This document shows, piece after piece, positions 1 through 64,000 of a stretch of DNA of 64,000 bases. Within the stretch, counting starts at the first letter, position 1, and every line of letters begins with the position of its first letter. The stretch lies in NCBI RefSeq assembly GCF_023016805.1, contig NZ_JALKCH010000013.1, positions 1 through 64,000 of the forward strand, given 5' to 3'. The position numbers and the translations under genes are program-made. A model generated the notes under the pieces. It was given only the letters and a program-made list of their open reading frames with translations. It was not told the DNA's origin and made no database searches. The DNA is from Ancylobacter crimeensis (GTDB taxonomy: Bacteria > Pseudomonadota > Alphaproteobacteria > Rhizobiales > Xanthobacteraceae).

Positions 1-451
1 CATGGCCTAATCGCCAAGGGGGGTGTTTCCTTGCGCACCCACACAAACAACGCGCGACACCAAACCAAAAACCGGAAGACCGGCCACCAGCCCCAACCTC
101 GCCTCCGGCACGGGAAGCCGGCTCAAAACCAGCCGCCGCCAACATGAAAAGATCCCGGCTACCCGCAAGGCAGGTCTTATCGTCCGTCGGCAAAAGATCG
201 ACAGCCCACGCAGATCGCCGATCATCTCCGAATGGCAGGCCTGCGGTCAGGCCGCATCCGCATCCGCTCGCGCTGTGCACATCGCGAGCGTGTGAAAGAT
301 GATCCACAACCCCGGGCCATCTTGCTGCGTGGCCGCTCGTCTTGCCCTATCCGGAAGGCGCGCGCGCACGTCCACCTCCGAGCCCGCGGGTGACATGGCC
401 GGCATCGGCGTTTATTCCTGAAAACCGGACCGCCCGACACGCTCTCACCGG
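1..451. other. Leading stretch with no supportable gene
   Basis: I see no gene here. Short open frames exist on both strands but none has a recognisable domain or a convincing ribosome binding site. The last part is presumably the leader of the MFS gene at 452. The window edge may cut away context to the left. Confidence 0.6.
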
Positions 452-1699
452 ATGGAGGTGGATGTGTACGCTCAGCTCGGCGCCATCATCGTCGCAACCA
501 GCCTGGTTCAACTCGCGAATGGATTCTTCACGACCGTCATCTCCCTCCAGCTCGCCCTGGGCAGCTTCAGCGCGACGTTCGAAGGGGTCATCCTCAGCGC
601 CTATTTCATCGGCTTCACCATCGGATCGGTGACCTGCGGCGGCATCATCCAGCGCATCGGCCACATCCGGAGCTATGCGGCCTTTGCCGGAATCGTGGTG
701 GCGTGTACAGCCGTCATGGCGCTGTGGGTGAACGATCTCGCCTGGGCGCTGCTGCGAGCGGCCATTGGATTCGGCTGCGTCGGCCTTTTCGTCACGACGG
801 AGAGCTGGCTCAATGCAAAAGCCGTGGCTTCGGCGCGGGGCAGGGTGTTTTCGACCTATATGGTCGGCACCTTCCTGGCTCTGGCGCTCGGCCAACTGCT
901 GGTCGGGCGCCTGTCGCTGGAAGGCGACACGCCATTCATCATCATCATGGGGCTGTTCGCCGGTGCGCTCGCCATCGTCAGCCTCACGCGGGCCGACGCC
1001 CCCATCATCACGCGCGAGGAACGCCTGCCTTACGGAACGGTGATGCGGGCCGCGCCTCTGGCGGTGCTCGGCGCCGGCATCGCCGGCATGATTGCGGCGA
1101 GTTTCTATGCGGTCGTCCCGATGTGGATGCTCGCCCGGCAGATCGACCAGCGGACGATCGGTCTCGTCATGTTGACTGCCGTTCTGGGCGGGCTGGCCTT
1201 TCAGATTCCGGTCGGCTGGCTGTCCGATCGCGTCGACCGTCGGCTTCTGCTCGCTATCCTAGCCGGGGGCTTCGCGGCGAGCGCCGTAGGCCTCGTCTTC
1301 GCGCCCCGCGCGCTCGAGGTGGTGCTGCCGCTCGCCTTCGTCTTCGGCGGACAGATGTCCACTCTCTACCCCGTCTGCGTCGCCCACGCGCTCGATCATA
1401 TGGCGCCCGGGCAAATGGTGTCGGTGAGCGGCCGTCTCATTCTGGTGAGCGGTGTCGGATCCACGATCGGCCCTTTTACGGCCACCTGGATCATGTCGCA
1501 TCTCGATTTGAACGGGGTGCTCTATTTCATGGCCGCGGCGGCTCTCATCGTCGTCTGCGCCGCGCTGCTTCTGGCGCTGCGGCGGAGCGAGGCACCGGTG
1601 ATCAGCGCCCCGGCCATCGTCATCGCCCCCCAGGCCGTTCAATTCGAACCCGGCGCGCCGGCCGCAGCTTCCATGGAACGCCGTAACCCGGCTGGTTGA
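452..1699 (+). CDS. MFS transporter (YcaD/UMF2-like)
   Basis: A 12-helix major facilitator superfamily permease of 415 residues, hydrophobic throughout. The conserved loop motif GWLSDRVDRR lies near residues 253-262, where the duplicated loop motif of the second half is expected. The N-terminal half has the pattern GSVTCGGIIQRIGHIR. The overall shape and length fit the YcaD/UMF2 group of small-molecule transporters; the substrate cannot be told. The start is uncertain: ATG 452 reads M-E-V-D-V-Y, but its own GGAGG sits inside that codon run and would serve an in-frame GTG at 464, giving a protein four residues shorter. The gene is alone, and the next genes downstream are on the minus strand. 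Regulation is not visible. Confidence 0.9.
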   Translation: MEVDVYAQLGAIIVATSLVQLANGFFTTVISLQLALGSFSATFEGVILSAYFIGFTIGSVTCGGIIQRIGHIRSYAAFAGIVVACTAVMALWVNDLAWALLRAAIGFGCVGLFVTTESWLNAKAVASARGRVFSTYMVGTFLALALGQLLVGRLSLEGDTPFIIIMGLFAGALAIVSLTRADAPIITREERLPYGTVMRAAPLAVLGAGIAGMIAASFYAVVPMWMLARQIDQRTIGLVMLTAVLGGLAFQIPVGWLSDRVDRRLLLAILAGGFAASAVGLVFAPRALEVVLPLAFVFGGQMSTLYPVCVAHALDHMAPGQMVSVSGRLILVSGVGSTIGPFTATWIMSHLDLNGVLYFMAAAALIVVCAALLLALRRSEAPVISAPAIVIAPQAVQFEPGAPAAASMERRNPAG

Positions 1700-1859
1700 C
1701 ACATGCCGGCGGACAAACCGTTGATCCGGACGATCTGCCGCGTGTGGACGAAAGGGGCAGCATTCCTGATCCGCGCGCTCCGACCGCGCTCCAACGCGCC
1801 AGCGGCCCGCTCCCGCCGCCATCGCTGACATTCCATTCGTCGGGCCGGTCTTCCTCGAC

Positions 1860-2015
1860 TCAGCAGCCAGCCTGCATCCGGTGGCGGCTGATGCGCGGGG
1901 AGGGGGTGGGCAGCGGGGAGGGGGCCGTCGTGATGCGCGCCTGCGGCTGGCTCACGAATTGCGGCTGTTCGATCGGCTGTTCCGGCGGCGGCGGTGTCTG
2001 TTGCTCGAGGTTCAT
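1860..2015 (-). CDS. Small Pro/Gln-rich hypothetical protein
   Basis: A 51-residue open frame beginning MNLEQQTPPPPEQPIEQP, with no domain, no signal peptide and no membrane segment. An AGGAG lies nine bases before the ATG, which is the reason to prefer this start over an in-frame TTG at 2045. The composition (Pro, Gln, Ser, Thr) suggests a disordered peptide and resembles the small proline-rich protein at 40732-40968 in style, though the two sequences are not the same. It is isolated between the MFS gene and the amine operon. It could be a spurious frame in GC-rich DNA. Confidence 0.4.
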   Translation of the reverse strand: MNLEQQTPPPPEQPIEQPQFVSQPQARITTAPSPLPTPSPRISRHRMQAGC

Positions 2016-2160
2016 GGCCTGTGGCTCCTGGGATCTCTCCTCCAAGCAACGATGCCATGCGGTTCTCGGTTCCCCTGGAGCCGCCGACGAATGGCGGATA
2101 GCGATCGGACGGCGCCCGTCGCCCCTTCATGCGCGAAGCAGCGCGGTCATGGCCGTCCCC

Positions 2161-2196
2161 AAAAGAAAGGCCCGCCCCGGGTGAGGGACGGGCCGG
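2161..2196 (-). terminator. Rho-independent terminator of the amine operon
   Basis: Read on the minus strand, a GC-rich stem (GGCCCGTCCC pairing with GGGGCGGGCC, nine of ten pairs) closes a six-base loop and is followed directly by TTTCTTTT. It sits about 80 bases after the stop of the aminotransferase gene, the last gene of the minus-strand operon. Confidence 0.8.
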
Positions 2197-2274
2197 CCAA
2201 GGCGGGATCGCCTCGGGAAACGGTGCCGGGGCTGGACCTATGTGTCCACCCCGGTTGCGCCGCAGCAGCGCGGA

Positions 2275-3654
2275 TCAGGCGTCCGGCATGCCGGCGGCGA
2301 TCCAGGCGGTGATGTCGTCGAGCGTCGCCTTGAAGCGGCGCAGCATCTCGTCGATCTCGGCCTCGGTGATGATCATGGGCGGGCAGAAGGCGATGGAATC
2401 GCCGATGCCGCGCACGATCAGGCCATGCTCATGCGCGTGATCGAAGAAGCGCAGGCCCACCTTGCCGAAGGGCTCGAACTTGGCCTTGGTCGCCTTGTCC
2501 GCCACCAGCTCGACGGCGGCGATGAGGCCGATGCCGCGGATCTCGCCGACATGGGGGTGATCGGCGAACTTCGCCAGACCGGCATGCATATAGGCGCCGA
2601 GTTCCTTGGAGCGGGCCACGAGGTCGCGCTCCTCGATGATGGCGAGGTTCTCCAGCGCCACCGCGGTCGAAACCGGATGGGCGCCGGTGGTGTAGCCGTG
2701 GCCGAACACACCGAGCTTCTCGGAGGCATCGGCCATCGCCTGGTAGATGAAGTCCTTCATCAGCACCGCGGCGAGCGGCTGGTAGGAGGAGGTGATCTGC
2801 TTGGAACAGACGAGAATGTCCGGCTCGATGCCGAGGGTCTCGCAGCCGAACATGGTACCGAGGCGGCCGAAGCCGTTGATGACCTCGTCGGCGACGACAA
2901 GCACGTCATATTTCCGGCAGATCTCCTGTACGCCGGCCCAATAGCCCTTCGGGGGAACGAGCACGCCGCCGGCGCCCATCACCGGCTCGCCGATGAAGGC
3001 GGCGACCGTCTCCGGCCCCTCGGCGAGGATGGTGTCCTCGAGCTCCTTCAGGAGCCGCTCGGTGAAGGCTTCTTCGGTCTCCCCCGGCAAGCCGGCGCGA
3101 TAGAAATGCGGGCGCGAGAGGTGGCGCACGAAGGGCAGCGGCAGGTCGAAGCCCTTCTGGTTGGTCTGCAGCCCGGTCAGCGAGCCGGCAGCCACCGTGA
3201 TTCCGTGATAGCCGCCGTCGCGGGCGAGGAACTTCTTCTTCTCCGGCCGGCCGATCGCGTTGTTGTAGTACCAGACGAACTTGACGACGCTGTCATTCGC
3301 CTCGGCGCCGGAATTGGTGAAGAACACATGCTCCAGCCCGGCCGGGGCCAGCTCGGTGAGCTTGGCCGCGAGCAGCGCGGAGGGGGCGTGCGCCTTCTGT
3401 GAGAACACATGGTAATAGGGCAGCTTCTCGAGCTGCTTCGTCGCCGCGTCGACGAGGCGCTGCTCGCCGAAGCCGAGGCCGACGCTCCACAGGCCGGCCA
3501 TCGCCTCGATATATTCGCGGCCCTCGTCGTCATAGACATAGATGCCCTGGCCGCGGTCGATGACGATCGGTCCCTGGCGCTCCAGCCGGCGCAGATTGGT
3601 GATCGGGTGGATGTGATGGGCGACGTCGAGGCTCTGTAGCGAATTGGTCAGCAT
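2275..3654 (-). CDS. Class III PLP-dependent aminotransferase (omega-amino acid/amine:pyruvate type)
   Basis: A 459-residue fold-type I aminotransferase of class III. It should move an amino group from a terminal amine (putrescine-, beta-alanine- or GABA-like) to pyruvate or another oxo acid, with PLP bound to Lys285 in the motif VCSKQITSSYQPL. The cofactor-ring aspartate is in the VVADEVINGFGR stretch just before it, and the glycine-rich EPVMGAGGVLVPP lies further upstream. The start chosen is ATG 3654 (MLTNSLQSLD), because the 35 residues ahead of it in the open frame are low-complexity and Arg/Pro-rich. It is the last gene of the operon potA-potH-potI-SBP-amidase-aminotransferase, so its amine substrate is probably the imported or amidase-released compound. 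The exact substrate is not readable from sequence. Confidence 0.93.
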   Translation of the reverse strand: MLTNSLQSLDVAHHIHPITNLRRLERQGPIVIDRGQGIYVYDDEGREYIEAMAGLWSVGLGFGEQRLVDAATKQLEKLPYYHVFSQKAHAPSALLAAKLTELAPAGLEHVFFTNSGAEANDSVVKFVWYYNNAIGRPEKKKFLARDGGYHGITVAAGSLTGLQTNQKGFDLPLPFVRHLSRPHFYRAGLPGETEEAFTERLLKELEDTILAEGPETVAAFIGEPVMGAGGVLVPPKGYWAGVQEICRKYDVLVVADEVINGFGRLGTMFGCETLGIEPDILVCSKQITSSYQPLAAVLMKDFIYQAMADASEKLGVFGHGYTTGAHPVSTAVALENLAIIEERDLVARSKELGAYMHAGLAKFADHPHVGEIRGIGLIAAVELVADKATKAKFEPFGKVGLRFFDHAHEHGLIVRGIGDSIAFCPPMIITEAEIDEMLRRFKATLDDITAWIAAGMPDA

Positions 3655-3832
3655 CGGAGGACTGTCTTCCGGCGGTTGGGGGAAAGGGTCCCGGCGGCGT
3701 GTGCCGTCGGGCTCAGGGCGGAATGTGGCGCCGCGCGCGGGCGGCGTTGCGGGCCGCAAGTTCCGCTCACACTAGCGGCAGAATGGTCTCATGCCCAGCA
3801 ATCGGGCATGGCAAATCGTTCTCCTTCCGGCA

Positions 3833-5242
3833 TCACAGCCCAGGCGGGCGGCGTTGCGGCCATTGCGTCGCTTCGTGGTAGCGCGCGCCGATCGCCAATA
3901 TGTCGGCATCCGCGCCGCTGCGGCCGAAGATCTGCATCCCGGTCGGCAAGCCGGCCTCACTGAAGCCGCAGGGCACGGCGAGCGAGGGCAGGCCGATCAG
4001 GCTGACCGGCACCACGACCTCCATCCAGCGGTGATAGGTGTCCATCGCCCTGCCGTTGATCGTCTCCGGCCATCGCCACTCGACGGGGAAGGGCCAGACC
4101 TGCGCGGCCGGCATCACAAGCGCGTCGAAGCGCTCGAACAGCCGGGCGGCGGCGGCGAACCAGCGGGAACGGGTGAGGCTCGCGCGGTAGACCTGTTCGG
4201 CGGTGACGGTACGGCCGAAGCTGATTTCCCATTGCGTTTCGGGTTTCAGCAAGGCGCGTCTGGCCTCGTCGTCATAGAGCGCGCCCTTGGAGCCGGCATT
4301 GAGGAAGCCGCGCAGATGGATCCAGGCGTCCCAGAGTTCGTCCGCGGGGAAGGGCGGGGCCAGCGGCTCGACCGCCGCGCCGAGATCCTCCAGCACCGCC
4401 AGCCCGGCCTCGCAGCGAGCGAGAATGCCGGGCTCGCAGGGATAGGCGCCGCCCCAGTCGCCGAGCCAGCCGATGCGCTTGCCGCGCAGATCGGCGGACA
4501 GGCGCGCGCTGAAGGGTTCGCCGGCGCGGCCGAAGGGCACGTGCGGGTTCTCGCCGGAGAGCGTTTCCAGAAGGCGCGCGAGGTCGTCCACCGTGCGGGC
4601 CATGGGGCCGTCGGTCGCCAGCGTTGCGGAGAAGGTGTCGCCGTCGGCATCGCCGGGCACGAGGCCATAGGTCGGGCGGAAGCCGTAGATGTTGCAGAAG
4701 GCGGCCGGGTTGCGCAGGCTGCCCATCATGTCGGAGCCGTCGGCCACCGGCACCAGACGCGCCGCCAGCGCCGCCGCCGCGCCGCCGGACGAGCCTCCGG
4801 CCGAGCGCGCGGGATCGTAGGGATTGCGCGTCGCGCCGAACACCGGGTTGAAGCTGTGGCTGCCATGACCCCATTCCGGGGTGTTGGTCTTGCCGGTGAA
4901 GATCGCGCCGGCGGCGCGCAGGCGGGCGGCGAGCAGGTCGTCGGCCTCGGGCACGAAGTCGCGATGCAGCGGCGAGCCATAGGTCGTGGCGAGGCCGCGA
5001 ACGGCAACGAGATCCTTTACCGCGAAGGGAATGCCATGCAGCCAGCCGGAGGGCGCGGCCTCGTCGGCGGCGCGGGCCTCGTCCATCAGGGCGTCGGGGT
5101 CGCGCGGGGAGACAATGGCGTTGATCGCCGGGTTCACCGCCTCCAGCCGGGCGAGATAAGCGGCCATCACCTCGGAGGGCTTCACCTCGCGCGCGGCGAT
5201 GCGGCGGGAGAGCGCGCCGGCGTCGAGATCCATCAGGTGCAT
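3833..5242 (-). CDS. Amidase signature family hydrolase
   Basis: A 469-residue amidase of the Ser-cisSer-Lys type. The catalytic Lys is in the IPFAVKDLVAV segment near residue 77. The Gly/Ser-rich signature [20 protein letters not shown] follows, and GSDMMGSLRNPAAFCNIYG carries the nucleophilic Ser. It hydrolyses an amide in the cytoplasm. Its position between a polyamine-type solute-binding protein and a class III aminotransferase suggests that it releases an amine from an imported acyl amide, or removes the amide from a product of amine catabolism. The two other amidase relatives in this window, at 9454 and 11380, are separate genes. Substrate unknown. Confidence 0.92.
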   Translation of the reverse strand: MHLMDLDAGALSRRIAAREVKPSEVMAAYLARLEAVNPAINAIVSPRDPDALMDEARAADEAAPSGWLHGIPFAVKDLVAVRGLATTYGSPLHRDFVPEADDLLAARLRAAGAIFTGKTNTPEWGHGSHSFNPVFGATRNPYDPARSAGGSSGGAAAALAARLVPVADGSDMMGSLRNPAAFCNIYGFRPTYGLVPGDADGDTFSATLATDGPMARTVDDLARLLETLSGENPHVPFGRAGEPFSARLSADLRGKRIGWLGDWGGAYPCEPGILARCEAGLAVLEDLGAAVEPLAPPFPADELWDAWIHLRGFLNAGSKGALYDDEARRALLKPETQWEISFGRTVTAEQVYRASLTRSRWFAAAARLFERFDALVMPAAQVWPFPVEWRWPETINGRAMDTYHRWMEVVVPVSLIGLPSLAVPCGFSEAGLPTGMQIFGRSGADADILAIGARYHEATQWPQRRPPGL

Positions 5243-5259
5243 GGGCGCGTCCGTGAACT

Positions 5260-5343
5260 GGGCAGGTCCGTCAGTCGGGCAGGTCCGTCAGTCGGGCAGG
5301 TCTGCCAGCCGGCAGGGGCAGCCGGCCGCGCACGGCCGGCTGC
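5260..5343. repeat. 17-bp tandem repeat followed by an 11-bp-stem hairpin
   Basis: Three head-to-tail 17-base units occupy 5260-5310 (GGGCAGGTCCGTCAGTC, an identical copy, and a third with four changes). They are followed at 5318-5343 by a perfect 11-bp inverted repeat, GCAGCCGGCCG / CGGCCGGCTGC, with loop CGCA. The pair lies in the gap between the solute-binding protein and amidase genes. The hairpin has no T-run and may stabilise the abundant binding-protein message rather than terminate it. Confidence 0.7.
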
Positions 5344-5382
5344 GGAGGGTCGGGCGGCCGGGAGCGTGCCCGGCCGCGCGCA

Positions 5383-6417
5383 TCACTTGTTCACATCGGT
5401 CCAGATGCGGGCATAGAGCTGGGAGACCTCGGGCGAGCAGGCCTTCAGGAACTCGCCGGCCTTCTCATACTGCGCGGGAATCACCAGTTCCGGCGCATCC
5501 TTCATCTCCGGCGGCAGGAAGGCGGCCGAGCCCTTGATGCCGTTCGCATATTTCGCGAAGGCGGAGATCAGCGCGGCGTTCTCCGGCTCCATGATGAAGT
5601 TCAGGAACTTCTTGGCGTTCTCGACATTCTTGGCGTCCTTCAGGATCGTCGCGCTGTCCATGAAGATCGGGTAGCCTTCCTTCGGATAGCCGAAGGCGAC
5701 GTCGGGGTTCTTGAGCCGGGCGCGCATGATCGCGCCGTTCCAGTAATACACCGCGGCATAGTCGCCGGAGGGCAGCTTCTCGGTCACGCTGTAATCCATG
5801 GCCAGCCATTTCGGCTTGGCCTCGATCAGCTTGTCGCGCACCTTCTTGAGCAGGACCTTGTCGTCCGTGCACCATTCGCCGCCCAGATATTTGATGGCGG
5901 CGAACAGGACGTCGTTCATTTCCGGCTCGACATTGATCTTGCCGACCAGCTCCTTGGGCGGATCGAGGAAGATGGCGGCGGTGTTGATGTCGCCGCTATA
6001 CATCTTCTTGTTGATGCCGATGCCGGAGAAGCCCCACTGCCACGGCACGCTGTAGTGCCGGCCAGGATCCCACGGCACGTTCACCCAGCGCTCGTCGACA
6101 TTCTTGAAGTTCTCCATCTGGTCGGGGCGCGATTCCAGCAGCAGCCCTTCCTTGATCCAGATCGGAATATAGTTCGCCGAGGGCACCACGATGTCGAAGC
6201 CATGACCGCCGGCGCGGATCTTGGCGAGCGCGGTGTCGTTGGAATCGTAGTCGGTGACCGTGACCTTGACGTCGTATTTCTGCTCGAACTTCTTGATCAT
6301 TTCGGGGCTGGTATAGTCACCCCAGTTGTAGATGTTGAGCGCGCCCTCGGCCGCGGCGGTGCCGACCGACCCCAGGATCGCGAGAGCCGCAGCGGCGGCC
6401 TTCATCTTCCACGTCAC
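5383..6417 (-). CDS. Polyamine-type ABC transporter solute-binding protein (PotD/PotF family)
   Basis: A 344-residue periplasmic binding protein with a clear signal peptide (about residues 1-23, ending in TAAA before EGALNIYNWGDYTSPE). The opening NIYNWGDYTSPEMIKKFEQK is typical of the spermidine/putrescine binding family, as are the WGFSGIGINKKMY and DVLFAAIKYLGG segments. It would capture a polyamine or similar cation for the permease pair encoded immediately upstream. The operon order is ATPase, permease, permease, binding protein. The specific ligand (putrescine, spermidine, or a modified amine) cannot be decided. Confidence 0.93.
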   Translation of the reverse strand: MTWKMKAAAAALAILGSVGTAAAEGALNIYNWGDYTSPEMIKKFEQKYDVKVTVTDYDSNDTALAKIRAGGHGFDIVVPSANYIPIWIKEGLLLESRPDQMENFKNVDERWVNVPWDPGRHYSVPWQWGFSGIGINKKMYSGDINTAAIFLDPPKELVGKINVEPEMNDVLFAAIKYLGGEWCTDDKVLLKKVRDKLIEAKPKWLAMDYSVTEKLPSGDYAAVYYWNGAIMRARLKNPDVAFGYPKEGYPIFMDSATILKDAKNVENAKKFLNFIMEPENAALISAFAKYANGIKGSAAFLPPEMKDAPELVIPAQYEKAGEFLKACSPEVSQLYARIWTDVNK

Positions 6418-6472
6418 GTTCCGTCTCCGTCTGGTTTTATGGTTTGAGCGGATCTGATGGGCAGCCCGCGGT

Positions 6473-7273
6473 TCAGGCCTTCTTGCGGTTGATGAAGAAG
6501 AAGACCGTCACCAGCAGGATCGACAGGGCCAGGAATGCGGTCGCAATGGCATTCACCTCCGGCGTCACGGTACGCCGGATCTGGCCGAGCATGTAGGTGG
6601 GAAGGGTGTCCTGACCGCCGGACTTGACGAATTCGGTGATCACGACATCGTCGAGCGAGATCACGAAGGCCAGCATGAAGCCGGCGATGATGCCGGGCCG
6701 CAGCAGCGGCAGCGTCACCCGTCGGAAGGCCTGCCAGGGCGTGGCGTAGAGGTCGGCCGCGGCCCGCTCCAGAGAGGCGTCCATGCTCTCAAGCCGCGCC
6801 CGGATCGGCAGATAGGCGAAGGGGATGCAGAACGCGGTGTGGGCGAGGATGAGATAGCCGAGGCCGGAATAGCCGGTCCATACCTTCACCCGCGAGAACA
6901 CGATGAGCAGCGCCACCGCGGTGACGATTTCCGGCACCATCAGCGGCGTGTTGATGAAGGCGTATTTGAAGGCGAGGCCGCGATAGGGCGCGACACGCGT
7001 GGTCGCGATCGCCGCCATGGTGGCGGCGATGGTCGCAACGCCGGCGGCCCAGATGGCGACGATGAAGGAGCGCAGCGCCGCATCCTGCACCGCATCGTTC
7101 TGCGAAGCCGCCACGAACCAGCGCAGCGACAGGCCGCCCCACACGGTGAGGGATTCGCTGCCGTTGAAGGCGTAGACGACCAGCGCAAGGATCGGCAGAT
7201 AGAGAAGCGCGAAGGTGAAGATCGCGATGGTGCCGAAACCCGGCTGGGAGCGGACGTCGAAGCGATTAGCCAT
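6473..7273 (-). CDS. ABC transporter permease (PotC/PotI type)
   Basis: A 266-residue inner-membrane permease with about six membrane spans. The EAA loop that contacts the ATPase is visible in the stretch LERAAADLYATPWQAFRRVT. It forms the second half of the channel with the product of 7266-8186. The ATG at 7273 overlaps the stop of the preceding permease gene by eight bases (ATGGCTAA), so translation is probably coupled; this is why the longer open frame with MCATPRAPEAA was not used. Family membership is certain at the level of polyamine-type permease. Confidence 0.92.
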   Translation of the reverse strand: MANRFDVRSQPGFGTIAIFTFALLYLPILALVVYAFNGSESLTVWGGLSLRWFVAASQNDAVQDAALRSFIVAIWAAGVATIAATMAAIATTRVAPYRGLAFKYAFINTPLMVPEIVTAVALLIVFSRVKVWTGYSGLGYLILAHTAFCIPFAYLPIRARLESMDASLERAAADLYATPWQAFRRVTLPLLRPGIIAGFMLAFVISLDDVVITEFVKSGGQDTLPTYMLGQIRRTVTPEVNAIATAFLALSILLVTVFFFINRKKA

Positions 7274-8186
7274 GGCCGCCTCCGGCGCGCGCGGCGTTGC
7301 GCACATAGAACAGCAGGGCGATCATCACCACCGCCATGAGGGTGATCGACATCGCCGCGCCGAGCGGCCAGTTGCGGCCCGCCCCGAACTGCAGCTCGAT
7401 CAGGTTGCCGAGCATCATGGTCTTGCCGCCGCCGAGCACGCGGGGAATGACATAGGCGCCGAGCGAGGGAATGAAGACGAGGATGGAGCCGGCCACGATG
7501 CCCGGCTTCACCAGCGGGATGATGACCCGCCGCAGCACCGCGAGCCGCCCGGCATAAAGATCGTAGCCGGCCTCGACGAGCCGGAAATCCAGCTTCTCCA
7601 TGCTGGCATAGAGCGGCAGCACCATCAGCGGCAGATAGACATAGACCATGCCGAACAGCACCGCCCAGTCGGTATACATGATCGGCAGCGGCTCGTTGAT
7701 GACGCGCAGCCACATCAGCAGGCTGTTCAGTATGCCCTCGTTGCGGATCACCTGCTGCATCGCGAAGGTGCGGATGAGCAGGTTGGTCCAGAACGGGATG
7801 GTGACCAGGAACACCCACATCTCGCGGGTTTCGCGCGGCCGGGTGGCGATGAAATAGGCGGTCGGGAAGCCGAGGATCAGCGTCGCCGCCGTGGTGATCG
7901 CCGAAAGGCTCAGCGAGCGCCACATGATGATGAGGTTGGCGTCGGCCAGCGACAGCGTGTCGTCGAAGATGTCGCGCTGGAGCAGGACCGAGAACCAGCC
8001 GTCCAGCGAGAAGATCGGCTTCACGTCGCCATAGTCGCCCTTCGTCATGAAGGAATAGGCCAGCATCACGAAAAGCGGGCCGATGGCGGCGACGAAGATG
8101 ATGACCAGAGCGGGGGCGGAGAGCAGCCACCGGCGGCGGGTGGTCTCGCTCTCGGCGCGTCGTGCGGCGTCGGCTGCGCTGCCCAT
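7266..8186 (-). CDS. ABC transporter permease (PotB/PotH type)
   Basis: A 306-residue permease with an N-terminal cytoplasmic stretch, a first span at about residues 25-45 and five more spans. The EAA-loop region is LVEAGYDLYAGRLAVLRRVI. It pairs with the 6473-7273 product. The open frame continues upstream without a stop far into potA, but ATG 8186 lies two bases after the potA stop and gives the usual family length, so it is taken as the start. Confidence 0.92.
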   Translation of the reverse strand: MGSAADAARRAESETTRRRWLLSAPALVIIFVAAIGPLFVMLAYSFMTKGDYGDVKPIFSLDGWFSVLLQRDIFDDTLSLADANLIIMWRSLSLSAITTAATLILGFPTAYFIATRPRETREMWVFLVTIPFWTNLLIRTFAMQQVIRNEGILNSLLMWLRVINEPLPIMYTDWAVLFGMVYVYLPLMVLPLYASMEKLDFRLVEAGYDLYAGRLAVLRRVIIPLVKPGIVAGSILVFIPSLGAYVIPRVLGGGKTMMLGNLIELQFGAGRNWPLGAAMSITLMAVVMIALLFYVRNAARAGGGHG

Positions 8187-8188
8187 GG

Positions 8189-9304
8189 TCAGTCCCTCAG
8201 CACCTGGGCGGCGTCGGCTGCGATCTCGATGCCCGCGGCGTCGCCGACCTGGAAGCCGGCGACGCCATTGCGGCTGTTCTGCTGGCGCACGATGAAGGTG
8301 CCCCCGCCGGCGAGCGCGACATGGATGTGGGTGTCGGTGCCGAAATAGACGACGTTCTCCACCCGGCCGGAGACCTGTCCGCCCTCGCGCACCGCGCGGG
8401 CATGCTCGGGCCGCACCACGATGGTCACGCTCTCGCGCGGCACCAGCCCTTCGGCGACGGTGGCGGGGATCTCGGCGCCCGAGGCGAGCTTCACCCGCGC
8501 GACGCCGGAGGACAGGCTCAGCAGGGTGGCGGGCAGGAAATTGCTCTCGCCGATGAAGTCGGCGACGAAGCGGTCGGCCGGCTTGTCGTAGATGTCCGTC
8601 GGCGCCCCGATCTGCAGCACGCGGCCCTTGGACATGACCGCGATGCGGTCCGACATGGTGAGCGCCTCTTCCTGGTCGTGGGTCACGAACACGAAGGTGA
8701 TGCCGGTCTCGTGCTGCATACGCTTCAATTCGATCTGCATCTCCTTGCGCAGCTTGTAGTCGAGCGCGGAGAGCGGTTCGTCGAGCAGCAGCACCTTCGG
8801 GCTCGGCGCCAGCGCGCGTGCAAGCGCGACGCGCTGGCCCTGGCCGCCGGAGATCTGGTCGGTGCGGCGCTGGGCCAGTTCCTCCATGCGCACCAGCTTC
8901 AGCATGGCGGCGACCCGGCTGGCGATCTCCGCCTTGGGCCGCCCCAGCATCTGAAGTCCGAAGGCGACATTCTCCCACACGGTGAGGTGGGGGAACAGCG
9001 CGTAGCTCTGGAACACGGTGTTGATGGGCCGCTTGAAGGGCGGCAGGCCGGCGATATCCTCGCCGTTCAGCAGGATCGCGCCCTCGGTGGGGAACTCGAA
9101 GCCGGCGATCATGCGCAGCAGGGTGGTCTTGCCGCAGCCGGAAGGCCCCAGCAGCGTGAAGAACTCGTTCTCGCGGATCGCCACCGACACATTGTCGAGT
9201 GCCCGGAGCGAGCCCGCCCCCTGGCCGAACTCCTTGACGATCCCCCGAGCCTCGATTGCAACGCGCTTGCCCTGTGGCACGGCAGGCTCCGGCATACTGT
9301 GCAT
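8189..9304 (-). CDS. ABC transporter ATP-binding protein (PotA/PotG type)
   Basis: About 371 residues. It has a Walker A ([11 protein letters not shown]), a signature of the form [17 protein letters not shown], a Walker B ending in [11 protein letters not shown], and a C-terminal TOBE regulatory domain (last ~100 residues, beginning near [10 protein letters not shown]). It energises uptake through the two permeases. It heads the operon. The start is ambiguous: ATG 9304 and ATG 9295 are only nine bases apart, and neither has a strong ribosome binding site. The gene is divergent from the amidohydrolase at 9454, so the 149-base gap holds both promoters. Confidence 0.92.
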
Positions 9305-9421
9305 CCGTCTCGTCTTCTGGCGGCCGATGGAGGCGAGGGAAGGGGCTCGCATCCGGATTGTTGTTGGGAAGCCTATGTGAGCGCTTGGCGGTCGGCAAGG
9401 CGGCTCGTTATGAATGTGATC

Positions 9422-9451
9422 AAATTTTGGGACGGACTAAAATTTGGGGAC
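9422..9451. promoter_or_regulatory. Direct repeat just before the amidohydrolase gene (candidate operator)
   Basis: Two near-identical 12-base units, AAATTTTGGGAC at 9422-9433 and AAATTTGGGGAC at 9440-9451, differ at one base and are spaced 18 bases start to start. They stand out as AT-rich in a GC-rich region. The second copy doubles as the ribosome binding site (GGGGA) of the gene at 9454. They could be a regulator site for the divergent pair, but no regulator gene is adjacent. Confidence 0.4.
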
Positions 9452-9453
9452 AA

Positions 9454-11124
9454 ATGATGCCGAGTGCTGATTTTCTTGTCGAAAATGCCCGTGTCCTGAC
9501 CATGGATTCGGCACAGCCGCGTGCTGCGGCAATCGCCGTCGGCGGCGGGCGCGTCCTTGCCGTGGGCGCGCGGGAGGATCTGGCGGGCCTGGCCGGGTCG
9601 GGCACGCGCCGGATCGACGCCGCCGGCGCCACCGTGCTGCCGGGCTTCGTCGAGAGCCACATCCACCTCTTCACCGGCGCGGCGCAGCTCTCCAGCCTGT
9701 CGCTCGCCGGGCTGGAGGGCTTCGAGCCCATCGCGAGCGCCATCCGCGCCCGCGCGGTGCGCGAGCCCGGCACCCGGATGCTGATCGTCGAGCAGGCCGG
9801 CTACGGCATGTTCGGCGGCGAGCCGATCACCCGCCAGCTGCTCGACCGCATCCTGCCCGACCGCCCGCTCGCCCTGTTCGCCAGCGACCATCACACCATG
9901 TGGGGCAACACCGCCGCGCTGGAGATGGCCGGCCTCATCGACGGCCTCGCCGTATCGCCCGGGAACGAGGTGGTTCTGGGCCCGGATGGCCGCGCCGCCG
10001 GCGAGCTGCGCGAGTTCGAGGCCTTCGCCCCCATCATCGCGCTCACCCCCACCGGAGGGCGCGAGGCCCTCGGCCTCCTCGGCAGGGAGCCCGCCGCCGG
10101 CCTCACCGCTGCCGAGCGCGCGACCGACCGGGCCATCATCGAGCGCGGCCTCGCCTATTGCGCCTCGCTCGGCATCACCGCGTTCCACAACATGGACGGC
10201 AATGTCTACCAGCTCGAACTGCTGGGGGAGATCGACCGCGCCGGCGGCCTGATCGCGCGCGGCCGCGTGCCGTTCCGCTTCCTGCCGGGCATGGCGCTGT
10301 CCGAACTCGACCGGGCGGTGGAGATGCGCGCCCGCTGGCAAGGTGGCCGGCTCAGTTCCGATTTCGTGAAGATATTCATGGACGGGGTGGTCGAATCCTA
10401 CACCGCCCATATGTTCGAAGACTACAGCAACGCCCCGGGCCTGCGTGGTTCCTCCTATTTCGAAGCGGCGGAGTTCGACGCCATCGCCACCGCCATCGAC
10501 GCGCTCGGCTTCCAGATCACCGTGCACGCCATCGGCGACGCCGCCGTCAGCCGTACGCTGGACGGCTATGCCGCCGCCCGCCGGGCCAATGGGGCGCGCG
10601 ACAGCCGCCACCGTATCGAGCATATCGAGGTGCTGGCCCCCGCCGATCTGCCGCGTTTTGCCGAGCTCGGCGTGATCGCCTCGATGCAGCCGACCCACGC
10701 GCCGGGCGGCGCCTATCCGATGGAGCCGATCCGCACCATGCTGGGCCGCGAGCGCATGGCGCTGTGCTATGCGTGGCAGAGCATCCGCGCCAGCGGGGCA
10801 AGGCTCGCCTTCTCCAGCGACTGGCCGATCGCGCCGATGGACCCGCTCTACGGCATCCGCACCGCCATGACCTGCCCCGCCGCCTTCCCCGGCCTGCCCG
10901 ACCAGCGCCAGACCCTGACCGACGCCATCGCCGGCTTCACCCGCGACGGCGCCTATGCCGCGTTCCGCGAGGACGAGCAGGGCGTGCTGAAGGCCGGGGC
11001 GCTGGCGGACCTGGTGATTCTGGACGGCGATATCGAGGCGATGGCGGCGGAGGCCGTCGACACGCTGAAGGTGGCGGCGACGATGTGCGACGGGCGCATC
11101 ACCTATGAGCGGGGCGTGGGGTGA
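9454..11124 (+). CDS. YtcJ-type amidohydrolase (metal-dependent, Amidohydro_3)
   Basis: A 556-residue TIM-barrel amidohydrolase. It has the metal-binding GFVESHIHLF motif near residue 65, HAIGDAAVSRTLDGY, RHRIEHIEVL, SMQPTHAPGG and FSSDWPIAPMDPL near the C-terminal end of the barrel. Family members hydrolyse amides or formyl groups on small molecules, in the cytoplasm when no signal is present, as here. The start is ATG 9454 (a second ATG follows directly), with GGGGA four bases upstream; the longer frame reaching back into potA is a shadow. It is divergent from the polyamine-type operon, so a shared amine or amide substrate is plausible but unproven. Confidence 0.9.
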   Translation: MMPSADFLVENARVLTMDSAQPRAAAIAVGGGRVLAVGAREDLAGLAGSGTRRIDAAGATVLPGFVESHIHLFTGAAQLSSLSLAGLEGFEPIASAIRARAVREPGTRMLIVEQAGYGMFGGEPITRQLLDRILPDRPLALFASDHHTMWGNTAALEMAGLIDGLAVSPGNEVVLGPDGRAAGELREFEAFAPIIALTPTGGREALGLLGREPAAGLTAAERATDRAIIERGLAYCASLGITAFHNMDGNVYQLELLGEIDRAGGLIARGRVPFRFLPGMALSELDRAVEMRARWQGGRLSSDFVKIFMDGVVESYTAHMFEDYSNAPGLRGSSYFEAAEFDAIATAIDALGFQITVHAIGDAAVSRTLDGYAAARRANGARDSRHRIEHIEVLAPADLPRFAELGVIASMQPTHAPGGAYPMEPIRTMLGRERMALCYAWQSIRASGARLAFSSDWPIAPMDPLYGIRTAMTCPAAFPGLPDQRQTLTDAIAGFTRDGAYAAFREDEQGVLKAGALADLVILDGDIEAMAAEAVDTLKVAATMCDGRITYERGVG

Positions 11125-11159
11125 GGCGGCGGAGGCCTGTTTCTGCAAGCGCCTTGCCT

Positions 11160-11270
11160 TCACCTCTCCCGAGGGGAGATGTTGGCGCGCAGTGCCGGGT
11201 GAGGGTGAGGGTGTTTCGGAGGCGGGGGAGCGTCGCGGCCTCTCGCCCCAACCCTCTCCCCTTGAGCACC
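11160..11270. repeat. Intergenic CTCTCCC/GGGAGAG-type repeat
   Basis: The gap between the convergent amidohydrolase and amidase genes holds an imperfect palindromic block (CCTCTCCCGAGGGGAG, a GGGTGAGGGTGAGGG run, CCAACCCTCTCCCC). A related block lies at 59486-59612. This style of short interspersed palindrome is common between genes of Hyphomicrobiales. I see no gene in 11125-11379. Confidence 0.6.
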
Positions 11271-11379
11271 GTCATGCCTGGCCATGACGGCTCTACCGCA
11301 ACAGCCCGGCTGTATCGAGCCTCGCCCTTCCAGCCCGTAAAGGACGACGCGCGCCGGGCGGTGGCGCCCGCCCGCCTCC

Positions 11380-12828
11380 TCACGCCCGGATCGACGGGCG
11401 CCGGCTGAACCACGGTGCGGCTTCCTCCAACCGCGCGCACACGCCGAGCAGCCGCTCGTCATGGCCATAGGGCGCGGCGAGGTGAATGCCGACCGGCAGC
11501 CCGTCCGCGGTCCAGTGCAGCGGCAGCGAGGCGGCGGGCTGGCCGGAGGCGTTGAAGGCGGCGGTGAAGGGCGAATAGTCGAACACCATGCCCTTGCCCA
11601 TCCGGTATTCCACATAGTCGCGGCCGGCGTGGTCGAACCGCCCGAGGCGCGCCGGCGGCTCGGCCAGCGTCGCGGTCAGCAGCAGGTCGTAGCCGCCGGC
11701 GGCGAAGAAGTCGGCCATCTCGCGGCCATAGGCGTGCACCTTGTTGACCGATTCGAGATAGTCCGCTCCGCTCACGCCGCGGGCATAGGCGATGGCCGAG
11801 CGGGCGACATCCTCGATCTCGTCCTCGGCGATCGGGCGTCCCCGACGGCGCGCGGCGCCTTCCACCGAAAGCGCGGTGCCGCAGGCCACCACCTTGGTCC
11901 AGGCCGCCATCATGCCGCGGGTATCGGCCACGGGCCGCGCCTCGACGAGGGTGTGGCCGAGGCTCTCCAGCAGCTTCGCCGCCGCCTCCACCGCCGCGAC
12001 GCAGTCCGGGTGGATGGGATCGCCGGTCAGGTTTGTGGTGGTGAAGGCGATGGTCAGCCTTTCCCGCCGTCCCAGCGCCGCGCCGAAGGAGGCTTCCAGC
12101 GGCGGGGGCGAATAGGGCGCGCCGAGGTCGATGCCGTTCGTTGCGTCCAGCAGGGTGGCGGTGTCGCGCACCGAGCGGGTGAGGAAGCCGTCGATCGCCA
12201 TGCCCGCCCAGCCCTCGCCGACATAGGGCCCGTCCGGCAGCCGGGCGCGGGTCGCCTTGAAGCCGAACAGGCCGCAGGACGAGGCCGGGATGCGCACCGA
12301 GCCGCCGCCATCCGAGCCATGGGCCACCGGCACCATGCCGGAGGCCACCGCCGCCGCTGCGCCGCCGGAGGAGCCGCCCGGCGTGTGGCCGGGGTTCCAC
12401 GGGTTGCGGGTGGGCCCGCCATAGACCGCCGATTCGGTGGTGGGGCCGACGCCGCCCTCGGGCGAGGTGGTGCGCCCGAAGGTGACGAGCCCCGCCGCTT
12501 TCAGCCGGGCATAGATCGCCGAATCCTTCGCGTAGCGGGTCTCGGCGAACAGCCGCGAGCCGTTGTTGGAGGGAAAGTCGATGGCCTCGGCGCCGAGATC
12601 CTTGAGCAGGAACGGCACGCCGGTGAGAGGTCCTTCCGGCAGGCCGTCCGCGATCAGCCGGCGCGCGACATCCTCCTGCAGCATCGTCACCGCGTTGAGC
12701 TGCGGGTTCAGTGTCGCCACGCGGCGCAGCGCTTCGTCCAGCAATTCGCCGGGGGTGACCTCGCCGCGCTTTACCGCGGCGGCGATCCCGGTGGCGTCGC
12801 AGGTGTCGAACAGTTCGCCGATGCTCAT
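11380..12828 (-). CDS. Amidase signature family hydrolase
   Basis: A 482-residue amidase. The catalytic Lys is in the [12 protein letters not shown] segment near residue 72, the [14 protein letters not shown] signature is near residue 150, and the Ser-bearing [14 protein letters not shown] follows. It differs from the amidase at 3833 throughout and has the cleaner version of the motif. The substrate is unknown. It is monocistronic and convergent with the amidohydrolase, with about 300 bases before the divergent amn gene. Confidence 0.92.
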
Positions 12829-13027
12829 GATGCCTTCCCGATGCTCCGATGAGGGCGCGGCGCGCCCGATTCACCGGTGAACCGATAGCCGATCCGGCCC
12901 TGCGCCGCGAGCGGGCGCAGAAGGGCAAGGCGCTTTCGGAGGAAGAGGCTTTCGAGGGTTGCCTTCTTGTCTTTGCGCTGCGGCCGACGCACAACCTCAT
13001 CCGCCCGAGCCGAGTGTCCGCAGGTTG

Positions 13028-13079
13028 GAGGGCTTTCGGTGAACGCCGGTTCACCGAAAGCCCTCAAGGTCTTTGTTTT
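13028..13079 (+). terminator. Perfect 17-bp hairpin with T-rich tail between divergent genes
   Basis: GAGGGCTTTCGGTGAAC at 13028-13044 and its exact complement at 13049-13065 enclose the loop GCCG. TCTTTGTTTT follows at 13070-13079. This is the form of a plus-strand intrinsic terminator, yet no plus-strand gene lies upstream: the amidase is on the minus strand and amn begins after it. The palindrome TTCACCGGTGAA at 12870-12881 shares the TTCACCG/CGGTGAA core. The stretch 12829-13143 holds nothing else I can support. Confidence 0.55.
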
Positions 13080-13143
13080 ACGCATTTTCCTTACGCGAAC
13101 CGACATCCACTTCGCTTGAAAATGCTTTGGAGTGACGGATTGC

Positions 13144-14601
13144 ATGACGTTCGAGATCGCCGCGACCCCGGAAGCCGCCATCGACCGGCTGGAGCGCCTC
13201 TACAGCACCGCCCGCGAGGGGCTGCGCCATGACCTGATGCGCTTCTTCGAGACCGGCCGGCCGCCGGGCGCCGAGGAGCGCGAGCGCTACCGCTATCCCC
13301 TGCTGCGGGTGACTTGGCGGCCCGACCAGCGCTCCTTCGTCCGTACCCAGCGCGGCTATGCGAAATTCGCCGTCACCGGCGTACACCAGACCACGGTGAC
13401 CCAGCCCGCCGAGTTCCGCACCTATCTGCTCGACCAGCTCCGCCCGCTGGCGGAGGATTACGGCGCGATCATCGAGACCGGGCCGAGCACGCAGCAGATT
13501 CCCTATCCCTATGCGCTCGACGGCGGCGACGAGCTGGGCCGCGGCGACGTCACCGCCTCCGAGCTGGCCCGCTATTTCCCGACGCCGCTGCTCTCGCTGG
13601 TGGGCGACGAGATCGCCGACGGCACCTTCGAGCTGGTGGAGGGCGAGCCGCGCCCGCTGGCCCTGTTCGACGCGGTGCGCACCGATTTTTCGCTGCGCCG
13701 GCTGGTGCACTACACCGGCACCGACTGGCGGGCCTTCCAGCCCTGGATCCTGCTGACGAATTATCACCGCTATGTCGACCAGTTCGTCCGCCTTGGCCTC
13801 GCCGAGATCGCCGGCGGCACCGCCGAGGCGCTGGTGACGCCGGGCGGCGTGCGGATCGACCGCGCCGGCCTCGACGAGACCGCCTTCGAGCGGGTGATGA
13901 GCGCGCCCTGGCACCGCTTCCAGATGCCGGCCTATCATCTGCTGCGCGCGAACGGGGCCGGGGTGACGCTGGTGAATATCGGCGTCGGCCCCTCCAACGC
14001 GAAGACCATCACCGATCATCTCGCGGTGCTGCGGCCGCATTGCTGGCTGATGGTCGGCCATTGCGGCGGGCTGCGGCAGACCCAGATCATCGGAGACTAT
14101 GTGCTCGCCCATGCCTATCTCAGGCAGGACGGCATCCTCGACGAGCTGGTGCCGCCCGACATCCCCATTCCCGCGCTGGCCGAGGTGCAGGTCGCGCTGC
14201 AGCAGGCGGCGGGCGATGTCACCGGTGAGCAGGGCGACCAGCTCAAGCGCCGGCTGCGCACCGGAACCGTGGTGACGCAGGACGATCGCAACTGGGAGTT
14301 GCGTTGGACCCAGGAGCGCCGGCGCATCAACCTGTCGCGCGCCATCGCGGTCGACATGGAGTCGGGCACCATCGCCGCGCAGGGCTACCGGCTGCGGGTG
14401 CCCTACGGCACGCTGCTCTGCGTGTCCGACAAGCCGCTGCATGGCGAGATCAAGCTGCCCGGCGCCGCAAACGCCTTCTATGAGCGCGCGGTGAGCGAGC
14501 ATCTGAAGATCGGCCTCGCCGCGCTTGATCGGCTGAAGGAGACCGGCGCGACGATCCACTCGCGCAAGCTGCGCTCCTTCGACGAGCCGCCCTTCCGGTG
14601 A
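13144..14601 (+). CDS. amn: AMP nucleosidase
   Basis: A 485-residue AMP nucleosidase, close to the length of the E. coli enzyme. It cleaves AMP to adenine and ribose 5-phosphate in purine salvage. The N-terminal regulatory domain (roughly residues 1-180) is followed by the phosphorylase-like catalytic domain, with NIGVGPSNAKTITDHLAVLRPHCWLMVGHCGG and the AVDMESGTIAAQGYRLRVPYGTLLCVSD region that binds the nucleoside. ATG 13144 is preferred over a GTG at 13132. The preceding 300 bases carry an unusual hairpin. No partner gene is adjacent. Confidence 0.95.
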   Translation: MTFEIAATPEAAIDRLERLYSTAREGLRHDLMRFFETGRPPGAEERERYRYPLLRVTWRPDQRSFVRTQRGYAKFAVTGVHQTTVTQPAEFRTYLLDQLRPLAEDYGAIIETGPSTQQIPYPYALDGGDELGRGDVTASELARYFPTPLLSLVGDEIADGTFELVEGEPRPLALFDAVRTDFSLRRLVHYTGTDWRAFQPWILLTNYHRYVDQFVRLGLAEIAGGTAEALVTPGGVRIDRAGLDETAFERVMSAPWHRFQMPAYHLLRANGAGVTLVNIGVGPSNAKTITDHLAVLRPHCWLMVGHCGGLRQTQIIGDYVLAHAYLRQDGILDELVPPDIPIPALAEVQVALQQAAGDVTGEQGDQLKRRLRTGTVVTQDDRNWELRWTQERRRINLSRAIAVDMESGTIAAQGYRLRVPYGTLLCVSDKPLHGEIKLPGAANAFYERAVSEHLKIGLAALDRLKETGATIHSRKLRSFDEPPFR

Positions 14602-14789
14602 GGCGAGGGGGCGGCTGTCTGGGGTGCATCTCGATGGTATTTTGATAGGGGGAAGACGCCCGGCGCGACGACGCATCGGCGCCCGGGATGCGCAAGGCCG
14701 GCCTGCGCAGTGCGACCGCGCGATCGGGGTGGATGGCTGGACTCATCGTCCACCTCACTGCACTCATCGGACCGCAGGCTAAAAGGTAT

Positions 14790-15668
14790 CTAGTTCGGGT
14801 GACGGTGCCGCATGTGGAGCATGAAGAGCTCGGCCTGCGAGGAGATCGACAGCTTCCCGTAGAGCCGCTTGCGGTGGACCTTGACGGTGTGCTCCGAGAT
14901 GCCGAGGCGCAGCGAGATCGAGGGATTGGTGTGTCCCTTGAGGACATGGGACGCGACCTCGATTTCACGGCGCGTGGCATGGAAGCCGCGCAGCCAGCCG
15001 AGCTCGGCGGGCGTGGTTTCCGCAATCGGTGGGTCCGCGCTATTTTCGCAAGAAGGCGCAATCGGTTGTGTCATTTCGAGGCGGGCCTCGATCAGCGCAT
15101 GGCGGCGAACCAGCGATGCGATCAGCGGCTCCATGCCGTGAAGATCCGCCAGCACCGATGCACCGAACGGTGCGGACCCTACACAGCGCCCCAGCGAGAT
15201 ATGGATGGTGTGCCCTGGCTCGACGGGACAGAGCAGCCCGATCTCGTCCACCAGCGGTATGTCCTTGTAATAGGACTGGAAATAGGCGCTGTTGACAAAG
15301 CCGGGCCCGGAAAGCTCGCCGCACCGGCTGACCCCGATGGGCCGCCGTTCCAGCGCGGCGCGGTAATAGGGATCCAGCCGGTAGGCCTGCTTCATGTAGC
15401 TGTGCTCGAACCGCTCCGGGTCGATCGCCGAGCAGCGTTCCAGCACGATCGGCGCCCCGTCCGAGCGGAAGGACAGCATCACGCAGCTGTTGAAGGGCGC
15501 GATGGCGTGGAGCGCCGTGCGCAGCGTCGCGTGGAATCCGGGCATGCCGAGCTGGTCGACGATGCCGCCGAAGATCTCCGGCAGCGGTGTCGCGGGCAAG
15601 GCCAGCGCAGCCTCCTGCGGAAGCGCGAGGGCCGCCGCTTCGTCCGTCCATCCCCGATACATTGTCAT
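14790..15668 (-). CDS. LuxR-family transcriptional regulator
   Basis: A 292-residue protein whose C-terminal ~65 residues form a LuxR/GerE helix-turn-helix (TRREIEVASHVLKGHTN then GISEHTVKVHRKRL). The ~220-residue N-terminal region has no signature that I recognise and may be a ligand-binding domain. ATG 15668 has GAGGCAGCC just upstream, which decides the start over the longer frame. It is the last gene of the minus-strand operon binding protein-permease-ATPase-monooxygenase-regulator, so it probably controls that operon in response to its substrate. Confidence 0.88.
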   Translation of the reverse strand: MTMYRGWTDEAAALALPQEAALALPATPLPEIFGGIVDQLGMPGFHATLRTALHAIAPFNSCVMLSFRSDGAPIVLERCSAIDPERFEHSYMKQAYRLDPYYRAALERRPIGVSRCGELSGPGFVNSAYFQSYYKDIPLVDEIGLLCPVEPGHTIHISLGRCVGSAPFGASVLADLHGMEPLIASLVRRHALIEARLEMTQPIAPSCENSADPPIAETTPAELGWLRGFHATRREIEVASHVLKGHTNPSISLRLGISEHTVKVHRKRLYGKLSISSQAELFMLHMRHRHPN

Positions 15669-15733
15669 GGCTGCCTCGCATGCGGAACGCCCCACGCGAA
15701 GCAAAAGGCGGACCATCGCGGGCCGAGAGGGCG

Positions 15734-17044
15734 TCAGTAGTCCAGCAGGTTGTCCCGCAGATGCGGATGCGCATAGGCCTTTCGCATCAATCCGCGTTTC
15801 TGCAGCGCCGGCACCAGCCCGTCCTCGATCTCGGCGAGGGTACGGCGATGGAGATTGGGCAGGGAGAACAGGAAGCCGTCGCCGCCGACCGCCTGCATCA
15901 CCTCGCCCATCTGTTGGGCAACATCCTCCGGCGAGCCTACCAGCTCGACGCCGTCGCCATCCTGCGTAAAGGACGTAATCGCCTCACGCAGCGTCTTTTT
16001 TCCGGCCTGGCGGATGAAATCGTCGAGCAATTGCTGATGACCCTCCGTCGTCAGCGTGCCCACCGGCTGGTCGAGGTCGAGCTTGGTGAAGTCGATATTG
16101 GTGATCTTGCCGAGGAAGGCGAGCTTCAGGTCGCGCTGCGTGAGCGCCTGCTCGCGCCGTTCCGCCTGGATGGCCTTCGCCTCCGCCATGTTGGAAGCGA
16201 TGATCGGCGTGACCAGGAACATGACCTTGCAGTGATCTGGATTGCGGCCCGCCGCCGCCATGCGGGCCCGCACATCGTCGCGATAGGCGCGCATGTCGTC
16301 GATGCCGACAACACTGGTGACCACGGTGTCGGCGTGCTGGGCGGCGAACTGGCGTCCGCGCGGAGAGCCGCCGGCCTGCGCGATCACCGGGCGCCCCTGC
16401 GGGGCCGGGCCGCAATTGAGCGGGCCGCGCGAGCTGTAGTACTGACCCTTGAAGTCAATCTGGTGGACCTTCTCATGGTCGATGAGAATGCCGTTCGCCT
16501 CGTCCGCCACGATGGCGTCGGCATCCCAAGAGTGCCAGAGCTTGTCGACGATATCGAGATATTCGTCGGCCATGTCATAGCGCAGGTCGTGCTTGGTGAG
16601 TTCGTCATAGCCAAGATTGGCAAAGGCGAATTTCGAGGAGCCCGTGACCATGTTCCAGCCGGCCCGGCCTCCCGAGATCTGATCCATGGTGGCGACGAGG
16701 CGCGCGACGACGAACGGATGGTAGGCATAGGTCGCCAGCGTCGGCACGATGCCGATGTGCGAGGTCGCGCCCAGCATCAGGCTGGCGAGAACCGAGGGGT
16801 CCTGCTTGGGCACCGAGATGCCGTTGCGCAGATAGATCTCCCGTGAACCGCCGAAGCTCTCGCCGATATAGGGGCCGTCCTCCAGCAGGATGTAGTCGAA
16901 GCAGGCGCGCTCCAGCGACCGGGCGATGTCCAGGAAGAGGCTCGGCTGCATCCAGGTTTCGGCGATGCGGCCGGTCCATTGCGCCCCCCAGGCCTGGACG
17001 CTGGATCCCTGGAGGAAGAGGGCGAGGTGAAACGGTTTGGACAT
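15734..17044 (-). CDS. LLM-class flavin monooxygenase (NtaA/SnaA/DszA family)
   Basis: A 436-residue bacterial luciferase-like monooxygenase. The family stretch TSHIGIVPTLATYAYHPF is followed by a DQISGGRAGWNMVTGSSKF-type segment. It uses FMNH2 from a partner reductase and oxygen. Relatives oxidise nitrilotriacetate, EDTA, dibenzothiophene sulfone or S-alkyl cysteines. No flavin reductase is encoded nearby. It is co-transcribed with an amino-acid-type ABC transporter, so the imported solute is likely its substrate. ATG 17044 (MSKPFHLALF) is preferred over ATG 17053. Confidence 0.9.
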   Translation of the reverse strand: MSKPFHLALFLQGSSVQAWGAQWTGRIAETWMQPSLFLDIARSLERACFDYILLEDGPYIGESFGGSREIYLRNGISVPKQDPSVLASLMLGATSHIGIVPTLATYAYHPFVVARLVATMDQISGGRAGWNMVTGSSKFAFANLGYDELTKHDLRYDMADEYLDIVDKLWHSWDADAIVADEANGILIDHEKVHQIDFKGQYYSSRGPLNCGPAPQGRPVIAQAGGSPRGRQFAAQHADTVVTSVVGIDDMRAYRDDVRARMAAAGRNPDHCKVMFLVTPIIASNMAEAKAIQAERREQALTQRDLKLAFLGKITNIDFTKLDLDQPVGTLTTEGHQQLLDDFIRQAGKKTLREAITSFTQDGDGVELVGSPEDVAQQMGEVMQAVGGDGFLFSLPNLHRRTLAEIEDGLVPALQKRGLMRKAYAHPHLRDNLLDY

Positions 17045-17087
17045 CTGACGCATTCCCGAAATTCAAGACGCAGGCAGCCGGGCTGCC

Positions 17088-17897
17088 TCAGTGCAGGATC
17101 GAACGGATGAAGGAGGCGAGGCGCGGATTGTCGGGCGCGTCGAAGATGCGCTCGGGAGGGCCGGATTCGACGATGGTGCCGCCTGAGATGAAGTGCACCT
17201 GATCGGCGAGACGGCGGGCGAAGCCCATTTCGTGGCTCACGACGATCAGCGTCATGCCGCGCTCGGCAAGGCCGCGGATGGTGTCGAGAATGCCGGAGAC
17301 GAGTTCGGGGTCGAGCGCGGAGGTCGGCTCGTCGAACAGGATGAGCTTGGGCTGCATGGCCAGCGCGCGGGCGATGGCGACGCGCTGCTTCTGCCCGCCG
17401 GAGAGCTCGTCCGGGTAGCGGTCGTGCTTGTCGGCAAGGCCGACTTCGGCGAGCAGCTTTTCCGCGATGGCTATCGCCTCGTCGCGCCGCTGCCGCTTAA
17501 CCATCACCGGCCCTTCGATCACGTTCTCCAGCACGGTGCGGTGGGAGAACAGGTTGAAGTGCTGGAACACCATCGGCATTTCCGAGCGTGCCGCGCGCAG
17601 TGTCCTCTCCGGCGCGATATGGAAGATGTTGCCTTCCTCGCGGCACAGGCTGCGGCCGTCGAAGGTGATCTCTCCGGCGCTCGGCGTTTCAAGGAAGTTG
17701 ACGCAGCGGATCAGGGTGGACTTGCCGCCCCCCGACGGACCGATGAGGAAGGAAACCTCGCCCGGCCGAACCACCAGATCGACGCCCTTGAGGACATGGA
17801 GCGGGCCGAAGGATTTGTGCAGGCCGCGCACTTCGAGCAGGGGGGCGGCCCTGCCGGCTTCGTGCGGGTGGGCGGCGCTCGTCAATGTATCGTTCAT
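17088..17897 (-). CDS. Amino-acid-type ABC transporter ATP-binding protein
   Basis: A 269-residue ATPase of the polar amino acid/cystine transporter family, with Walker A GPSGGGKSTLI, signature LSGGQKQRVAIARAL and Walker B LILFDEPTSALDPE. The N-terminal ~28 residues form a non-conserved extension. Its start overlaps the permease stop by four bases (ATGA), so the two are translationally coupled. It energises uptake of the solute bound by the 18676-19530 product. Confidence 0.94.
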   Translation of the reverse strand: MNDTLTSAAHPHEAGRAAPLLEVRGLHKSFGPLHVLKGVDLVVRPGEVSFLIGPSGGGKSTLIRCVNFLETPSAGEITFDGRSLCREEGNIFHIAPERTLRAARSEMPMVFQHFNLFSHRTVLENVIEGPVMVKRQRRDEAIAIAEKLLAEVGLADKHDRYPDELSGGQKQRVAIARALAMQPKLILFDEPTSALDPELVSGILDTIRGLAERGMTLIVVSHEMGFARRLADQVHFISGGTIVESGPPERIFDAPDNPRLASFIRSILH

Positions 17898-18610
17898 GGC
17901 ATCACCGCGGGCTGGGGGGCGAGGGCGCGGTCGCTGGGGCGCTTCTTGCGCAGGTAGCGGGGGGTGAGCCACTGCTCGATGCGGTGCACCAGCAGCGAGG
18001 CCACGAAGCTCATGGCGAAATAGATGATCGCCACCATCATGTAGACCTCCATGCTGCGGAAGGTGTTGGAGATCACGATGGTGCCGTTGCGCAGCAGCTC
18101 GTTCACCGAGATGAAGGACACCAGCGAGGAATCCTTCAGCAGCGCGATGAAGTAGCCGCCGATCGTCGGCACGGCGATGCGCAGGGCCTGCGGCAGCACG
18201 ATGCGCCCATAGATCATCGGCCGCGACATACCAATCGAAAGACCTGCGGCACGCTGGCCGGAGTCGATCGACAGGATGGCGGCACGGAACACCTCGGAGA
18301 GATAGGCCGCAAGATTGAGGCTGAGGCCCAGCACGCCTGCCCAGAAGGCAGGCAGCAGGATGCCGATGCTCGGCAGGGTGAAATAGATGACGAGCAACTG
18401 CACGATCAGCGGCACGTCCCGCCAGATCTCGACATAGGCGGCGAGCGGCCATTCCAGCCATCGCCGCCCGCTCAGCCGCCCCAGCGCCACCGCCAGCCCC
18501 AGCACGAGCCCGAAAGCCATGCTGAGGACCGAAAGCTCGACGGTGACGAGTGCACCCTGGAGCAGGAACGGAAAATAGCGGGGGATCAGGACGAAGAAGA
18601 AATCATACAT
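17894..18610 (-). CDS. Amino-acid-type ABC transporter permease
   Basis: A 238-residue HisM/GlnP-type permease with five predicted spans. The usual stretch YVEIWRDVPLIVQLLVIYF follows the second span, and an EAA-type loop is present in GLSIGMSRPMIYGRIVLPQA. Only one permease gene is present, so the channel is probably a homodimer, as in several cystine and glutamine systems. It lies 65 bases after the binding-protein gene. Confidence 0.93.
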   Translation of the reverse strand: MYDFFFVLIPRYFPFLLQGALVTVELSVLSMAFGLVLGLAVALGRLSGRRWLEWPLAAYVEIWRDVPLIVQLLVIYFTLPSIGILLPAFWAGVLGLSLNLAAYLSEVFRAAILSIDSGQRAAGLSIGMSRPMIYGRIVLPQALRIAVPTIGGYFIALLKDSSLVSFISVNELLRNGTIVISNTFRSMEVYMMVAIIYFAMSFVASLLVHRIEQWLTPRYLRKKRPSDRALAPQPAVMP

Positions 18611-18675
18611 CGCGAGCCGTCTCTACCTCTCCGATTGTGAAAGCCGATCAGGCTTCGCGGACGATGCCTCCGGCC

Positions 18676-19530
18676 TCACTTCATCAGCTTGGCCTGGTAG
18701 TCGGCCCACGCGCCGTACTTCTCGAGGATCTTCTGGCGCGTGCCGTCCTTCTCCATGCCGATGAGCGCGTCGTTGATGGCTGCCAGCAGTTCCGGACACT
18801 CCTTGCGCACGCCGATCGCGGTGCCACCGAGGACGTAGTCGGCCTTCGCTTCGGCGTCGGCCCATTCCGGCTTCGAGTGGTAATAGAGGGGCTCGCCGAC
18901 CGTGCGCAGGTCGTTCATGGTTTCGAGCTGGCCCTGCAGCGTGGCCTGGTCGAGCACGACCGCGTCCACCTGGCCGTTGCGCAGGGCGACGAACGGGGCA
19001 CCGAAGTCGTTGAAGTCCTGGACCTGACCGATCTTGCCGGCATCGGCGAGCGCATGGGCGTTGAGCGAGTCCATCGTGCCGAGCGTAGAGGCGACGGTCT
19101 TGCCCTTCAGGTCGTCGAGCGTCTTGATCGGCGAGTCCTTCTTCACGATCACGAAGTCGTAAAGCAGGAAATAGGGGCGCGAATAGGTGATGCCGGCACC
19201 CTGCACACGCTCCTGCGTCACCGCCATGCCGGAGAGGATGATATCCCAGCGCCCCGCCTTCAGGCCGGGGATCAGCGAGGTCCATTCGGTGATGACATAA
19301 TCCTGCTTCGGCACGCCGATGCGCTTGCCGATCTCCTGGAACATGTCCCATTCGAAGCCGGCATAGGTGCCATCCTCGTTCTTCCAGACGAAGGGCTTGA
19401 GACCCAGAAGGCCGTTGCCCGAGGTGATGACGCCCGCCTTCTTGATGTCGTCGAGGCAGGTGGCATGCGCGGTGGTGGCGCCGAACATGAGCGCGGCGGC
19501 GAGAATGGCTTTTCCGATCGAGAGCTTCAT
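18676..19530 (-). CDS. Amino-acid-type ABC transporter solute-binding protein
   Basis: A 284-residue periplasmic binding protein of family 3. A signal peptide (MKLSIGKAILAAALMFGATTAHA) precedes the mature protein. The usual hinge segment appears as GLKAGRWDIILSGMAVTQER, and the second lobe as LDDLKGKTVASTLG. The open frame runs further upstream, but ATG 19530 restores the signal peptide. It heads the minus-strand operon and is divergent from a second monooxygenase. Cystine, another sulfur amino acid or an aminated acid are reasonable ligands given the two monooxygenases; the sequence does not decide. Confidence 0.93.
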   Translation of the reverse strand: MKLSIGKAILAAALMFGATTAHATCLDDIKKAGVITSGNGLLGLKPFVWKNEDGTYAGFEWDMFQEIGKRIGVPKQDYVITEWTSLIPGLKAGRWDIILSGMAVTQERVQGAGITYSRPYFLLYDFVIVKKDSPIKTLDDLKGKTVASTLGTMDSLNAHALADAGKIGQVQDFNDFGAPFVALRNGQVDAVVLDQATLQGQLETMNDLRTVGEPLYYHSKPEWADAEAKADYVLGGTAIGVRKECPELLAAINDALIGMEKDGTRQKILEKYGAWADYQAKLMK

Positions 19531-19765
19531 GGCGCGGTACCCCCTGGTGATCGCGGTGACGCAGGGGCGTATGGACGGCGCCGGCTGCGGACGATGGAGG
19601 CATTTCACAGGGCGCGGGTGAGCCGAAACAATAACTCCAACGGGGTATTGCTCGCGCGTTCGCACTGTTTCAGTAGGATGGGGCGCGCGTCCGGTCGGCG
19701 CGCCGGCGCGGCGCAGGCCCGCGCGTCCGGCCGGACCGGCCCTCTCCGCGCCACACGGACGTGCC

Positions 19766-21124
19766 ATGACCCAGCTCAGGAAAATGGTTCTCGGCGGCCT
19801 GTTCGAGGCGAACGGCTATCACTCCGCCGCATGGCTGCTGCCGAGCGCCGAAGACCGGGCGCCGACGGATGTCGATTATTTCCGGCGCATCCTGCAGACC
19901 GCAGAGGCCGGCAAGCTCGACTTCTTCTTCCTGGCCGATACGCCCGCCGCGCGAACCGAGAATCTCGATGCCTGGAGCCGCGGCCCGCTCTACATGAACA
20001 TGCTCGAGCCGATCACGCTGCTGTCCGCCATCGCCGGCTCGACCTCGCATATCGGGCTGGGAGCGACCGCTTCCACCAGCTTTTACGAGCCCTACAATGT
20101 GGCGCGGCTCTTTGCCTCGCTCGATCATATCAGCGGAGGCCGGGCGGCGTGGAACGTCGTGACCTCGGCCAACGACTTCGCCGCCCGCAATTTCGGCCTC
20201 GACCGGCTTCCCCCGCACGACCGGCGCTACGCCAAGGCGCGCGAATTCTTCCAGATCGTCAGCGCGCTGTGGGACACCTGGGAGGACGACGCCTTCATCT
20301 ATGACAAGGCGAATGCCCGGATGTTCGAGCCGGCACGGTTCCATGTGCTCGATCACGAGGGCGAGTTCTTCAAGGTGCATGGCGCGCTCAACATGGCCCG
20401 CCCGCCGCAAGGCCGGCCAGTGATCTTCCAGGCCGGTGCCTCGGAGGCGGGCAAGGAACTCGCGGCAGAGACCGCTGAAGTGGTGTTCGGCACCGGTGCC
20501 AGCCTCGCCGAGGCGACCGCCTTCTACCGCGACCTCAAAGGCCGGATGCCCCGTTTCGGCCGCCACCCGGACGAACTCAAGGTGCTGTCCGGGGTGTCCA
20601 TCGTGGTCGGCGACAACGAGCAGCATGCGCGCGAGACGTGGGCGCACTGGCAGGACACGGTGCCGATCGAGATCGGCCTCATGTATCTCAAGACCGATCT
20701 CGAAACGGACCTTTCCGACCTGCCGCTCGACGAGCCGGTGCCCGCGCATCGCATTCCCGCGACATCGAACCATCATCAGGTCTATTTCGAGGAGATCGTG
20801 GGGCTGATCGGGCAGGGATTGACGCTGCGCCAGGTGTGCAAGCGCTACAACCGCAGCAAGGCGATTTTCTTCGGCGACGCGGTGGGAGTGGCCGATCAGA
20901 TGCAGGCATGGGTCGAGGCCGGCGCGTCGGACGGCTTCATGATGGCGTTTCCGGTACTCCCGGACAGTCTCGTGGAATTCACCGGCAAGGTGGTGCCAGA
21001 GCTGCAGCGCCGGGGCCTGTTCCGCACCGAATATGAGGGGCGCACCTTGCGGGAAAATCTGGGCCTTGCCCGTCCCGCCAACCGCTATGCCGCCCGGTCC
21101 ATTCCGGTGTCGCAGGCAGGATAG
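19766..21124 (+). CDS. LLM-class flavin monooxygenase (NtaA/SnaA/DszA family)
   Basis: A 452-residue luciferase-like monooxygenase in the same family as the 15734-17044 product but clearly a separate lineage. The signature TSHIGLGATASTSFYEP is followed by a DHISGGRAAWNVVTSANDF-type segment. It needs reduced FMN supplied by another enzyme. It is divergent from the ABC transporter operon across 235 bases, so both sides probably answer to the same signal. Two monooxygenases with one importer resemble the Bacillus pathway for S-modified cysteines (ytmO-type loci), which is an inference from gene content. Confidence 0.9.
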   Translation: MTQLRKMVLGGLFEANGYHSAAWLLPSAEDRAPTDVDYFRRILQTAEAGKLDFFFLADTPAARTENLDAWSRGPLYMNMLEPITLLSAIAGSTSHIGLGATASTSFYEPYNVARLFASLDHISGGRAAWNVVTSANDFAARNFGLDRLPPHDRRYAKAREFFQIVSALWDTWEDDAFIYDKANARMFEPARFHVLDHEGEFFKVHGALNMARPPQGRPVIFQAGASEAGKELAAETAEVVFGTGASLAEATAFYRDLKGRMPRFGRHPDELKVLSGVSIVVGDNEQHARETWAHWQDTVPIEIGLMYLKTDLETDLSDLPLDEPVPAHRIPATSNHHQVYFEEIVGLIGQGLTLRQVCKRYNRSKAIFFGDAVGVADQMQAWVEAGASDGFMMAFPVLPDSLVEFTGKVVPELQRRGLFRTEYEGRTLRENLGLARPANRYAARSIPVSQAG

Positions 21125-21185
21125 GCGCCTGTGGGCGGCGTCATCTATCTGTTGACGCACTTCATCGATTGACCCCTATATATAG

Positions 21186-21390
21186 AGGTCGACGGTCCTT
21201 CGAGTCGCAAGGCGAGAAGGCTAAGAGGGAAGCCGGTGAGCCCATTCGTGGCGAGGCCGGCGCTGCCCCCGCAACTGTAAGCGGCGAGCCGATATCCACC
21301 CCGAGGCGTCGGCCGAGGGAGCCACTGGGGTGCTGTCCCGGGAAGGCGGATGCCGGTCGCGACCCGCGAGCCAGGAGACCTGCCGCGACC
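21186..21390 (+). promoter_or_regulatory. Cobalamin riboswitch (AdoCbl/B12 element)
   Basis: The consensus blocks of the cobalamin riboswitch appear in order. AAGAGGGAAGCCGGTG is at about 21217-21238, and the B12 box GCTGCCCCCGCAACTGT is at 21262-21278, followed by AAGCGG. Then come GCCACTG near 21320, GGGAAGGCGGATGCCGG near 21339 and CGAGCCAGGAGACC ending at 21380. It lies in the leader of nrdA, with about 120 bases between its end and the nrdA start for an expression platform. By the known behaviour of this class, adenosylcobalamin binding should reduce expression of the genes downstream. The outer boundaries are approximate. Confidence 0.95.
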
Positions 21391-21510
21391 TCAGTGATCG
21401 TCCTCGGGCGGGGTGTCCCGGTGGAACGCTTGGTCGTTCGCCGGCTCGTCCGTGCGTGCATCCTGTCGTCTCCGCTCGGCCCTTGCCCCACGCAACGGGG
21501 TTTGCAGCCG

Positions 21511-24375
21511 ATGTCTGTCGTCCTTCCTGCCGAACGCTCCTTCGAGAACCGCGCCGCCGGGCCCATGCCATCGGGCACGTCCGCTGCGCTTGCTTCCGCC
21601 TATCAGGTCATCCGTCGCAACGGTGCGGTGACGCCGTTCGACGCCTCCAAGATCGCGGTGGCCCTGACCAAGGCTTTCCTGGCGGTGGAAGGCTCCAGCG
21701 CCGCGGCTTCGCGCAGGGTCCACGACATCGTGGCCGATCTCACCGGTCAGATCGTCGCCGGCCTGACCCGTCGCGCCGACGCCGGACGCACCTTTCACAT
21801 CGAGGATGTGCAGGACCAGGTCGAACTCGCGTTGATGCGCGGCGAGCACCACAAGGTCGCACGGGCCTATGTGCTTTATCGCGAGGACAGGGCACGCGAG
21901 CGCGCCGCCGCCTCGTCAGCCGTCGCGTCCGCGGCTGCCCCGACGCTCGCGATGAGCCTGCCCGACGGCACCCGCGTGCCGCTCGATCTCGCCCGTCTGG
22001 AGGCTGTGGTGGGAGAGGCCGTCTCCGGCCTTGCCGATGTTTCGGCCGACACCATCCTCGGCGAGACGCGGCGCAATCTCTATGACGGCATCGGTGAGGA
22101 CGAACTCGCGCTCGCCCCCATCCTCGCCGCGCGCACGCTCATCGAGAGCGAGCCGAACTATGCGAAGGTCTCGGCCCGGCTGCTGCTCGACAAGCTGCGC
22201 TGCGAGGCGCTGTCCTTCCTCGTCCGGCGGTCGGAACAGGCGACGCAGGCCGAGATGGCCGTGCGCTATGCCGAGTATTTCCGCGCCTACGTTGCCCGTG
22301 GCATCGTCGAGCAACTGATCGACCCGGAGCTTGGCCATTTCGATCTCGAGCGGATCGCAGCGGCCCTGCTGCCGGAGCGCGATCTGCAGTTCGACTATCT
22401 CGGCCTGCAGACGCTGTATGACCGCTATTTCCTGCACGCACGTGGCCATCGTTTCGAGCTGCCGCAGGCCTTCTTCATGAGGGTCGCGATGGGACTTGCA
22501 CTGCGGGAGGTCGATCGCGAGGCGCGGGCCATCGAGTTCTATCAGCTGCTGTCGTCCTTCGACTTCATGGCCTCGACGCCGACCCTGTTCAATGCCGGCA
22601 CGCTGCGCCCCCAACTCTCTTCCTGCTTCCTCACCACGGTGCCGGACGACCTCGACGGAATCTTCAAGTCGGTGAAGGACAATGCGCTGCTCGCCAAATA
22701 TTCCGGCGGCCTCGGCAATGACTGGACGCGCGTGCGCGGGCTCGGCGCGCACATCAAGGGCACCAATGGCGAAAGCCAGGGTGTTGTGCCATTCCTCAAG
22801 GTGGCGAACGACACCGCCATCGCGGTGAACCAGGGCGGCAAGCGCAAGGGCGCGGTGTGCGCCTACCTGGAGACGTGGCACGTCGACATCGAAAAATTCC
22901 TCGACCTGCGCAAGAACACCGGAGACGACCGTCGCCGCACCCACGACATGAACACTGCCAACTGGGTGCCCGACCTGTTCATGGAGCGCGTCGAGGCGAA
23001 CGGCACGTGGACGCTGTTCTCACCCGACGAGACGCCGGACCTGCACGACCTCTACGGGACCGCCTTCAAGGCCGCCTATGAAGCCTATGAGGCCAGGGCG
23101 GGACGCGGCGAGATGCAGGTGTCGCGGCAGGTGAGGGCGGTCGATCTGTGGCGGCGCATGCTGACCATGCTGTTCGAGACCGGCCATCCGTGGATCACCT
23201 TCAAGGATCCGTGCAACATCCGCTCGCCGCAACGCCATGTCGGGGTGGTGCATTCCTCCAACCTGTGCACCGAGATCACCCTCAACACCTCCGACGAGGA
23301 GGTGGCGGTCTGCAATCTCGGTTCGGTGAACCTCGCCGCCCATGTGACGGCGGAAAGGTTCGACGGCGAGCGGCTGGCCCGAACCGTCCGCATCGCCATG
23401 CGGATGCTCGACAACGTGGTCGACATCAATTTCTACACCATCCCCGAGGCGCGCCGCTCCAACCTGAAGCATCGCCCGGTGGGCCTCGGCATCATGGGTT
23501 TTCAGGATGCGTTGCAGACGCTGCGCATCGCCTATGCCAGCGAGGCGGCGGTACGGTTCGCCGATGAGAGCATGGAGACGGTGAGCTTCCACGCCATCTC
23601 CGCCTCATGCGATCTGGCGGCCGAGCGCGGGCGCTATCCTTCCTTCGAGGGCTCGCTGTGGTCGAAGGGTGTGCTGCCGATCGACAGCATCGAGGATCTG
23701 GCGCAAAGGCGCGGCGGGCTGGATCTTGACCGCTCGACGACGATGGACTGGGAAAGCCTGCGCGCCCGCGTGACCAGCATCGGCATGCGCAATTCCAACA
23801 CCATGGCGATCGCGCCGACCGCGACCATCTCCAATATCTGCGGCGTGTCGCAGTCGATCGAGCCTGCCTACCAGAACCTCTTCGTCAAATCGAACATGTC
23901 CGGCGACTTCACCGTGGTGAATGCCGCGCTGGTGCATGACCTCAAGGCGCGCGGCCTGTGGGACGAGCTGATGGTGTCGGATCTCAAATATTACGATGGC
24001 AGCGTCGGCAGCATCGACCGTATCCCCGACGATCTCAAGGTGCTCTACGCGACCGCCTTCGAGATCGAACCTTCCTGGCTCATCGAGGCGGCGGCGCGGC
24101 GGCAGAAATGGATCGACCAGGCCCAGTCGCTGAACCTCTATGTCGCAAATCCGTCAGGTCGGAAGCTCGACGAGACCTATCGGCTGGCGTGGCGGCGGGG
24201 CCTCAAGACGACCTATTACCTGCGCTCGCGCTCGGCGACGCATGTCGAGAAATCGACACTGAAGGGTACCGACGGAAAGCTCAATGCGGTCTCCGCTCCG
24301 GTTGCGGCAGCGCCCGAAGCGGGCTTCGGGCCGGCCTGTTCCATCAACGATCCCGAGTGCGAAGCCTGCCAGTAA
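21511..24375 (+). CDS. nrdA: Class I ribonucleotide reductase large subunit (class Ic partner)
   Basis: A 954-residue catalytic subunit reducing NDPs or NTPs to deoxynucleotides. An N-terminal ATP cone (beginning near QVIRRNGAVTPFDASKIAVA, residue ~30) makes it longer than the 761-residue E. coli NrdA, and a second cone-like stretch may follow around residues 140-240. The redox and thiyl cysteines are Cys372 (SSCFLTT), Cys586 (NLCTEI, with Asn584 and Glu588) and Cys601 (VCNLGS). The radical-path Tyr pair is in TTYYLRSRSATH, and a swinging CEAC pair ends the protein. The start is ATG 21511; the longer frame reads through the riboswitch and is rejected. Regulation is by the cobalamin riboswitch. 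nrdB follows 112 bases downstream. Confidence 0.95.
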   Translation: MSVVLPAERSFENRAAGPMPSGTSAALASAYQVIRRNGAVTPFDASKIAVALTKAFLAVEGSSAAASRRVHDIVADLTGQIVAGLTRRADAGRTFHIEDVQDQVELALMRGEHHKVARAYVLYREDRARERAAASSAVASAAAPTLAMSLPDGTRVPLDLARLEAVVGEAVSGLADVSADTILGETRRNLYDGIGEDELALAPILAARTLIESEPNYAKVSARLLLDKLRCEALSFLVRRSEQATQAEMAVRYAEYFRAYVARGIVEQLIDPELGHFDLERIAAALLPERDLQFDYLGLQTLYDRYFLHARGHRFELPQAFFMRVAMGLALREVDREARAIEFYQLLSSFDFMASTPTLFNAGTLRPQLSSCFLTTVPDDLDGIFKSVKDNALLAKYSGGLGNDWTRVRGLGAHIKGTNGESQGVVPFLKVANDTAIAVNQGGKRKGAVCAYLETWHVDIEKFLDLRKNTGDDRRRTHDMNTANWVPDLFMERVEANGTWTLFSPDETPDLHDLYGTAFKAAYEAYEARAGRGEMQVSRQVRAVDLWRRMLTMLFETGHPWITFKDPCNIRSPQRHVGVVHSSNLCTEITLNTSDEEVAVCNLGSVNLAAHVTAERFDGERLARTVRIAMRMLDNVVDINFYTIPEARRSNLKHRPVGLGIMGFQDALQTLRIAYASEAAVRFADESMETVSFHAISASCDLAAERGRYPSFEGSLWSKGVLPIDSIEDLAQRRGGLDLDRSTTMDWESLRARVTSIGMRNSNTMAIAPTATISNICGVSQSIEPAYQNLFVKSNMSGDFTVVNAALVHDLKARGLWDELMVSDLKYYDGSVGSIDRIPDDLKVLYATAFEIEPSWLIEAAARRQKWIDQAQSLNLYVANPSGRKLDETYRLAWRRGLKTTYYLRSRSATHVEKSTLKGTDGKLNAVSAPVAAAPEAGFGPACSINDPECEACQ

Positions 24376-24487
24376 GCCGCGCCTCGCTCTCTTGTTCACC
24401 GCCGGCTCCTGCCGGCCCCGGTCACTACGGCGCGCCCGCCGTCACGGCGGGCGGCATGACCGTCCATGATCTCAGACGGAGTCCACC

Positions 24488-25603
24488 ATGCTCGACTGGT
24501 CCGACACCAACCGCCCCACCGCCCTCCCGCCCGCACTTGCGAATATCGGAGACGGCACCGGCCTGGGTGCGATAAAGCGCGGTGCGTCCCGCGTCACGGT
24601 CGACGAAAAGCGCATGATCAACGCCCGCGCCGACGTGAATCAGCTTCTGCCGCTGAAGTACCGCTGGGCGTGGGAGAAGTATCTCGCGGCCTGCAACAAT
24701 CATTGGATGCCGACCGAGGTGTCGATGCAGGCCGATATCGCGCTGTGGAAGGCGCCAGACGGGCTCACCGAGGACGAGCGGCGAATGGTGAAGCGCAATC
24801 TCGGCTTCTTCGCCGCCTCGGAATCGCTCGTGGCGAACAACATCGTGCTCGCCATCTATCGCCACCTCACCAACCCGGAATGCCGGCAATATCTGCTGCG
24901 CCAGTCCTTCGAGGAGGCGGTGCACACCCATACCTTCCAGTACATCGTGGAAAGCCTTGGCCTCGACGAGGGCGAGCTTTTCAACATGTATCGCGAGGTG
25001 CCCTCCATCACTGAAAAGGCGGCGTGGGCGCTCCGACATACGCAGAGCCTCGACGATCCCGCCTTCCGCACCGGCACGCCGGAGGCGGACCAGCAGTTCC
25101 TGCGCGACCTCGTGGCCTTCTACGTCGTGTTCGAGGGCGTGTGGTTCTACACCGGCTTCGCGCAGATCCTTTCGCTCGGCCGGCGCAACAAGATGGTCGG
25201 CATCGCCGAGCAGTACCAGTACATCCTGCGCGACGAGAGCATTCACCTGAATTTCGGTATCGACGTCATCAACCAGATCAAGATCGAAAACCCCGATCTG
25301 TGGAGCCGAGCCTTTCAGGAGGAGGTGCGCGGCATGCTGAAGGATGCGGCCGAGCTGGAAGCCGCCTATGGGCGGGATACCATGCCGCGTGGCCTGCTGG
25401 GGCTGAATGCGGCGTTGTGCGAGCAATATATGCACGTCATCGCCAATCGCCGCTGCGCCCAGCTCGGCCTCGCGCCGGTGTTCGCGGAAGCCGAGAGCCC
25501 ATTCCCGTGGATGAGCGAGGCGATGGACCTGAAGAAGGAAAAGAACTTCTTTGAGACGCGCGTGATCGAATACCAGAACGGTGGCGCGCTTGCATGGGAT
25601 TGA
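24488..25603 (+). CDS. nrdB: Class Ic ribonucleotide reductase small subunit (Phe in place of radical Tyr)
   Basis: A 371-residue ferritin-like R2 subunit. All metal ligands are present: Glu112 (SESLV), Glu143, His146 (EEAVH), Glu216 (FEGVW), Glu250 and His253 (RDESIH). The first ligand is Glu rather than the Asp of class Ia. The position of the tyrosyl radical is Phe150, as in Chlamydia trachomatis R2, where Phe127 and Glu89 go with a Mn(IV)/Fe(III) cofactor. Offsetting chlamydial numbering by 23 reproduces every ligand. The C-terminal [12 protein letters not shown] is also chlamydia-like. It is therefore predicted to be a Mn/Fe, oxygen-activated enzyme without a tyrosyl radical, co-transcribed with nrdA under the B12 riboswitch. 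Confidence 0.95.
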
Positions 25604-25779
25604 AGCAATCCTCGACAGGTCGACACGCGCAAGATGCATTTTTTCGAATGATTGAAAGGAGGCTGGTGCGGCGGGAATGCTGACAGTCGACGTCGCATGA
25701 CTTGCAGGATTTGACGTCCACACAGCGATCATCGTACGCAAGGGATCACAATGGTTCGCCTCCGGAAAGGGACGTGCAG

Positions 25780-26604
25780 GTGACATCCCCGATCGCATCG
25801 CTCGCTGCGACGTCGCCGGCGCCGGTGAAAGGCCCGCTGTTCGATCTCGACGCCGTGTCCTTCGCGGTGCAGGGTCGCATGCTGCTGCATCCGCTCACGC
25901 TCACGCTCGAGTCGGGACGCTTCATCGGGCTGATCGGTCACAATGGCTCGGGTAAGTCGACCCTTTTGAAGATCCTCGCCCGTCAGCAACCTGCGTCCGG
26001 CGGCACGGTCCGGTTCGCCGGCGGCCCGCTCGACACATGGAGCGACCGCGGCTTCGCCCGCAAGCTCGCCTATCTGCCGCAAGCCACGCCTCCGGCTTCG
26101 GGCCTTCTGGTGCGCGAGCTGGTGGCGCTCGGCCGCTATCCGTGGCACGGCGCGCTCGGCCGCTTCTCCGACATCGACCGCCGCAAGGTCGAGGAGGCGA
26201 TCGAGCTCACCGGCATAGCCCCCTTCGCCGACCGTTTCGTCGACACGCTGTCGGGCGGCGAGCGGCAGCGCTGCTGGCTGGCCATGCTGGTCGCGCAGGA
26301 CGCCGAATGCCTGCTTCTCGACGAGCCGACCTCCGCGCTCGACATCGCCCACCAGATCGAGGTGCTTGCTCTCGTTCATCGGTTGAGCCAGCAGCGCAGG
26401 CTCAGCGTGGTGGCGGTGCTGCACGACATCAACATGGCGGCGCGGTTCTGCGACGAGCTTCTCGCGTTGAAGGGCGGCCGGCTGATCGCCCGCGGCACGC
26501 CGTCGGAACTGGTGACGCCGGACCGTCTGGAAGACATCTACGGCGTGCGGATGGAGGTGCTGGCGCGCGCGGGCGGTTCGCCGGTGGCGGCGCCGGTCTA
26601 TTGA
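25780..26604 (+). CDS. Iron-siderophore-type ABC ATPase (FhuC/FecE-like), orphan
   Basis: About 274 residues. It has Walker A GHNGSGKSTLL, signature LSGGERQRCWLA and Walker B CLLLDEPTSALDIAHQ. The FhuC-like segment GRYPWHGALGRFSD places it in the siderophore (or cobalamin) importer ATPase group. No permease or binding protein gene is adjacent, which is unusual for this family. The start is probably GTG 25780 after AAAGGGA; an in-frame ATG at 25702 is possible. A ten-codon frame (MVRLRKGTCR) starting at 25751 ends in a TGA that overlaps this GTG and may couple translation. It lies about 180 bases after nrdB. A metal-supply role for the Mn/Fe enzyme is only a guess. Confidence 0.85.
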   Translation: MTSPIASLAATSPAPVKGPLFDLDAVSFAVQGRMLLHPLTLTLESGRFIGLIGHNGSGKSTLLKILARQQPASGGTVRFAGGPLDTWSDRGFARKLAYLPQATPPASGLLVRELVALGRYPWHGALGRFSDIDRRKVEEAIELTGIAPFADRFVDTLSGGERQRCWLAMLVAQDAECLLLDEPTSALDIAHQIEVLALVHRLSQQRRLSVVAVLHDINMAARFCDELLALKGGRLIARGTPSELVTPDRLEDIYGVRMEVLARAGGSPVAAPVY

Positions 26605-26702
26605 TCGGCTTGTGGCTCTATTGACGAGCTTGCCGCTCGCCGCAGAGCACCCATGTCTGGTGTCGCTGCGTTCGTTCCGCCTCGCACAGGGTGTTCCGAA
26701 TC

Positions 26703-27725
26703 ATGAAGAAGATCGGCTTTCTGTCCTTTGGTCACTGGAATCCGTCGCCGCATTCCGGAACGCAGTCCGCTGCGGACGCGCTGCTGCAATCCATCGACCT
26801 CGCTGTCGCGGCGGAGGAGCTGGGGGCGGATGGCGCCTATTTCCGGGTACACCACTTCGCCCGGCAGCTCGCCTCGCCTTTTCCGCTGCTGGCCGCCGTT
26901 GGCGCGCGGACGAAGAACATCGAGATCGGCACCGCCGTCATCGACATGCGCTACGAGAACCCGCTCTACATGGCCGAAGATGCCGGCGCGGCCGATCTCA
27001 TTGCGGAGGGACGTCTCCAGCTCGGCATCAGCCGTGGCTCGCCGGAGCAGGTGATCGATGGCTGGCGCTATTTCGGCTATGCCCCGCCCGAGGGCCAGAG
27101 CGATGCCGACATGGGGCGCCGCCATGCGGAGGTATTTCTGCAGGTGCTGAAGGGTGACGGATTCGCCGAGCCCAACCCGCAGCCCATGTTCCCCAATCCG
27201 CCGGGCCTGCTGCCGCTGGAGCCTCATGCGCCGGGTCTGCGCGAGCGCATCTGGTGGGGTGCGGGCTCGGACGCCACCGCGGTGTGGGCCGCGCAGCGCG
27301 GCATGAACCTCCAGAGCTCGACCCTCAAGGACGACGAGACCGGCGAAGCCTTCCACATCCAGCAGGCAAAGCAGATCCGCGCCTTCCGCGCCGCCTGGAA
27401 GGAAGCCGGCCACAGCCGAGAGCCGCGCGTTTCGGTGAGTCGCAGTATCTTCGCGCTGGTGGACGACCGGGACCGCGCCTATTTCGGCCGGGACAACGAG
27501 CGCGAGGACAAGGTCGGCTACATCGACGCCAATACCCGCGCGATCTTCGGCCGGAGCTATGCCGCCGAGCCCGACAAGCTGGTGGAAGAGCTGCGTAAGG
27601 ACGAGGCCATCGCCGAGGCTGACACGCTGCTGCTCACCGTGCCGAACCAGCTCGGCGTCGCCTACAACGCCCATGTCATCGAGGCCATCCTCACCCATGT
27701 CGCGCCGGCCCTCGGCTGGCGGTGA
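26703..27725 (+). CDS. LLM-class flavin-dependent oxidoreductase
   Basis: A 340-residue luciferase-like oxidoreductase of the shorter type, from a different subgroup than the two NtaA-type enzymes in this window. It has FSFGHW-like opening residues (KKIGFLSFGHWNPSPHSGT), a TKNIEIGTAVIDMRYENPLYMAEDAGAAD-type barrel segment and ADLIAEGRLQLGISRG. It probably uses FMNH2 or F420-like cofactors; the substrate is unknown. ATG 26703 is preferred over an in-frame GTG at 26691. It follows the orphan ATPase by 98 bases and may be co-transcribed. Confidence 0.85.
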   Translation: MKKIGFLSFGHWNPSPHSGTQSAADALLQSIDLAVAAEELGADGAYFRVHHFARQLASPFPLLAAVGARTKNIEIGTAVIDMRYENPLYMAEDAGAADLIAEGRLQLGISRGSPEQVIDGWRYFGYAPPEGQSDADMGRRHAEVFLQVLKGDGFAEPNPQPMFPNPPGLLPLEPHAPGLRERIWWGAGSDATAVWAAQRGMNLQSSTLKDDETGEAFHIQQAKQIRAFRAAWKEAGHSREPRVSVSRSIFALVDDRDRAYFGRDNEREDKVGYIDANTRAIFGRSYAAEPDKLVEELRKDEAIAEADTLLLTVPNQLGVAYNAHVIEAILTHVAPALGWR

Positions 27726-28063
27726 TAAGGGGGAGGAGATCCGCTCTCGGTCCGGCCGCTCGCCCGAATGACCTTCCGCCAGTTCGGGCGAAAACGCAGT
27801 GCCAGGGGCCGTCGCCGCTGAAAATTCAGCCGAGATGCTGGGTGGATGGTTGGAGACGGGATTTGTCCTGCGTAGGACGCACGAGCGGCTGGGTCCTTGA
27901 GCATATGACCGAGATGCCCGGCTCGTAGAGGGACCGCGGCAGCATGACCACCTGTCCCGGCGCAGGAAAGTGCTGTGCCGGCCGTCGCAGGGAATCTGTT
28001 TGGTAGGTTAGGCGCGCAAAGGCTGGGATTGGGAGCTTTGGTAGGCTGCTGTGGGCTTCAAAA
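27726..28063. other. Intergenic stretch without a gene
   Basis: I see no gene, RNA or strong repeat in these 338 bases between the flavin oxidoreductase and tRNA-Phe. Because the tRNA is on the minus strand, its transcript should end in this stretch, but no clear intrinsic terminator is visible. Confidence 0.6.
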
Positions 28064-28139
28064 TGGTGCCCAGGGACGGAGTCGAACCGCCGACACTGCG
28101 ATTTTCAGTCGCATGCTCTACCAACTGAGCTACCTGGGC
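28064..28139 (-). tRNA. tRNA-Phe (GAA)
   Basis: A 76-base cloverleaf read on the minus strand, GCCCAGG...CCTGGGC acceptor with encoded CCA. The anticodon loop is CTGAAAA with anticodon GAA. The T arm is GGCGG TTCGACT CCGTC. It lies downstream of yacG, a position shared with many Hyphomicrobiales. Confidence 0.97.
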
Positions 28140-28287
28140 GCCGGGCGGTTCGGTGAACCGCTGAAGCGAGGCGGGTTATAGTGGCTCGTTTTGAGCGTGT
28201 CCATATCCTCGCCTGTGGAAATCCCCGCCGGAATGACAGGACGGCACCCGTTCATGTTTGCCGAAGGCGCAGGTTGTTCGGGTGCCC

Positions 28288-28551
28288 CTACCGCTCCTGC
28301 GGTCCCTTGGGGGCGAGCGTGGGGTCGCCGTCCTCGTCTTCCTCCGGCGAGCCGGGGATCGCATAGACCCCGTTGAGCCAGCGATTGAGATCGACATCGG
28401 CGCAGCGGCTGGAGCAGAAGGGGCGGTATTGCTCGGTCGCCGGCTTGCCGCAGATCGGACAGGTGCCGCCGGTAAGCCTGTCGCTCCCCGCCGCCTCGCG
28501 TTTTGCCTTGCCCGGGCCTTTGCGGGCGTCTTCCGGCTTGTCCGCGCTCAT
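28288..28551 (-). CDS. yacG: DNA gyrase inhibitor YacG
   Basis: An 87-residue zinc-ribbon protein. Four cysteines, in TCPICGK and [17 protein letters not shown], form the Zn site; the second half is exactly the YacG motif. It binds GyrB and inhibits gyrase. The acidic, Pro-rich tail ([12 protein letters not shown]) is typical. It overlaps the maf stop by four bases (ATGA), so it is translated with maf. Confidence 0.95.
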
Positions 28552-29171
28552 GCCGCTGCGCTCCAGCCGGCATGCAGAGGATAGCCTTCTCCGCCCAGCA
28601 GCGCCGCCGTCTCGGCGAGCGGCAGGCCGACGACATTGGTGTAGGAGCCGATCAGCTTCACCACGAACAGGCCGGCGATGCCCTGGATCGCATAGCCGCC
28701 CGCCTTGCCGCGCCATTCGGTCGAGGCGAGGTAGGCTTCGATGTCCTGATGCGAGAGACGCTTGAAGCGGACGCGGGTTTCGACCACGCGCGTGCGTAGG
28801 GCGCCCTTCGGGGTCACCAGCGCTATGCCGGTGTGGACCCGGTGGGCGCGTCCCGACAGAAGGCGCAGGCAATCCGCGGCCTCGTCGGAAATGTCGGGCT
28901 TGGGCAGGATTCGACGACCCACCGACACCACGGTATCGGCCGAGAGCAGATAGGCATCGGCATAGGTGCCGGCCCTTTCGGCGCGGGCGCGGGCGACGCT
29001 CGCCTTGCCTTCGGCGAGGCGGAGCGCCAGGTGCCGGGGCAGTTCGCCGCGCTCCGGGGTCTCGTCGATATCAGCCGGCAGAAGGGCGTCGGGCTCTATG
29101 CCGATCTGGCCCAGCAGGGCCAGCCGGCGCGGAGACCCGGAGGCCAGCACGAGTTTCGGGCGACCGTTCAC
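28548..29171 (-). CDS. maf: Maf-family nucleoside triphosphate pyrophosphatase
   Basis: A 207-residue Maf protein that hydrolyses non-canonical or modified NTPs. The N-terminal [18 protein letters not shown] motif binds the triphosphate. The catalytic [16 protein letters not shown] stretch lies near residue 75, and the C-terminal [26 protein letters not shown] completes the fold. The start is GTG 29171, with GAGGAG eight bases upstream. The longer frame adds 61 residues without family similarity and is rejected. Confidence 0.95.
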
Positions 29172-29277
29172 GTCGCGGATCTCCTCACGATCTGGTGGGC
29201 GCCGCAGCGCGGGGGCGCACGCTACTTGAAAGCCGCCATCCTGTGAACGTCCCGAGGTGCGAAGCGGACAGTGGCTC

Positions 29278-29751
29278 TCAGGCGCGGAAGCGGGTGCGGA
29301 TGCGCATTTCCAGTTCGTCGCGCACGGCGCGATAGGCGTCAAGACGTTGTTCACGATTGCCGGAAACGAGGGTTGGATCGGCCGTGGGCCAGTATTCGAT
29401 GTCGATCGCGTTGGTGCGGGTCAACTCGATCGCACGGTGATGCGCATCCGGCGAGAGGGTGATGACGAGATCGAAGGCCAGGCCTTCATTCTCCTCCAGT
29501 TCTTCCAGTGTCTGGGGACGATGGCGGCGGTTGTCGAGGCCGATCTCGTCCAGTGTCGCGGCGACGAAAGGGTCGACCTCGCCTTTCATCACGCCTGCAG
29601 ACCCGACATAGAGCGAACGGCCGAACAGATGGCGCGCCAGGGCAGCAGCCATGGGCGAGCGCACGCAATTCTGGCCGCACATGAAGAGCACGGATTGCGG
29701 TCGCGCCGTGCGCGGGAGTTCACGGATGGGCGCGGTGGCGGGTGCGCTCAT
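29278..29751 (-). CDS. Low-molecular-weight protein tyrosine phosphatase family protein
   Basis: A 157-residue arsenate-reductase/LMW-phosphatase fold protein. The P loop is [15 protein letters not shown] near residue 24, giving the C-x5-R catalytic signature followed by Ser. The acidic general-acid loop appears as YWPTADPT. It lies between UPF0262 and maf, a constant neighbour in Hyphomicrobiales. A 106-base gap separates it from maf; infA, often found in that gap in relatives, is absent. Confidence 0.9.
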
Positions 29752-29752
29752 C

Positions 29753-30262
29753 TCACCCCTTCCAGTGCAGAGCGCAGATCAGGGTGAACAAGCGGCGGGA
29801 GGTGTGGAAATCCAGCGCGATTTTCTCCTTCAGCCGCTCGCGCAGAAGTTCCGCCCCTTCGTTGTGAAGCCCGCGCCTGCCCATGTCGAGCGCCTCGATC
29901 TGGGCGCGGCTCGCCGTGCGGATCGCCTCGTAATAGGTTTCGCACATGAAGAAATAGTCCTTCACCGCCTTGCGCAGCGGGCTGAGCGAAAGATGGTGCG
30001 ACACGACCGGTTCTCCGTCCTGCCGTGCGATATCGAGGACAAGGCGGTTGTCGGCGAGGCTGACCAGCAGGTCGTAGGGGCCGGGATCGGGGTCGCCGAG
30101 CGGGAAGAACGCGTTCTCCTCGATCAGGTCGTGGATGGCGATGGCGCGCTCGTGCTCGATGTCGCGCGAGGCGGCGCCGATCGACGCCTTGTCCAGCCGC
30201 ACCGCCACCAGGCGGCGCGTCTCGGCATGGGGATCGGTCTCGCGATCAGCCTCCTGCGCCAT
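29753..30262 (-). CDS. UPF0262 family protein
   Basis: A 169-residue soluble protein of the uncharacterised UPF0262 family. The [20 protein letters not shown] segment and the tail [19 protein letters not shown] are family hallmarks. No function is known. It begins nine bases after hisD and ends one base before the phosphatase start, so these genes are surely co-transcribed. Confidence 0.93.
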
Positions 30263-30271
30263 CGGCTGCCC

Positions 30272-31564
30272 TCAGAGATTGAGACGGATCGCCACCGAGC
30301 GTGCGTGCGCGCCGAGCCCTTCCGCCGTGCCGATGGTCACAGCCGCCGGTCCGAGCGCGCGCAGCTGCTCGGGGCCGCATTTCAGGAAGGAGGTCCGCTT
30401 CATGAAATCCAGCACGTTGAGGCCGGATGAGAAGCGAGCCGAGCGGGCGGTCGGCAGCACATGGTTCGAACCGCCGACATAGTCGCCGATCGCTTCCGGC
30501 GTATGTCCGCCGAGAAAGATCGCGCCGGCGTGGTGGATGCGTTCGGCAAGGCCTTCGGCGTCCGCAGCCATGATCTCCAGATGCTCCGGCGCCACGCGAT
30601 CGACCAGCGCCGGTGCCTCCTCGAGCGAGGCGAGGCGGATCACCGCGCCGTAATCGCGCCAGCTCGTCCCGGCGATCTCGCAGCGCGGAAGGGTTGCGAG
30701 CTGCCGTTCGACGGCGGCGATCACGGCTTCCGCGAGCGCATCGTCGTCCGTCATCAGGATGGACTGGGCGGCGGTGTCGTGCTCGGCCTGCGCGAGAAGA
30801 TCGGCGGCGATCCAGTCGGGATTCTGCTCGCCGTCAGCCACCACAAGCACCTCGGAGGGGCCGGCAACCATGTCGATGCCGACCGTCCCGAACACATGCC
30901 GCTTTGCCGCGGCGACGTAGGCATTGCCGGGGCCGACGATCTTGGCGACGGGGGGAATGGTCTGCGTTCCATAAGCCAGGGCTGCAACCGCCTGCGCGCC
31001 GCCGATGCGATAGATCTCGTCTACACCGGCAAGTTCAGCCGCGGCGAGGACCAGCGGGTTCAGCACGCCGTCGGGAGCAGGCACCACCATGGCGAGGCGC
31101 TTCACGCCCGCGACCTTCGCAGGCACTGCGTTCATCAGCACCGAAGATGGATAGGCGGCGGTGCCGCCCGGCACATAGAGGCCGACGGCGTCCACCGGCG
31201 TCCAGCGATGACCCAGTTCGACGCCGATCTCGTCGGTATAGCGCTCGCTCCGCGGCAATTGGCGGCTGTGATAGGCATGGATACGGTCATGGGCGAGGCG
31301 CAGGGCCGCCACGATCTCCGGCTCGGCAGCCTTGAGCGCCGCGGCGATTTCGGAACGATCCACGCGAATACCGGACGCAGCGAGGTCGATACGGTCAAAG
31401 CGCTTCGAAAGCTCGATCAGCGCCGCATCGCCGCGGGTGCGCACATCCTCGACGATCGCGGCGACCGCTTCGGCGACATCCTGAGACACCTCCCGCTTGG
31501 TGGCCAGGAAAATGCGGAACTGTTCGGGAAAGTCGGGTGAGCGCGTATCGAGACGGAGCGGCAT
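30272..31564 (-). CDS. hisD: Histidinol dehydrogenase
   Basis: A 430-residue zinc enzyme catalysing the last two steps of histidine synthesis (histidinol to histidine with 2 NAD+). The NAD/substrate region GLYVPGGTAAYPSSVLM and VAGPSEVLVVAD are visible, and QAEHDTAAQSI carries the zinc ligands Gln and His. The ATG at 31564 (MPLRLDTRSPD) follows an AGGAA and gives the family length. It is placed between DUF2948 and UPF0262. Confidence 0.97.
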   Translation of the reverse strand: MPLRLDTRSPDFPEQFRIFLATKREVSQDVAEAVAAIVEDVRTRGDAALIELSKRFDRIDLAASGIRVDRSEIAAALKAAEPEIVAALRLAHDRIHAYHSRQLPRSERYTDEIGVELGHRWTPVDAVGLYVPGGTAAYPSSVLMNAVPAKVAGVKRLAMVVPAPDGVLNPLVLAAAELAGVDEIYRIGGAQAVAALAYGTQTIPPVAKIVGPGNAYVAAAKRHVFGTVGIDMVAGPSEVLVVADGEQNPDWIAADLLAQAEHDTAAQSILMTDDDALAEAVIAAVERQLATLPRCEIAGTSWRDYGAVIRLASLEEAPALVDRVAPEHLEIMAADAEGLAERIHHAGAIFLGGHTPEAIGDYVGGSNHVLPTARSARFSSGLNVLDFMKRTSFLKCGPEQLRALGPAAVTIGTAEGLGAHARSVAIRLNL

Positions 31565-31688
31565 GGTGTGTTCCTGCAAGGCGGTCGGCAATGCGATGCC
31601 GACCTATCGCAACCGGGGCGACGGAACACAAGAGCACAGGCGCCGCAGGCCGGGTACCGGCAGGTGAGGAAGCGAGGGGGCGGTCGCC

Positions 31689-32237
31689 TCAGGCCATGGC
31701 GTCGTGGCAGGGCGTACCCTTGGCATCCCAAGCCGGACCAAGATCCTGAAGGCCGACCTCCAGGCATTCGACGGTAAGTTCGACCTCACCGCCGCCGGAG
31801 AACAGCAAGGTCACCACCCCGGAGGGAGCATCCGTCTCCTCGAAGGAAACCGCGAGAAGGTTCAGGACGGCGTCCTTGCGGCTGAGATCGATCCCGCGCA
31901 GGCGAGCGCTGATCACACGCTCGAAATGCATTCCCGAGCGACGGCGCATACAGGGTGGCGCACCGATGGCCGCTGCCCTCGCAGGATGACCCGGGGTGGC
32001 TGCAAAGCCCACTGCCACCGGCGTGGCGCCCGCCATCTGGACAGGGGCGGGAAAACCGCCAGCGGTCGCCTCGGCCTTGACCGCCGCTTCCCAGTCGAAG
32101 CGATTGGCCAGCAACGCGAAACGGTGCTCGCGCTGCAGGAACACCATGTCGCCTACCCGGACGACGGCATCCTGCAGATGCGCCGACAGGATCGCCAGAT
32201 CCTCGCCGTCGAGCGCGATCAGCTTCAGGCTGCTCAT
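31689..32237 (-). CDS. DUF2948 family protein
   Basis: A 182-residue cytosolic protein, MSSLKLIALDGEDLAILSAH at the N-terminus, which is diagnostic of DUF2948. The end (FSGGGEVELTVECLEVGLQDLG) is also conserved. The function is unknown; the gene is constantly next to hisD and murA in Hyphomicrobiales. It has no membrane segment or signal peptide. About 100 bases separate it from murA. Confidence 0.93.
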   Translation of the reverse strand: MSSLKLIALDGEDLAILSAHLQDAVVRVGDMVFLQREHRFALLANRFDWEAAVKAEATAGGFPAPVQMAGATPVAVGFAATPGHPARAAAIGAPPCMRRRSGMHFERVISARLRGIDLSRKDAVLNLLAVSFEETDAPSGVVTLLFSGGGEVELTVECLEVGLQDLGPAWDAKGTPCHDAMA

Positions 32238-32336
32238 GATCGTCTTGCCTCAACTTGCATCTTCGCCGTGTTTCAGGTCGCAGATGGCGTCGCAAGGCGC
32301 TTGCCGCAAGGGGCGTGAACAGCGCCCGCCGCATCC

Positions 32337-33626
32337 TTATCCGGCGATGCGCTCGATCTCGGCGCCGCAGGCTGAGAGCTTCTCCTCCAGCCGTTCGAAG
32401 CCGCGGTCGAGATGATAGACCCGGTGGATCATGCTCTCACCCTCTGCCGCCAGCGCACCGATGACAAGTGAGACGGAGGCCCGCAGATCCGTCGCCATGA
32501 CCGGCGCGCCCTTCAGCCGCTCCACCCCTTCGATCGTCGCAACCTGGCCGTCGAGATGGATGCTGGCGCCGAGGCGGGCTAGCTCCTGCACATGCATGAA
32601 GCGGTTCTCGAAGATCGTCTCGGTGATCGTCGAGGTGCCCTTGGCCCGGGTGGTCAGCGCCATGAGCTGCGCCTGCAGGTCGGTCGGGAAGCCGGGGAAC
32701 GGCTCGGTCGTGACCTCGACCGGCGCAATGCCCGCGCCGTTGCGCTTCACCTTCAGGCCTTCATTGGAGACGGTGATTTCGGCACCGGCACCCCGCAGGG
32801 TATCGAGTGCCGATTCGAGCAGGTCGCCCCGTGCGCCGGAGAGCATGACCTCGCCACCGGTCATAGCCACCGCCATCGCATAGGTGCCGGTCTCGATGCG
32901 GTCCGGCAGCACGGTGTGGCGCGCGCCCCTGAGCCGGGGGACGCCGGTGATGCGGATGGTTTCGGTGCCCTGTCCCTCGATGCGCCCGCCCATCGCGTTG
33001 ATGCAGTCGGCGAGGTCGACGATCTCCGGTTCGCGGGCCGCGTTCTTGATCACCGTGTCGCCCTTGGCGAGGCTGGCGGCCATGATGGCGGTGTGGGTGG
33101 CGCCGACCGACACCTTCGGGAACACGATCTGTGCCCCGACAAGCCCTTTCGGCGCGCGCGCCAGCACATAGCCGCCGTCAATCTCGATCTCGGCCCCGAG
33201 TGCGCGCAGCGCATCGAGATGGAAATCGACCGGCCGCGTGCCGATGGCGCATCCGCCGGGCAGCGAAACCTTCGCCTCGCCCATGCGCGCGAGCAGGGGA
33301 GCGATGACCCAGAAGCTTGCCCGCATCTTGGAAACGAGTTCATAGGGCGCGGTGGTATCGACGATGACACGGGCATCGATTTCCATGGTCTGGCCGGCAT
33401 AGGCATCGTCGCCGCGCCGTTTGCCGTTCACCGTGATGTCGATGCCGTGATTGCCGAGGATGCGCTGCAGCTGCGCGACATCGGCGAGGCGGGGCACATT
33501 TTCGAGGACCAGCTTCTCCTCGGTGAGCAGGCCGGCGATCATCAGCGGCAGCGCGGCATTCTTCGCACCGGAGATCGGAATGGTGCCATTGAGCGGATTC
33601 CCGCCGACGATGCGAATACGGTCCAT
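32337..33626 (-). CDS. murA: UDP-N-acetylglucosamine 1-carboxyvinyltransferase
   Basis: A 429-residue MurA, first committed step of peptidoglycan synthesis (adds enolpyruvate from PEP to UDP-GlcNAc). Lys22 (SGAKNAALP) and the catalytic Cys126 in [13 protein letters not shown] are present, so the enzyme should be fosfomycin-sensitive at that residue. The two-domain inside-out barrel repeats are complete. AGGAGG lies upstream of ATG 33626, directly after a terminator-like hairpin with nine Ts. Confidence 0.97.
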
Positions 33627-33644
33627 CGGGGTGGGTACCTCCTG

Positions 33645-33670
33645 AAAAAAAAAGGGTGGAAGGCCCCACC
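33645..33670 (-). terminator. Intrinsic terminator directly upstream of murA
   Basis: On the minus strand GGTGG GGCCTT CCACC is followed by C and nine Ts, and the murA ribosome binding site AGGAGG comes a few bases later. It probably ends the transcript of the small gene at 33758-33940; alternatively it attenuates read-through into murA. A longer alternative pairing, GGCCCC with GGGGCC, overlaps it. Confidence 0.65.
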
Positions 33671-33757
33671 GGGGCCCGCCGCGGCACCTTGGGTGCGGCA
33701 GCTCGTCTCTGCTGATCGTCTATCGCGTGTTCGGGATCGAGACAACGCGCGTGACGT

Positions 33758-33940
33758 TCAACCCTGCTCCCGGGGCATGCCGGATGGGCTGTCGGCGGCT
33801 TCACCGGTATCATCGGGAGACGAAGCCGGCGCTGCCGCCCGTCCACGTGCTTGCGCTTTGCGCCGCCTCAGGTTTTCCCGCAGCGCGGCAGCGAGTCGCT
33901 CGGCCTTCTCGCGGGCGGTCTGGTCATCGTCCATGGACAT
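33758..33940 (-). CDS. Small conserved hypothetical protein upstream of murA
   Basis: A 60-residue charged protein, MSMDDDQTAREKAERLAAAL then RENLRRRKAQARGR, with a helical basic N-terminal half and a disordered acidic tail. Proteins of this look sit beside murA in many Hyphomicrobiales; I know of no function. Either ATG 33940 or ATG 33934 may be the start, and neither has a clear ribosome binding site. Confidence 0.65.
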   Translation of the reverse strand: MSMDDDQTAREKAERLAAALRENLRRRKAQARGRAAAPASSPDDTGEAADSPSGMPREQG

Positions 33941-34188
33941 GGGAGGATCCCGAGTTCGCGCAGTGTCGCGATGGTGGAATAGGCCCGCACCCCAGCGGCA
34001 GCAAGCCTTGAGACGATCGCGGCGTTTCCGTGTGGATCGGAGTGAGCCGTGGAGGATGGACGAAACCCGCCATCGATGCACAGGATACGGGGATAGCCAG
34101 CAGCTTTCTGCGCGAGACGCTTGCGCGGTGCGATCCTCTGTGGCAAACGTCGCCCCGCTTCGGGGACGTCGCCACGTTCCCCCCCGGC

Positions 34189-34263
<75 letters not shown>

Positions 34264-34320
34264 TAATTTCCTTAGGAATTCCAATAGTTTACTGATATCT
34301 CTATGCTTTTTCTGGCGCCA

Positions 34321-34344
34321 TTGCTACAAAATGGTGCTACAAAT
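34321..34344 (+). repeat. Candidate integrase arm-type sites, left end
   Basis: TTGCTACAAAAT at 34321-34332, then GCTACAAAT at 34336-34344, 57 bases inside the left att copy. The first is repeated exactly at 40489-40500 near the right end. The second copy overlaps the beginning of the integrase frame, so integrase binding could also repress its own gene. Confidence 0.6.
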
Positions 34345-35857
34345 GGCTCTGCGCATGGTCCGTCCCTTCCGCCATCCGAAGACTGGTATTTTCTGGTTCC
34401 GCAAGGGTGTCCCTGTTGATCTGCGGCTCCGCGTTGGCAAGCGCGAAATCACTCACAGCCTAGCGACACGAGACCCTGATACCGCCAAGGAACTGGCCGC
34501 GCCACTAGATGCGGAGTGGACCGCCCGTTTCAAGTCGCTCCGGTCAGGCGTTACAGTTCTGACTCAAAAACAAATCGTTGCTCTCGCTGGCCGCGTCTAT
34601 CGTGCGTGGGTCGCGGGTATGAGCGATGAGCCGGGGCCGGCAAGTATATGGGAGCGGTTGGAAAAGCTGGCGGGTGAGCGTCTACAGGCCGGTGGCGCGG
34701 TGAAGTGGTTTGCGTCAGAGGTCGATGCGGAGTTGCTGCGGGAAGGCTTGGCTGTTGATGAAGCCACCCATGCACGTTTGATAGCGGAGACGGACAAGGC
34801 TTTTGTTCAGTCCGCTCGCTTGTTGAAGCGCCGCGCCCAAGGCGACTACGGTCCTGACCCCGATGAGGGGCGCTTTCCAGAATGGACTGCGACGGGGGAC
34901 GTTGGGGCCACGCGGCAGGAAACAACCGTCCCCCTCATGGGCCTCTTTCAGGGCTATCTGCGGGAACTTCAAGCGTCCGGTCGTGGGGGCGAAGCTGAGC
35001 GCCGTTGGATGCCTGTCCTTCGCGCCTTCATCGAAACCCTCGGACACGATGATGCGCAGCGCGTGACGAAGGAAGATGTCATCCGCTGGAAAGACCAGAG
35101 GCTAGAGACCCGTGCGCCTAAGACCGTGCGCGACACGGAAATCGCCGCTCTCCGGGCCGTCTTCGCGTGGGCAGTAGATAACGCCAAGCTCTCTGAGAGC
35201 CCCGCGAAGGGTGTCAAAGTGCGCCTCACGGAGAAGCCGCAGGCGCGAGAGAAGGGCCTGACAAAGGCCGAGGCGGCCGCCGTGCTCAAGGCTGCACGGG
35301 ACTACCGGAAGTCTGACCGTGAGTACCTGCAAACCGCCGCCGCCAAGCGTTGGGCGCCGTGGTTATGTGCTTACTCCGGCGCGCGCGTCTCCGAAATCAC
35401 GCAACTCCGCAAGGAGGACATTCGGCAGGACGATGGTATCTGGTACATGCGTATCACGCCTGACGCGGGGTCGGTGAAGACTGGTCAATACCGGGACGTG
35501 CCCTTGCATGAGCATGTCGTGGCCGAAGGTTTCCTCCGCTTCGTGGAAACCGCCGAGACCGGGCCGCTATTCTTCGCCGCTGGGGAGCGCAAGAGCAAGG
35601 TTCACCCATCCAAGCAGGTCGCCCAGCAGCTCGTTGAGTGGATACGCGGCCTCGGCATCATCGGGCAGGACGTGAAGCCCAATCATGGTTGGCGGCACGC
35701 ACGCAAGACCATCGGCCGGGAGCTTGGCTTGAACCCGCGCGTGCTGGATGCCATTGAGGGGCACGCAAGCCGCACCGCAGGCGACGACTACGGAGATGTG
35801 ACGCTGAAAGCCAAGGCTCTGGTCGTGTCGCAATATCCGCGCTTCCACCTTGAATAG
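34331..35857 (+). CDS. int: Tyrosine-type site-specific integrase
   Basis: A 508-residue phage-type integrase. The N-terminal part (MVRPFRHPKTGIFWFRKGVP) resembles the DUF6538 domain of phage integrases. A SAM-like core-binding domain spans roughly residues 200-310. The catalytic set is visible: Arg in SGARVSEITQL, a Lys in VKTGQYRDVPL, His-x-x-Arg in NHGWRHARKT, His in IEGHAS and the nucleophile Tyr in GDDYGDVTL. It lies just inside the att copy in tRNA-Thr and surely integrated the element there. ATG 34331, 34343 or 34352 are possible starts. Confidence 0.95.
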   Translation: MVLQMALRMVRPFRHPKTGIFWFRKGVPVDLRLRVGKREITHSLATRDPDTAKELAAPLDAEWTARFKSLRSGVTVLTQKQIVALAGRVYRAWVAGMSDEPGPASIWERLEKLAGERLQAGGAVKWFASEVDAELLREGLAVDEATHARLIAETDKAFVQSARLLKRRAQGDYGPDPDEGRFPEWTATGDVGATRQETTVPLMGLFQGYLRELQASGRGGEAERRWMPVLRAFIETLGHDDAQRVTKEDVIRWKDQRLETRAPKTVRDTEIAALRAVFAWAVDNAKLSESPAKGVKVRLTEKPQAREKGLTKAEAAAVLKAARDYRKSDREYLQTAAAKRWAPWLCAYSGARVSEITQLRKEDIRQDDGIWYMRITPDAGSVKTGQYRDVPLHEHVVAEGFLRFVETAETGPLFFAAGERKSKVHPSKQVAQQLVEWIRGLGIIGQDVKPNHGWRHARKTIGRELGLNPRVLDAIEGHASRTAGDDYGDVTLKAKALVVSQYPRFHLE

Positions 35858-35888
35858 CTGCTTGAGCCTGCGCCCTCTGGTGTTATGG

Positions 35889-35916
35889 AAAAAAATGAAG
35901 CCCCTCGCTGGGCTTC
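35889..35916 (-). terminator. Intrinsic terminator of the element's minus-strand operon
   Basis: On the minus strand GAAGCCC AGCGAG GGGCTTC is followed by AT and seven Ts. It lies about 95 bases after the stop of the ParB-like gene and closes the minus-strand operon of the element, facing the integrase gene tail to tail. Confidence 0.85.
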
Positions 35917-36009
35917 TCAGACACGTTGAAAACAAAGAGTTTGCAGCGTGTCGCTGTCGTCTGTAACTGGTCCATTGGACCGACAACACCGCACAAACCG
36001 TTGCCGTTG

Positions 36010-36834
36010 CTAGAAAGGCATCGCACCGCCGTCTTCCGCCCGCTTATCCCAATGCTCTGAAAACTCCCCGTCCGTCTCATGCTGGGCCTTGAGCGCGTCC
36101 AGCATGCTCGCCATGAGTTTCAGCATTTCGTCCCTCACCGCGTACTCCGAAGCGTCCTCGAAGCGGTCCTTCAAAGCAGATAGGGTCACACAGAACGGCT
36201 CCACTTCGGGGACCCTTTCCGCCTTGCCCGTGATCGAGCCGCCCTCTCCGATGAAACCATCGTGGCCCCCCATCTTGGCCGCTGTCCTAGGAAAATCTAG
36301 CTGCATCCATCGCAGCACTGTCGTCTTCGGCGCTCCGACCTGCGCGGCTATCTCGGCATAGGACAGGAAGTCCCCTGCCGCTGACGTTCCGTCCCTTCTG
36401 TGGCCACCCTTGGCAACGTGCTGCCGCGTCCTGATGAACGCCCGGAACATCTTTCGCCGCTCCTTGGGCTTCAGCGGAAGGCCGTGCACGTCGTTCGCCT
36501 TCGCCGCCCGCCACTGCGCCTCTGCGCGCGACAGGGTCACGGCGCTCGCCTGCACCGTGTCGCCCCCGATACGCTCAATCGCCCTGAAGCGGTGGTGCCC
36601 GTCTATGATGACCGGCACCGTCTCCTCGCCCACGAAAGCAATCGTGATAGGCGCGACCACCGTGCCTGCCTTGTAGAGGCCTGCCAGCTTGGTCACGTTG
36701 CCCGCATCCAGTGCACCGCGTATCTGATAAACAGGGTCGCGCCTGATGTCTTCCAGCTTCACCGTGAAGGGGCCGACATCGCCGCCCTTGGCCTCCGCTG
36801 CGGCTTTCCGCACGGCCTCTATCGCCTTCACCAT
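36010..36834 (-). CDS. ParB-nuclease-domain-like DNA-binding protein
   Basis: A 274-residue protein. Residues ~20-110 resemble the ParB/sulfiredoxin fold: VKLEDIRRDPVYQIRG and the signature VIIDGHHRFRAIERIG. A helix-turn-helix follows (SYAEIAAQVGAPKTTVLRWM, near residues 160-180), and the C-terminal ~70 residues are helical. No ParA is present, so a regulatory or DNA-marking role is likelier than partition. Its ATG at 36834 overlaps the preceding stop by seven bases (ATGGTGA), which decides the start over a longer frame. It is the last gene of the element's operon. Confidence 0.8.
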   Translation of the reverse strand: MVKAIEAVRKAAAEAKGGDVGPFTVKLEDIRRDPVYQIRGALDAGNVTKLAGLYKAGTVVAPITIAFVGEETVPVIIDGHHRFRAIERIGGDTVQASAVTLSRAEAQWRAAKANDVHGLPLKPKERRKMFRAFIRTRQHVAKGGHRRDGTSAAGDFLSYAEIAAQVGAPKTTVLRWMQLDFPRTAAKMGGHDGFIGEGGSITGKAERVPEVEPFCVTLSALKDRFEDASEYAVRDEMLKLMASMLDALKAQHETDGEFSEHWDKRAEDGGAMPF

Positions 36835-37280
36835 CGCGCGCGCCTGCCTGATTTGCCTGTCCGCCGACCTACGGGAGGGGCGCGCATTGTCAAGGTCGTC
36901 CTTCCATCCACAGCCCTGCGCATCCCCCGGAGAGGCGCCTCTACCAGCCGCCCGCGGCGCCAAGCGGTGAACACGCGGATGACCTCGGCGCGGACCTGCT
37001 TGGCCTTGGGGGTTCGCGAGAGGAGGCAGACGAGGAGGGCTTGTTCCTCGTTGAGGTAATAGGCGGTGCCGGGGCGGCCTCGTCCGAGAGCGTCGGCTGA
37101 TTTAGCGGGCGCTGCCCGCAAAACCCCAAACCCTTCAAGCTCAACGGCGTTTGGGCCGATGATGTCCTTTCGGATGTCCCTCGCCCGAGACATCCCGAGC
37201 CTCTCCGCGAGGTCCGTATCAAGCACCCTCGGCTCATCATGCCGCCGCTCTCGAAGGTGCGTGGCTAGGCGTCGTCCCAA
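36828..37280 (-). CDS. Phage-type regulator (Rha/antirepressor-like)
   Basis: A 150-residue protein with the pattern EPRVLDTDLAERLGMSRARD, a short linker, and then YYLNEEQALLVCLLSRT followed by a helix ending VFTAWRRG. This layout is shared by phage regulatory proteins of the Rha/antirepressor kind and suggests DNA binding. The C-terminal 40 residues are basic. The likely start is TTG 37280, overlapping the upstream gene's TAG by 16 bases; no in-frame ATG is suitable. The assignment rests on pattern recognition and is moderate. Confidence 0.6.
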   Translation of the reverse strand: MGRRLATHLRERRHDEPRVLDTDLAERLGMSRARDIRKDIIGPNAVELEGFGVLRAAPAKSADALGRGRPGTAYYLNEEQALLVCLLSRTPKAKQVRAEVIRVFTAWRRGRLVEAPLRGMRRAVDGRTTLTMRAPPVGRRTGKSGRRARW

Positions 37281-37840
37281 GGATAGCCCTCCGGTGGCTT
37301 AGGAAGGCCGTAGGTAAGCGTTCGTTCGGTGACTGCGCCTGTGGCGGTCGGTACGATGGAAGCCGCTTCCGTGGCTGCGACAGGGCCCCGTACCGCCGTC
37401 TTCGCTTGTCCCTTCGCGGGGGCGCCGTTCTCCATGACATCCGCCATCCACGGCCCGAAGGTCTTCACCCGCTTTTCCGCAGCGTTCGCCGCTATTTCCT
37501 TCAAGCCCGCGTGGGTGAGGAAGGCCGCCCTATCGAAGGTCGGGACTGCCTTCTTGCCTGCGGTATCGAAGTCCTCTCGCCGCAGTGTCACCCTGTTCGC
37601 GTCCGACACGCGCAAGCCTGCAAGGACAGGCCGCGTTCCGTGCGGTGGTTTTGGCTCATAGCCAATCGCCTTCAGCACATCGTGCGCCATCATGAGGCGC
37701 CCGTGAACGGGGTGTCTCGCCGCTCTTATCGTGCCCCCATCGGGGTAGCGCAGGTTGTGCAGGGTGAGAGATGCTGTACTGTCGTTCATGGGCGTGGTGT
37801 CTGCTGTCTCGCGGTGCTGCGGAGGGACGTGGCTATTCAT
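37265..37840 (-). CDS. BRO-N-like (phage antirepressor-like) protein
   Basis: A 191-residue protein. Residues ~18-125 have the outline of a BRO N-terminal domain: GTIRAARHPVHGRLMMAHDV, LKAIGYEP, and a later FLTHAGLKEIAANAAEKRVK then FGPWMADV, where the classical domain has its S-x-K-x-x-A-x-x-F-x-x-W motif. The C-terminal ~60 residues look linker-like and end in EGYPWDDA. ATG 37840 follows the stop of the upstream gene by one base; ATG 37789 is the alternative. It probably regulates the element or a helper phage. The family call is tentative. Confidence 0.6.
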   Translation of the reverse strand: MNSHVPPQHRETADTTPMNDSTASLTLHNLRYPDGGTIRAARHPVHGRLMMAHDVLKAIGYEPKPPHGTRPVLAGLRVSDANRVTLRREDFDTAGKKAVPTFDRAAFLTHAGLKEIAANAAEKRVKTFGPWMADVMENGAPAKGQAKTAVRGPVAATEAASIVPTATGAVTERTLTYGLPKPPEGYPWDDA

Positions 37841-37841
37841 A

Positions 37842-38549
37842 TCACGCCGCCGCCGCTTCGGGGGCCGTGGCACCGGCAAGGCGGGCCGCAAGCCGCCGCT
37901 CCACTTCGGCCTCAAAGGCGGCTTCACGTTCGGCCTCACGCGCCGCGCGCTCACGGTCACGCTCTGCCCGCTCATGGCGAATGCGGTCCTCAAGCTCCTG
38001 CTTCTCCGTCTCCCTCGCGAGATACTTCCGCGTCATCGCCAGCGGACGGAAGCGCCACATGAGGCGAAGCCAGAGCTGATGCAGACGCCAGTAGCGCACC
38101 CCCACCACAAGGTCGCGCAAGAGGAGAACAATGAGCCCGAGGGTGAGAAGCGGGATGCCGATGGCGCACCACGGATAATGACCAATCCGCTGCACCCCTG
38201 CGGACGGCCCGGAACGGCGCAGCAGATCGTCCATAGAGTAAGAAAAGTCAAAGTGCCCCACACTCACCAGAAGCGTTCCCGGCCCTTCATCGGTCTCGCG
38301 GTCGAAGACCCCTTCCCACTCCATGGCAAGACTGCCGATGAAGGGCAGCTTCACTATGGGCAGCACGTCAATGCGCCGCGCCACCTCGTCAATGAAGGCA
38401 TCCTGCTCGGCCTTGCTCGGCACCGGCAGGGCACCCTTCCTCACCCGCTCAACCTCCTCGGAGACAGCGGCAGAGGCCCGCTGATAAACGGCTTCAGGCA
38501 TGGCTTCAGGAGCCGCGAGAGGGGCGGCGGAAGAGGTCGTTACGGTCAT
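37842..38549 (-). CDS. Unknown membrane protein with charged coiled-coil tail
   Basis: About 235 residues, not recognised. A soluble N-terminal ~110 residues contains IDVLPIVKLPFIGSLAMEWEG-type segments and SVGHFDFSYSMDDLLRR. One strong membrane segment follows (AIGIPLLTLGLIVLLLRDLV, near residues 135-155). After it comes a 60-residue Arg/Glu/Ala-rich helix, likely a cytoplasmic coiled coil. It is the first gene of the element's minus-strand operon. Starts at 38549 (MTVTTSS) and 38615 are both possible, and neither shows a ribosome binding site. Roles in excluding phage or anchoring the ParB-like protein are conceivable but not shown. Confidence 0.7.
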   Translation of the reverse strand: MTVTTSSAAPLAAPEAMPEAVYQRASAAVSEEVERVRKGALPVPSKAEQDAFIDEVARRIDVLPIVKLPFIGSLAMEWEGVFDRETDEGPGTLLVSVGHFDFSYSMDDLLRRSGPSAGVQRIGHYPWCAIGIPLLTLGLIVLLLRDLVVGVRYWRLHQLWLRLMWRFRPLAMTRKYLARETEKQELEDRIRHERAERDRERAAREAEREAAFEAEVERRLAARLAGATAPEAAAA

Positions 38550-38837
38550 GTTGAGGGGAGCCTTACGCGCTACGTCCGGGCGCCGGGAGGGCGCTCTGAG
38601 ATGACGGACGGTCATCTGAATAGGGGGCGAGGATTTCCGAGGTCCAACAAGTTTTTTGAGTCCAAGCCGGGGATGGACTCACTAAGGTGATGGAGGGCGG
38701 GAACGGTCCTGTAGGTCTCCGCTGCTCTCGTGGTTTATTCGCGCAGTTGCCGGCTCTTGATCTCGGAAAGGGGACAGACGCCCCCTCGGAGGTACGCAAA
38801 GAGCTATCCAAGCGCCCCGCCATCGTCGGCTACCTGC

Positions 38838-39269
38838 CTAGTCGCAAGAGCCGAATAGCACCGAAACAGCCACGTAATCCGGTAATACCTCCATCGAAGA
38901 AATTACCATCAGCATCTTTTCCTCTGTAGATACCACCGCCCGAACTGTGGCGCCTGTGCAACTTATGTTCCCTGTTGCTTCGCTGAAAACGCAGTACATG
39001 TCCTTGCGCATGTCGTTACCGGAAAACGTACCGTATCCGTGCGGCTCCCCGCTGATTGTGTTGGGGAGTGCGATGTCAACTTTAAGTGACTGGACCCCAG
39101 TGAGTTGGTACGCTTTCAACGTGGGTGGGGTTCCCTCACGCGTGATGGATTTGCCCTCGTGCACTCTGCATGACCAGTTTGTTTTACTGAGCGGCACCGC
39201 GCGCGCTTCGCTCATCTGGCCGACAACAAGATGCAACGCCAATGTGCACCGAACCAACCCGTTTGACAT
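38838..39269 (-). CDS. Predicted exported Cys-containing protein of the element
   Basis: A 143-residue protein, not recognised. The first ~24 residues (MSNGLVRCTLALHLVVGQMS then EARA) look like a signal peptide ending in an Ala-x-Ala site. The mature part has four cysteines (WSCRV, MYCVF, ISCTG and GSCD at the end), suggesting two disulfides in the periplasm. Codon use is clearly less GC-biased than in neighbours, a sign of foreign origin. ATG 39269 has GGGGG upstream; a TTG lies one codon earlier. It is separated from the operon by ~220 bases and probably has its own promoter. Confidence 0.6.
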   Translation of the reverse strand: MSNGLVRCTLALHLVVGQMSEARAVPLSKTNWSCRVHEGKSITREGTPPTLKAYQLTGVQSLKVDIALPNTISGEPHGYGTFSGNDMRKDMYCVFSEATGNISCTGATVRAVVSTEEKMLMVISSMEVLPDYVAVSVLFGSCD

Positions 39270-39455
39270 CAAGTCTTATTCCCCCGCCGTAGCCGTACTA
39301 TGCCACCTTATCCCGAAAGGGAAAGTGGCGTGAGGTGGCGGGGCTGGGAGGCGCCCTAACCCCCTCGGATTGCGGTTCTAGAGCGTCGGTTATTCCTCTT
39401 CAGCAAGGGCGTTTCTTCTACCTATAGTGGGTGATTTGATCATGAGATACTACAT

Positions 39456-40109
39456 CTATGCATCAACGCCTCCTAGTGCCCGATAGACGCTTCCACGACC
39501 TATCCCCAACTCCTTGGCAACCTGCGTCACCGTCATCCCCTGCGCATGCAGCCGCCGCGCATCCTCCGCCTTGGCCCTCGCGGTCGGCTTGCGTCCGAGG
39601 TAGCGACCCTCCGCCTTGGCCTTGGCGATGCCCTCCTTCTGTCGCTCAAGCATCATCTCGCGTTCGAACTGTGCGAACCCCGCGAAGATGTTCAGGATCA
39701 GCCGCCCCGTGGCGCTGCGCGTATCGACCGTCTCGCCCCCGAGGTTCAGCACACGAAGGCTGACGCCCTTGGCTTCAAGCTCCTTCACGACCTCCCAAAG
39801 GTTGATCGTCGAGCGCGCCAGTCGGTCAATCTTGGTGACGACGAGCGTGTCCCCTTCGCGAACGTAGTCCATCGCGCGCGCCAGCACGGGACGCTCGCCC
39901 ACGGACGATGCCTGTTCGGTGAAGACCCTGCCGCATCCTGCCGCCTCAAGGTCACGGCGCTGGGCGTCGAGCCCGGCCATCTGTTCGGCCGTTGAGGTGC
40001 GCCCGTAGCCGACCAGTATCGGAGCTGGGGGCGGCATGGGCGTGCCATTGGGCACCGCCATTCCCTCTGCTTGATGTGGCGCCGTTTTCCTACGCCCCCG
40101 CCGTGCCAT
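39456..40109 (-). CDS. Serine recombinase (resolvase/invertase family)
   Basis: A 217-residue small serine recombinase. The nucleophile Ser is in LVGYGRTSTAEQMAGLDAQR near residue 39. The conserved VTKIDRLARSTINLWEVV and NIFAGFAQFEREMMLERQKEGIA-type helix follow. A C-terminal Hin-like helix-turn-helix (MTVTQVAKELGIGRGSVYRA) ends the protein. The first ~30 residues are a basic, Pro-rich extension. It lies at the distal end of the element, with repeated GCGTCCA motifs just upstream. It may resolve element multimers or invert a segment; no invertible cargo is visible. Confidence 0.93.
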   Translation of the reverse strand: MARRGRRKTAPHQAEGMAVPNGTPMPPPAPILVGYGRTSTAEQMAGLDAQRRDLEAAGCGRVFTEQASSVGERPVLARAMDYVREGDTLVVTKIDRLARSTINLWEVVKELEAKGVSLRVLNLGGETVDTRSATGRLILNIFAGFAQFEREMMLERQKEGIAKAKAEGRYLGRKPTARAKAEDARRLHAQGMTVTQVAKELGIGRGSVYRALGGVDA

Positions 40110-40123
40110 CGTAGAACCCTTTC

Positions 40124-40190
40124 GCGTCCAAAAAGTCTAGGCATGAGAGTCGGCCGCGTCCAGAATGTCAACCCCTATTCTATTGGACGC
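40124..40190. repeat. GCGTCCA motif cluster upstream of the serine recombinase
   Basis: GCGTCCA occurs at 40124-40130 and 40156-40162, and inverted (TGGACGC) at 40184-40190. The latter two flank an inner GAAT/ATTC pair, making a 35-base imperfect dyad. The position directly upstream of the recombinase gene fits a res-type recombination site or an operator. The rest of 40191-40547 contains no gene that I can support. Confidence 0.5.
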
Positions 40191-40488
40191 GATTGGGCAC
40201 CGAACCGGACACGTCCACATGGGCAGGGTCTATTGGGCGCCGTGTGCCGTTCGCTCGCTCCCCGAGCACAGGCCTGCACGTCGCTTGCCCCCGGCGTCAC
40301 GTGTTTTTGAGCTATTCCGTGTGTCCGTGCGGAGGGGCGGTGGGGGGAATTTGCGCGGTTCTCTATATCTCGATGCCCACTCAGATTTTTCCCGGAAATT
40401 GCCGGGGGTGATGCGGCCGCACCGGGCTGATGGGTGCGGTGGCTTCGGTTGACAGCCGTCGGCCTGTGGTACATACCGTTGCTACAAA

Positions 40489-40500
40489 ATCAAAACTGGC
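40489..40500 (+). repeat. Candidate integrase arm-type site, right end
   Basis: TTGCTACAAAAT, identical to 34321-34332 and in the same orientation, 47 bases inside the right att copy. It is embedded in AT-rich DNA (40480-40545), as expected for an att arm region. Confidence 0.6.
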
Positions 40501-40547
40501 TGTCAGAAAAAGTATTTATATATCAATGAATTGTTGGGAATTTCTGC

Positions 40548-40574
40548 GAGTTCAATCCTCTCTCGCAGCACCAT
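40548..40574 (+). repeat. att site, distal copy (27 bp)
   Basis: Perfect copy of 34238-34264. It marks the right boundary of the integrated element. Chromosomal DNA resumes after it. Confidence 0.95.
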
Positions 40575-40731
40575 CGAAAATCCAACAAAATCAAAGAGCT
40601 AGACCCGCAGCGTGCGTCACGCGGCATTGGCTTCTGTCTGTTTCCCGGACGGATTGCCGGTGCTTGCCCAATCCGTGCGGGAACGCCGGCAGGGCCGGAT
40701 CGTTGATCCTCGACACAGAGGAGACGATGCC

Positions 40732-40968
40732 ATGGTCGATCCCACCCCGCCGATCACCCCGCCGCCCGGTCCGGATATTCCACCGCCCGCCGAATCGCCG
40801 GATAGCCCGCCTGTTCCGATCGAGGAGCCTGTGCCGAGCGATGATCCGGACATCGTGCCGAATATCGACCAGCCGGAAATCCTGCCCGGAGAAACGCCGC
40901 CGGAACTGCCCCCGGACAGTCTTCCCCCCGATGTCCAGCCGCCCAGCCAGCCGCCGCCGTCCTTCTGA
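40732..40968 (+). CDS. Small Pro-rich acidic protein
   Basis: A 78-residue protein made almost wholly of Pro, Asp, Glu, Ser and Ile (VDPTPPITPPPGPDIPPP), with no signal peptide and no Lys or Arg. GAGGAG lies upstream of ATG 40732, so it is likely translated. It must be disordered. It stands between the element's right end and the dehydrogenase gene. Small Pro-rich frames of this kind occur in several Hyphomicrobiales; the function is unknown. Confidence 0.7.
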   Translation: MVDPTPPITPPPGPDIPPPAESPDSPPVPIEEPVPSDDPDIVPNIDQPEILPGETPPELPPDSLPPDVQPPSQPPPSF

Positions 40969-40994
40969 CGGGAGGGTAGAATCGGTCCGATGAG

Positions 40995-42068
40995 GTGGAC
41001 AGTGAGGCCAGTCAGTCCGAAGGGGCCGGCGTTCGGCGAGGCGGGGCGGAGCCGGTCTCGCTGGTGCCGGTCATCGCCGTGAGCCGCTCCGCGCAGGCGC
41101 GCGCTTTCTGGACGATGGGCGAAGGGCTCGGCGCGCTTCGGGACGAGGCGCTGGCGCCTCCCGCCGACGGCGAGGTCGAGGTCGAGACGCTGTTCTCCGG
41201 CGTCAGTCGCGGCTCGGAGGGGCTCGTCTTCGCCGGCCGGGTGCCGCAAGAGGAATGGCAACGGATGCGGGCGCCGTTTCAGGCCGGCGATTTTCCAGCG
41301 CCGGTGAAATATGGCTACTGCCTTGCCGGCCGCATCGCGTCCGGTTCGCCGGGTGCCGGCAGGTTGGTTTTCGTGCTGCACCCGCATCAGGATCGCTTCG
41401 TCGTTCCGGCGGACGCGGCTATACCGGTTCCCGAAGGAGTGCCGGCGGCGCGGGCGGTGCTGGCGGCGAATATGGAGACGGCGCTTAACGGGCTGTGGGA
41501 TTCCGCTGCCGGACCGGGCGACCGGATCGTCGTCGTCGGTGCCGGCGCGGTGGGGCTGCTTGTCGGGTTCCTCGCCGCCGCGCTGCCGGGTGCCGAGGTT
41601 ACGATGGTCGACACTGACCCCGCCCGCCGCGATACGGCTGCCCGGCTCGGCCTTGGTTTCGCCTTGCCGCAGGAGGCGCCGTGCGATGCGGATGTCGTAT
41701 TTCATGCCAGCGCCAGCGCCGCCGGGCTCACCACGGCGATCGGCGCCGCGGGCCGCGAGGCTGCGATTGTCGAGATGAGCTGGTACGGGGAAGGTATGAT
41801 CGCCGTTCCGCTCGGCGGCGCGTTCCATGCCGGGCGGCTGAGGCTGATCGCGAGCCAGGTGGGGCAGGTGTCTCCCAGCCGTCGGCCGCGATGGAGCCAT
41901 CGGCGGCGGCTCGTGAAGGCACTCGAACTGCTGCGCGACCCCCGGCTCGATGCGCTGCTCGGCAGGCCGGTGCCCTTTGCCGAACTGCCGGCGCGCTTCG
42001 CCGCGATGCTGGCAGGGCGCGATCCGTGCCCGCTGGTGGTCTATCCGGCGGGCGAAGGGCTGATCTGA
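40995..42068 (+). CDS. Zinc-type alcohol dehydrogenase-like protein (MDR superfamily)
   Basis: A 357-residue medium-chain dehydrogenase. The GroES-like part contains VETLFSGVSRGSEGLVFAGR and PVKYGYCLAGRIASG. The Rossmann part begins VVVGAGAVGLLVGFLAAALPG, with an acidic VDTDPAR for NAD. The classical structural-zinc Cys cluster is absent. The GVSRGSE...KYGY pattern resembles the BchC-like branch. It precedes a PTPS-like gene by 13 bases, so it belongs to a pterin-like cluster and may oxidise or reduce a side chain there. The likely start is GTG 40995; later in-frame starts are possible. Confidence 0.85.
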   Translation: MDSEASQSEGAGVRRGGAEPVSLVPVIAVSRSAQARAFWTMGEGLGALRDEALAPPADGEVEVETLFSGVSRGSEGLVFAGRVPQEEWQRMRAPFQAGDFPAPVKYGYCLAGRIASGSPGAGRLVFVLHPHQDRFVVPADAAIPVPEGVPAARAVLAANMETALNGLWDSAAGPGDRIVVVGAGAVGLLVGFLAAALPGAEVTMVDTDPARRDTAARLGLGFALPQEAPCDADVVFHASASAAGLTTAIGAAGREAAIVEMSWYGEGMIAVPLGGAFHAGRLRLIASQVGQVSPSRRPRWSHRRRLVKALELLRDPRLDALLGRPVPFAELPARFAAMLAGRDPCPLVVYPAGEGLI

Positions 42069-42081
42069 GGAGAGACCACAT

Positions 42082-42483
42082 ATGTATGCCGTCGAGGTGC
42101 GCGATCATATCATGGTGGCCCATTCCTTCCGGGGCGAGACCTTCGGCCCGGCTCAGGCGCTGCATGGGGCGACCTTCGTGGTGGATGTCGCCTTCTTCCG
42201 TGCGGCGCTGGATGCCGATGGCGTCGTGGTCGACATCGGCCTTGCCCATGAGGCGCTGAAGGCGGTGCTCGGTCCGCTGAATTACCGCAATCTCGACGAG
42301 CTGGATGCCTTTGCCGGGCGCAACAGCACCACTGAGGCGCTGGCCCGGCACATCTTCGAGGGGGTGGAGGCCGCGATCCGGGATGGCCGGCTCGGACCGG
42401 GCGCAGTCGAGATCGCGCGGCTCCGGGTGACGCTGCATGAGAGCCATGTCGCCCGCGCGTGGTATGAGGCGGACGTTGCCTGA
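42082..42483 (+). CDS. 6-pyruvoyltetrahydropterin synthase/QueD-like protein, divergent active site
   Basis: A 133-residue T-fold protein of the PTPS/QueD family. The first zinc His is His14 (VAHSFRG) and the second His28 (ALHGATF). The third ligand of the usual LHGHSF motif is Ala30, and the catalytic Cys that normally precedes this motif is missing. The conserved NSTTEALARHIFE segment and the C-terminal HESHVARAWYE with its Glu remain. It may act on a pterin or similar heterocycle with altered chemistry, or only bind one. It lies 13 bases after the dehydrogenase, with glycosyltransferase and methyltransferase genes following. Confidence 0.88.
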   Translation: MYAVEVRDHIMVAHSFRGETFGPAQALHGATFVVDVAFFRAALDADGVVVDIGLAHEALKAVLGPLNYRNLDELDAFAGRNSTTEALARHIFEGVEAAIRDGRLGPGAVEIARLRVTLHESHVARAWYEADVA

Positions 42484-42560
42484 GCAGCGCCTGCACCGCG
42501 ACGCATCTTGGCCGGGTCGGGATCTTGCGCAAAGCGCCGGGCGCGCCATGTCCCCCTGAA

Positions 42561-43673
42561 ATGTCTTCCGTCCCCGATCGCTCGCCGGATATCGCCGCCT
42601 TGTCCGCTTCCTGCTGTTCGCTCGCTTTCGCCATCCCCGGCGATATCGAAACGCCCACCGGCGGCTATGGCTATGACCGCCGGCTGATCGCGGAATTGCG
42701 CAAACTCGGCTGGGAGGTGGCGCATGTGCCGCTGCCCGGCAGCTATCCCTTCCCGGACGAGGCGGCGCGGGCGGCGACGCGGGAGCGGCTGGCGCAGGTG
42801 CCGGCCGGCGTGCCGCTGCTGGTGGACGGCCTCGCCTTCGCCGTCATGGCCGAGGAGGCGGCGGTGCTGGCGGGACGGCGGCCGCTGGTCGCGCTCGTGC
42901 ATCACCCTCTGGCGCATGAGACGGGACTCGACCCCGCCATCGCCGCGAAGCTGCGGGCCAGCGAGGGCGAGGCACTGGGTTTCGCTCGTGCCGTCATCGT
43001 CACCAGTCCGGCGACGGCGCAGGCACTGGCTTCGGAATTCAGGGTCGCGCCGGAGAAGATCACCGTTGCGGTGCCGGGCACCGATCCCGTCCCGCCGGCG
43101 CGCGGTTCCGGCGGGCCGGGCGTGCGGATGCTGAGCGTGGGCTCGCTGCTGCCCCGCAAGGGACATCTCGATTTGGTGACGGCGCTGGCAAGTCTTACCG
43201 CTCTCGACTGGAGCCTCGACATCGTGGGCGGCGGCGGGCTCGATCCGCCCTATGCGCGGATGCTGGTGCGCGCGGTGGAGGAGGCGGGGTTGACGGAGCG
43301 CATCAGCCTGCGCGGAGCGTTGAAGCGCGATGCGCTCGACGCGCTCTATGACGGCGCCGACCTCTTCGTGCTGGCCTCGCATTATGAGGGCTACGGCATG
43401 GCCTATATGGAAGCCGTCGCCCACGGCCTTCCGGTGGTCGGCACCACCGGGGGCGCGATTGCCGAGACGGTGGGCAGCGCGGCCGAACTGGTCGCGCCCG
43501 GCGACGTTCCTGCTTTGCGCGACGTGCTGGCGCGGCTGCTGGCCGAGCCGGCCGCGCGGGAGAGGCTCGCCGTCCGGGCGCGAGAGGCCGCCAGCGCGCT
43601 GCCGTGCTGGCCCGACACCGCCCGGCGGGTCGCGGGCGCGATCGCGGGGCTTGCTGCCGGAGCGCGCGGATGA
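42561..43673 (+). CDS. Glycosyltransferase family 4
   Basis: A 370-residue GT-B retaining glycosyltransferase. The N-terminal acceptor domain begins FAIPGDIETPTGGYGYDRRL. The nucleotide-sugar domain has MLSVGSLLPRKGHLDLVTAL near residue 190 and the E-x7-E motif in SHYEGYGMAYMEAVAHGLP. Its acceptor may be the product of the PTPS-like and RibD-like enzymes of this cluster. ATG 42561 is preferred to a TTG at 42525. Its stop overlaps the methyltransferase start (ATGA). Confidence 0.92.
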   Translation: MSSVPDRSPDIAALSASCCSLAFAIPGDIETPTGGYGYDRRLIAELRKLGWEVAHVPLPGSYPFPDEAARAATRERLAQVPAGVPLLVDGLAFAVMAEEAAVLAGRRPLVALVHHPLAHETGLDPAIAAKLRASEGEALGFARAVIVTSPATAQALASEFRVAPEKITVAVPGTDPVPPARGSGGPGVRMLSVGSLLPRKGHLDLVTALASLTALDWSLDIVGGGGLDPPYARMLVRAVEEAGLTERISLRGALKRDALDALYDGADLFVLASHYEGYGMAYMEAVAHGLPVVGTTGGAIAETVGSAAELVAPGDVPALRDVLARLLAEPAARERLAVRAREAASALPCWPDTARRVAGAIAGLAAGARG

Positions 43674-44470
43674 GCAGCTTTTCCGCTGATTGGCTCGCTT
43701 TGCGCGAGCCGGCGGACCTCCGGGCGCGATCGCGTGATCTGGCGCAGGGTCTCGCCTTGCGCTGGGTGGGCGGGCGGATCGTCGATCTCGGCGCCGGCAC
43801 CGGGGCCAACCTGCGGGCGCTGGCGCCGCTGCTGCCCGGTCCGCAGCACTGGTGCCTCGTGGACCATGACACGGCGCTGCTGACGGTGGCGGCCGGGCGC
43901 CGGGTCCGCGATGCCGGCGGCGGCGCGGTTACGATCGAGACCCGCCGGCTCGATCTCGCGGCACCGGGGTGGGAGGCGGCGCTGACAGGGGCCGACCTCG
44001 TCACCTGCTCGGCGCTGCTCGATCTTGCCGGTGCCGCGCTTCTCGGCCGGCTGGTCGAGGCTGTGTGCCGGGCGCGGGCCGCCTTCCTCGCCGTGTTGAG
44101 CGTGGACGGGATGGACGACCTCATGCCGGCTGACCCGCTCGACAACGCGGTGCTCGACGCCTTCCATGCCGATATGCGGCGCGACAAGGGGCTTGGCGCC
44201 GGACTTGGCATCACCGCACCGGGCCTTGCCGCGCGGATGTTCGCCGAGGCCGGCTATCGGGTCGCCACCGCGCCATCTGACTGGAGGATCGCCGCGCGGG
44301 ACGAGCCGGAACTGGCGCGGGCGCTGATAGAGGGCTGGGCCAAGGTGGCGGCGGGGCGGCTTGACGATGCGGCCTGCGCGGCCTGGCGCCGGCGGCGCGA
44401 GGGCGAGGTCGCTGCCGGTTCACTCGAGATCCGGGTGGGCCATCTCGATGTGCTCGCCTGTCCCGCCTGA
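43670..44470 (+). CDS. Class I SAM-dependent methyltransferase
   Basis: A 266-residue methyltransferase. Motif I is IVDLGAGTGANLRALA near residue 45, and the acidic CLVDHDTALL follows as the SAM ribose-binding strand. A later LVTCSALLDL corresponds to motif IV. It overlaps the glycosyltransferase by four bases and so is translated with it. Its last 51 bases overlap the end of the convergent RibD-like gene. It probably methylates the small-molecule product of the cluster. Confidence 0.9.
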   Translation: MSSFSADWLALREPADLRARSRDLAQGLALRWVGGRIVDLGAGTGANLRALAPLLPGPQHWCLVDHDTALLTVAAGRRVRDAGGGAVTIETRRLDLAAPGWEAALTGADLVTCSALLDLAGAALLGRLVEAVCRARAAFLAVLSVDGMDDLMPADPLDNAVLDAFHADMRRDKGLGAGLGITAPGLAARMFAEAGYRVATAPSDWRIAARDEPELARALIEGWAKVAAGRLDDAACAAWRRRREGEVAAGSLEIRVGHLDVLACPA

Positions 44471-45256
44471 GCCGTTCACCGCGAAGTCGCAGTCGAACAG
44501 CACGTCGCCGCCCAGCGCGAAGATGCGGGTTGGTGGACGCTCGCAATCCGACAGATGGCGGGGGTGGCGCAGGGTGAAGCCGGACGGGCCGTCGCCCATC
44601 AGCAGCGGGGCGACGATGAGGTGCAGCCGATCCAGCGCGCCGCTGTCGATGAAGCGCGAGACCGTTTCCGCCCCGCCCTCGATGAGCAGGCGCGCCAGCC
44701 CCACGGCGTGGAGGGCGGCGGCGAGGTCGGCCGGGGCGAAGCCGTCTGCCGTTTCCGTCACGCGGACCACCTCGACGCCTGCCGGCAGGTCCACCGCCGC
44801 GTCACGGCCCACCAGCACCACGCGGCGGGCGCCGTCTTCGCGGAACAAGGCAAGGTCGCCCGGCACCCGGCCGCGCCGGTCGATCACCACCCGCGCCGGG
44901 TTGGGCGCGTGGTCGTGGCGCTCGACATGGCGCACGTCGAGCCGGGGATTGTCGGCAAGCGCGGTGGAGGCGCCGATGACGACCGCATCGACCAGAGCGC
45001 GCAACCGGTGCAGATGGCAGATGCCGCGCCGGCCATTGATGTATTTGGACTCGCCGAAGCTGTTGGCTATGCGTCCGTCCAGCGATTGGCCGAGCTGGGC
45101 GATGACGAAGGGACGGCTCTCGCCGGCATGCACGAGCGGGGCGAACAGGCTGTCGCGCGGCACGAGACGTGGTTCGCCGGCCCGCCGTGCGGCCCCCAGC
45201 ACCTGCCAGGCCTCCGAACTCTCGTCGCGGGCGCTTCGGTCGGCATCGAAGGACAT
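44420..45256 (-). CDS. RibD C-terminal-type reductase (pyrimidine/pterin reductase-like)
   Basis: A 278-residue member of the RibD reductase/dihydrofolate reductase-like superfamily without the deaminase domain. AQLGQSLDGRIA and INGRRGICHLHRLRALVDAV open the fold. LLIEGGAETVSRFIDSG near residue 195 is the NADPH-binding motif. It would reduce a ribosylaminopyrimidine- or pterin-like ring. It is convergent with the methyltransferase and head-to-tail with the SDR gene nine bases upstream, so it belongs to the same functional cluster by position. Confidence 0.9.
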   Translation of the reverse strand: MSFDADRSARDESSEAWQVLGAARRAGEPRLVPRDSLFAPLVHAGESRPFVIAQLGQSLDGRIANSFGESKYINGRRGICHLHRLRALVDAVVIGASTALADNPRLDVRHVERHDHAPNPARVVIDRRGRVPGDLALFREDGARRVVLVGRDAAVDLPAGVEVVRVTETADGFAPADLAAALHAVGLARLLIEGGAETVSRFIDSGALDRLHLIVAPLLMGDGPSGFTLRHPRHLSDCERPPTRIFALGGDVLFDCDFAVNGSGGTGEHIEMAHPDLE

Positions 45257-45265
45257 TGCGGCCGC

Positions 45266-46159
45266 TCAACCGTTCACGATGGTTCCGCCATTGGGATGCA
45301 TGACCTGCCCGGTGATGTAGGACGCCTCCTCGCTCGCCAGGAAGACGTGGCAGGAGGCGACCTCGTTCGGCTGGCCCGGTCGTTTCATCGGTGCGTGCTT
45401 GCCGTGCTCCGCGGTTTTCTCCGCGTCGAATGAGGCCGGGATCAGCGGCGTCCAGATCGGGCCGGGGGCGACCGCGTTCACCCGGATCCCCCGCTCCAGC
45501 AGCGCCTGCGACAGCGAGCGGGTGAAGGCCACGATGGCGCCGCGGGTCGCGGAATAGTCGATCAGCGCCTCATTGCCCTTATAGGCGGTCACCGAGGTGG
45601 TGTTCACGATGGCGCTGCCCTGCGGCATGTGCCGGAGCGCCATCTTGGTGAGGAAGAAATATCCGAAGACATTGGTGCGGAAGGTACGTTCGAGCTGTTC
45701 GGCGGGGATTTCCAGCGGGTCCTCCACCATGTGCTGCTCGGCGGCGTTGTTCACGAGGATGTCGAGCGCGCCGAACTGGGCGATCACCTTCGTCACCGCC
45801 TCCGCGCAGAAATCCTCCGAGCCGATGTCGCCGGCAAGGCTCATGGCACGGCGTCCCTCGCTCTCGATCAGGGCGAGGGTCTTCGCCGCATCCTCGTGCT
45901 CGTCGAGATAGAGGATGGCGACATCGGCGCCCTCGCGCGCCATGGCGACCGCGACGGCCCGGCCAATGCCGCTGTCGCCGCCCGAGATGAGGGCGACCTT
46001 GCCCTTCAGCCTGTCGGCGCCGGGAAAGCGCGGCATGTAGTCGGGCTCCGGCACCATCTCCGCTTCGATGCCTGGCTGGCGGTCCTGGTGCTGCGGGGGA
46101 ATGGTCTGGTCCTGCGCGGCCTCGGTCGCGGTCTTCGGCGGAGCGGTGTGCTCGTTCAT
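45266..46159 (-). CDS. SDR oxidoreductase (YghA-like) with YxxxR active site
   Basis: A 297-residue short-chain dehydrogenase with the ~45-residue N-terminal extension of the YghA/glucose-dehydrogenase-like group. The cofactor motif is ISGGDSGIGRAVA near residue 60, followed by DILVNNAAEQ and a catalytic Ser in NTTSVTAYKG. The Tyr motif reads DYSATRGAIVAF, so the catalytic Lys of Y-x3-K is Arg. It is nine bases upstream of the RibD-like gene. It is probably NADP-dependent; whether it remains active is uncertain. Confidence 0.92.
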   Translation of the reverse strand: MNEHTAPPKTATEAAQDQTIPPQHQDRQPGIEAEMVPEPDYMPRFPGADRLKGKVALISGGDSGIGRAVAVAMAREGADVAILYLDEHEDAAKTLALIESEGRRAMSLAGDIGSEDFCAEAVTKVIAQFGALDILVNNAAEQHMVEDPLEIPAEQLERTFRTNVFGYFFLTKMALRHMPQGSAIVNTTSVTAYKGNEALIDYSATRGAIVAFTRSLSQALLERGIRVNAVAPGPIWTPLIPASFDAEKTAEHGKHAPMKRPGQPNEVASCHVFLASEEASYITGQVMHPNGGTIVNG

Positions 46160-46249
46160 CGCGGAGCCTCCTGTGACGTATCCTCATGGCGGACACGCCC
46201 GGGCCAACGCCGCGCGGGGAGGTCGGTTCCGTATCGGTAACAGAGGGGG

Positions 46250-46287
46250 CCCGGCGCGGGGCGGGGGGCGGGAAACCCCGCGCCGGG
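46250..46287 (-). terminator. Strong hairpin after the RND pump gene
   Basis: CCCGGCGCGGGG at 46250-46261 and its exact complement at 46276-46287 form a 12-bp stem with a 14-base loop, just after the stop of the minus-strand RND gene. There is no T-run, so it may be a Rho-aided terminator or an RNA stabiliser. Confidence 0.55.
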
Positions 46288-46293
46288 CAGGTG

Positions 46294-49200
46294 CTATTCC
46301 GCCGGCGCGGGAGCGGGCGGGGTTGCACCATGGTGTGTCAGCGCCCTGTTGCCAGTCAGGCGTCGCAGCGCGACGTAGAACACCGGCGTCAGGAACAGGC
46401 CGAAGAAGGTCACGCCGATCATGCCGGAGAACACCGCGACGCCCATGGCGTGCCGCATCTCCGCGCCCGCGCCGGTGGAGAGCACCAGCGGCAGCACGCC
46501 CATGATGAAGGCGAAGGAGGTCATCAGGATCGGCCGCAGCCTAAGGCGGCTCGCCTCGATCGCGGCCTCCACCGGATTACGCCCGGCGAATTCCAGCTCG
46601 CGGGCGAATTCCACGATGAGGATCGCGTTCTTCGCCGAGAGCCCGACCAGCACCACGAGGCCGATCTGGGTGAAGATGTTGTTGTCGCCCCCGCCCATCC
46701 ATACGCCGAACAGGGCGGCGAGCAGGCCCATCGGCACGATGAGGATGATCGCGATGGGCAGGGTCAGGCTCTCATATTGCGCGGCGAGCACGAGGAAGAC
46801 GAGCAATATGGCGAGCGGGAACACCAGCACCGCGGAATTGCCGGCCAGGATCTCCTGGTAGGTGAGGTCGGTCCATTCGAATTCGAAGCCGGGCGGCAGC
46901 ACCTCGGCGGCGATGCGCTTCGCGGCGTCCTGCGCCTGTCCGGACGAGAAGCCGGGGGCGGGCGAGGCGTTGATGTCGGAGGTGAGGAAGCCGTTATAGC
47001 GCATGGCGCGCTCCGGCCCCGCCGTCGCCTGCACCTTGATGAGCGCGGAGAGCGGGATCATCTCGCCGGAATTGGAGCGCACCTTCAGCTTGCCGATGTC
47101 CTCCGGGCGGGCGCGATAGGGCGCATCGGCCTGGGCCCGCACCGAATAGGTACGGCCGAAGGCGTTGAAGTCGTTCACATAGAGCGAGCCGAGATAGACC
47201 TGGAGCGTCTCGAACACGCTCGCCACCGGCACGCCGAGCTGGCGGGCCTTGGTGCGGTCCACATCGGCGAAGATCTGCGGCACGTTGATCTGGTAGGTGG
47301 TGAACTGGCCGGCGAGCTCGGGCGCCGCCATCGCCTTCGCCATGAAGGCGTTGGTGACGTCGCTCAGCGCCTCGTAACCGCGTCCGGCACGATCCTCGAT
47401 CTGCAGCTTGAAGCCGCCCACCACGCCGAGGCCCTGCACCGGTGGGGGCGGGAACATGGCGATGAAAGCGTCCTTGATCGAGGCGTATTTCTGGTTGAGC
47501 GCCATCGCGATGGCGCCGGCGCTGAGCGAGGGGTCCCGCCGCTCGTCGAACGGCTTCAGCACCGAGAACACGATGCCGGCATTGGACGAGTTGGAGAAGC
47601 CGGCGATGGACAGGCCGGGAAAGGCCACCGCGCTCTCGACACCCGGCTGGGCAAGCGTGATCTCGGTCATGCGGCGGATCACCTCTTCCGTACGGTCGAG
47701 CGTGGCGCCGTCCGGCAACTGGGCGAAGCCGACCAGATACTGCTTGTCCTGCGCCGGCACGAAGCCGGAGGGCACCGCCTGGAACATCCACCACGTCGCG
47801 CCGAGCATCACGGCGTAGAACAGCATGACGAGGCTCTTGACGTGCAGGATGCCGCCGACGCCCTTGCCATAGCCCTGCGAGCCGCGGCGGAACACGACGT
47901 TGAAGCCGCGGAAGAACCAGCCGAACAGCGCGTTGATGATGCGCTGCAGGCGGTCCGGCGGGGCGCCGTGGCCCTTGAGCAGCAGGGCCGAGAGGGCGGG
48001 GGAGAGCGTCAGCGAATTGACCGCCGAGATGACGGTGGAAATGGCGATGGTGAGCGCGAACTGCCGGTAGAACTGGCCGGACAGCCCGCTGATGAAGGCG
48101 AGCGGCACGAAGACCGCCACCAGAACCAGCGCGATGGCGACGATGGGCCCCGACACCTCGCTCATCGCCTTGTAGGAGGCCTCGCGCGGCGAGAGCCCGG
48201 CCTCGATGTTGCGCTCGACATTCTCCACCACGACGATCGCGTCATCGACGACGATGCCGATGGCCAGCACGAGCCCGAACAGGCTGAGCGCGTTGATGGA
48301 GAAGCCGAACACATACATCACCGCGAAGGTGCCGATGATGGAGACCGGCACCGCCAGCAGCGGGATGATGGAGGCGCGCCAGGTCTGGAGGAACACCACC
48401 ACCACGATGACCACCAGCAGCACCGCCTCGAACAGCGTATGTACGACCGCCTCGATCGAGGCGTCGACGAAGCGGGTGGTGTCGTAGACGATGGCGTAGT
48501 CGACGCCTTCCGGCATCGTCTTCTTGATCTCCTCCATCGTCCTGCGGACATTGGCGGCGATCTCCAGCGCGTTGGAGCCGGGCGCCTGGAACACGCCGAT
48601 GCCGACCGCCTGCCGGTTGTCGAGCAGCGAGCGCAGCGCATAGTCCGAGGCGCCCAGCTCGATGCGGGCGACGTCGCGCAGCCGCACCACCTCGCCATCC
48701 GCGCCGGTCTTCACGACGATGTCGCCGAACTCCTCCTCGCTTTCGAGGCGGCCGCGGGCATTGATGGAGAGCTGGAGGTCCACCCCGTTCGAGGCGGGCG
48801 AGGCGCCGACGCTGCCGGCCGCCGCCTGCACGTTCTGGGCGCGGATCTCGTTCACCACGTCGCCGGCGGACAGGCCGTGTTCCGCGATCTTCTGCGGGTC
48901 GAGCCAGATGCGCATCGAGTAGTCGCCGCCGCCGAAGATGTCGATCTGGCCGACGCCGGGGATGCGGGCCAGCCGGTCCTTGACGTTCAGCACGCCGTAA
49001 TTGCGCAGGTAGTTGATGTCGTAGCGGTCGTTCGGCGAGACGAGGTGCACCACCATGATGAAGTTGGGCGAGCTCTTGGCGGTGGTCACGCCGAGGCTGC
49101 GCACCTCTTCCGGCAGGCGCGGCTCGGCCTGGCTGACCCGGTTCTGCACGAGCTGGGTGGCCTTGTCCGGGTCGGTGCCGAGCTTGAAGGTGACGGTCAG

Positions 49201-49473
49201 CGTCATCACGCCGTCGGTCGTCGCCTGGCTGGACATGTAGAGCATGTCCTCGACGCCGTTGATCTGCTCCTCGATGGGGGTGGCTACGGTCGCGGCGATC
49301 ACCTTGGGCGAGGCGCCGGGATAGGTGGCGCGCACGATGACCTGCGGGGGCACCACTTCGGGATATTCCGAAATCGGCATGATCCTGAGCGCCAGCAGGC
49401 CGGCGACGAGGATGAGCACCGAGAGAACGGCGGCGAAGATCGGGCGGTCGATGAAGAAGCGGGACAGGTTCAT
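46294..49473 (-). CDS. RND multidrug efflux transporter, inner-membrane pump (AcrB/MexB family)
   Basis: A 1059-residue hydrophobe/amphiphile efflux pump, with 12 spans and two large periplasmic loops. It begins MNLSRFFIDRPIFAAVLSVL. The proton-relay Asp pair is in GIVVDDAIVVVENVERN near residue 405, as in AcrB. It exports drugs, solvents or other amphiphiles with the adaptor encoded upstream; no outer-membrane factor gene is present, so a TolC-like protein must come from elsewhere. ATG 49473 is chosen over a longer frame with a basic N-terminus. It is the last gene of an operon divergent from a LysR regulator. Confidence 0.95.
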   Translation of the reverse strand: MNLSRFFIDRPIFAAVLSVLILVAGLLALRIMPISEYPEVVPPQVIVRATYPGASPKVIAATVATPIEEQINGVEDMLYMSSQATTDGVMTLTVTFKLGTDPDKATQLVQNRVSQAEPRLPEEVRSLGVTTAKSSPNFIMVVHLVSPNDRYDINYLRNYGVLNVKDRLARIPGVGQIDIFGGGDYSMRIWLDPQKIAEHGLSAGDVVNEIRAQNVQAAAGSVGASPASNGVDLQLSINARGRLESEEEFGDIVVKTGADGEVVRLRDVARIELGASDYALRSLLDNRQAVGIGVFQAPGSNALEIAANVRRTMEEIKKTMPEGVDYAIVYDTTRFVDASIEAVVHTLFEAVLLVVIVVVVFLQTWRASIIPLLAVPVSIIGTFAVMYVFGFSINALSLFGLVLAIGIVVDDAIVVVENVERNIEAGLSPREASYKAMSEVSGPIVAIALVLVAVFVPLAFISGLSGQFYRQFALTIAISTVISAVNSLTLSPALSALLLKGHGAPPDRLQRIINALFGWFFRGFNVVFRRGSQGYGKGVGGILHVKSLVMLFYAVMLGATWWMFQAVPSGFVPAQDKQYLVGFAQLPDGATLDRTEEVIRRMTEITLAQPGVESAVAFPGLSIAGFSNSSNAGIVFSVLKPFDERRDPSLSAGAIAMALNQKYASIKDAFIAMFPPPPVQGLGVVGGFKLQIEDRAGRGYEALSDVTNAFMAKAMAAPELAGQFTTYQINVPQIFADVDRTKARQLGVPVASVFETLQVYLGSLYVNDFNAFGRTYSVRAQADAPYRARPEDIGKLKVRSNSGEMIPLSALIKVQATAGPERAMRYNGFLTSDINASPAPGFSSGQAQDAAKRIAAEVLPPGFEFEWTDLTYQEILAGNSAVLVFPLAILLVFLVLAAQYESLTLPIAIILIVPMGLLAALFGVWMGGGDNNIFTQIGLVVLVGLSAKNAILIVEFARELEFAGRNPVEAAIEASRLRLRPILMTSFAFIMGVLPLVLSTGAGAEMRHAMGVAVFSGMIGVTFFGLFLTPVFYVALRRLTGNRALTHHGATPPAPAPAE

Positions 49474-49641
49474 GGCTGATCTCCCCCCACGGGAGCTGAC
49501 GGACGAAGGAAACGGCCCGCCGTCCCGACAAGCGGGTCGGCGGCGGCGCGCGGGGCGCGCAGGCGTTACGCAGGACAGGCGCTGCACGCATTGCGTGCAG
49601 CAGGACATGACCGGCCCGCAGACGCGGGACCGGCGCCTTGA

Positions 49642-50910
49642 TCAGTCGCCGGCGGCGATATCGGTGCGCGCGGGAGTGCCTTCGGCCTTCGCCGTCATCG
49701 GCACCTTTTCCGGCGCGACCACAGCGCCGGGCCGCACGCGCTGCAGCCCATTGACGACGATGGTCTCGCCCGGCTTGAGCCCGGAGGTGACGATGCGCAG
49801 CCCCTCGGCCGGCGCGCCGAGCTTCACCTCGCGATAGATCGCCTTGTTGCCGGCATCGACCACGAAGACGAACTTCTTGTCCTGATCGGTGCCGACCGCG
49901 CGCTCATTGATGACGATGGCCGGCTCGGTCCGGGCCCGGCCCATGCGCACCCGCGCGAACTGGCCCGGCTTCAGTCGCCCGTCGGCATTGTCGAAGGTGC
50001 CGCGCAGCCGGAGCGTGCCGGTGGCGGCCTCCACCTCGTTGTTGACGAGCTGGAGATGGCCGCGCACGGGCGTGTCGCCGGTGGTGCCGGTGCTGATCTC
50101 GATGGGGATGCGGTCGATGGCGTCGAGGGCGCCCGGGCCGTCGCCGATGGAGGCCAGAGCCTTGCCGACCGTATCCTCGTCGGCGTCGAAGCTGACATAG
50201 ATCGGGTTCACCGAGACGATGGTGGTGAGCACGGGGGCGGTGGGGCCGTCGGCGACGAGATTGCCGGGCGTGACCTCCAGCCGGCCGACCCGTCCGTCGA
50301 TGGGCGCGCGCACCTGCGTGTGGTCGAGGTCGAGCTGTGCGGAGACGACGGCGGCCTTCGCCGCGCGCAGATTGGCCTCGGCCTCCTTGTAGTTGTTGAC
50401 GCGCTGGTCGAGCTCCTGCACCGACACCACCTTGGCGTCGACGAGGCGCTGACCGCGGTCCATCTCGCTCTTGGTATAGGCGAGGCGGGCCTCGGCCGCG
50501 GAAACCTGCGCCTGCGCGCGGTCGAGCGTCGCCTGATAGGGCGCGGGGTCGATGGTGACGAGCAGATCGCCCTTCTTCACCAGCGCGCCCTCGCGAAAGC
50601 GGGCCTCCTCCAGCGCGCCGGAGACGCGGGCGCGCAGCTCGACGCGCCCGACCGCCTCCAGCCGGCCGGAGAATTCGTCCCAGCTCATCGAAGGCTTGGC
50701 CTCGACGGTGGCGACCGAGACCGGCATGGCGGGCGGCGCGGCGGCGGCAGGGGGATCGCCGGCATCGGCAAGGCTGCTCGGCCAGATGGTGAAGCCCGTG
50801 GCGAGCGTCACCGACAGTGCGGTCAGCCCGGCAAAGGCGAAGCCGGTGGCGAGACGGGCAGACGTGCCGCGGTTGGATGTCCGGCGGGTGGATGTGGACG
50901 GATGGCTCAT
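49642..50910 (-). CDS. RND efflux periplasmic adaptor (membrane fusion protein)
   Basis: A 422-residue adaptor. A short cytoplasmic start, one membrane anchor or signal (residues ~22-42, FAFAGLTALSVTLATGFTIW) and the mature protein follow. The biotinyl-lipoyl-like half motifs are GRVELRARVSGALEEARFRE and VRAPIDGRVGRLEVTPGNLV, separated by the alpha-helical hairpin. The beta-barrel and membrane-proximal domains complete it. GGGAGAA precedes ATG 50910. It links the inner-membrane pump to an outer-membrane channel. The 168-base gap to the pump gene contains a 9-bp-stem hairpin at 49581-49601. Confidence 0.95.
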   Translation of the reverse strand: MSHPSTSTRRTSNRGTSARLATGFAFAGLTALSVTLATGFTIWPSSLADAGDPPAAAAPPAMPVSVATVEAKPSMSWDEFSGRLEAVGRVELRARVSGALEEARFREGALVKKGDLLVTIDPAPYQATLDRAQAQVSAAEARLAYTKSEMDRGQRLVDAKVVSVQELDQRVNNYKEAEANLRAAKAAVVSAQLDLDHTQVRAPIDGRVGRLEVTPGNLVADGPTAPVLTTIVSVNPIYVSFDADEDTVGKALASIGDGPGALDAIDRIPIEISTGTTGDTPVRGHLQLVNNEVEAATGTLRLRGTFDNADGRLKPGQFARVRMGRARTEPAIVINERAVGTDQDKKFVFVVDAGNKAIYREVKLGAPAEGLRIVTSGLKPGETIVVNGLQRVRPGAVVAPEKVPMTAKAEGTPARTDIAAGD

Positions 50911-50926
50911 GACATTCTCCCGGCCG

Positions 50927-51778
50927 TCAGGGCCGCGTGCTGTCTGAAAGACGTTCCGGCACCGCCCTTTCCGACGGGCGGGCGAGGAAGTCGCGAAAAA
51001 CGCTCCGCAACGGCCCGCACCAGTCGGGCGGCATTGCGGGGGAAGCGTCGGGATTCTCGGCCAGCGCCGCCGGCCAGCGCGTCGGGGCGGGCACCACATG
51101 CGTGGTGACCGGCACGCCGCCGGCCTTCAGCCGCTCGCCATAGGCAAGGCTCTCGTCACGCATCGGATCGTCCTCGGCGGTGAGGATCAGCGCGGGCGGC
51201 AGCCGCCCAAGCCGGTTTGAACCGAGCGGGGCGGCATAGGGATGGGCGGCCTTCTCGGCCGAGCCGAGATAGCGGTGCCAGCCCTCGGCGAAGCGGCACC
51301 CCACCGCGCCGGCTTCCGCGGCGCGGATCGAGCGGGTGGCGAGCGCCGGATCGAGCATGGGCGAGATCAGTATCTGCCCGGCGAGCGGGGGGCCGCCCTG
51401 GTCCCGCGCCATCAAGGCGAGCGCGGCGGCAAGGTTGGCGCCCGCTTCCTCGCCGGCCACGAACAGCCGCGCCGCCCGCCCCGCCCAGCAGGAGCGGCGG
51501 GCATGGAGCGCCTGCAGCGCCGCGAAGGAGCGGTTCAGCGGCTCCGGGAACGGATGGGCGGGGGCCAGCGGATAATCCACCGAGGCCACCAGCGCGCCGG
51601 CTTCCGCCAGCAGCCGCGCCACGCACTCCCCGCAGGCCGGCGAGCCGGCGGTGAAGGCGCCGCCATGCAGATGCAATACGAGTGCGGGCGAGCGCTGGCT
51701 GTCCGCCGGGCGATAGAAACGCACCGGCAGCCGGCCCTCGCCGGTTTCAAGCTCACTCTCGCTCCAGCCGCAGCCCAT
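50927..51778 (-). CDS. Alpha/beta hydrolase-fold protein (HSL-like) lacking the nucleophile
   Basis: A ~283-residue protein of the acetyl-esterase/HSL family. The oxyanion motif LHLHGGAFTAGS is intact near residue 35. The nucleophile elbow, normally G-D-S-A-G, reads GEEAGAN, so the Ser is Glu. The acid region TAEDDPMRDESLAYGERL is kept, but the usual catalytic His near the end is not evident (HVVPAPTRWPAAL). It is therefore predicted to be inactive as an esterase and may bind a ligand. It lies 16 bases ahead of the efflux adaptor and is first in that operon. The start could also be ATG 51832. Confidence 0.85.
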   Translation of the reverse strand: MGCGWSESELETGEGRLPVRFYRPADSQRSPALVLHLHGGAFTAGSPACGECVARLLAEAGALVASVDYPLAPAHPFPEPLNRSFAALQALHARRSCWAGRAARLFVAGEEAGANLAAALALMARDQGGPPLAGQILISPMLDPALATRSIRAAEAGAVGCRFAEGWHRYLGSAEKAAHPYAAPLGSNRLGRLPPALILTAEDDPMRDESLAYGERLKAGGVPVTTHVVPAPTRWPAALAENPDASPAMPPDWCGPLRSVFRDFLARPSERAVPERLSDSTRP

Positions 51779-51864
51779 GGTGATCGCTATCCAAGGGCGG
51801 AATGGCCCTGTTGCGATGCAAAAGTTAGCCATGCATGATAGGCAAATAAATCGCGCAAATGACA

Positions 51865-51894
51865 TTTCATTGTTCCTATTTGTGAACAATGAAA
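51865..51894. promoter_or_regulatory. Perfect 11-bp inverted repeat in the lysR/efflux divergent promoter
   Basis: TTTCATTGTTC at 51865-51875 and its exact complement GAACAATGAAA at 51884-51894 are separated by eight bases (CTATTTGT). The dyad lies between the divergent hydrolase-adaptor-pump operon and the LysR gene, in a short AT-rich window. This is the expected position and symmetry for the LysR operator. Confidence 0.75.
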
Positions 51895-51934
51895 CAGATT
51901 GATCGCTCCGATCACGCGGACGGGATGGAAGGCC

Positions 51935-52861
51935 ATGGATCAGCTTGCTGCAATGCGGGCCTTCGCCGGCGTGGTGGAAACGGGCAGCTTCACCCGGGCC
52001 GCCGACCGGCTGGACATGCCGAAGGCGACCGTCACCAAGCTCGTGCAGCAGCTCGAGGCGCGGCTCGGCACCCGCCTGCTCAATCGCACCACCCGCCGCG
52101 TCGGCGTGACGCCGGACGGCGCGGCCTATTACGAGCGCGCCAACACCCTGCTGAACGACCTCGACGAGCTCGATTCCAGCATGGCCTCGGCGCGGGCGAC
52201 GCCGCGCGGGCGGCTGCGCGTCGATGTCTCGACCGCGCTGGCGCTGCTCGTCATCATCCCGGCGCTGGCGAGCTTCCACGCCCGCTTCCCCGACATCGCG
52301 CTCGACCTCGGCGTGTCCGACCGCCCGGTGGACCTCATCGCGGAGAGCGTCGACTGCGTGATCCGCGGCGGCGACCTGCTGGACCCGACGCTGGTCGCGC
52401 GCCGCATCGCCGCGCTCGACATGGTGACCTGCGCCACCCCGGCCTATGTCGCGGAGCATGGGCCGCCGGCTCACCCCACGGATCTTGAGAGCACGCATCG
52501 CGGGATCAACTATTTCAGCCCGCGCACCGGGCGCAGCTTTCCCTTCACCTTCGAACGCGACGGCGAGGCGGTGGAGGTTCGGCCGCGCCACATGGTGTCG
52601 GTGAACGATTCCACCGCCTATGTCGCGGCGGCGCTGGCCGGGCTCGGCATCGCCCAGCTTCCAGCCTTCATGGCGCGCCCCCACATCGCCGATGGCAGCC
52701 TCGTGCGGGTGCTGACCGACTGGGCGGTGGAAGGGATCGACGTCCATGTCGTCTACCCGCCGAACCGCCATCTCAGCAGCCGCGTGCGCGTCTTCGTCGA
52801 CTGGATCGCGGAGCTGTTCGCGACGTCCCGGTTGCTGCAGCCTGGGCCGTTGGTGGGGTGA
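51935..52861 (+). CDS. LysR-family transcriptional regulator
   Basis: A 308-residue LysR regulator. The winged helix-turn-helix is at residues 1-60 (FAGVVETGSFTRAADRLDMP then KATVTKLVQQLEARLG). The inducer-binding domain begins near residue 90 (GRLRVDVSTALALLVIIPAL). GGAAGG precedes ATG 51935, which decides the start. It is divergent from the RND efflux operon and probably controls it through the 51865-51894 dyad. It is convergent with mutB, with 23 bases between the stops. Confidence 0.94.
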   Translation: MDQLAAMRAFAGVVETGSFTRAADRLDMPKATVTKLVQQLEARLGTRLLNRTTRRVGVTPDGAAYYERANTLLNDLDELDSSMASARATPRGRLRVDVSTALALLVIIPALASFHARFPDIALDLGVSDRPVDLIAESVDCVIRGGDLLDPTLVARRIAALDMVTCATPAYVAEHGPPAHPTDLESTHRGINYFSPRTGRSFPFTFERDGEAVEVRPRHMVSVNDSTAYVAAALAGLGIAQLPAFMARPHIADGSLVRVLTDWAVEGIDVHVVYPPNRHLSSRVRVFVDWIAELFATSRLLQPGPLVG

Positions 52862-52884
52862 GGAGGGCGGCGTGGCTTCGGCCT

Positions 52885-55044
52885 TTACGCCGCCGGTCCG
52901 GGATGTCCCAGCCTCTCCGCGAGGCGCCGCACCAGCGTGGCGGCGGCCTCCGCGATCACCGTGCCCGGCGGATAGATCGCCTCGGCGCCGGCGGCGTGCA
53001 CGGCGGCGTAGTCCTGTGGCGGCACCACCCCGCCGACCACGATCATGATGTCGCCCCGCCCTTCCGCCTCCAGCGCCGCCTTCACCTGCGGCACCAGCGT
53101 GAGATGCCCGGCGGCGAGCGAGGAGATGCCGATGACGTGCACGTCGTTCTCCACCGCCTGCCGCGCCGCCTCCTCGGGCGTTGCGAAAAGCGGCCCGATA
53201 TCGACATCGAAACCGAGATCGGCGAAGGCGGAGGCGATGACCTTCTGGCCGCGGTCGTGGCCGTCCTGCCCCAGCTTGGCGACCAGAAGGCGCGGGCGGC
53301 GGCCTTCCTCGGCCTCGAACGCCTCGACCAGCGCGCGCACCTCGTCGACCTTGTGGGACACCTGGTCCATCTCCCGTCGATAGACGCCCGTTATCGCACG
53401 GATTTCGGCACGATGGCGGCCGAAGACGCGCTCCAGCGCATCCGAGACTTCACCGACCGTCGCCCGGGCCCGGGCTGCGTCGATGGCGAGCGCGAGCAGA
53501 TTGCCGCTCCCGCGCGCGCCGGCTTCCAGTGCGGCCAGTGTCGAGGCCGTGGCGGCGGGATCGCGCTCGGTCTTGAGCCGGCGAAGTTTCTCGATCTGCG
53601 CGCTGCGCACCGCGGAATTGTCGATGCGCAGCACGTCGAGCGCCGGCTCGTCGGCGATCCGGTAGCGGTTCACGCCCACCACCGTCTGCGCGCCGGAATC
53701 GATGCGCGCCTGCGTCACCGCGGCGGCTTCCTCGATGCGCAGCTTGGGAATGCCGGCCTCGATGGCATTCGCCATGCCGCCGAGCTTTTCCACCTCCGCC
53801 AGATGGGTGCGGGCGCGGGCGGCGAGATCGGCGGTGAGGCGCTCGACGAAGAAGGAACCGCCCCACGGGTCGATGGCACGGGTGGTCCCGCTTTCCTGCT
53901 GTAGCAGGATCTGTGTATTGCGGGCGATGCGGGCGGAGAAGTCGGTCGGCAGTGCCAGCGCCTCGTCCAGCGCATTGGTGTGGAGCGACTGGGTATGGCC
54001 CTGCGTAGCCGCCATCGCCTCGACCATGGTGCGCATGACGTTGTTGAACACGTCCTGCGCGGTCAGGCTCCAGCCGGACGTCTGGCAATGGGTGCGCAGC
54101 GGCAGCGATTTGGGGTTCTTCGCGCCGAGGCCCTGCATCAGTTCCGCCCAGATGAGGCGGGCCGAGCGCAGCTTGGCGATCTCCATGAAGGCGTTCATGC
54201 CGATCGCCCAGAAGAAGGACAGGCGCGGGGCGAAGCTGTCGATCGGCAGCCCCGCCGCCATGCCGGCGCGCACGTAATCGACGCCGTCCGCCAGCGTATA
54301 GGCCAGCTCCAGATCTGCCGTCGCCCCGGCCTCCTGCATGTGGTAGCCGGAGATCGAGATGGAGTTGAAGCGCGGCATCTCCCCGGACGTGAAGGCGAAA
54401 ATGTCGGAGATGATCCGCATGGAGGGCGCTGGCGGGTAGATGTAGGTGTTGCGGACCATGAACTCCTTGAGGATGTCGTTCTGGATGGTCCCGGAAAGCT
54501 GCGCCGGCTTCACGCCCTGTTCTTCCGCCGCCACGATGTAGAGCGCCAGCACCGGCAGCACCGCGCCGTTCATCGTCATCGACACGCTCATCGTATCGAG
54601 CGGGATGCCGGCAAACAAAGTGCGCATGTCGAGGATGGAATCGATCGCCACGCCGGCCATGCCGACATCGCCGGCGACGCGGGGATGGTCGCTGTCATAG
54701 CCGCGATGGGTGGCGAGGTCGAAGGCGACCGAGAGCCCCTTCTGCCCCGCCGCGAGGTTGCGGCGGTAGAAGGCATTCGAGGCTTCCGCCGTGGAGAAGC
54801 CGGCATATTGCCGGATCGTCCAGGGCTGGGTCACGTACATGGTGGGATACGGCCCGCGCAGGAAGGGCGCGATGCCGGGGAATTGCCCGCCAATGCCGAG
54901 CCCTTCGATATCCGCGGGACCATGCACCGGGTTCACCGCGATGCCCTCGGGCGTCACCCATGGCTGGCCACCGGCAGCGGGATGAGGGCCGGGTCGGGCC
55001 GGGCTTCGCCACGGGCGGGCTGAAAGGTCGGGAATGCGGCTCAT
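52885..55044 (-). CDS. mutB: Methylmalonyl-CoA mutase, catalytic large subunit
   Basis: A 719-residue adenosylcobalamin-dependent mutase interconverting (R)-methylmalonyl-CoA and succinyl-CoA. The TIM-barrel substrate region ([20 protein letters not shown]) lies near residue 75. The C-terminal B12-binding domain has [20 protein letters not shown] near residue 600, with the cobalt-ligating His in D-x-H-x-x-G. It is the last gene of pccB-pccA-mutA-(small)-mutB. ATG 55044 gives the normal family length. Confidence 0.97.
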
Positions 55045-55084
55045 CGCGCGCCTCCATTTCGGGCGCGAGGGGAAGGTGGGGCGG

Positions 55085-55498
55085 CTATTTCCGCTGCGCG
55101 AGCCAGGCGCCGAAGCAGGAACTGGTCGGCGAGTGCCAGCGGCCATTGGCGCGACGCATGGAGGCGTTGCCCTCCACCACGGCCTGATCGGCGCCGTTTT
55201 CCACCAGAAGCTTCACCTGCCCCTTCGCCGTGATCGTGCCGGTGATCGAGATCAGCCACGCGCCGGAATAGCTCACCACGCCCTTCTCGATCTCCACATC
55301 GAAGGTCTTCATCTCCCCGCAACCGTCCTTCAGCGGCCGGGCCGCCACGGTCCAGATCCCGTCGAAACGGTGCGGATCGGCCGCCGAGGCCGGGGTGGCG
55401 ATGGCGAGCAACGCCAATGCGGCGGCCGTCGTCAGTGCCGCGTGCGGCGCGGGCAGGCAGGAGCGGGGGGCAGGTGCTGTCATGATGTCCGGTTCCAT
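55085..55498 (-). CDS. Small exported protein inside the propionate operon
   Basis: A 137-residue protein with a signal peptide of ~40 residues ([18 protein letters not shown] then [10 protein letters not shown]). The mature ~97 residues have a beta-rich lipocalin-like pattern: [38 protein letters not shown], and [20 protein letters not shown] at the end, with two Cys that may pair. Similar small exported proteins are annotated as hypothetical in Hyphomicrobiales. Its place between mutA and mutB, both cytoplasmic enzyme genes, is odd. ATG 55498 or 55483 may be the start. Confidence 0.75.
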
Positions 55499-55549
55499 GG
55501 TCCGGCGTGCCGGAGAGAAGCCGCCGGCAGGGCGGAGGCATCGCGGCGA

Positions 55550-57460
55550 TCATCGTCCCGAACCTCCCAGTCCCGCAAGATGTTCCGGCGACCCGGAAGC
55601 GCCCGGGCCAGCGTGTCGTGCCGGCGCACCGTCAGGATCCGGCGCGCGCTGCGCGGCGCCGAGCACGGCGAGCGCGTCGCAGCCGGCGAACAGGAAGCCG
55701 TCCATGCCGGCGGCGCGGAGCGGAGGCTCGTTGCCGCCCGGCTTTCCGGCCAGCAGCAGATGGCGCACCCCGGCGGCCTTCAGCGCGCGGGCCAGCGGGG
55801 CGGCGCGGGTCTCATACAGCATATCGGGCCCGCACAGGCAGGCGAGCGGGGCGCCGCGGGCCGCCGCGACAAGCGCCTCGTCGTCGAGGCCGGCCTCGCT
55901 CGCCTCGACCTTCAGCCCGCCGGCCGCGAACAGCGCGCGGGCGAAGCCCAGCCGCGCCGCCGCTTCCACTGCACTGCCGAGCGGGAGAAGGCGCACCGCG
56001 GCGCCGGACGCCTCGCCGCGGGCGCGGAGCTGTTCGAAGGCTTCGGCCAGCCGCACGCGGGACAGCGGCTCGCACTGGATCGCGCCCTCGATGAAAGGCG
56101 TCGGCTGCGCGGGCGGCGCCGGGGCAAGCACGGCGGGCACGGCCTCGCCGGGCAGCGCATATTCCGAAGTGCCGGTGATCGGCAGGCGGCGGGTGGCGAC
56201 GAGCGTGGCGCGGGCGCGCTGCGTCTGTGCCAGACGACGCTGCCAGGTGCCGGCGGTGAGAGCTTCCACCATGCCGCCCTCCTTCTCGATGGCGCGGACC
56301 ATCTCCCACGCCGCCCCGGCGAAGGCCTCCGTCCGCTCCTCGATCGCCCCAGCACCGGCGGCGGGGTCGGTGACGCGGTGCAGGTTCGCTTCCTCGATCA
56401 GCACATGCTGGGTGTTGCGGGCGAGGCGGCGGGCGAAGCCGTCGGGCAGGCCGAGCGCGGCGGTGAAGGGCAGAACGGTGAGGCTGTCCGCTCCGCCGAC
56501 CCCGGCACCGAAGGCGGCGATGGTGCCACGCAGCAGGTTCACATGGGTGTCGTGCCGGGTGAGCATCCGCCACGAGGTCTCCATGTGCAGCGCCAGCGGC
56601 GGCGGGTCCTCGAGCCCACATTCCCCGAGCAGGAAACGCCAGAGCAGCCGGGCGGCGCGCGCCTTGGCGAGCGTAGCCAGCAGGTCGACATCGGCGGCGA
56701 GCGTCACCTCGATGAGGCGGGCGGCCTCCGTGAGGTCGAGCCCCGATTCGTCCAGCGCGCGCAGATAGGCGAGCGCGGTGGCGAAGGTGCCGGCGAGCTC
56801 CTGTGCCTCGCTCGCCCCGGCATCGTGGGCGAGCCGCCCGTCGGCGCGCACCATGGGCCGGGTGAGGCCGCGGGCGCGCAGCGCGGCGACCGTCTGGCCG
56901 AGCCGGGCGGCGAGCGCGTCCCACTCGATCGGCGCCGCCCCGCGCGCGGCGAGATCGCCGATGGGATCGAGCCCGGTGCGCAGGTCGAGGCGGGCGGGAT
57001 CGAAGCCGCCGAGCCGGTTTGAGACCGCCAGCGCCAGGTCGCGGCCGCGAAAGCCGCCGCATTCGATGCGCAGCGTCACGATCTCGGCCAGCACCCCCTC
57101 CAGCACGCGCCCGATCGCCTCCGCGGTCTCCGGCAGGCCGAAGCCATCCGCGGCGGGGGAAGATGCGAAGACCAGCGTCGCGCCATCCGCCCCGCCCTCG
57201 AGGTCTTCGAGAAGCTGGGCGTTGGCGGCCGCGGGATCGGAATGGTCGATGCGGGCGATGATCCGCCACGGCACACCCGGCGCGCGGGCGAGGATCGGCG
57301 GCTCGCCGCGCGGGGCGGGCAGGGCGTCGAAGGCGAGGCCGTCCAGCGTCGTCGTCACCATGCGCGCGTCGTAGGGCGCACCTTTCAGCACCCCCTCGAC
57401 CAGAGCGAGCCAATCCGCGCGGCTGGCCGGCGGGAAGGATGTGGCGGGGGCGTCCATCAC
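55550..57460 (-). CDS. mutA: Methylmalonyl-CoA mutase, small subunit
   Basis: A 636-residue homologue of the large subunit that supports the heterodimer but does not bind B12: the D-x-H-x-x-G motif is absent from its C-terminal domain. The barrel part (LHMETSWRMLTRHDTHVNLL, ITDPAAG-like VTDPAAGAGAIEERTEAFAG) is recognisable. Its start (GTG 57460 or ATG 57457) overlaps the pccA stop, so translation is coupled. It works with the mutB product. Confidence 0.95.
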   Translation of the reverse strand: MMDAPATSFPPASRADWLALVEGVLKGAPYDARMVTTTLDGLAFDALPAPRGEPPILARAPGVPWRIIARIDHSDPAAANAQLLEDLEGGADGATLVFASSPAADGFGLPETAEAIGRVLEGVLAEIVTLRIECGGFRGRDLALAVSNRLGGFDPARLDLRTGLDPIGDLAARGAAPIEWDALAARLGQTVAALRARGLTRPMVRADGRLAHDAGASEAQELAGTFATALAYLRALDESGLDLTEAARLIEVTLAADVDLLATLAKARAARLLWRFLLGECGLEDPPPLALHMETSWRMLTRHDTHVNLLRGTIAAFGAGVGGADSLTVLPFTAALGLPDGFARRLARNTQHVLIEEANLHRVTDPAAGAGAIEERTEAFAGAAWEMVRAIEKEGGMVEALTAGTWQRRLAQTQRARATLVATRRLPITGTSEYALPGEAVPAVLAPAPPAQPTPFIEGAIQCEPLSRVRLAEAFEQLRARGEASGAAVRLLPLGSAVEAAARLGFARALFAAGGLKVEASEAGLDDEALVAAARGAPLACLCGPDMLYETRAAPLARALKAAGVRHLLLAGKPGGNEPPLRAAGMDGFLFAGCDALAVLGAAQRAPDPDGAPARHAGPGASGSPEHLAGLGGSGR

Positions 57461-59472
57461 GCGAACTCGAGGATCACGGCATCGACGGCGAGGCTGTCGC
57501 CGGGGCGGGCGAGCACCTTCTTCACCACGCCGTCGCGCTCGGCGCGCAGTACGTTCTCCATCTTCATCGCCTCGACCACCGCGAGCGGCTCGCCGGCCTT
57601 CACCTCCTGACCCTCGCCCACCGCCACAGAGACGACGAGGCCGGGCATGGGGCAGAGCAACTGCTTGCCGGAGGACGCGGTGACCTTTTCGGGCATCAGC
57701 GCGGCCAGTTCCGCCTCGCGTTCGGTGTAGACGATCGCCTCCACCGTGACGCCGGCATGGGAGAGCAGGAAGCCGTTGAGCTTCGGGCGCACCTGCACCG
57801 CGATCGCCTCATTGTCGAAGCGGCCCTGCCAGACCGGCTGGCCGGGCTTCCACGCGGTGTGGATTTCATGCGTACCCGCCGGGCGGCCGGCCTCGTCGAG
57901 ACAGGTGACGATGAAGCCGCCGGCCGAGCGGTCGACCTCGCAGGGGAGGTTCCGTCCGCCGAGCGTCACCACGCGCCGGTGCTGGAAGGTGACGGTACGT
58001 CCCGGAAGTTGCCCGGAAATGCCGCGCTTGCGGGCATTGCCGATATTGTCGATCACCGCCGCCACCGCAGCGATCCGCCGTGCGAGGCCGGGGGTGAGCG
58101 GGGCGCCCTCGAAGCCGCCGCGATATTCCTCGGCGATGAAGCCGGTGGAGAGGCGGCCCGCCTTCCACCGCTCATGGCGCATCAGCGCGGCGAGGAAGGG
58201 GATGTTGTGCTGGATACCGTCGAGCGCGAAGGCGTCGAGCGCGTCCGCCTGCGCGGCGATGGCCTGTTCGCGGGTGGGGCCGTGGGTCACCAGCTTGGCG
58301 ATCATCGGGTCGTAGAACAGGGAAATCTCCCCGCCCTCATAGACGCCGGTGTCGTTGCGTACCGTCACCCCGTCCGTGGTGCCCTCGGCGGGCGGACGGT
58401 AGCGGGTCAGGCGGCCGATGGAGGGCAGGAAATTGCGGTAGGGATCCTCGGCATAGATGCGGCTTTCCACCGCCCAGCCATCAAGGCGCACGTCCTCCTG
58501 ACGGATCGCGAGCGTCTCGCCCGCCGCGACGCGGATCATCTGCTCCACGAGGTCGATGCCGGTGACCAGCTCGGTCACCGGATGCTCCACCTGCAGGCGG
58601 GTATTCATTTCGAGGAAATAGAAGGAGCGGTCCTGCCCGGCGACGAACTCCACCGTGCCGGCCGAATCGTAATTCACCGCCTTCGCCAGTGCGACCGCCT
58701 GCTCGCCCATCTTCTTCCGGGTGGCCGCGTCCAGCAGCGGCGAGGGCGCTTCCTCGATCACCTTCTGGTTGCGGCGCTGGATGGAGCATTCGCGCTCGCC
58801 GAGATAGACGACGTTGCCGTGCTTGTCGCCCAGCACCTGAATCTCGATGTGGCGCGGGTCGGTGATGAACTTCTCGACGAAGACGCGATCATCGCCGAAG
58901 GAGGACTTCGCCTCCGAGGTGGCGCGCTCGAAGCCGTCTTTCACCTCCTCGCGCGAATGGGCGATGCGCATGCCCTTGCCGCCGCCACCGGCGCTGGCCT
59001 TGATCATGACCGGATAGCCGATCTCGTCGGCGATGCGGGCGGCGTGCGTGGCATCCTCGATCACGCCGAGATAGCCGGGCACGGTGGAGACCTTCGCCGC
59101 GGCGGCGGCCTTCTTCGATTCGATCTTGTCGCCCATCGCCTCGATGGCGTGCGGGTTCGGCCCGATGAAGACGATGCCCGCCGCCTCCAGCGCCTGCGCG
59201 AAGGCGGCGCGCTCGGACAGGAAGCCGTAGCCGGGATGCACCGCCTGCGCCCCGGTCTGCCGGCAGGCCTCGATGATGCGCTCGATCACCAGATAGGACT
59301 GCGCGGCGGGGGAGGGGCCGATAGGTACCGCCTCGTCCGCCATCGCCACATGCAGCGCGTCGCGGTCGGCGTCGGAATAGACCGCGACGGTGCTGATGCC
59401 CATGCGCCGGGCGGTCTTGATGACCCGGCAGGCGATCTCGCCACGATTGGCGATGAGGATCTTGGAGAACAT
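57457..59472 (-). CDS. pccA: Propionyl-CoA carboxylase, biotin-containing alpha subunit
   Basis: A 671-residue acyl-CoA carboxylase alpha chain. The biotin carboxylase domain begins MFSKILIANRGEIACRVIKT and contains the ATP-grasp glycine loop KASAGGGGKGMRI. A linker with the BT domain follows. The C-terminal biotin carrier domain has VVEAMKMENVLRAERDG near residue 635, where the central Lys is biotinylated. ATG 59472 is used because the longer frame covers a repeat. It is downstream of pccB with a 147-base gap filled by a palindromic repeat. Confidence 0.96.
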   Translation of the reverse strand: MFSKILIANRGEIACRVIKTARRMGISTVAVYSDADRDALHVAMADEAVPIGPSPAAQSYLVIERIIEACRQTGAQAVHPGYGFLSERAAFAQALEAAGIVFIGPNPHAIEAMGDKIESKKAAAAAKVSTVPGYLGVIEDATHAARIADEIGYPVMIKASAGGGGKGMRIAHSREEVKDGFERATSEAKSSFGDDRVFVEKFITDPRHIEIQVLGDKHGNVVYLGERECSIQRRNQKVIEEAPSPLLDAATRKKMGEQAVALAKAVNYDSAGTVEFVAGQDRSFYFLEMNTRLQVEHPVTELVTGIDLVEQMIRVAAGETLAIRQEDVRLDGWAVESRIYAEDPYRNFLPSIGRLTRYRPPAEGTTDGVTVRNDTGVYEGGEISLFYDPMIAKLVTHGPTREQAIAAQADALDAFALDGIQHNIPFLAALMRHERWKAGRLSTGFIAEEYRGGFEGAPLTPGLARRIAAVAAVIDNIGNARKRGISGQLPGRTVTFQHRRVVTLGGRNLPCEVDRSAGGFIVTCLDEAGRPAGTHEIHTAWKPGQPVWQGRFDNEAIAVQVRPKLNGFLLSHAGVTVEAIVYTEREAELAALMPEKVTASSGKQLLCPMPGLVVSVAVGEGQEVKAGEPLAVVEAMKMENVLRAERDGVVKKVLARPGDSLAVDAVILEFA

Positions 59473-59485
59473 GGGTTCCCGGCCT

Positions 59486-59612
59486 TTACTGCACCTCTCC
59501 CCGGCGGGAGAGGCCGGCGCCTCAGGCGCCGGATGAGGGGTAGGGTGTCGGGGTTCGGGAAGAAGCGCAGGCTCCCTCACCCCACCCCTCTCCCTGTCAG
59601 GGAGAGGGAGCA
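59486..59612. repeat. Palindromic intergenic repeat between pccB and pccA
   Basis: Contains CCTCTCCCCGGCGGGAGAGG, an inner GGCGCCT/AGGCGCC dyad and a perfect 10-bp inverted repeat CCCTCTCCCT / AGGGAGAGGG (59586-59608). It is related in form to 11160-11270. In an operon message it would form strong hairpins. Confidence 0.7.
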
Positions 59613-59619
59613 GGTCGCG

Positions 59620-61152
<1,533 letters not shown>

Positions 61153-61231
61153 GTGACGCTCATCCCGGCTGCGCCCGCGCCCCTGCGCCGGCTTTCAAAG
61201 GTTCTAGGCGCTTGCCGCTCAAAACATAAGA

Positions 61232-61271
61232 TGTGAAAATGCGGCAGGTGAAGTTGTGAAAATTTCACAAC
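61232..61271. promoter_or_regulatory. Candidate PccR operator between pccB and pccR
   Basis: GTTGTGAAA at 61253-61261 and TTTCACAAC at 61263-61271 form a perfect 9-bp dyad around one A. An additional half-like copy, TGTGAAAAT, is at 61232-61240, 23 bases away. It lies between the divergent carboxylase operon and the regulator gene. The dyad differs from the TTTGCAAA motif reported for PccR of Rhodobacter, so it may be a diverged specificity. Confidence 0.8.
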
Positions 61272-61326
61272 GTGACGGCTGGCGATCCCTTCGGGCCGGG
61301 CCTGAGCGTGTCACGAGCAGGGTTTC

Positions 61327-62751
61327 ATGAGCAAGAAGGTGTTTGCTGGCCATGCCGTGCGCCATGTGCGCGAGCGGCTCGGCCTCACCCAGGTCGATTT
61401 CGCCCGGCGGCTGGCGCTTTCCACGAGCTACATCAACCAGATCGAGAGCAACCAGCGCCCGGTGACGGCGGCCGTGCTGCTCGCCATCAGCCGCACCTTC
61501 GACATCGACATCGCCCGCTTTTCGGCCGACGACCTCGACCGCATCGTCGCCGATCTGCGCGAGGCGCTGGCGGATCCGGTTTTTCGCGGGCTGGAGCCGA
61601 GCCTGCAGGACCTGAAGAACGCCACCACCCACGCCCCGGCCTTCGCCCACGCTTTCCTGCGCCTGCACGGGGCGATGCGGCGCATGGAGGAACGCCGCGC
61701 CGCCCTCGACGACGCGGTGGCGAGCGGGAAGGGCGAGGGTGCGCGCCACCTCGCGCCCTATGAGGAGGTGCGCGACCATTTCCACTACATCGACAATTAT
61801 GTCGACGGGCTGGACCGTACCGCCGAGGAACTGAGCGCGCATCTCGATCTGTTTGCCCGCGAGGATGCCGGCGCGCTGATCGCGCGCCATCTGATGGACC
61901 GGCACGGCATCGGGGTCGAAGTCGCCGCGGTGGATGCGATCGAAGCGCCGCTGCTGCATTTCGACCGGCACCGGCGCGTGGCCACGCTGTCGCGCACGCT
62001 GGACCCGGCAAGCCGCGCCTTCCGCCTCGCCGCGCTGCTGGCGCGTTTCGAACAGGGCGAGCGCATCGACCAGCACATCTTCGAGGCCGGATTCCGCAGC
62101 GCCACCGCGCGTGAGGTCTGCCGGCTGTCGCTGCAGAACTATTATGCCGGCGCCCTGATCCTGCCCTATCGCCGTTTCGCCCGCTTGGCCCGCGAGCGGC
62201 GCCATGACCTCGACCGGCTCAGCATGATGACGGGGGCGAGCCTCGAGCAGGTCTGCCACCGGCTCTCGACGCTGCAGCGGCCGGGAGAGAAGGGCGTGCC
62301 GTTCTATTTCCTGAAGGTCGATCGCGCCGGCAACGTCATCAAGCGGCACAGCGCGACGCGCTTCCATTTCGCCCGCTATGGCGGTGCCTGTCCGGTGTGG
62401 AACGTGCACGAAGCCTTCGAGCAGCCGGCGCGCACGCTGGTCCAGCTCGGCGAGATGCCGGACGGCGTGCGCTATCTGTGCCTCGCCCGCGGTTCGGTGA
62501 AGCCTCCGGCGCGGCATGGCCTGCGCGAGCGACGCTTCGCGCTGGGCATAGGTTGCGAGCTCTCCCATGCGGGCGAGCTGGTCTATGCCGACGGCCTCGA
62601 TCTGCGCGCGGCGGCGGTCGCTCCGCTCGGCGTCAATTGCCGCATCTGCCCGCGAGGGCAGTGCCCGGAGCGCGCCTTCCCCCCGCTCGACCGCGACATC
62701 GTGCTCGATCCCGACCGCCGCGACGTGGTGCCTTTCGCGGTGCGCGACTGA
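61327..62751 (+). CDS. pccR: Short-chain acyl-CoA regulator (PccR/ScfR-like XRE-ImmA family)
   Basis: A 474-residue regulator. The N-terminal XRE helix-turn-helix (VRERLGLTQVDFARRLALST, residues ~13-60) is followed by an IrrE/ImmA-like region and a C-terminal domain. Near the end stands the Cys motif GVNCRICPRGQCPERAFPP, which is typical of this family. Family members sense propionyl-CoA or other short-chain acyl-CoA and control pcc genes. It is divergent from pccB with the palindrome at 61253-61271 in the gap, so it probably regulates both sides. Confidence 0.93.
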   Translation: MSKKVFAGHAVRHVRERLGLTQVDFARRLALSTSYINQIESNQRPVTAAVLLAISRTFDIDIARFSADDLDRIVADLREALADPVFRGLEPSLQDLKNATTHAPAFAHAFLRLHGAMRRMEERRAALDDAVASGKGEGARHLAPYEEVRDHFHYIDNYVDGLDRTAEELSAHLDLFAREDAGALIARHLMDRHGIGVEVAAVDAIEAPLLHFDRHRRVATLSRTLDPASRAFRLAALLARFEQGERIDQHIFEAGFRSATAREVCRLSLQNYYAGALILPYRRFARLARERRHDLDRLSMMTGASLEQVCHRLSTLQRPGEKGVPFYFLKVDRAGNVIKRHSATRFHFARYGGACPVWNVHEAFEQPARTLVQLGEMPDGVRYLCLARGSVKPPARHGLRERRFALGIGCELSHAGELVYADGLDLRAAAVAPLGVNCRICPRGQCPERAFPPLDRDIVLDPDRRDVVPFAVRD

Positions 62752-62753
62752 CG

Positions 62754-62794
62754 CCCGCCGCGAAGGCCGGATCGGGATCGGCCTTCGCGGCGGG
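62754..62794 (+). terminator. Strong hairpin after pccR
   Basis: CCCGCCGCGAAGGCCG pairs perfectly with CGGCCTTCGCGGCGGG (16 bp, nine-base loop), starting two bases after the pccR stop. No T-run follows. It lies between convergent genes and may serve both. Confidence 0.6.
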
Positions 62795-62895
62795 GCCCCG
62801 AGAGGTCGGCGCCGATGCGCGCCTGCGTCCCGTCATGCGACGGTCCGGGGTGTGCCTCGGTCCGCATGGGTGGACGGCAGAAGGAGACAGGACGA

Positions 62896-64000
62896 TCAGA
62901 TATCCAGCGTCGTGTCCCGCTCCCACTGGGTGAGATGGCGGGAATAGGCGTTCCATTCCTCGTGCTTCAGCTTGAGGAAGCCGTCGATCACCGGCGCGCC
63001 CAGCGCCGTGCGCAGCACGCTGGACTTTTCCAGCGCGCGCAGCGCGTCGAGCAGGTTCAGCGGCAGCTTCTTGGCGCCGCGCACCTTGTGGCCCTCGGTG
63101 TACATGTTGATGTCGAGCCGCTTGCCCGGATCACGCTGGTTCTGCATGCCGTCGAGGCCGGTGGCGAGCACCGCGGCGGGCATGAGATAGGGGTTCGCCG
63201 CGCCGTCGGCGAGGCGGAACTCGAACCGGCCGGGGTCGGGGATGCGGATCATGTGTGTGCGGTTGTTGCCGGTATAGGTCACGCTGCTCGGCGACCAGGT
63301 GGCGCCGGAAACCGTGCGTGGAGCGTTGATCCGCTTGTAGGAGTTCACCGTCGGGTTGGTGATGGCGCACAGCGCGTCGGCCGAGTGGATGAGCCCACCG
63401 ATGAAATGGTAGCCGAGTTCGGAAACGCCGAGCTCGCCATCGGGATCGGAGAAGACGTTCTCCTCGCCGTTCCACATCGACACATGCATGTGGCAGCCCG
63501 AGCCGGTGAGGTCGATGAAGGGCTTGGGCATGAAGGTGGCGCGCAGGCCATGGGCCTCGGCGATGGTGCGCACCATGTATTTGAAGAAGACGTGACGGTC
63601 GGCGGTGACGAGGGCGTCGTCATAGTGCCAGTTCATCTCGAACTGGCCGTTGGCATCTTCGTGGTCGTTCTGGTAGCAGCCCCAGCCGAGCGTGTTCATC
63701 GCGTCCGAAATCTCGCGGATCACGTCGAAGCGGCGCATCAGGGCCGACTGGTCGTAGCAGGGCTTGATGGCGTTATCGGCGCCGTCCGAGATGCGGCTGC
63801 CGTCGGCGGATATGAGGAAGTACTCGCATTCCACGCCGGTCTTCATCTGGTAGCCGATGGAATCGGCGCCCATCATGGTGCGCTTCAGCACATTGCGCGG
63901 CGCCTGCGCCACCAGCTCGTCATTCATGACGAGGTCGGAGGCGAGCCAGCCGATCTCCGGCTTCCACGGCAGCTGGATCAGGCTGTCCGGGTCCGGCACC
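62896..64000 (-). CDS. glnT: Type III glutamine synthetase-like protein (GlnT family), 5' end beyond window
   Basis: At least 368 residues of a glutamine synthetase of the GlnT/gamma-glutamylmethylamide-synthetase group; about 75 N-terminal residues lie outside the window. HEDANGQFEMNWHYDDALVT (metal and ammonia site), FIDLTGSGCHMHVSMWNGEE (metal His) and NNRTHMIRIPDPGRFEFRLA (ATP and glutamate binding) are all present. It joins ammonia or a primary amine such as methylamine to glutamate; the sequence alone does not separate these. Convergent with pccR. Confidence 0.93.
   Translation of the reverse strand, partial: VPDPDSLIQLPWKPEIGWLASDLVMNDELVAQAPRNVLKRTMMGADSIGYQMKTGVECEYFLISADGSRISDGADNAIKPCYDQSALMRRFDVIREISDAMNTLGWGCYQNDHEDANGQFEMNWHYDDALVTADRHVFFKYMVRTIAEAHGLRATFMPKPFIDLTGSGCHMHVSMWNGEENVFSDPDGELGVSELGYHFIGGLIHSADALCAITNPTVNSYKRINAPRTVSGATWSPSSVTYTGNNRTHMIRIPDPGRFEFRLADGAANPYLMPAAVLATGLDGMQNQRDPGKRLDINMYTEGHKVRGAKKLPLNLLDALRALEKSSVLRTALGAPVIDGFLKLKHEEWNAYSRHLTQWERDTTLDI

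Follow-up and report, generated by a model that had tools for sequence, protein, structure and literature searches.

Four overlapping genes in a small tRNA-Thr island of Ancylobacter crimeensis as a candidate control operon of satellite-like elements

Introduction

In the 64,000-nucleotide stretch of Ancylobacter crimeensis DNA analysed here (the window), four short genes follow one another on the minus strand, and the question they raise is what kind of element they serve. The initial annotation had left two options, a minimal phage satellite or an anti-phage module. We compared the four genes, here called A to D, and the DNA around them with protein families, phage records and related genomes.

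Results

A delimited island at a tRNA gene

The four genes are part of a 6.3-kb island bounded by tRNA-Thr and a 27-bp copy of the tRNA 3' end (Table 1). All seven ORFs of this island are open and its end repeats are intact. The GC content is 67.1% in the window, 61.7% in the island and 53.6% in the 144-aa ORF. The integrase is 77-78% identical to an apparently frame-broken integrase at the same tRNA in genome G120, and along most of its length the serine recombinase shares 83-86% identity with its counterparts in four Ancylobacter islands that carry D. The helix-turn-helix (HTH) part of the serine recombinase also matches a defence HTH in the PADLOC search (E 9e-4).

Table 1. Features of the island and its four-gene unit (window positions).
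Feature	Position	Strand	Description
tRNA-Thr (GGT)	34189-34263	+	integration site; ARAGORN
Left repeat	34238-34264	+	final 26 bp of the tRNA and one further base; exact 27-bp repeat with 40548-40574
Tyrosine integrase	34331-35857	+	508 aa; Pfam DUF6538 4.8e-16, Phage_integrase 1e-6; phrog_1 2.3e-32
Intrinsic-terminator-like hairpin	35897-35916	-	3' boundary of the four-gene unit
Gene D	36834-36010	-	ATG start; 274 aa; ParB N-domain and predicted HTH
Gene C	37280-36828	-	TTG start; 150 aa; Rha/anti-repressor-type N-terminal domain
Gene B	37840-37265	-	ATG start at 37840; 191 aa; BRO-N-like
Gene A	38549-37842	-	235 aa; predicted membrane protein with one span and a long, charged helix at the C terminus
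144-aa ORF	38838-39272	-	TTG start; no family; possible gene
Small serine recombinase	39456-40109	-	resolvase/invertase type; 217 aa; Pfam Resolvase 7.7e-40
Right repeat	40548-40574	+	copy of the tRNA-Thr 3' end; exact 27-bp repeat

No virion gene, packaging signal or recognised replication gene (Pfam, for primases and initiators) was found in the island, and none of the T7-like prophage genes for RNA polymerase, portal, capsid and tail occurs there. This bears out the earlier remark that no structural or replication genes accompany the unit, as none was recognised among the seven island proteins. With its repeats, its integrase and no virion families, the island corresponds to an integrated element without a virion set of its own. 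A search of the source genome with phrog_805 revealed no full T7-like prophage, the single match lying inside another island. The murA/tRNA-Thr region was matched in 30 of 30 genomes of the genus, and a second repeat copy is present in four of them (the source genome, G120, G195 and G219, in the last 29 kb away). The downstream flanking gene of the window was contained in the fetched DNA of 1 of 27 genomes only, so that no clean empty site was demonstrated.

Organisation of the four-gene unit

Both the reading frames of the four abutting or overlapping minus-strand genes and a terminator pattern were recovered. The junctions are those of the initial annotation: a single base separating the stop codon of A from the ATG of B, a 16-bp overlap of B and C, and a 7-bp overlap of C and D. 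Upstream of the start of C, within the 3' end of B, lies the ribosome-binding-like sequence CCGGAGGGCTATCC. The one terminator previously placed at 35889-35916 corresponds to a hairpin with a 7-bp stem (35916-35897), after which the minus strand reads ATTTTTTTCC. The scan of the region gave 6 terminator-like sites compared to 5.6 (sd 2.6) in shuffled sequences; since this count is close to expectation, it is the position and quality of the hairpin that argue for it. No sigma-70-like promoter was detected in the scanned region (0 compared to 1.3 in shuffles).

The best matches in other genomes are strong (A, 3e-33; B, 5e-53; C, 3e-48; D, 1.4e-85), which makes the coding status of the four genes independent of ORF length in GC-rich DNA. 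Compared with homologues, dN is lower than dS for A to D, the integrase and the serine recombinase (ratios 0.14-0.43), a comparison in which dS is near saturation and which gives no date for selection. The idea that the four genes travel together as a conserved unit was not borne out: of the 296 genomes of the family, 1 has all four within a single element, namely the source genome. G084, the second genome with all four, has them split between two elements, A, B and C sharing a contig and D lying on a different one.

Genes A, B and C

Profile scans of the Pfam, PHROG, NCBIfam and PADLOC type assigned no family to A. Its structure model, poor on the whole (mean pLDDT 63.5), contains a helix at residues 126-167 and a confident long C-terminal helix at 169-234, and thus agrees with the prediction of a one-span membrane protein with a charged helix. 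Homologues of A were found in G084, G186 and G195; 420 pattern stretches from viral contigs contained no relative, and neither A nor B matched any of 50,697 phage records.

For C, the best family is the anti-repressor phrog_63 (1.6e-7), with matches to Pfam Rha (0.0027; 18.7 bits, cut-off 29.9) and Bro-N (0.055) below the family cut-offs. We consider its labelling as a protein of the Rha/anti-repressor type moderately supported at the sequence level. Over 101 aa, C shares 80% identity with a 276-aa ORF in genome G261, only the N-terminal part of which it resembles, and this homologue adjoins the gene for a T7-like RNA polymerase in a full prophage. Among the phage records, 15 matched C (best, 48.6% identity). 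A kinship of C to Streptococcus satellite phages was considered and dropped, as the ten of these records concerned are too weak (31-34%, E 1e-3 to 9e-3).

B had no match in Pfam, PHROG and PADLOC and one insignificant match in NCBIfam (0.1), and its structure model is too poor for use (mean pLDDT 49.8). In a profile comparison it fits the BRO-N alignment with a probability of 92%. Searches of solved structures with B and C returned nothing significant. Among the 296 genomes, homologues of B occur in five other Ancylobacter genomes. Of the two phage-regulator-like genes proposed initially, C has moderate support through phrog_63, and B may be one according to the profile comparison.

Gene D is ParB-like and marks a family of islands

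D matches phrog_1033 (8.6e-15), and its N-terminal domain matches the solved structures of Noc, ParB and Spo0J in profile searches (Noc/ParB, 4e-7); the match to Pfam ParB_N (0.0022) is under the family cut-off. This domain is followed by an HTH, predicted from weak Pfam matches alone. The label ParB-like is well supported by these sequence comparisons. D shares its N-terminal domain with the ParB/Noc CTPase-fold proteins but sits in an island without ParA, and it has DGHHR where these proteins usually have the motif GERR. That a ParB-type gene occurs here without ParA holds for the whole set, ParA being absent among the seven proteins of the window island and the 189 of related islands.

Based on sequence comparison, D is a recurrent gene of a family of small putative islands in many genera, with 29 loci in the genome collection. 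Within 8.5 kb of 35 distinct D loci, we found an integrase at 30, a serine recombinase at 30, an RNase H at 11, a 219-aa protein at 8 and a BRO-N gene at 4, compared to an integrase at 3 and none of the others at 35 control loci searched with the same profiles; the control loci are shorter (224 kb in total against 546 kb), and the integrase and serine-recombinase profiles were seeded partly from the same D loci. A tRNA gene is present in the fetched DNA of 28 of the 35 loci. Repeats of the tRNA end bound 20 of these 28, at 4.6-8.6 kb in 18 and at 13.1-13.3 kb in two, and similar small sizes recur in unrelated hosts.

T7-like virion genes were absent from 32 D stretches (L036 and L104 being one island) according to local profiles of limited reach, as Pfam found among the D-island proteins a gp14 that these profiles missed. 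The complete Pfam lists, which cover 106 and 83 island proteins, contain no capsid, portal, terminase or tail family; we rely on them here, the PHROG lists giving the best 25 of 61 and the best 25 of 58 families. These proteins come from 270 called or long ORFs. Those with a match to integrase, D or serine recombinase (65) were set aside, and the scan covered 189 of the other 205, all except the window's own and copies of A and B; the gene caller was a simple one that may miss small genes. The 13.1-kb element of Oleispirillum combines D with an RNase H, a gp14-like protein, a 1276-aa internal virion protein, DUF3102, an anti-repressor domain, a serine recombinase and an integrase.

Only two weak records among the 50,697 phage records matched D. 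Viral contigs contain at least 23 loci, mostly short N-terminal matches; context was followed on L110 and L119, and on L119 D and the 219-aa protein lie beside a terminase gene, so that D by itself is no proof of a satellite.

Larger elements and T7-like prophages

Gene A and genes like B and C recur in larger Ancylobacter elements (11-18 kb). These contain an orphan gene for a T7-type virion protein or an ssDNA-binding protein; genes for capsid, portal, terminase or tail were not recognised in them. In G084, G186 and G195, A, a B-like gene, C or BRO-N, and Rha are found within the same elements, together with an orphan gp16-like gene of 1215-1229 aa. Pairwise comparison of the three gp16-like genes gave dN of 0.24-0.33 against dS of 0.76-0.88. 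A separate clade of element gp16 genes is not supported (60-69% mutual identity, 57-63% to the G261 prophage). The larger elements also encode a 423-aa protein of phrog_4756, a family of unknown function; no primase family was recognised in the window island. A gp14-like gene lies in a 5.85-kb island of the source genome. Several genes of relatives match in more than one frame and appear broken, namely the integrase of G120, BRO-N-type genes of G120, G195 and G211, and DUF3102 of G186.

Temperate T7-like prophages of Xanthobacteraceae were found in G261, G201, G145, G181 and G073. Four control prophage stretches contain portal, capsid and tail genes together, and G261 also the RNA polymerase. 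These prophages share homologues of C, the ssDNA-binding protein, gp14 and gp16 with the elements. They hold portal, scaffold, capsid and tail genes together with all three ejection genes, and of this set the elements have one or two genes.

Discussion

We propose, with a probability of about one half, that A to D form a control and accessory operon in a compact island of mosaic make-up, one of a family of integrative islands that resemble satellites. The family looks like phage parasites; mobility, helper dependence and the functions of the proteins we infer from sequence. Of the two options initially raised, the satellite has gained from the delimited tRNA-Thr island, its integrase and serine recombinase, the D family, and the larger elements in which genes like A, B and C accompany single T7-type virion genes; what has come to light for defence is restriction genes in relatives. 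The island may be quiescent at the tRNA until phage infection or prophage induction, when B and C, as proteins of anti-repressor type, and D, as a DNA-binding protein of the ParB/Noc type, would switch it on. The integrase would then excise the island and the small serine recombinase resolve multimers, D might organise or segregate the excised DNA, and A, seated in the membrane, could affect the helper or a superinfecting phage. The particle would come from a phage, possibly a T7-like podovirus, as such prophages in this bacterial family share homologues of C, the ssDNA-binding protein, gp14 and gp16 with the elements.

A rather unlikely explanation, if still a live one given the broken genes in some relatives, is that the island is a decaying mosaic left over from larger prophages or elements, in which the four genes persist without acting jointly. 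The initial annotation had named scattered prophage remnants as the finding that would speak against a unit, and this applies in part: homologues of A, B and C lie in larger elements, those of A and B in elements other than the D islands, the full prophage of G261 has a homologue of C, C is short compared to its 276-aa homologue, and at the same tRNA in G195 the second repeat copy is followed by an integrase fragment only. However, the larger elements with A and B have their own integrase, with end repeats in G084 and G195, and in the window island all seven ORFs are open and the repeats intact. The low dN relative to a near-saturated dS, the organised look of the B-C and C-D overlaps with their ribosome-binding-like sequence, and the similar sizes of islands in unrelated hosts likewise argue against mere decay.

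We judge it improbable that A, B and C, together with D, make up a novel defence module carried by a small defence island. Related islands do carry defence genes: five Ancylobacter D elements encode an MmeI-type restriction enzyme, 2 of 17 islands an Eco29kI-type enzyme alongside a cytosine methylase, and one island HEPN_Swt1, and many abortive-infection proteins are membrane proteins, as A seems to be. Yet none of A to D has a PADLOC match, B and C resemble anti-repressors, and in the elements examined A and B adjoin genes for phage regulators and virion proteins rather than defence genes. Derivation from an integrative conjugative or mobilisable element or a plasmid, with D as a partition relic, is very improbable: a ParB-type protein and a resolvase are a plasmid-like pair, but by Pfam neither the seven window-island proteins nor the 189 related-island proteins include a relaxase or conjugation family, and ParA is missing.

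The island has an integrase, phage-type regulators and a small size in common with the PICI, P4-like and capsid-forming satellites and, if the satellite-like reading is right, helper dependence as well. In contrast to them, the elements are without AlpA and without recognised terminase, capsid or P4-type genes. Six genomes yielded 7 matches to AlpA (PF05930), spread over three of them and all outside the elements, and the proteins of the window island gave none. Together with the lack of a PADLOC model for A to D, this agrees with the earlier statement that no known satellite or defence system is matched. The Vibrio phage-inducible minimalist islands (PICMI), which are defined by int, alpA and a primase and lie mostly downstream of fis (PMC10803314), are alike in their very small size, integrase, few genes and lack of capsid-remodelling genes. 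The D-island family differs from them by having neither AlpA nor a recognised primase, and by its ParB-like protein and small serine recombinase, mostly at tRNA genes. The intY/alpA islands at the tmRNA gene of Pseudomonas, which jumbo phages mobilise and which have alpA and a common region of ~18 kb, share integration at an RNA gene, direct repeats, a tyrosine integrase, restriction-modification cargo and the absence of autonomous transfer genes, and their main text contains neither ParB nor serine recombinase (0 occurrences; PMC12595487).

An integrase, the ParB-like D and a small serine recombinase together would, if this holds, be a conserved marker of satellite-like islands, with D as the search handle for the family, and the restriction cargo of relatives ties the family to phage defence. 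We found no such island family for these hosts in the open-licence literature. The orphan full-length gp16 without a capsid set raises the question whether a satellite might act via the podovirus ejection core. Tentatively, and with more doubt than trust, one may envisage that T7-like podoviruses of Alphaproteobacteria and of further hosts have a satellite class of their own: small tRNA-integrated islands with integrase, D and resolvase, some of which bring a gp14- or gp16-like ejection-core protein that could claim or re-aim helper particles at DNA ejection. The four-gene operon would then be the helper-sensing and switching unit of the smallest known form of this class. Two minor observations concern the wider family: the D gene of genome G160 is split, and contig C24 of the source genome carries a fragmentary related element.

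Gene content of the window island

We found that the layout of four minus-strand genes, A (membrane protein), B (BRO-N-like), C (Rha-like) and D (ParB-like), is as the initial annotation described, with homologues in other genomes supporting all four, and that the unit ends in an intrinsic-terminator pattern at 35916-35897. The genes lie in a 6.3-kb island at a tRNA-Thr gene; the GC content of the island is 61.7% versus 67.1% for the whole window. Treated before as a unit, they do not recur as one: in a scan of 296 family genomes, homologues of D were found in 19, of A in 4, of B in 6 and of C in 11 genomes, and all four were present only in the window's own genome (G000) and in G084. In G084, A, B and C sit on contig C4 and D on another, C16, where its element also encodes a restriction enzyme; the window is therefore the only place among these genomes where a single element holds all four.

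The N-terminal domain of D is of ParB type (phrog_1033, 8.6e-15; Noc/ParB structures, 4e-7, in profile comparison), and the protein probably carries an HTH as well. C is similar to phage anti-repressors in their N-terminal part (phrog_63, 1.6e-7); a 276-aa homologue in G261, 80% identical over 101 residues, adjoins a T7-like RNA polymerase gene. B matches BRO-N in profile comparison only (92%). No family matched A, whose structure model points to a single membrane helix plus a long, charged one. An ORF of 144 aa (38838-39272; GC 53.6%) sits between A and the serine recombinase gene; it gave no match in family searches and is possibly cargo.

Features of the window island and of related elements
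Feature	Position or locus	Size	tRNA	Remarks
tRNA-Thr	34189-34263			window island edge
Repeat of tRNA-Thr 3' end	40548-40574	27 bp		far edge of window island
Tyrosine integrase	34331-35857			window island
Small serine recombinase	39456-40109			window island
G084 element	L066/L067	17.7 kb	tRNA-Leu	22-bp repeat
G195 element	L070/L071	18.3 kb	tRNA-Gln	17-bp repeat
G186 element	L068/L069			one end not found, contig edge
C22 island	L138:2705-8554 (G000:C22)	5.85 kb	tRNA-Leu(CAG)	integrase, serine recombinase, orphan T7 gp14-like gene; no D
C24 element, fragmentary	L006:8672-12310 (G000:C24)		tRNA-Glu	B copy and end of gp16-like gene
Oleispirillum element	L140/L141 (G296)	13.1 kb	tRNA-Ser	

Islands carrying gene D

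A scan of species genomes for D gave 29 loci in Ancylobacter, Methylobacterium, Rhizobium, Neoroseomonas, Falsiroseomonas, Dongia, Afipia, Bradyrhizobium, Xanthobacter, Pseudomonas, a Desulfarculus MAG and others; adding five more and the window brings the number of distinct places to 35. At distances of up to 8.5 kb from D, an integrase and a serine recombinase were each found at 30 of the 35, RNase H at 11, a 219-aa protein at 8 and a BRO-N gene at 4, compared with an integrase at 3 of 35 control loci and none of the other four, in a count whose profiles were partly seeded from the same D loci and whose control loci were shorter. The fetched DNA included a tRNA gene at 28 of the 35 loci. Repeats of the tRNA end bound 20 of these (18 at 4.6-8.6 kb, two at 13.1-13.3 kb); none were found at the remaining eight.

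Five Ancylobacter D elements (L031-L035), with no tRNA nearby, encode an MmeI-type restriction enzyme and, directly upstream of D, the 219-aa protein, which belongs to no Pfam family. Other cargo includes Eco29kI-type restriction with a cytosine methylase (2/17 islands) and single HEPN_Swt1, RelA/SpoT and IrrE-type domains. Type I restriction genes, with labels assigned by eye, lie near D at L036, L038 and L108.

Larger elements related to the island

In the Ancylobacter elements of G084, G195 and G186, A is accompanied by Rha and BRO-N genes and by B-like or C genes, together with a 60-aa membrane protein, a gp16-like gene and a serine recombinase; those of G084 and G195 additionally encode an integrase and have a second B gene. 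The three gp16-like proteins, related to a T7-type ejection protein, are full length and all matched (phrog_342, 4e-131 for G084); apart from them, no virion gene was recognised in these elements. G120 harbors an 11-kb element at the same tRNA-Thr as the window island, with B, a serine recombinase, a T7-type ssDNA-binding protein and an integrase 77-78% identical to that of the window, which matches in two frames and may be broken. The window's genome holds two further such elements, on C22 and C24, the latter with transposase-like genes after it, close to the end of the contig. The Oleispirillum element combines D, RNase H, a gp14-like gene, a 1276-aa internal virion protein, DUF3102, an anti-repressor domain, a serine recombinase and an integrase, a set that ties D-type to A/B/C-type elements. 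In G219 (L203/L204), a second repeat copy lies 29 kb from the same tRNA-Thr with a serine recombinase between, marking a putative larger element.

Satellite-like island or decaying remnant

The suggestion of a phage satellite or anti-phage module is partly supported: the sequence favours a satellite-like island, with A-D as its putative control operon, and no recognised defence module emerged. Among the 296 genomes, phrog_805 (gp14) occurs in six, five times among portal, scaffold, capsid and tail genes and the sixth time in the C22 island; this gp14 search placed temperate T7-like prophages in five Xanthobacteraceae-group genomes (L080, L146-L149). Profiles derived from these prophages, limited in reach since Pfam detects one D-island gp14 that they missed, found none of those virion genes in 32 D stretches, two of which (L036 and L104) belong to a single island; the larger elements yielded only gp16 (G084, G186, G195, C24), gp14 (C22, G296) and the ssDNA-binding protein (G120). 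Capsid, portal, terminase and tail families are absent from the complete Pfam lists of 106 and 83 island proteins.

Alternatively, the island might be a decaying mosaic element. Several points weigh against the satellite-like reading: related elements include a number of broken or split genes, their gp16 genes do not separate clearly from that of the G261 prophage, and on the viral contig L119 D and the 219-aa protein, with a serine recombinase and an integrase, adjoin a gene for a terminase large subunit; the search for a clean empty site gave none. For these reasons, mosaic decay retains some weight as a less likely explanation.

In the open-licence literature we found no description of an island family with integrase, ParB-like protein and serine recombinase, nor of satellites with their own ejection-core protein. 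PICMIs need int, alpA and a primase (PMC10803314), and jumbo phages mobilise the Pseudomonas tmRNA islands, which carry intY and alpA (PMC12595487). The satellite-like island and its relatives differ from both in lacking AlpA.
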